A stretch of DNA of 8,612 nucleotides from Planctomycetota bacterium. GTDB lineage: Bacteria > Planctomycetota > PUPC01 > JACPCR01. Shown here one piece after another: positions 1 to 8,612 of this stretch. Numbering within the stretch: the first letter of the stretch is position 1; each line of letters begins with the position of its first letter. The position numbers were made by a program, and so were the translations under genes. The notes below the pieces were generated by a model that did not search any database, was not told the DNA's origin, and saw nothing but the letters and a program-made list of their open reading frames with translations. The stretch lies in NCBI GenBank assembly GCA_030740295.1, contig JASLXP010000744.1, forward strand, positions 1 through 8,612. Direction: 5' to 3'.

Positions 1-1239
1 GCAGCCAACGAAGAAGTGCTGCCGCGTGTCGTTCTTGATGTCGTGTCCGGGCGTCTTCCCGTCTGCGCTGGCGGTCTCGAACATTCCCGGTCCATACGAC
101 CAGCGGCGCTTATGCTCCATACCATATCCCATGGTATCGTTGGGCATGTCGTAGGCAGCGTAGCGATAGTAATACTTCGTGCCGGGCTTGAGGTCCTTGA
201 GTTCAAACTTGGCATCACCGGTGCGAATCCCATTCAGGACCTGGCTTCGGTCCCACCAGACGTGTCGCAACTGGTACCATTGAAAGTGGTCTTCCTCACC
301 ATAGTAGAGCCGCGTCGATCCGGAGCCGGATTTGGAGAACAACTCGGCATTAAGTGTGGCACTGGTAGCGGTGATATCCGCCGTCGGTCGACGTTCGATC
401 TTCACATCGTACTGATGCTCGCTGAGAAGCTCGCCATTGCGATAGATGCTCAACTTGCCGTCATGTCCGCCGGTGTAAACGTAGGTCATATAATACCAAC
501 CTTCGGCTCCGTTCGGGCCCTTGCCGTCCATCGCGGCGAGACCGGCGATTTCCGAGGTCCCCAGGTTCAGCGTCGTCTGTTGGTCGCCGCCAAGCGCACC
601 CCATGACATGATCGGCGTGGTATCCAAATGTTTCGCCTTGGGGCAATGGATCAAGGCCGACATCGTGAACGGCGCTTCGTATCCGAGGTAGTCGGTCAGG
701 GTGAAGGTCGAGGTCAATGCCTGGAACTCCGGTTCGGCATATTTCGCGCGATCCACTTCAAACTTCACGCCGCGGTGACCTTCAAAATTGACCACTGTCG
801 GTGCGTAGTTCATGGGAATGAACCCGCCTTTCAGCGCACCGGAGTTCTTCCACTCTTTCAGTTTCCCCAGCTTCATCTTCGAGGCGTCGAGGCTGATGAG
901 TTTCCGTCGGCCCGGTTCCATCTGGTGGTCCGTGACGGTTTCGGGAATCTTTGCCATCTTGCTCAGAAAGTAGTGAATCGGCGGCGATCCAAAGTAGAAC
1001 ATAGGTATCTCTTGAACGTCACCGCGCGGCAGTTTGAGCTTCACACGCGTGGGCGTGGAATCAAGGTAGGTCGCAGTAATCTGCACAAACGCGTTCCGAG
1101 TTTGGAACATCGGCTTCTCTTCTATCTTCGGCAGCTTGATCTTCTTGCTGCGGATAGGTGGATTGTCCTCCGCGGTGCCAGTGGCGACACCACAGAAGAA
1201 CACTGTAAGTACCATCTTTGTCATCATCGTTCGTTTCAT
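1..1239 (-). CDS. Secreted LamG-like plus fibronectin-III-like protein (partial, runs off left edge)
   Basis: An open frame of 413 codons from ATG at 1239 reaches the window edge without a stop, so the C-terminus is missing. Residues 1-25 look like a signal peptide (basic MKRTMMTK, then a hydrophobic stretch, plausible cleavage after GTA). Residues ~113-276 resemble a LamG/concanavalin-A-like beta-sandwich, with the typical late strand pattern GKLSIYRNGELLSEH (259-275). Residues ~285-390 look like a fibronectin type III domain: ITATSATLNAEL near the start and LKPGTKYYYRYAAYD at 350-364, the classic L-x-PGT-x-Y-x-Y/F-R signature. Residues ~54-93 form a small basic beta-rich region of unknown family. 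The start is set by AGGAG at 1249-1253 and by a 4-base ATGA overlap with the upstream 100-residue gene, implying translational coupling. Likely an exported binding or surface protein; no catalytic motif is visible. Domain names are from pattern reading, not from a profile search. Confidence 0.75.
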   Translation of the reverse strand, partial: MKRTMMTKMVLTVFFCGVATGTAEDNPPIRSKKIKLPKIEEKPMFQTRNAFVQITATYLDSTPTRVKLKLPRGDVQEIPMFYFGSPPIHYFLSKMAKIPETVTDHQMEPGRRKLISLDASKMKLGKLKEWKNSGALKGGFIPMNYAPTVVNFEGHRGVKFEVDRAKYAEPEFQALTSTFTLTDYLGYEAPFTMSALIHCPKAKHLDTTPIMSWGALGGDQQTTLNLGTSEIAGLAAMDGKGPNGAEGWYYMTYVYTGGHDGKLSIYRNGELLSEHQYDVKIERRPTADITATSATLNAELFSKSGSGSTRLYYGEEDHFQWYQLRHVWWDRSQVLNGIRTGDAKFELKDLKPGTKYYYRYAAYDMPNDTMGYGMEHKRRWSYGPGMFETASADGKTPGHDIKNDTRQHFFVGC

Positions 1240-1538
1240 TGTCCTAACTCCTCTGTTGTCGTGATTCTTCTTTGCACTGGCTCTGCCTCGTGAGTAGCCC
1301 CGTCCCGCTGCAGATCGACGAGCAGCCACTTGATCGAGCCGCCATCTGGCCGCCAAGTGGCGATGCTGGATGTTTGGGCCGGTACGTCAGATCCGTCCGC
1401 TGAAACGATTCGCACCAAAGAAGCATCCGTGAGCTTCCCTTCCGCGAAAGGTACACCAAAGGTGATCGGCTCTCGATGGTAGAGGCCCTCTTCCTCTCCG
1501 GCAATAGCTATGCTCGGCCCACGTTCGGGAACGTTCAT
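1236..1538 (-). CDS. Short protein resembling the N-terminal domain of PcRGLX/YetA-like rhamnogalacturonan lyases
   Basis: The 100-residue product carries the recognisable opening of the PcRGLX/YetA-like family (PL26-type exo-rhamnogalacturonan lyases and relatives): EPITFGVPFAEGKL at 23-36, VPAQ at 52-55 and ATWRPDGGSIKWLLVDLQ at 60-77. In that family these residues form the first, beta-rich domain of a protein of several hundred residues. Here the resemblance ends at about residue 77, and the frame stops 23 residues later, so the catalytic part is absent. There is no signal peptide. ATG 1538 overlaps the URO-D stop (ATGA), preceded by an AGAGGGG ribosome site, and the stop overlaps the next start (again ATGA). 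An upstream in-frame ATG at 1649 would lie deep inside URO-D and is unlikely. It may be a functional single-domain protein or the remnant of a deleted lyase gene; the two intact couplings favour continued translation. Family call fairly confident, function unknown. Confidence 0.6.
   Translation of the reverse strand: MNVPERGPSIAIAGEEEGLYHREPITFGVPFAEGKLTDASLVRIVSADGSDVPAQTSSIATWRPDGGSIKWLLVDLQRDGATHEAEPVQRRITTTEELGQ
1249..1253 (-). promoter_or_regulatory. Ribosome binding site inside the upstream gene
   Basis: AGGAG on the minus strand lies 9 bases before ATG 1239 and sits within the last codons of the 100-residue gene (Glu-Glu-Leu). Together with the ATGA overlap it fixes the start of the LamG/Fn3 gene and shows that its translation initiates inside the upstream gene. 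Confidence 0.6.
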
Positions 1539-2701
1539 ACAAGCCCCTCTACTGGGGTCAATCCTGTCAGAAGAGACTCCTGCATAAAGCGCGCCCATTC
1601 CAGCAACCGCTTCGGCGGCGTGGCATGCGTCGTAGGACTCCCCGTGCAAATCACAAACCTGCCTTCGGCCCCGATGCCACGCGCCTGCTCTTCCGCGTCA
1701 GCCAGCCAGGCGCTCCGATCCCCCAACTCAAGTACCTCCCGTATCGGAGTGTTGCCCAGGATGCATACGCCTTCGCCAAGTACCTTGCGGCATTCGGCCA
1801 CACTGTTGCGGTAGCCCTTCATCGACGATTCGATCTGCAGCATGTCCAAGCCCAGCTTCGCAATCTCTTCGAGCCGCGGCTCGACCCACCCGAGAAACTC
1901 GAGGATCACCAGAATGCCCGCATCATGACAGGCGTCGGTCACTCTCTTGAGATACGGCCAGACAAACTCGGCGCATTGCCCGGGGGAGAGCAGCTCCGCC
2001 CCGGCGGGATATTCGTTGATGCGAATCGCGTGGATGCCCGTCGCTGCCGCAGCCCGCGCGTACTGGATGAGATGCTGCGTCTGACGTTCCGCGATCGCGT
2101 GGACCAGCGCCGGATCCTCTATGACCTTCTCATACAAACCCTCAAACGTCAGTGAACGGTAGCAGTGACTGAACGGCCCGCCCACATCGTAGAAGAGAAA
2201 CATCCTTTCACCGAATTCGGCTACGACCTTGCACGCCATTTCGTTTGTCCGGTCGGCGAGGATTTCATCTGCAGATTGCAGCGGCGGCTCGGCGTTAACG
2301 TCCGCTACCGTCTTGTACCTGGCCTCTCCGACATGCGGATCCGCATAGTAATCATCAATACGCCTCCGCTCATCGGTCTTCAAGTTGTGAAGGTAGATCG
2401 GGAACTCGGTTGATTGCCACCTAGACGGGCAATCGCCAGCTTTGTTCTCGATCCGCCAGGATTCGTCCTGTCCACAGGTCCCACGCCACACCGGCATACA
2501 GTCAACCCCGAGTTGCTCCTCGATGGCGCGGTAGAAAGTCATACGCTGTTCGTCACTGCCGTTATAGAAGTGCGCGAATGTCAGACCCGCCAACTCCGGC
2601 CAGTGCGGCTGCATGGACCAGAATGGGTATGGGTTCATCACCGGGTATCGGTCCAGCGACTCCCCACGAACTGCCGCCATCATACGTTCCAAAGATGTCA
2701 T
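1535..2701 (-). CDS. Uroporphyrinogen decarboxylase superfamily (URO-D/methyltransferase-like) protein
   Basis: The 388-residue protein has URO-D superfamily features and roughly the family's length. These include a DVGGPFSHCYRSLTFEGLYE segment (172-191), an acidic EYPAGAELLSPGQ region (230-242), strand ILVILEFLGWVEP (263-275), and GNTPIREVLELG (316-327), matching the family's GN-x-D/P...L-x-x-G element. The N-terminus lacks the R-x-A-G-R-Y-type substrate motif of true HemE. At the strand where corrinoid/thiol methyltransferases of this superfamily (MtaA/MtbA type) carry H-x-C-G zinc ligands, it has E268-F-L-G271, although a late cysteine, C352, is present. It is therefore probably neither heme-pathway HemE nor a standard MtaA. 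It is soluble, with no signal peptide. ATG 2701 is preceded by AGGAA at 2708-2712 with 6 bases spacing. It sits 124 bases after the SUMF1-like gene and is coupled by ATGA to the PcRGLX fragment. Substrate unknown. Confidence 0.8.
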   Translation of the reverse strand: MTSLERMMAAVRGESLDRYPVMNPYPFWSMQPHWPELAGLTFAHFYNGSDEQRMTFYRAIEEQLGVDCMPVWRGTCGQDESWRIENKAGDCPSRWQSTEFPIYLHNLKTDERRRIDDYYADPHVGEARYKTVADVNAEPPLQSADEILADRTNEMACKVVAEFGERMFLFYDVGGPFSHCYRSLTFEGLYEKVIEDPALVHAIAERQTQHLIQYARAAAATGIHAIRINEYPAGAELLSPGQCAEFVWPYLKRVTDACHDAGILVILEFLGWVEPRLEEIAKLGLDMLQIESSMKGYRNSVAECRKVLGEGVCILGNTPIREVLELGDRSAWLADAEEQARGIGAEGRFVICTGSPTTHATPPKRLLEWARFMQESLLTGLTPVEGLV

Positions 2702-2710
2702 TCCATATTC

Positions 2711-2730
2711 CTTTCGTGCCCTTTCGTGGC
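2711..2730 (-). repeat. Tandem 10-bp direct repeat at the URO-D ribosome binding site
   Basis: The plus strand reads CTTTCGTGCC followed directly by CTTTCGTGGC: two 10-bp units differing at one position. On the transcribed strand each ends in GAAAGG, so the promoter-proximal purine tract of the ribosome site (AGGAA, 2708-2712) is formed at the edge of one unit and a second GAAAGG lies 10 bases upstream. Confidence 0.6.
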
Positions 2731-2746
2731 CATTCCAATGCAGTTA

Positions 2747-2825
2747 CTGGTCACTGATCACTGGCGCCTGACCCCTGACTCCTGCCTGCCACGCCGTAGC
2801 TCAGCGTAGGCGGGACCCCTGACCC
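2747..2825. repeat. Degenerate CTG-heptamer array with an interrupted palindrome
   Basis: On the plus strand, six successive 7-base units beginning with CTG run from 2747 to 2788 (CTGGTCA, CTGATCA, CTGGCGC, CTGACCC, CTGACTC, CTGCCTG). An interrupted palindrome follows at 2792-2812: CGCC-gta-GCT-c-AGC-gta-GGCG. A further CTGACCC at 2819-2825 abuts the stop codon of the SUMF1-like gene. The array occupies most of the gap between the SUMF1-like and URO-D genes. It looks like a REP-like dyad inserted into, or flanked by, a simple heptameric repeat. No T-tract follows the dyad, so a classical terminator is not supported; an effect on readthrough or mRNA stability is possible but unproven. Confidence 0.6.
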
Positions 2826-3941
2826 CTATTTCTCTGCCATCGCCTTCCTGAACGCGGCGAGATCAGATCCCCGAAGAGCCGTCTCATCGGCTTTGAGGAC
2901 TCCGATGTTGTACTCATCGGGAATGGTGGGTTCGGGGACCTTGATTACCGGTGCGAGCACCGGCCGGAGACCCACATACGGATATGGCATCCCCGGCATA
3001 AGGTGCCCACGTGAAGCCGACCGCACATAGCGTCGCCACTCTTTCGGTTCGGTATGGACTCGGCCCTTCGGGCTGGGGTCTTCGTAGAATCCGTCAAAGC
3101 CACCGCGGACGACTTTGGACTTCCCGTCAGTGAGCACTGCCGGGTCCGTCGCTTCGAGGCCTTTGTACGGGGCGTAATCGTCGAGCACCCATTCCAGCAT
3201 GCCCATGTGCATATCCATCAAACCAAACTTGTTGGCAATGCCGCCCTCGTTGAAAATCCGCTCGCTTCTGTCGGCTTTGCCCGCGATGACCTCGGCTTGC
3301 CTAGCCCCGATGGCATCGACCTTCTTCTCGACCTGCCCGTCATTGAACGCTCCGGTCGTCCCTGCCCGGCATGCGTATTCCCACTCGGCCTCTGTGGGAA
3401 GGCGATACTCATAGCCTTTGGGCAGACGTCCGGCCGCTCGTTCACGTGCGGTGAGTTTCTCACAGAACTCAACAGCATACTTCCAGGACACACCGTCCAT
3501 CGCCTTCGCCGTCAGCCGGCCCGTGTGCACATCGGGCCCTTCGAGACTATACGGACCATGCTGGTGCAACTCGGGAAGCGAGAAACTCCAGGCGCCCTTG
3601 CGATAGAAGATCGGCTTGTAGTCCGACCTCATCATCGGGACATACTGGTTCTGCTTGATCTCGTGTTTCGCCATGTAGAACGGCTTAGAGATCGTGATGG
3701 CGCGCTCGGTTTCATCCTCGCCACGGCCGACCTCGCCTTTGGGACTGCCCATGGTGAACTTCCCGGCAGGGATCTTGACCATTTCGATCGCATCCGGCAG
3801 GGCGAATTCCCTGGCCTGCATGGAGACGATCTGCCCCGGATCGGGTAAGTCAGGATTCTTCTCCGATCGCACCTCGGCGAGAAGCGTAACACTCACGGCA
3901 ACAGCGGCGACAAAACTGATAGTCAGATATTTATATTTCAT
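2826..3941 (-). CDS. Secreted SUMF1/FGE-sulfatase-domain protein without the FGE cysteine pair
   Basis: This 371-residue protein begins with a signal peptide (MKYKYLTISFVAAVAVSVTLLA). It contains a SUMF1 fold from ~50 to 330: MVKIPAGKFTMGSP at 54-67, DGVSWKYAVEFCEKLT at 149-164, RLPTEAEWEYACRAGT at 180-195, NKFGLMDMHMGMLEWVLDDY at 237-256, VVRGG at 277-281 and GLRPV at 324-328. Formylglycine-generating enzymes need a C-x4-C pair near the C-terminus. Here the only cysteines are C160 and C191, and the usual RGGSW is RGGFD, so sulfatase activation is unlikely; a binding or scaffold role, common among secreted SUMF1-domain proteins, is inferred. A ~40-residue tail follows the domain. ATG 3941 is only 11 bases after the upstream stop, and its ribosome site AAGGAAG (3947-3953) shares a base with that TAA, so the two genes are almost surely co-transcribed. 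A longer in-frame start at 4052 would remove the signal peptide from the N-terminus and overlap the upstream gene, so it was not chosen. Confidence 0.85.
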   Translation of the reverse strand: MKYKYLTISFVAAVAVSVTLLAEVRSEKNPDLPDPGQIVSMQAREFALPDAIEMVKIPAGKFTMGSPKGEVGRGEDETERAITISKPFYMAKHEIKQNQYVPMMRSDYKPIFYRKGAWSFSLPELHQHGPYSLEGPDVHTGRLTAKAMDGVSWKYAVEFCEKLTARERAAGRLPKGYEYRLPTEAEWEYACRAGTTGAFNDGQVEKKVDAIGARQAEVIAGKADRSERIFNEGGIANKFGLMDMHMGMLEWVLDDYAPYKGLEATDPAVLTDGKSKVVRGGFDGFYEDPSPKGRVHTEPKEWRRYVRSASRGHLMPGMPYPYVGLRPVLAPVIKVPEPTIPDEYNIGVLKADETALRGSDLAAFRKAMAEK

Positions 3942-3946
3942 GGTGG

Positions 3947-3953
3947 CTTCCTT
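3947..3953 (-). promoter_or_regulatory. Ribosome binding site overlapping the upstream stop codon
   Basis: AAGGAAG on the minus strand begins at the last base of the TAA of the giant gene and lies 5 bases before ATG 3941. It decides the start of the SUMF1-like gene and ties its translation to termination of the upstream gene. Confidence 0.7.
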
Positions 3954-6900
3954 TACTTGTACATCCACGGCTTCATTCGTTTGAGATAATGCTGCATGAC
4001 CGGCTGGGCCATCGCTTTTTTGTTGCTTTCGTAGCGCGCGCGTCCATCCCAATCGACGGTGGTCGGCCAGGGCAGGCTTTGCAGCTTCTTCGCTGTCTCG
4101 AGTTGCGCGATATCATCCGGAACATGGGGCGTATGCCCATCCAGGATCCTCTTTGAGACCGTCGCAAGCTGTCCTGACCAGCCACTCTTACGCAATAGCT
4201 GTGCTTCCAACGCGTTGGTCTCGGCCATTGCCGCTCCCTTGGCCTTTCCGATTTCACGACGGGGGATGTCGTGGATATCCCGATCGATCCTTTTCCTTTC
4301 TGCATCGAGTTCCGGATCCGGCTTGTAGTGCATCTGCCTTCCCAGGCGATGGTTCTCCTCGTTCAACTTCCGATGCTCTGCCGTTTCGCGGGTGGCTCTT
4401 CGCAGTTGTTCCGAGCGCTCCCGCGCCTTTTGCCGCTGGCGTTCCAGTTCACGTGCTCCGGCAAGCCGAGAGTGGCGCCGGTTGATTATTTCATTCCTCG
4501 CCCTGTACATCTTGTGGTGCAGTTCATCATTCAGCTTCCGGCGTTCGCTACTGTGGTGCGGGGCCGCGTCGACCTTCTTCCGCTGTTCCTCGATACGTTC
4601 TTCCAGCGCGATGTACTTTGGATCTTTCTTCAGCTCCGCCTCAGCGGTTTTTCGCAGCTCATTGTGCTGGCGATTCAATACATGCTCCGCTGCACTCGCT
4701 TCCTTGTAGCCAGGATAGCTCTCCTGTATCTCGCGCAGCTTCTTCTGGACTTCCTGCTGCTTCGGCCTCAATTCTGCGACGAGCTTTTGATACGCCTCGT
4801 CGTTCTTACGGGCTTCGTTAATCTCTCGGTAGATTTCGTCCCTCCGGTCTTTGAGAGCTTCGACTGCGTCATTGATTTCGTTAATGCGTTCGGCGGCGGA
4901 CGCACTCAGCTCTTCTTTCCGCTTGCCGACCGCAGCAGCGTACTTGTCGTAGTAAGCCGTTAGCGGATGCTCCTTGGCCAGGTTGCCCGAAAACTCTTTC
5001 CTCTTCGCCTCATAGTCGGTGTCGATGTACTTCTTCTTGAATCGTTCATACACTTTCGGACCAATACGACGCGAGTTGACCAGCGGGACCTCGACCTTGC
5101 TGAAATCCTCGTACACCTCGGTTAAGACCCGGAGATAATCCACCGCACCGGCCATCGGGGAGATTCCACCGAAACCTGCCGCCATCGTAGCCATCCGCAC
5201 TTTGCCCGGCGCGAATGCATCGGACGCGCGGAAGCCGGTCTTGATTTCGGCGACGTTCTTTCCGTCCTGGAACAGTCTCATCGTCTTGCCGTCCAGTTCC
5301 GCCCTGACGACGGTCCACGCACCGCGAATCACCTTGCCGCCCCGACATTCGGCCTGCACGTCACCCGCGTTGCCCGCGATCACTAGCTGACCACCGGCGA
5401 CCGACAGAGACAAGCGGTTCTGTTCGTCATTACCGAACATCCACAACGTTTGCTGTTTGTCCGAATCGACCTTGAGCCGCATATCGACTGTGATGATTTC
5501 CAGGTCGGCCATCTCGCCGGGCATCTCCGCCCACTGGCCCTTGGCGTTGAACGTCAAAGCGCCCTGTTCCGCACCGTCATACGTGAACCCGGGATTGCCG
5601 ATGAGTACGCCGTCGAAGAAGATACGGTCATCGCGATGCGATCCGTAGATTGTCCCCGACCGCTCGTTGTAGTGGTCTTCCAAGAGCACAGCTTCGGGTT
5701 GGAAACACTCGTAGTTCGCCTGGAAGGCGGCAGTGCCGGTGAGTGGACCGAGCCTTCTTTGCGGTGCGTCGGTATCGTCCTCGGGGTTGACCTTCTGGGC
5801 GGACGACTTGTTCTCGTTACGGATATACAAACGGGCGTTTCCGCTGTGGAGGCCTTTCTCGATGGCAAGCTTCCCGAAGGCACGGGCGTTGTCCTTAAAC
5901 ACCACATCGCCGTAGGCAATGACGTAATCGTCAATCACCGCGTTATCCAACACCTTGGCCTTGTCCAACACCATCGCGTGGGGCCCCACGTAGGCGGTCG
6001 CCGCGACTTGGGCGCTGTCCGCGACCCAGCCGCCGCCATTGGGATGACGCTTGCCCCTGGAATTCCTGAGATGCCATTGGGCGTTCTCATGGTCGTCCAG
6101 CCCGGCCAGTGCCTCTTCCAACTGCTTGCATTGTTCGGGGTCGGTCACGGGAATCGCCGCAGAGAGGAGTCCTTCCCCGTCGTAACGTTGAACGCGACGT
6201 CCGGCGAAGATTCCTGCCTGGTTGACAACATCATCTTCAAACAGCGTGGTGTGCGGCGTGCCCGCGCGACAACCCGATAGCGTGACGTCATACGGATAGC
6301 GATACCCGAATCCGCCCTGGTACACCACGTGGGTGTCGTAACGGCGTATCAGGTCGCTCGCAGGGCTCAATGCCGTTGGCGTAGCGGTTACCGACAGCCA
6401 GTACCGCCGATCACCCGGCTGGACCTTGATGCTCATCTTGCCCTTGTTCCACAGGGGCGAGTAGCGACACTTGCCTTCGCTATCGACGGCTACAATGCAG
6501 GCCCGCCAATCACTGAACGTCTCAGGATCGTAATGGCCGGCAAAATCGACCGTCAGCTCCGCGGCTCCCTTGTCGGCGATGAGCCGGACCAGGTTTACGC
6601 CAAACGCTTCGGGGGCGAACTTTGGATCACTCCGGTACCGTCGCTTCTCACGGTCGAGCTCGACCAGTGAAACGCGATTCGGCATGCAGAAATGTGCGCG
6701 GAGACCCATCTGTATTTCGTTATCGAACTCGGCGAAGCGTGCGCCGACCTGCGCGAGCAAATCGCCCGTTTCGCGGATGCCGTCCTTGAACAGGCCGCGT
6801 TTCTCGCCCACGCGAGCGATGATGTGCATCGGCGTGGCTTCGTTGTCCGACATCAATTGCACGATTGCGAAGGAGAAGGCATATCCCCAGTTGGGGTCAT

Positions 6901-8101
6901 CGCCGATGACCGACCAGGCATACGCACCCGGGTACCATCCCCAGAACAGGTTCTTCCACGGCTTGATCACCTGGAACATGCACTTAACTACCCTCGCCGG
7001 CTCGCCAATGAGCTGCCCGGAGTCGCACAGCGTCTCACCGCCACCGAGGCCACCTGTTCCCCGAATCCCGTGTCCCCATTCGTGGAACAACGCATGCCAG
7101 GATCCATCCCCGCCACTGCTGGCGCCATAGCCGCCTCCGGCGCCGCGACCCAGGGTCTTTCCATCTTTCTTCGTCCCGCCGACAATCAGGCGGTATTTGT
7201 ACTTCGGCTTTTCCGGCGGATGCTCCCAGAAGAACATCAGGTGGCCACTGTGTTCCAGGTATGCCCACCAATCCTCCCATCCTCGCATGATGAGTTTCCG
7301 TCGACGCTCGGCGCCCTTCTTGTCGTCCCAGTTCAGCCAGCGCGAGCCGCCACCGTCATCCGGCGGTTCACTGCCCAGCGTTGCGGTAAAATGCTTGCTG
7401 CTGATGTGCGTGGTCCCCGGAGTGTAGAGCGGGTTGTCGGAAAGTGATTCGTTTATGTTGTGGGCCGCGGGGATTCGCTCGATCCCTTCCTCGAAGGTGT
7501 TGTCGCGAAGGACCTTCATCTGTTTTTCGTAGAGCTTGGTGATGTACAGTTCATCTTCGTCGCTGAAACTGCCGCGTGTGAAGCAGCGCTTGCGACCATC
7601 GGGCAAGCGCAGCACAACGGCGGGTGCGAACGGTTTTTCGAGGTCATCGCCCCACGGGTCGTTGATAGCGCCAAGTCCGCGGAAGCCCAGCAGGTGCGCT
7701 TTGAATTGTTTCTTGCCGCGCAGTGAGAGGGGCCACCACCGAGCCGACTTCCGATCCATCTTTTTCCGTCCCGTATCGTCCAACTGACTGATGACTCGTG
7801 CGGCGGCCGTCATACTCTCGGGACGGATCGTCCAGGTGCGGGGCTTACTTTTGGGTTCCTCGATGTAGTCGACGCCCTTCTTGGGCCACCATTGCACGAC
7901 GCGAAGCTGATAGCCTTCGCCGGGCGTCTGTTTGATCACATCACGCGAGACGTCGTCGCGCAGTGCACCTCGCAACTTGATCCGCTCGAAGAGTGGCGCC
8001 TTCCTGGCCAGCTTCTTGTCGATCTTCGATTCGCCCACGATTGCGCCCTGGGCAACCAAGCCCACAAGGGTCGCCATCAAGATCAAGCGTTGACAACTCA
8101 T
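3953..8101 (-). CDS. Giant secreted Svx/AvrXca-like (DUF6055) putative zinc metallopeptidase with beta-helix, LamG and coiled-coil tail
   Basis: The product has 1382 residues from ATG 8101. Residues 1-23 are a signal peptide. Residues ~225-470 resemble the Svx/AvrXca catalytic region: NPLYTPGTTHISSKHF (223-238), then HEWGHG at 340-345, an HExxH zinc motif (H340, E341, H344) with E356 or E367 as possible third ligand. A beta-rich region follows (~495-690). Nine consecutive hexapeptides start at V693 (VADSAQ VAATAY VGPHAM ...), typical of a left-handed beta-helix and preceded by HPNGGGW as in Svx relatives. A LamG-like module spans ~820-995. Residues ~1005-1345 are Lys/Glu/Arg-rich and strongly helical, probably coiled coil, ending with SLPWPTTVDWDGR and an aromatic/basic C-terminus. 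AAGGA (8107-8111) with 5-base spacing selects ATG 8101 over an in-frame ATG at 8176, which would bury the signal peptide. It is first in the operon, 11 bases before the SUMF1-like gene. The role, cleavage of an extracellular protein or glycoprotein, is inferred from the family; family assignment needs a profile search. Confidence 0.75.
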   Translation of the reverse strand: MSCQRLILMATLVGLVAQGAIVGESKIDKKLARKAPLFERIKLRGALRDDVSRDVIKQTPGEGYQLRVVQWWPKKGVDYIEEPKSKPRTWTIRPESMTAAARVISQLDDTGRKKMDRKSARWWPLSLRGKKQFKAHLLGFRGLGAINDPWGDDLEKPFAPAVVLRLPDGRKRCFTRGSFSDEDELYITKLYEKQMKVLRDNTFEEGIERIPAAHNINESLSDNPLYTPGTTHISSKHFTATLGSEPPDDGGGSRWLNWDDKKGAERRRKLIMRGWEDWWAYLEHSGHLMFFWEHPPEKPKYKYRLIVGGTKKDGKTLGRGAGGGYGASSGGDGSWHALFHEWGHGIRGTGGLGGGETLCDSGQLIGEPARVVKCMFQVIKPWKNLFWGWYPGAYAWSVIGDDPNWGYAFSFAIVQLMSDNEATPMHIIARVGEKRGLFKDGIRETGDLLAQVGARFAEFDNEIQMGLRAHFCMPNRVSLVELDREKRRYRSDPKFAPEAFGVNLVRLIADKGAAELTVDFAGHYDPETFSDWRACIVAVDSEGKCRYSPLWNKGKMSIKVQPGDRRYWLSVTATPTALSPASDLIRRYDTHVVYQGGFGYRYPYDVTLSGCRAGTPHTTLFEDDVVNQAGIFAGRRVQRYDGEGLLSAAIPVTDPEQCKQLEEALAGLDDHENAQWHLRNSRGKRHPNGGGWVADSAQVAATAYVGPHAMVLDKAKVLDNAVIDDYVIAYGDVVFKDNARAFGKLAIEKGLHSGNARLYIRNENKSSAQKVNPEDDTDAPQRRLGPLTGTAAFQANYECFQPEAVLLEDHYNERSGTIYGSHRDDRIFFDGVLIGNPGFTYDGAEQGALTFNAKGQWAEMPGEMADLEIITVDMRLKVDSDKQQTLWMFGNDEQNRLSLSVAGGQLVIAGNAGDVQAECRGGKVIRGAWTVVRAELDGKTMRLFQDGKNVAEIKTGFRASDAFAPGKVRMATMAAGFGGISPMAGAVDYLRVLTEVYEDFSKVEVPLVNSRRIGPKVYERFKKKYIDTDYEAKRKEFSGNLAKEHPLTAYYDKYAAAVGKRKEELSASAAERINEINDAVEALKDRRDEIYREINEARKNDEAYQKLVAELRPKQQEVQKKLREIQESYPGYKEASAAEHVLNRQHNELRKTAEAELKKDPKYIALEERIEEQRKKVDAAPHHSSERRKLNDELHHKMYRARNEIINRRHSRLAGARELERQRQKARERSEQLRRATRETAEHRKLNEENHRLGRQMHYKPDPELDAERKRIDRDIHDIPRREIGKAKGAAMAETNALEAQLLRKSGWSGQLATVSKRILDGHTPHVPDDIAQLETAKKLQSLPWPTTVDWDGRARYESNKKAMAQPVMQHYLKRMKPWMYK

Positions 8102-8204
8102 GCTTTTCCTTTCGGAAAGAGGAAATATCCGCGAGCCCAAAATCTCGCAGCCATCAAAGGTACTTCCGCACGACACGATTAGCGGTTACCAAATCGGGAA
8201 GAAC
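8102..8204 (-). promoter_or_regulatory. Leader between the repeat array and the first gene; promoter expected but not seen
   Basis: This is the only unique non-coding stretch upstream of the first gene, so the operon promoter or 5' leader should lie here or in the repeats. I see no convincing -35/-10 pair. The segment around 8178-8195 (AGCGGTTACCAAA on the plus strand) has a vague resemblance to one half of a LacI-family operator, too weak to call. Confidence 0.3.
8107..8111 (-). promoter_or_regulatory. Ribosome binding site of the giant peptidase gene
   Basis: AAGGA within an AAAGGAAAA tract lies 5 bases before ATG 8101 and identifies this ATG, which opens directly onto the signal peptide, as the start. 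Confidence 0.7.
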
Positions 8205-8320
8205 GACCCCTGTGGGCTTGCCCCACAGGTGAAGGAGGTTGAACAGTTAGAAGCGGGCGAGATTGTCCAAAGACCCCCGTGAACTCGCCTCACGGGTGAA
8301 TCAGGTTGAAAGGTTAGCTC
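8205..8320 (-). repeat. Two minus-oriented copies of the ~67-68-bp hairpin repeat
   Basis: Two diverged units begin at 8205 and 8272, 67 bases apart. Each contains, in minus-strand order, a TTCAACC-x4-TTCACC-like flank, an 8-bp hairpin with a 5-base loop and GGGGTC. Copy A pairs CCTGTGGG (8209-8216) with CCCACAGG (8222-8229), a perfect stem with loop CTTGC on the plus strand (GCAAG on the minus). Copy B pairs 8276-8283 with 8289-8296; on the minus strand this is CCCGTGAG/TTCACGGG with loop GCGAG and one G-U pair. Flanks match the plus-oriented copies to the right, while the stems differ in sequence and keep pairing. Confidence 0.8.
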
Positions 8321-8356
8321 AGGAGCCAGGGAGGAAACCATTCAACCTGATTCACC
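8295..8356. repeat. 21-bp inverted repeat at the junction of the two array halves
   Basis: The arm at 8295-8315 is the reverse complement of 8336-8356 with a single A/A mismatch (16 pairs, mismatch, 4 pairs) around a 20-base loop. It arises because the last minus-oriented copy and the first plus-oriented copy face each other, and it could form a large hairpin or cruciform. No T-tract follows. Confidence 0.8.
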
Positions 8357-8592
8357 TGCCAGGCAAGCTGGCAAGGGGTCTTTCCATTTCATTCTCCCCT
8401 TCTAACCATTCAACCTGATTCACCTGCCAGGCAAGCTGGCAAGGGGTCTTTCTGTTTCATTCTCCCCTTCTAACCATTCAACCTGATTCACCTGCCAGGC
8501 AAGCTGGCAAGGGGTCTTTCCGTTTCATTCTCCCCTTCTAACCATTCAACCTGATTCACCTGCCAGGCAAGCTGGCAAGGGGTCTTTCTGTC
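8336..8592 (+). repeat. Four plus-oriented tandem copies of the 68-bp hairpin repeat
   Basis: Units start at 8336, 8404, 8472 and 8540, exactly 68 bases apart; the fourth loses similarity after about 50 bases. Units are nearly identical, differing mainly where TTTCC-A/G-TTTC alternates with TTTCTGTTTC. Each holds the stem TGCCAG-GCAAG-CTGGCA (first copy 8357-8373), extendable to CC/GG across a bulged A, flanked by TTCAACCTGATTCACC and GGGGTCTTT. All frames are broken by stops and the period is not a multiple of three, so the array is not coding. Confidence 0.9.
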
Positions 8593-8612
8593 CACTCAAA
8601 TAGTAACTTTTT

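Follow-up and report, generated by a model that had tools for sequence, protein, structure and literature searches.

A cluster of REP-like hairpin repeats in a Planctomycetota contig and a candidate fused Y1 transposase flanked by related repeats

Results

The six repeat copies and their surroundings

The window analyzed here is the whole 8,612-nt stretch of contig JASLXP010000744.1 (assembly GCA_030740295.1) from a Planctomycetota bacterium. Minus-strand frames encode a URO-D-like protein (1535-2701), a protein with an FGE-sulfatase domain (2826-4052) and, in a frame of 1407 codons (3953-8176), a protein with DUF6055 and Laminin_G_3 domains (3953..8101, the ATG at 8101 being placed from the sequence). 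The URO-D-like protein has matches of just 23-33% identity, in four of the seven genomes searched. The 3′ end of the window consists of six copies of one unit, two on the minus strand followed by four in tandem on the plus strand. The DUF6055/Laminin_G_3 gene lies outside this array and is the downstream neighbour of the minus-strand copies, which are ∼100 nt upstream of its ATG. A 17-nt inverted match (94%) was seen between 8057-8073, at the start of the 1407-codon frame, and 8204-8220 at copy A; the two segments could pair inside one minus-strand transcript.

Each copy comprises TTCAACCTNNTTCACC, a 6-bp stem, the loop GCRAG, the opposite arm and GGGGTC; coordinates run from TTCAACC to GGGGTC. 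On the minus strand, copy A (8205..8243) reads TTCAACCTCCTTCACC, stem TGTGGG, loop GCAAG, CCCACA and GGGGTC, and copy B (8272..8310), spaced 67 bp from it, reads TTCAACCTGATTCACC, stem CGTGAG, loop GCGAG, TTCACG with one G·T pair, and GGGGTC. TAAC is found at 8246-8249 for copy A and at 8313-8316 for copy B. The plus-strand copies C1 (8341..8380), C2 (8409..8448), C3 (8477..8516) and C4 (8545..8584) form an array of four units (8336..8591) with an exact 68-bp period. C2 has TGCCAG at 8425-8430, the loop GCAAG and CTGGCA at 8436-8441; C3 and C4 are like it, and C1 has the same stem. TAAC stands at 8403-8406, 8471-8474 and 8539-8542 for C2, C3 and C4, respectively, and C1 has AAAC (8335-8338) rather than TARC. 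When 68-nt units are counted from 8337, neighbours differ at 2, 1 and 16 positions, the final unit extending beyond the array. Covariance model R1 scored copy A at 64 bits and each of the other five at 64.7 bits.

The stem TGCCAG/CTGGCA thus occurs four times and TGTGGG/CCCACA and CGTGAG/TTCACG once each, with all positions paired except the single G·T. The original prediction of six copies with fixed flanks was borne out, with coordinates established on both strands. Its description of the unit held for the flanks and had to be amended for the plus-strand copies, in which an additional A separates the arm from GGGGTC.

Recurrence in other genomes and covariation of the stem

A strict pattern derived from the window copies (23 fixed bases plus one purine) was found at 7 loci in three genomes of an 84,980-species collection, which rules out chance. 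Two are MAGs labelled Planctomycetota (G001 and G002) and one is labelled uncultured Verrucomicrobia (G003). In this comparison it is the labels of MAGs sharing the repeat that place the window in Planctomycetota. These loci add the stems ATCCGG/CCGGAT, ATCCAG/CTGGAT, TGCCGC/GCGGCA and CGCGAC/GTCGCG. The covariance model gave 12, 24 and 10 matches in the three genomes, and it matched 5 of 294 genomes of the G001 phylum and 19 of 288 of the G003 phylum, with at least 1-24 matches per positive genome. These genome counts are lower bounds because the model derives from copies picked by the pattern and filtering was stricter in the large scans. The covariance search that had been suggested as a check returned copies in other genomes, with compensated stems and in both head-to-head and tandem clusters. 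As a short multicopy hairpin that is paired or clustered, the unit is a REP-like element in the broad sense.

In an alignment of 12 copies, six of the eight stem pairs have changed in both arms and 98.9% of cells are paired, in agreement with the earlier claim that both arms change together. Sliding the partner by 1-3 columns in these copies lowered pairing to 22-50%. Among 63 aligned matches (five duplicate rows from L060 removed, one duplicate, L091, kept), 471 of 486 pairs are Watson-Crick, 3 are G·T, 7 are A·C and 5 are of other types. Selection on a transcript of the consensus sense should leave more G·T than A·C; the reverse was found, in few cases, and wobbles are commoner on the opposite strand. 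The hint from copy B that the folded molecule is RNA of that sense consequently fails. Searching the window with Rfam covariance models gave no match at the gathering score. With no Rfam match and no strand bias in pairing, the suggestion of a structured RNA gained no support. Single-sequence DNA folding of three copies was moderately better than that of shuffled sequences (z = −1.03, −1.83 and −2.85), so that the case for the hairpin rests on the comparative evidence.

Tail, spacing and foot of the unit

All 17 pairs of same-strand neighbours closer than 150 bp, found in the window and in four genomes of the G001 phylum, have a spacing of 65-69 bp. Three of these pairs are the near-identical plus-strand copies of the window, and most of the others have unrelated spacers. 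Of 60 copies, 32 have a TARC tetranucleotide whose first base lies exactly 20 nt ahead of the CC base of the hairpin: 5/6 in the window, 12/12 in G001, 5/5 in G064, 8/18 in G002, 2/9 in G117, 0/9 in G003 and 0/1 in G135. For the first four sources the count is 30 of 41, with 3 at the next-best offset; spacing and TARC counts were drawn from 43 sources, and the grouping of sources was chosen after seeing the data. The motif is TAAC in the window and TAGC in G001. As read from the aligned sequences, the unit of the window lineage consists of TARC, a 16-nt tail ending in a TTCA foot, a CC/GG base, six free pairs with compensation, the GCRAG loop, GGGGTC and ∼22 nt of free sequence.

The tail is less constant elsewhere. 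Copies in G003 mostly retain just ACCTGATTCACC of it. Those at L006, L052, L053 and L084-L087 have for the most part only ACCTGATTCACC to GGGGTC in common, without TARC, and head-to-head pairs in this genome lie 47-48 bp apart. In relatives with other tails, inspection by eye located TAG 18-20 nt before the hairpin in 4/4 copies at L112, 4/4 at L115, 3/3 at L113, 2/2 at L114 (as TAGG), 3/4 at G117:C452 and merely 1/4 at L096; seven pairs in such relatives are spaced 64-78 bp. Around the fused genes of the G003 phylum (described below), TARC occurs at 17-21 nt in 8 of 37 copies, all at L126 and L129, and the 65-69 bp spacing in 5 of 15 neighbouring pairs, all at L126. The copies beside these genes (L117-L134) are 37-71 bp apart and mostly without TARC. 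Since TARC and the spacing mostly fail in this second phylum, the constant period and TARC belong to one lineage, not to the whole class.

No GT[AG]G adjoins the CC base among the 5′ flanks listed, most of which are TTCA; the other strand mostly shows GACCCC. A CGTC tag at the end of the hairpin is likewise absent from the 12 copies inspected by eye. At G064:C6 (L073) the arrays on the two sides of the gene differ, one (2044-2153) versus the other (3003-3180), with a CAAG loop and a TTCA foot on one side and a GTGAA loop and mostly a TCCA foot on the other.

Related repeats flank a RAYT-type gene

Y1_Tnp genes are present in all three of the first genomes. The gene on G001:C512 has three minus-strand copies on one side, the innermost of which overlaps the 3′ end of the gene, and two plus-strand copies on the other. 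Repeats also stand on both sides of its relatives at G064:C6 (53% identity) and G117:C452 (36%). The genes at G438:C289, G438:C88 and G507:C41 and the remote one at G002:C233 have hairpin repeats of their own on both sides, mostly with a GCRAG-like loop; at G484:C25, near a contig end, repeats are visible on one side. Many of these proteins carry the source name ‘REP element-mobilizing transposase RayT’. The arrangement of a REPtron, hairpins flanking a Y1/RAYT gene, is accordingly found in other genomes. The search for a Y1-type transposase that accompanied the original prediction was thus answered in related genomes, and the option of a REP/BIME-like mobilised repeat is supported by recurrent compensated copies, by clusters and by the flanked Y1 gene.

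The encoded protein, a fusion of two Y1 domains, was found in 20 of 288 genomes of the G003 phylum (E ≤ 1e-10). Ten of the 20 loci have R1 repeats (E ≤ 0.05) on both sides, and in 7 of these 10 the nearest copies face inward. Repeats and gene co-occur above chance. Within the 288 genomes, 20 have the gene, 19 the repeats and 9 both (Fisher p = 3e-7; 2e-7 without the seed genome G003). In the G001 phylum the gene was found in 4 of 5 repeat genomes and in no other counted at E ≤ 1e-20 (p = 2e-8); without G001 and G002, both of which were found by the repeat, it is in 2 of 3 repeat genomes among 292 (p = 7e-5). The gene list of this phylum came from a draw of 392 genomes and the repeat list from a draw of 294, taken as nested because handles recur; all of these p values ignore kinship among genomes. 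The fused gene was not found in G003 despite the repeats there. Fused genes at L121, L122, L126 and L134 have an internal stop or a broken middle and are perhaps decayed copies.

A two-Y1 fusion with its motifs in separate halves

The fused protein is about 265-300 aa long. Tyr-x3-Gln occurs in its N-half, which lacks HUH; the C-half has HUH but lacks this tyrosine motif. The residues invariant across 84 homologues include, in P0016 numbering, the N-half pair Y119/Q123 and the C-half pair H210/H212. Where ordinary Y1 proteins have HUH, the N-half has YFQ, HVQ, LQI and similar triplets, and the C-half stops soon after WxxxxYxGTFxEYD without Y-x3-Q/NP (33 sequences), the AlphaFold model placing a short, less confident helix (258-271) at its end. 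The C-half also contains the invariant Y249 and the near-invariant Y256; aligned to single Y1 proteins, both fall ahead of the place of the catalytic tyrosine, and either may have a catalytic role.

Both halves have a Y1 fold according to the sequence, a confident AlphaFold model and fold searches alike, the N-half being modelled with less confidence. When an HMM of the N-half was run against 1213 ORFs, it matched single-domain Y1 proteins at L103 (6.9e-8), L108 (1.1e-6), L110 (2e-6) and L101 (1.8e-5). These four matches are not blind, as the full alignment had been used to retrieve their loci; L041, retrieved through Pfam alone, matched at 2.1e-4. The alignments place the HUH of the single-domain proteins against the empty site of the N-half and their YI..Q against Y119..Q123.

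Y-x3-Q is the tyrosine signature of class 1 and HUH is the metal site (PMC6006769). Judged by conservation, the N-half likely holds the cutting tyrosine and the C-half the metal-binding residues, and a single chain may supply one composite active site. Known classes were tried and rejected. TnpA-REP class 2 has HUH followed by Y-x3-NP in the same domain, and the C-half ends YxGTFxEYD-like without Y-x3-NP; class 1/IS200 has HUH and Y-x3-Q in one domain of ∼150 aa, and here the motifs sit in separate halves; TnpAY1 class 3 (NHVH, YV..EQ, ∼178 aa, CnGA foot) is set apart by its published motifs, which disagree. The subclass table of PMC6006769 includes no protein with the tyrosine motif before HUH. 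We found no description of a fused, split-site Y1 protein in open papers, and the claim is limited to these.

Discussion

We consider, with a probability of about 75%, that the window contains a cluster of REP-like single-strand DNA hairpins of a kind spread, now or formerly, by a fused Y1 transposase. G001 has a nearly identical tail, and from this we infer that the window species has a fused RAYT of its own.

In the mechanism that we propose, the fused protein would recognize the foot, loop and shape of the folded hairpin and bind it on single-stranded DNA, and stems would be free to drift because the enzyme would read pairing rather than stem sequence. The two halves would build one composite active site: each half keeps one part, which would give one trans-like site per chain. 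The cut would be made next to TARC, after which the unit would be copied or moved. The fixed position of TARC before the hairpin recalls the target tetranucleotide of the IS608 family, and a corresponding role is predicted for it. Insertion beside the TARC of a resident copy, likened to the insertion of IS608 3′ of TTAC (PMC5934647), would in the window lineage produce head-to-tail arrays with a constant period of 67-68 bp. Generalized, this would be a class of HUH transposases that arose when a trans homodimer became, by duplication and fusion, a single chain with one site, HUH and tyrosine coming from different halves. It would disseminate hairpins with a lineage-specific tail and free stems, units of 67-68 nt in the window lineage inserting beside resident TARC and growing regular arrays. 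We put this forward tentatively, at somewhat less than even odds.

The repeats could instead be inert relics whose transposase has since been lost, the 68-bp period of C1-C4 having arisen by slippage or unequal recombination rather than transposition. The C1 to C3 units, 1-2 bases apart, do look like a recent tandem duplication, some genomes have repeats without the fused gene, and spacing is inconstant in the second phylum. Slippage, however, does not explain why, in the window and four Planctomycetota genomes, the 65-69 bp spacing persists where spacers are unrelated and stems differ, and we regard the relic explanation as rather doubtful. The fused Y1 protein might also be a domesticated binding protein that no longer performs catalysis, the repeats being its binding sites. 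Each half does lack part of the standard Y1 site, and TnpAREP is termed a domesticated transposase (PMC8266576). A mere binder needs neither HUH nor Tyr-x3-Gln, yet each is kept once and is invariant across the two halves, as fusion predicts; loss of catalysis is therefore unlikely.

A structured RNA element or a leader motif of the downstream operon, kept for an RNA function, would account for the compensatory stem changes and for minus-strand copies close upstream of the 1407-codon frame. Against it stand copies on both strands, clustered amid differing sequence surroundings, the transposase gene that copies flank, G·T wobbles without strand bias and the lack of an Rfam match, and we judge it very improbable. 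Regular spacing with variable spacers, as in one lineage here, also recalls clustered repeats of another system, CRISPR-like or integron attC-like. Such an origin is scarcely credible given that one cluster contains both orientations and units with different stems, and that the recurrent neighbour is a Y1 transposase gene.

The hairpins and the fused protein can be compared with several known systems. REPs and RAYTs are already known, including from Planctomycetes and Verrucomicrobia, and structures without GTAG have been described beside Y1 genes (PMC6006769, PMC3733652). Canonical REPs and REPtrons likewise have short palindromic hairpins clustered around a tnpA-REP (RAYT) gene of the HUH/Y1 type. 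They differ in having a GT[AG]G foot, which is absent here, while the stems here vary freely with compensation, the window lineage has a 20-nt 5′ tail from TARC and a 65-69 bp period, and the RAYT is a double-Y1 fusion. TnpAY1 class 3 and subclass 2.6 resemble our case in that their Y1 genes are accompanied by REP-like structures lacking GT[AG]G (PMC6006769). Class 3 structures occur in Planctomycetes, Acidobacteria and Proteobacteria with a CnGA foot (PMC6006769), whereas the foot here is mostly TTCA; class 3 proteins have a median of 178 aa with NHVH and YV..EQ (PMC6006769), whereas those here have ∼265-300 aa and Y..Q precedes HUH, in another domain. The TnpA proteins of IS200/IS605 elements (IS608, ISDra2) share the Y1 fold, Tyr-x3-Gln plus HUH and hairpins beside the gene. 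The IS608 TnpA site is built in trans, one subunit supplying the tyrosine and the other HUH (PMC5934647); here, in contrast, there are two domains per chain with one HUH and one Tyr-x3-Gln overall, and repeats flank the gene in arrays. TIRYTs, 20 of 26 of which fall in subclass 2.1 with a C-terminal HTH-like domain (PMC6006769), are Y1 genes flanked by GTAG-less repeats; the GGGGWSAS motif of TIRtrons (PMC3733652) recalls the repeat end GGGGTC, which is followed here by variable bases.

The original prediction did not foresee the two-Y1 fusion with its putative split site, the TARC motif and steady spacing found within one phylum, or the absence of the GTAG foot. These features bear on how REP hairpins spread and on how RAYTs differ mechanistically from their IS200/IS605 relatives. 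A natural single chain with HUH and tyrosine in different halves would offer a clean test of whether one composite site is enough for cutting and joining, and in the window lineage the cut site and the ends of the unit can be predicted from the fixed TARC and the constant unit length. With 20 of 288 genomes in the G003 phylum and 1086 protein clusters at E ≤ 0.001, a share of them single-domain proteins, the family is wide enough for comparative work. A second repeat family was seen at L054 (720-1880) and L096 (1225-2310; G002:C233), around a remote fused Y1 protein of 306 aa. Its unit has the tail CGTGAANNTCC, the stem ACTGG/CCAGT, the loop GCRAG and then GGCATC, and the C-half of the 306-aa protein at G002:C233 retains a tyrosine (KYIQDW).
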